The position numbers were made by a program, and so were the translations under genes. DNA of 7,563 nt from a bacterium (GTDB lineage Bacteria; Thermosulfidibacterota; Thermosulfidibacteria; Thermosulfidibacterales; JALWSI01), in contig JALWSI010000070.1 of NCBI GenBank assembly GCA_027080315.1, positions 1-7,563 of the forward strand, given 5' to 3'. The notes below the pieces were generated by a model. That model was not told where the DNA came from and searched no databases. It was given only the letters and a program-made list of their open reading frames with translations. Positions 1-7,563 of the stretch are shown in pieces (within the stretch, counting starts at the first letter, position 1; every line of letters starts with the position of its first letter).

Positions 1-95
1 ATGTGGGTAAAGAGGTTGAAAGCGTCTTCCGCAAGATCTTCAGCGAAGGCGAGGCTGGAATCCACTGCTACGGCTACAAGTGCCGTTTAGTTTAA
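1..95 (+). CDS. 3' end of an unrecognised protein-coding gene (5' truncated by window edge)
   Basis: An open frame enters from the left edge; the first full codon is at position 3 and the TAA stop is at 93-95. The visible tail is about 30 residues and ends [12 protein letters not shown]. It has a mixed-charge helix-like stretch followed by a Cys- and Tyr-containing C-terminus. I do not recognise the family. The support for a real gene is the amino acid composition and the strong terminator that begins 25 bases after the stop, which is the normal arrangement for the last gene of a transcript. The two cysteines (HCYGYKC) could be structural or metal-binding, but with so little sequence this is only a remark. 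Confidence 0.5.
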
Positions 96-119
96 CCCCA
101 ACACCCAACCCCCCTACGC

Positions 120-147
120 AGGGGAGGGCATACGCCCTCCCCTTTTT
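120..147 (+). terminator. Rho-independent terminator
   Basis: GGGGAGGGC (121-129) pairs perfectly with GCCCTCCCC (134-142) around the four-base loop ATAC. An extra A-T pair (120/143) and a run of five T (143-147) follow. The stem is very GC-rich. It lies 25 bases after the stop of the partial gene at the left edge and insulates the downstream small gene from it. Confidence 0.9.
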
Positions 148-198
148 GTATGATCTGTGGTAATAAAGAATCAGAACCTGCAGTTGGGAGGAGAAGGT

Positions 199-444
199 AT
201 GAAGGTTAGTCCAAACAAGTTCTACTGGGTCACCATGGAGGTGGGAGACTGGAAGAGAAAGGGCCGCTGCTCTCACCTGAAGATGAAAAGAACCTCAGAG
301 GATCCCCCTACCTACGTGGTGCAGTTCTTTGACTTTGAAAGCCACCGGCAGATAGAGGGTACCTTGGTTGAAGAAGGGGAAGAGCATATGCTCTTCTCTA
401 TTGGAGGGGAAAAGTTCTACCGCTTTGAAGAGTTTAAAGGGTAG
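199..444 (+). CDS. small uncharacterised protein, 81 aa
   Basis: I do not recognise this family. The ATG at 199 is chosen because a strong Shine-Dalgarno sequence (GGGAGGAG, 186-193) sits just upstream. A longer in-frame GTG start at 157 has no binding site and lies almost on the preceding terminator. The protein has a basic first half (WKRKGRCSHLKMKR, residues 17-30) and an acidic second half (EGTLVEEGEEH, residues 53-63). Alternating hydrophobic and polar residues (YVVQFFDFE, MLFSIGGEKFYRFEEF) suggest a small beta-rich fold. There is no signal peptide or membrane segment, and a single cysteine at residue 24. The gene stands alone between two terminators, with a tRNA gene downstream. I see no convincing promoter in the 50 bases upstream. 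Codon use matches the neighbouring pan genes, so it looks native and expressed. Confidence 0.75.
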   Translation: MKVSPNKFYWVTMEVGDWKRKGRCSHLKMKRTSEDPPTYVVQFFDFESHRQIEGTLVEEGEEHMLFSIGGEKFYRFEEFKG

Positions 445-449
445 GAAAG

Positions 450-473
450 AAGGGCACAGGCCCCTTGCTTTTT
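450..473 (+). terminator. possible Rho-independent terminator after the small gene
   Basis: AAGGG (450-454) can pair with CCCTT (462-466), or GGGC with GCCC in a shifted register, followed by a five-T run at 469-473. The stem is short, but it lies just 5 bases past the stop codon of the 81-residue gene and before the tRNA, where a terminator would be expected. Confidence 0.45.
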
Positions 474-513
474 AGGAGGGAATTGGGGATTATTGGCCCC
501 GCTTGTGACAAGC

Positions 514-568
<55 letters not shown>

Positions 569-590
<22 letters not shown>

Positions 591-967
591 GGAAGCTTCT
601 CGTCAAAGGTCAATAGCTTACACCCATAGGCTTCGCTTTTAACCCAGATAAGGCAATCCAGAAGACTAAGTCCAGAACCTTGTTCAAAACGGTTCAAGGC
701 CTCAAGCAATAGCCTTTTGTCTTTATTCTCCACACCTTTGTAAAGAATTAGCTCCCTTAAAGCTGTAGCCACCTCTTTGGGGGGAACTGAATAAACCTTG
801 GTCAGCACATAGAAGGTTTCAAGTATCACCTCAGCCGGTATTATTGCCTTCTGCCTTCCATCTCTGAGTTCCGAGAAGAATGGAGAGATCTTTCGGTACT
901 GCTCCTGGTTATCCGCCAAAAAGTAACGGAGGATCACATTGGTATCAGGGATCTTCTTTGTACTCAT
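569..967 (-). CDS. vapC: PIN-domain ribonuclease toxin, VapC family
   Basis: This is a 132-residue single-domain PIN protein, the usual size for VapC toxins, which are Mg-dependent RNases that cut tRNA or rRNA and are silenced by the partner antitoxin. The acidic catalytic positions of the family are visible: Asp8 in the opening DTN motif, Glu46/Glu50 in PAEVILE, Asp104 in LLDCLIW, and Asp122 in TFDEKL. The ATG at 967 lies inside the 3' end of vapB (23-base overlap), so the two genes are translationally coupled. After TFDEKL the family core is essentially complete. The last seven residues, PGAPERT, and the stop codon are almost entirely antisense to the 3' end of tRNA-Arg, with the TGA formed by the complement of the T loop. 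The toxin looks catalytically intact. The family assignment is secure, but its RNA target cannot be read from the sequence. Confidence 0.92.
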
Positions 968-1187
968 GGGTCACCTTTTCCCAGGCTATCTCCCTCTCCT
1001 CTTTAAAAGAGATAAGGCCCTTGGCATACCTCTTAAAGACCCCACCAAGATCCCTCACCGGCTCCAAAACTATCTTTTCATTTTCAATTCTGAACCTCAC
1101 CACATCGCTACCTAGCATATCCCTCATCTTCTTAGGAATGGTGACCTGTCCTTTAGATGTTATCTTGGCCATAACCTCCATTTTCAT
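945..1187 (-). CDS. vapB: AbrB/SpoVT-type antitoxin and autorepressor, VapB family
   Basis: This is a protein of up to 80 residues with an N-terminal swapped-hairpin AbrB/SpoVT DNA-binding domain. The hallmark stretch KITSKGQVTIPKKMRDMLG occupies residues 8-26. The C-terminal half (GGVFKRYAKGLISFKEEREIAWEKV) is the kind of segment that wraps the PIN toxin and blocks its active site in characterised VapBC complexes. Three ATG codons compete as the start: 1187, 1181 and 1172. GGAGG is 8 bases before the ATG at 1181, and a second purine block (GGAGGAGG) is 10 bases before the ATG at 1187, so either could be used. The gene is first in the vapBC operon and overlaps vapC by 23 bases. A strong promoter and a palindrome lie directly upstream, consistent with autorepression by VapB or VapBC. 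Confidence 0.92.
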   Translation of the reverse strand: MKMEVMAKITSKGQVTIPKKMRDMLGSDVVRFRIENEKIVLEPVRDLGGVFKRYAKGLISFKEEREIAWEKVTHEYKEDP

Positions 1188-1204
1188 TACCTCCAGACCT
1201 CCTC

Positions 1205-1226
1205 CTTACCTTTAAGTATAGGTAAG
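1205..1226. promoter_or_regulatory. perfect inverted repeat overlapping the vapBC -10 box (candidate VapB operator)
   Basis: CTTACCT (1205-1211) and AGGTAAG (1220-1226) are perfect 7-base inverted arms separated by 8 bases. The arms flank and touch the TATACT -10 element and cover the expected transcription start. AbrB-type antitoxins bind palindromes at their own promoters, so binding here would block RNA polymerase. The palindrome is seen directly; its function as operator is inference from position and family. Confidence 0.7.
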
Positions 1227-1243
1227 ACGATCTCAGAGGTCAA
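1215..1243 (-). promoter_or_regulatory. sigma-70-type promoter of vapBC
   Basis: Read on the minus strand, TTGACC (1243-1238) and TATACT (1220-1215) match the -35 and -10 consensus at five of six positions each, separated by exactly 17 bases. The -10 box ends 28 bases before the outermost vapB start codon. No other vapBC promoter candidate of comparable quality is seen. The -35 hexamer overlaps the stop codon of the transposase remnant. Confidence 0.82.
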
Positions 1244-1350
1244 GTCGCTTCGGTGCGTGGGTTATTGCGAAGTGGAGTACGATCCCATCTAACAAGCCAC
1301 ACTATCTGCTGCCTGAACTCCAATGGGTACCCCTTGTCTCCTCTCGGCAT
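1240..1350 (-). pseudogene. remnant of IS3-type transposase OrfA N-terminus
   Basis: This short frame of 36 codons is read on the minus strand from the ATG at 1350 to the TGA at 1242-1240. It begins MPRGDKGYPLEFRQQIVWLV and continues RWDRTP. The pattern PRG..GYPLEFR.QIV.LVR.GRTP resembles the helix-turn-helix N-terminus of IS3-family OrfA proteins, which are normally about 90-100 residues long. After RTP the resemblance stops and the frame closes ten residues later, so only about the first quarter of OrfA remains. No OrfB, no second IS end and no clear terminal inverted repeats are visible, so the element is dead. There is no good ribosome binding site. Its stop codon overlaps the -35 box of vapBC, so the break in the transposase coincides with the vapBC promoter edge. 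Recognition is from memory of the family pattern. Confidence 0.65.
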
Positions 1351-1380
1351 AATGGACAGCTGCTAAGTCAATAACCTGGG

Positions 1381-1848
1381 CTAACTCATCTCCTGATACT
1401 CAGGGACTATCTCTCTCAGCTTCGCCTTGATTCCCTCGCCATCAAGTCGTCGCGCCAAGGTCCTAAGCTCTTCTATCTCGTCTATGAGCCAAGCCCTGAA
1501 TCTCTCTCTGGTGCCGTGTCCGTACCACTCACCATTGGCCTTCAACACCATGAGCTTGTCGTGAATGATGGAGACTATCCTTTCCCCCTCGGTGATAAGC
1601 TCTTCATACAGCTTCTCTCCAGGCCTAAGACCCGTGAAGACAATCTCCACATCCCTCCCAGGCTCTTTGCCACAGAACCTGATGAGATCCTCTGCCAGCT
1701 TGGCAATCTTAACCGGAGTACCCATGTCCAATATGAAGATCTCTCCTTCTTCCCCTAAGGCACCGGCCTGAAGAATGAGCTGACACACCTCAGAGATGCT
1801 CATGAAGAAGCAGGTTCTTACACCAACGAATTTTTTAAATTTCACCAA
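1381..1848 (-). pseudogene. C-terminal fragment of a CapD/FlaA1-type nucleotide-sugar 4,6-dehydratase
   Basis: The frame encodes the C-terminal region of membrane-linked polysaccharide-biosynthesis proteins of the CapD/WbpM/FlaA1 group, which act on UDP-GlcNAc-type sugars in surface-polysaccharide synthesis. Family-like stretches in order are FFMSISEVCQLILQAGALG (residues 14-32), GEIFILDMGTPVKIAKLAEDLIRF (35-58), FTGLRPGEKLYEEL (71-84) and the closing LREIVPEY (144-151). Full-length proteins of this group are commonly around 600 residues and carry membrane helices and a Rossmann nucleotide-binding domain. None of that is present upstream, so at most a quarter survives. Recognisable similarity begins near position 1818. 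The ten codons before it, starting at a TTG, are AT-rich and unrelated. No ribosome binding site is seen. The C-terminus and stop are intact, so the break is at the 5' end. It is most likely a non-functional deletion remnant. Confidence 0.8.
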
Positions 1849-1855
1849 ACCACCC

Positions 1856-1884
1856 TTGACCTGTGAGGCAAGAATGGGTAGGTA
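1856..1884 (+). promoter_or_regulatory. weak candidate promoter for the panB leader
   Basis: TTGACC (1856-1861) is a good -35 box, preceded by the AT-rich tract AATTTTTTAAATTT (1829-1842). A 17-base spacer leads to TAGGTA (1879-1884), which matches the -10 consensus poorly; TAAGAA (1883-1888) is an alternative with a spacer that is too long. Some promoter must lie upstream of the leader terminator if that terminator is an attenuator, and this is the best site I see. Confidence 0.3.
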
Positions 1885-1889
1885 AGAAT
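1867..1889 (+). repeat. short direct repeat GGYAAGAAT upstream of panB
   Basis: GGCAAGAAT (1867-1875) and GGTAAGAAT (1881-1889) match at eight of nine bases with a 14-base period. They lie at the likely promoter or start of the panB leader. They could be tandem protein-binding half-sites or chance. Confidence 0.35.
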
Positions 1890-1913
1890 CACCGCTTGGA
1901 TCTTGCGGATGCG

Positions 1914-1967
1914 GGACCGAGACGGGCTATTTGTGGGGTTAGAGTATTCAAAGGCCTCCCTCGGTCC
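1914..1967 (+). promoter_or_regulatory. possible antiterminator pairing in the panB leader
   Basis: GGACCGAG (1914-1921) is perfectly complementary, over 8 bases, to CTCGGTCC (1960-1967). The latter contains the whole loop and the last stem base on the 5' side of the panB terminator. The two pairings share the same bases, so they could be mutually exclusive, as in transcription attenuators, or form a loop pseudoknot. A small competing hairpin, CCG-AGA-CGG (1917-1925), could hide the upstream arm. The complementarity is seen directly; a regulatory role is inference. Confidence 0.45.
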
Positions 1968-1981
1968 GGGAGGCCTTTTTT
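1950..1981 (+). terminator. Rho-independent terminator (attenuator candidate) directly before panB
   Basis: AAGGCCTCCC (1951-1960) pairs perfectly with GGGAGGCCTT (1968-1977), with one more A-T pair (1950/1978) and loop TCGGTCC. A run of six T (1976-1981) follows. The T tract is on the plus strand only. No plus-strand gene precedes it for more than 1.3 kb, so the transcript it ends is either the panB leader itself or a small non-coding RNA. It stops 12 bases before the panB start codon. Confidence 0.88.
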
Positions 1982-1993
1982 ATTGGGGGAGAG

Positions 1994-2794
1994 ATGAGCA
2001 GAGTTACGGTTTTGAAGCTGAAAGAGATGAAAGCGGCTAACGAGAAGATAGCCATGCTAACAGCCTACGACTATCCCTTCGCCAGCATAGTGGACGAGGC
2101 AGGTATTGAGATCATCTTAGTGGGCGACTCCTTAGGCATGGTGGTGCTGGGTTACGATTCCACCATTCCAGTCACCTTAGACGACACAATCCGCCACACG
2201 CAGGCTGTGGTTAGAGGCACCAAGAACGCCATGGTGGTGGCAGACATGCCCTTCTTAACCTACCAGGTGAGCCCCTCCCAGGCCCTTATGAACGCGGGCA
2301 GGCTCATTCAGGAAGGCGGAGCCCAGGCGGTGAAGCTGGAAGGAGGGCGAGAGGTGGCCAATACGGTTCACACCATTGTGTCTGCAGGAATACCTGTGAT
2401 GGGACACCTCGGCCTCACTCCACAGTCTGTGCATCAACTCGGTGGTTACAAGGTACAGGGCAGAACAGAGGAGGCTGCTAAGAGACTGAAAGAGGACGCC
2501 CTTATCCTTCAGGAGGCAGGAGCCTTCTCCCTTGTACTTGAGGCTGTGCCTATGGAGCTGGCCAAGGAGGTGACAGAGGAACTTAACATCCCCACCATAG
2601 GCATAGGTGCAGGACCCCACTGCGACGGACAGGTGCTGGTGCTCCACGATCTTTTGGGAGTGTTTCAAAAGTTCACACCCAAGTTTGTGAAGAGGTACGC
2701 CGAACTGGGAAAGATGGCCAAGGAGGCCATTGAGGAGTACCGTAAAGATGTTAAAGAGGGCAAGTTTCCAACAGAAGAGCACAGCTACAGGTGA
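1994..2794 (+). CDS. panB: 3-methyl-2-oxobutanoate hydroxymethyltransferase (ketopantoate synthase)
   Basis: PanB transfers a hydroxymethyl group from 5,10-methylene-tetrahydrofolate to alpha-ketoisovalerate, the first committed step of pantothenate synthesis, in the cytoplasm. The 266-residue length is normal for this TIM-barrel family. Metal-binding and catalytic residues are in place: Asp45 in VGDSLG, Asp84 in VVADMPF, Glu116 in KLEGG, and the catalytic base Glu183 in VLEAVP. Other signature stretches are [10 protein letters not shown] (21-30), HLGLTPQSV (138-146) and TIGIGAGP (201-208). The ATG at 1994 follows the purine block GGGGGAGAG. panB opens the panBCD operon and meets panC at its stop codon. 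An intrinsic terminator just upstream suggests that entry into the operon is controlled by attenuation. Confidence 0.97.
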
Positions 2795-2799
2795 AAGCC

Positions 2800-3654
2800 A
2801 TGAAGTTGGTACCCACAATAGGCGAGATGAAAGCCCTAAGCTCCTCGTGGAGAAAAGATGGAGAGACTATAGGCTTTGTGCCCACCATGGGATACCTCCA
2901 CGAGGGCCATCTGAGCCTGGTTAGAGAGTCTGTTAAGCAGTGCTCAAAAACCGTGGTGAGTATCTTTGTAAACCCAACCCAGTTTGGCCCCGGTGAAGAC
3001 TTTGAACGGTACCCAAGGGACACCGAAAGGGATCTGGGTCTGCTTGAACCTTTGGGGGTGGACGCTGTCTTTATCCCTGAGGTGAAGGAGTTTTACCCAG
3101 AAGGATATCAAACCTACGTGGAGGTGACAGAAATCACCAACCGCCTCTGCGGTCTCTCGCGGCCAGGACACTTCAGGGGGGTCACCACGGTGTGCTGCAA
3201 GCTCTTCAACATCGTATCTCCCCATAAGGCGTTCTTCGGGAAGAAGGACTTTCAGCAGTTCACGGTTCTGAAGCGGATGGTTGATGACCTTGCCATGGAC
3301 TTAGAGATAGTCCCCATGCCCATAGTGAGAGAGCCCGATGGTTTGGCCATGAGTTCCCGTAACACCTATCTCTCTCCAAAGGAGAGAGAGGCGGCTTTAT
3401 GCCTTTCAAAGAGCCTCAAAGAGGCCCAGAGGCTCTTCAGCTCAGGGGAACGGGACGCAAATAAGATAAGAGAGGCGGTGAAAAAGATAATTGAGTCTGA
3501 GCCACTTGCAGAGATAGACTACGTATCTGTGTGTGATCCCTACTCTTTTGACGAGGTGGATAAGGTAGAGAGAGGAACCCTTGTGGCCCTGGCGGTTAAG
3601 ATTGGGCCCGCAAGGTTGATTGATAACACCCAGCTTGGAGTTGACGAGATCTGA
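2800..3654 (+). CDS. panC: pantothenate synthetase (pantoate--beta-alanine ligase)
   Basis: PanC joins pantoate and beta-alanine using ATP through a pantoyl-adenylate, giving pantothenate. It is a cytosolic member of the nucleotidyltransferase superfamily. From the ATG at 2800 it has 284 residues, the usual family length. The HxGH motif is HEGH (34-37) within [22 protein letters not shown] (56-62), FGKKDFQQ (146-153) and the KMSKS-like MSSRNTYLS (184-192) are all present. I prefer ATG 2800 because AGGTGA (2788-2793) is an ideal ribosome binding site six bases upstream. An alternative GTG at 2791 would overlap the panB stop by four bases and add MKA, but has no clear binding site. Either way the gene is translationally coupled to panB. 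Confidence 0.96.
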
Positions 3655-3665
3655 GGAGGAGACCC

Positions 3666-4055
3666 ATGAGGCGCAAAATGTTTCTTGCAAAGATACACCG
3701 TGCCACCGTAACAGAGGCAAATCTGAACTACGAGGGGAGTATAACCATTGACTCTGCCCTGTTAGAGGCCAGCGGGATACTTCCCTGGGAGATGGTTGAT
3801 ATCTGGAACATCACCAACGGTGAGAGATTTCAAACATATGTGATTGCAGGGGAACCCAACTCAGGGGTGATCTGCCTAAACGGAGCCGCAGCCAGAAAGG
3901 TGTCAGTGGGAGACAAAGTGATCATCGCGGCATCTGCAGAGGTGGAGCACGAAGAGGCCCTTCAATGGCAACCCACTGTGGTAAAGGTTGACGATAACAA
4001 CAAGGTAGTGGAGGTCTCAAAGAAAGAGACCCCCTTCACCCTCTACGCAGCCTAA
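3666..4055 (+). CDS. panD: aspartate 1-decarboxylase proenzyme
   Basis: PanD decarboxylates L-aspartate to beta-alanine, the second substrate of PanC. It is made as an inactive chain that cuts itself before a serine, which becomes the pyruvoyl cofactor. The cleavage site Gly24-Ser25 is visible in YEGS, so the beta chain would be residues 1-24 and the alpha chain 25-129. The family's Lys9, Arg54 and Tyr58, implicated in substrate binding and catalysis, are all in their standard positions. So are the surrounding motifs (MFLAKIHRATVTEA, GERFQTYVI, NGAAARKVSVGDKVII). The ATG at 3666 follows GAGGAGGAG, which overlaps the panC stop codon. A second ATG at 3678 is in frame but is less well placed, and starting there would shift the standard residue numbering. 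Having panD last in the operon makes the pathway self-sufficient for beta-alanine. Confidence 0.97.
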   Translation: MRRKMFLAKIHRATVTEANLNYEGSITIDSALLEASGILPWEMVDIWNITNGERFQTYVIAGEPNSGVICLNGAAARKVSVGDKVIIAASAEVEHEEALQWQPTVVKVDDNNKVVEVSKKETPFTLYAA

Positions 4056-4070
4056 ATCCACCAAAGCAAA

Positions 4071-4097
4071 AAGGGGCCAACAAAAGTTGGCCCCCTT
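4071..4097. terminator. bidirectional terminator shared by panBCD and the atp operon
   Basis: GGGGCCAAC (4073-4081) pairs perfectly with GTTGGCCCC (4086-4094) around the loop AAAA. On the minus strand the stem is followed by TTTTTGCTTT, a good terminator tail for atpC. On the plus strand the tail (CTTCTAGTTTCTTTTA) is less uniform but T-rich and serves panD. It sits in the 75-base gap between the convergent panD and atpC stop codons. Confidence 0.88.
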
Positions 4098-4130
4098 CTA
4101 GTTTCTTTTAATCCGCTTTAACCCGCAAAC

Positions 4131-4532
4131 CTAAAAGAGCTTGAGCCTTGCCTGAAGCCTCTCAATCTGCTTGCGGATAGAATCCACCTCTTCAGGAGAG
4201 AGCCCTGTCTGCTGCAGCTTGCCTGAAAGCTCCTGCACCTCGGCCTTCACCTTCTCTGGATCAATATCTGAGCGTTTCTCGGCAAACTCTGTTAAGATCA
4301 ACACTTTATCTGGTCTAACCTCAGCATAGCCCCAGCCAACGGCAAGCTCCTCCTTTGAGCCCTGGGCCTCGTAAGAGAGCTTTCCAGGTCTGATGGGAGT
4401 GAGAAAGGGGGTGTGGTTGGGCAGCACTCCAAACTCTCCCTCGGCACCGGGAACAGTCACAGAGGCCACCTCCTGGGATACCGCCAGGGCCTTGGGGGTG
4501 GCTATCTCCAGCTGCAGGCCTTGGGCGGCCAT
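4131..4532 (-). CDS. atpC: F1F0 ATP synthase epsilon subunit
   Basis: Epsilon is part of the central rotor stalk with gamma; it links the F1 head to the c-ring, and its C-terminal helices can inhibit ATP hydrolysis. The protein has 133 residues. The N-terminal beta-sandwich carries the family pattern VPGAEGEFGVLPNHTPFLTPIRPG (residues 28-51) and GGYAEV-like GWGYAEVRPDKVLILTEFAE (67-86). The C-terminal part (about 88-133) is a charged, predominantly helical hairpin (DPEKVKAEVQELSGKL and PEEVDSIRKQIERLQARLKL). The ATG at 4532 lies three bases after the atpD stop, with GAGGTG in the last atpD codons as ribosome binding site. It is the last gene of the operon, followed by the shared terminator. 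Confidence 0.96.
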   Translation of the reverse strand: MAAQGLQLEIATPKALAVSQEVASVTVPGAEGEFGVLPNHTPFLTPIRPGKLSYEAQGSKEELAVGWGYAEVRPDKVLILTEFAEKRSDIDPEKVKAEVQELSGKLQQTGLSPEEVDSIRKQIERLQARLKLF

Positions 4533-4535
4533 GGC

Positions 4536-5969
<1,434 letters not shown>

Positions 5970-5988
5970 TTACTCCTTAAATCGTTTT

Positions 5989-6864
5989 TTACTGATTCAG
6001 AGCCTCAGCACCGCTCACCACCTCAAGGATCTCATTGGTGATGGATGCCTGTCTGGCCTTGTTGTAAACCAGAGTGAGGTTGTTGATAACCTCCTCCGCG
6101 TTGGTGGTTGCGTTGTCCATTGCGGTCATTCTCGCAGCGTGCTCGCTGGCAGCAGACTCTAACAACACCCTGTAGACCTCTGTTCTAAAGTAGAGGGGCA
6201 GAAGTTCGTTGAGGACTTCTTCTGCTGAAGGCTCATAAATGTAATCCACTGTGAGCTCTCCCTCTTTGGCCTCCATAGGCACTATGGGCAGAAGCTTCTC
6301 TAAGATCACATCCTGCCTGATGGCCGATTTGAACTCGTTGTACACCACCGACACGGTGTCCCACTCTCCATTCACGTACTTCGCAGTTATGAGATCGGCC
6401 ACCTGGGCAGCATCTTCGTACTTAACGGTCTTTGAGAAGATATCCCCCAAGGTATGCACCACGGTGTACTGGGGTCTTCTTGAGAAGAAGTCTATTCCCC
6501 TGTTGCCCACAACAATGATCTCAACCTTACGCCCCTGGGCCTCCTCATCTCTAACAAAGGTCTCGGCTCTCTTCAGGATGTTGGTATTGAAGGCACCGCA
6601 CAACCCCCTGTCAGCGGTGACCACCACCAGACAGGTGTTTTGGGTCTCTTCCCGCTCTGCCAAAAGGGGATGAAGCTCTGGGTTTGCCCTCAAAGCCAAA
6701 GAGGCTATGAGCTCCTGCATCCTGAAGGCGTAGGGCCTTAGCTGCAGAATGCTCTCTTGGGCCTTACGCAGCTTAGCCCCCGCCACCAGGTACATGGTCT
6801 TGGTGATCTTCTGGGTGCTCTTTACGCTGCTGATCTTCCTTTTTATGTCTCTCATACTGGCCAT
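5989..6864 (-). CDS. atpG: F1F0 ATP synthase gamma subunit
   Basis: Gamma is the rotating shaft inside the alpha3beta3 ring. At 291 residues it has the family's normal length. The N-terminal helix ([36 protein letters not shown], residues 1-36, split by the Thr-Lys-rich turn) and the C-terminal helix ([49 protein letters not shown], from residue 241) together form the coiled coil. The central Rossmann-like domain contains the conserved [11 protein letters not shown] (83-93). The ATG at 6864 follows TAAGGAGG, where the TAA is also the atpA stop codon. MYLVAGAKL (24-32) replaces the more usual M-x-MVAAAKL; the change is mild. There is no extended insertion of the chloroplast regulatory kind. 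Confidence 0.97.
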
Positions 6865-6876
6865 GATCTGGCCTCC

Positions 6877-7563
6877 TTACACCACAAAGCCCTGCTTGAA
6901 CTCCTCAATGGCCTTCTTCAGCTTCTCCTCAAGCTCGGGGCTTATGTCCTTCTTCTCTCTCAGCTCAGTGAGAATGTCGCTTTTGGATGTCTCCATAAAC
7001 TGGAGAAACTCTTCTTCAAACCTGCGGCACCCCGCCACCGGAATGTCGTCCACGTATCCGTTAACACCGGCAAATATGATGGCCACCTGCTTCTCTGTGG
7101 GCATGGGCACGTACTGGTCCTGCTTCAGGATCTCAACCATGCGCTCGCCTCGGGTGAGAAGAGCCCTTGTGGAGGCATCCAGATCGCTTCCAAACTGGGC
7201 AAAGGCCGCCATCTCACGGTACTGGGCCAGGTCAAGACGAAGCCTTCCTGCTACCTTCTTCATGGCCTTGTTCTGGGCGGCTCCACCAACACGGGAGACC
7301 GAAAGACCAACGTTAACCGCGGGGCGGATACCAGCATAAAATAGGTCGGTCTCAAGGTAGATCTGACCGTCGGTGATGGAGATAACGTTGGTGGGAATGT
7401 AAGCAGAGACGTCGCCTGCCTGGGTCTCAATAATGGGCAGAGCGGTTAAGGATCCTGCTCCCTTCTCGTCACTTAGCTTGGCGGCACGCTCAAGAAGCCT
7501 TGAGTGGAGGAAGAAGATGTCGCCGGGGTACGCCTCACGGCCAGGGGGGCGACGGAGCAGGAG
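6877..7563 (-). CDS. atpA: F1F0 ATP synthase alpha subunit, C-terminal part (5' end beyond window)
   Basis: The minus-strand frame is open from the right edge to the TAA at 6879-6877, giving the last 228 residues of a chain that is normally about 500. The visible region starts in the nucleotide-binding domain ([25 protein letters not shown]) and continues through [47 protein letters not shown] contains the arginine that reaches into the beta catalytic site (the family's arginine finger, in SVSRVGG). The C-terminal helical domain ([31 protein letters not shown]) follows. Non-catalytic nucleotide binding and catalysis at the alpha/beta interface are the known roles. The gene precedes atpG by 12 bases and shares its stop codon with the atpG ribosome binding site. 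The Walker A region lies outside the window. Confidence 0.97.

Follow-up and report, generated by a model that had tools for sequence, protein, structure and literature searches.

The panBCD locus and its leader

The window (the whole stretch of 7,563 nucleotides analysed here, G000:C70) is part of a 1.84 Mb assembly and contains the panBCD operon with a leader directly upstream of panB. The features of the leader and the operon are as follows.

1856–1884, plus strand: promoter-like site, TTGACC at 1856–1861, 17 nt, TAGGTA at 1879–1884
1892–1925, plus strand: pan hairpin, CCG CUUGG A UC(..)GA CCGAG A CGG, in which A1900 and A1922 are bulged
1914–1921, plus strand: GGACCGAG, contributing to the 3' strand of the pan hairpin and forming the 5' strand of the predicted antiterminator
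1924–1957, plus strand: interior pairs (GGGCU/GGCCU and UUUG/CAAA) of the predicted antiterminator, expected to sequester the 5' arm of the terminator; minimum-energy fold for transcripts ending at 1967–1972
1950–1981, plus strand: intrinsic terminator, 11-bp stem 1950–1960/1968–1978, 7-base loop, six T
1960–1967, plus strand: CTCGGTCC, the terminator loop and one stem base, partner of 1914–1921, resembling the pan 5' strand CUUGG(A)UC
1994–2794, plus strand: panB, ketopantoate hydroxymethyltransferase (PF02548, E 2.4e-125)
2791–3654, plus strand: panC, pantoate-beta-alanine ligase (PF02569, E 6.5e-110)
3666–4055, plus strand: panD, aspartate 1-decarboxylase (PF02261, E 1e-50)

The terminator, which reads AAAGGCCTCCC-TCGGTCC-GGGAGGCCTTT at positions 1950–1978 with the T run at 1976–1981, is the only terminator-like site in the interval 1700–2100, versus 0.3 expected. 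The sequence-only reading had described a terminator with an 11-bp stem and six T standing 12 bases before panB, with no plus-strand gene directly upstream, and both observations hold: 12 bases separate the end of the T run from the panB ATG at 1994, and the nearest upstream feature is a minus-strand fragment at 1381–1848. The feature, which that reading let begin at 1910, starts further upstream, the conserved hairpin beginning at 1892 and the promoter-like site lying at approximately 1856–1884. Matches to Phe_leader, STnc and other Rfam models in the window fall on the terminator hairpin, all of them below the respective cut-offs, and were rejected.

In the window, the promoter-like site is weak, agreeing with the consensus at seven out of 12 positions and being absent from the list of the consensus scan. 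A TTGAC[ACT] box with a -10-like hexamer precedes the hairpin by a similar distance in seven out of seven leaders from the order. Judging from this putative promoter, the leader transcript is expected to start just before the hairpin.

Several other features of the locus were observed. The minus-strand fragment at 1381–1848 encodes only the C-terminal part of a polysaccharide biosynthesis protein (PF02719, positions 200–292 of 293); the pan leader occupies the place of the N-terminal part, and the gene looks like a truncated remnant. A PIN-domain protein (569–967, minus strand) and an overlapping MazE/AbrB-type antitoxin (945–1187, minus strand) constitute a VapBC-like toxin–antitoxin pair, which adjoins tRNA-Arg(CCT) at 514–590. 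A strong GC-rich hairpin at 4064–4121, flanked by A and T runs and located between the convergent panD and ATP synthase genes, is probably a two-way terminator.

The leader hairpin and the pan motif

The pan motif, an RNA element unexplained since 2010, has been listed in Chloroflexi, Firmicutes, and Deltaproteobacteria, most pan RNAs being a tandem pair of hairpins, according to the main text of the source paper (Weinberg et al., 2010; PMC2864571). The corresponding Rfam model, RF01749, covers the tandem pair in 92 positions, and its gathering cut-off of 36.2 bits is set for the pair. The hairpin of the window scores 17.6 bits with this model, below the cut-off, and matches model positions 48–92, that is, the second (3') half only. 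The model does exceed the cut-off in three other genomes from this order, where it matches the homologous position (39.1 bits in G006, 37.4 in G007, and 36.5 in G001); in these alignments the first hairpin is poorly matched, and promoter-like sequence stands in its place. Given the 3'-half match together with these alignments, the leader of the window is, as far as sequence comparison goes, a single-hairpin form of the pan motif. Thus, the earlier guess that the leader might belong to this motif proved right, and running the Rfam model, as had been suggested, yielded the match but not a score above the cut-off.

The leader has in common with RF01749 a stem with two conserved bulged A, one on each side, the core GGAUC...GACCGAGAC, and the location before panB, panC, or panD operons, here with panBCD directly downstream. 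It differs in comprising a single hairpin where a tandem pair is usual, in scoring below the Rfam cut-off, and in the terminator that comes after it, the loop and 5' arm of which compete, by prediction, for the pan 3' strand. The panB leaders of the order have in common CCGCTTGGATC(..)GGGACCGAGACGG, followed by a terminator topped by CTCGGTCC, and this common block folds as one hairpin in which each side carries a bulged A. In none of the leaders of the order was a further pan core found, the tandem arrangement being a feature of most pan RNAs rather than strictly defining.

With a model of the hairpin alone (R1), the hairpin of the window scores 42.5 bits. The same pairing, including bulged A at positions corresponding to A1900 and A1922, is seen with covariation in 71 aligned matches. 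Over 70 distinct sequences, in an alignment that was fitted to the model, 96.4% of the stem pairs are standard, 35 cells show two-sided changes, and the covariation score is reached by none of 500 shuffles. The bulged A are conserved, and a U–G wobble in the stem is nearly invariant. Variants of the hairpin were also seen: a form with an altered 5' strand, CUGCUCUGAGCC...GGACCGAGACAG, is present in two panB leaders (L093 and L057; Bacillales record, G059), and one hairpin (L191, G175:C11:30118–30187) has a long extra stretch in the apical loop, being 70 nt long versus about 34.

Within the order, R1 matches seven out of nine genomes, these nine being the whole sample of the phylum and including G004, whose contig starts within the leader, and G008, which is 73% complete. 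Among 386 bacterial genomes, R1 finds matches in 58 (E 0.01), 13 training sequences from the same set matching by construction, whereas RF01749 exceeds its cut-off in eight; hence, the hairpin-only model detects the element in many genomes that lie below the cut-off of the tandem model. The matches are nearly always located before pantothenate genes, and the named records with the element include Armatimonadetes (L118) and Tectomicrobia (L107), beyond the three taxa originally listed. The few matches without pan genes nearby (L196, L200, L202, L204, L205) have weak scores and are probably due to chance, and one match (L197) is cut off where its contig ends. Only about five out of 87 leaders contain the core twice within 130 nt, although a degenerate copy could be missed.

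Complementarity of the hairpin and the terminator

As the sequence-only reading had noticed, the segment GGACCGAG at 1914–1921 is perfectly complementary to CTCGGTCC at 1960–1967. The two segments are separated by 38 bases. When the interval 1887–1949 is shuffled with dinucleotides preserved, 62 out of 20,000 shuffles contain an 8-mer that pairs exactly with the loop, and thus a chance origin of this single match is unlikely, though still possible; the convincing part is the comparison across genomes.

An intrinsic terminator is found within 330 nt downstream of 58 out of 87 distinct pan hairpins, compared with a rate of 0.047 per 330 nt in the other parts of these loci, a background that is low as it takes in coding sequence. 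No terminator was found within 330 nt for the remaining 29 hairpins; these leaders may work differently, or the finder may miss their terminators. The mean energy of the duplex formed by the pan 3' strand and the 5' arm and loop of its own terminator is -14.8 kcal/mol. It is -12.8 (sd 0.33) when the pan terminators are swapped, none of 200 swaps being as low as the own pairing, -8.4 with unrelated terminators, and -8.0 when the pan 5' strand is taken instead of the 3' strand. With one genome per family (25 genomes), 144 out of 20,000 permutations are as good as the own pairing.

The partners vary together, the matching segment shifting along the 3' strand by group: UCUCGGU is found with ACCGAGA, CCUUCCG with CGGAAGG, CCCCGUCC with GGACGGGG, and CCUUCUGUC with GACAGAGGG; co-varying pairs can also be given as GGACGGGG with CCCCGTCC and GACAGAGGG with CCTTCTGTC. 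Covariation of the 1914–1921/1960–1967 helix, which the sequence-only reading had called for among relatives, is therefore seen in more distant genomes but not on both sides of the helix inside the order, where only one-sided (G–U) changes occur; no two-sided change was found among the order leaders, since the pan hairpin constrains the pairing strand as well. This strand is kept in five out of six relatives from the order, where the antiterminator pairing extends over the terminator 5' arm with about 13–15 pairs and energies of -22 to -28 kcal/mol; there, the pan 5' strand is nearly duplicated by the terminator 5' arm and loop. In G006, the alternative pairing is weak and limited to 6 bp (-9.1). 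Taken together, the sequence comparisons demonstrate the hairpin, its family, the terminator, and a common strand whose complementarity is kept across genomes.

Folding of the leader was predicted as a series of equilibrium minimum-energy structures for transcript prefixes, which is not a kinetic description. In transcripts up to 1964, the best predicted fold has the pan hairpin closed. In transcripts ending at 1967–1972, the antiterminator is best, pairing 1914–1921 with 1960–1967 and spanning 1914–1967, with the enclosed pairs occupying the terminator 5' arm; its predicted advantage is 4.3 kcal/mol at 1967 and 6.3 kcal/mol at 1970. From 1974–1976 onward, the pan hairpin together with the terminator is predicted to be best. 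This order of folding is the same in predictions at 60 and 70 °C. In G001, the antiterminator was never the predicted minimum in the folding series. Among 58 leaders, 76% have a predicted antiterminating intermediate that is favoured over the form with the pan hairpin closed by 1 kcal/mol or more, compared with 27% when unrelated terminators are used and 41% with swapped pan terminators. Hence, by prediction and comparison, the putative sensor and the expression platform are mutually exclusive, as is required of a riboswitch.

Proposed attenuation and the genes downstream of the hairpin

The single-hairpin pan RNA is probably a transcription attenuator of the panBCD operon, OFF when the hairpin is stabilized, as the pairing patterns and the energy predictions suggest. 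RNA polymerase would start just upstream of 1892, and the pan hairpin would fold immediately. The terminator loop CUCGGUCC (1960–1967), on emerging, could then displace the pan 5' strand from GGACCGAG (1914–1921), and the enclosed bases would tie up the terminator 5' arm, resulting in an antiterminator and read-through into panB. A regulator, be it a metabolite of the pantothenate/CoA pathway or a protein, would hold the pan hairpin closed and make GGACCGAG unavailable, so that the terminator would fold and transcription would stop. The hairpin-bound state would be OFF, as expected of end-product feedback. We infer the promoter position, the order of folding, and the direction of control. An attenuator with alternative pairing, as the sequence-only reading had proposed, remains the best interpretation, the strand being kept in five out of six relatives and the relation of hairpin and terminator recurring in many unrelated bacteria.

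In riboswitches of the TPP and lysine type, the sensor domain and the antiterminator have a common strand, and the terminator stands before the gene. The pan leader resembles such terminator-type OFF riboswitches in the strand shared by sensor and antiterminator and in the terminator just before a biosynthetic operon, but its sensor would be one small hairpin with a ligand that is only postulated, and the 5' strand of the sensor itself recurs as a copy in the 5' arm and loop of the terminator. In PyrR-type attenuation of the pyr operon, a small leader hairpin (the anti-antiterminator) controls the terminator in a protein-dependent manner. The pan leader is similar in that a small leader hairpin of a biosynthetic operon would control a terminator, while its sequence is unrelated and the protein partner is postulated.

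What stabilizes the hairpin can be considered in two ways. With a probability not far short of one half, the hairpin is a binding site for a protein, such as a repressor or a pathway enzyme (e.g., PanB), to which the terminator responds. A dimeric protein-binding motif has been proposed from the simple hairpin and the tandem arrangement (Weinberg et al., 2010; PMC2864571), and the hairpin of the window, being only about 34 nt long with two bulged A, is of a kind that suits a protein; a dimer site, however, is not required, given the rarity of a second core, and the presence of the element in very different bacteria would call for an equally widespread RNA-binding protein. A small-molecule aptamer for pantothenate, pantoate, beta-alanine, or a form of CoA, making the leader a riboswitch, is a substantial possibility, if one to be held with some reserve. 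The conserved bulged A, the nearly invariant U–G wobble, the predicted mutual exclusion with the terminator, the wide distribution, and a set of targets confined to the synthesis of pantothenate and CoA, among them coaX and a panE-like gene outside the window's genome, speak for it, against which the hairpin is very small, lacks a junction or a pseudoknot, and has had no ligand named in the literature found since its description in 2010, a 2022 review stating that a CoA riboswitch is not known (PMC9971707). The single-hairpin form and the wide distribution leave room for a small-molecule ligand. The more specific proposal, of a minimal riboswitch of about 34 nt for a compound of the pantothenate/CoA pathway, in which the terminator 5' arm and loop copy the aptamer 5' strand, is tentative and rather unlikely; if true, it would supply the CoA-type riboswitch that is reported to be missing (PMC9971707).

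Other readings concern the attenuator itself. The antiterminator of several leaders restores a pan-like helix, with the bulged A in place, and a regulator might bind this form (GGACCGAG-A-CGG paired to the near copy of the pan 5' strand) and turn panB ON; this is improbable, as the pan 5' strand (CCGCUUGGAUC) is far more conserved than the copy that the terminator carries, and an end product would not usually act as an activator. The strong hairpin and T run would equally be expected of a constitutive terminator, or of one serving an upstream gene, with the complementarity arising by chance, yet no plus-strand gene lies directly upstream, six relatives and many other bacteria have the same arrangement, and the complementarity exceeds the controls, making this explanation very unlikely. 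Least credible, to the point of being almost negligible, is a T-box or attenuation by a leader peptide: with its terminator part, the Phe_leader model matches the terminator at 25 bits (cut-off 55), but the match rests on that part, no Rfam T-box covariance model matches in the window, and the hairpin, a few bases after the expected transcript start, leaves no room for a ribosome site and a leader peptide.

Attenuation through the pan hairpin, the preferred reading, would add a terminator mechanism to an element whose motif is already described. In its main text, the source paper mentions terminators for crcB and pfl but not for pan (PMC2864571). One small hairpin with direct coupling to a terminator represents the system at its simplest, and the choice between ligand and protein is thereby testable by in vitro termination.

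The genes downstream of the hairpin are panB, panC, or panD, a Rossmann/DUF2520 (panE-like) gene, an S58 peptidase gene, or a type III pantothenate kinase gene followed by pan genes. In a Sphaerobacter record (L101:709–1601), the hairpin precedes the type III pantothenate kinase gene coaX, and thus the use of pantothenate, as well as its synthesis, may be under the control of the pan hairpin. In a Dehalococcoidia record (L079:122–1177), the hairpin is followed by a gene for an S58 peptidase, another gene resembling the panE-like ones, panD, and panB. Enzymes of the S58 type are able to liberate beta-alanine from peptides, and the peptidase is a possible new link to the pantothenate pathway.
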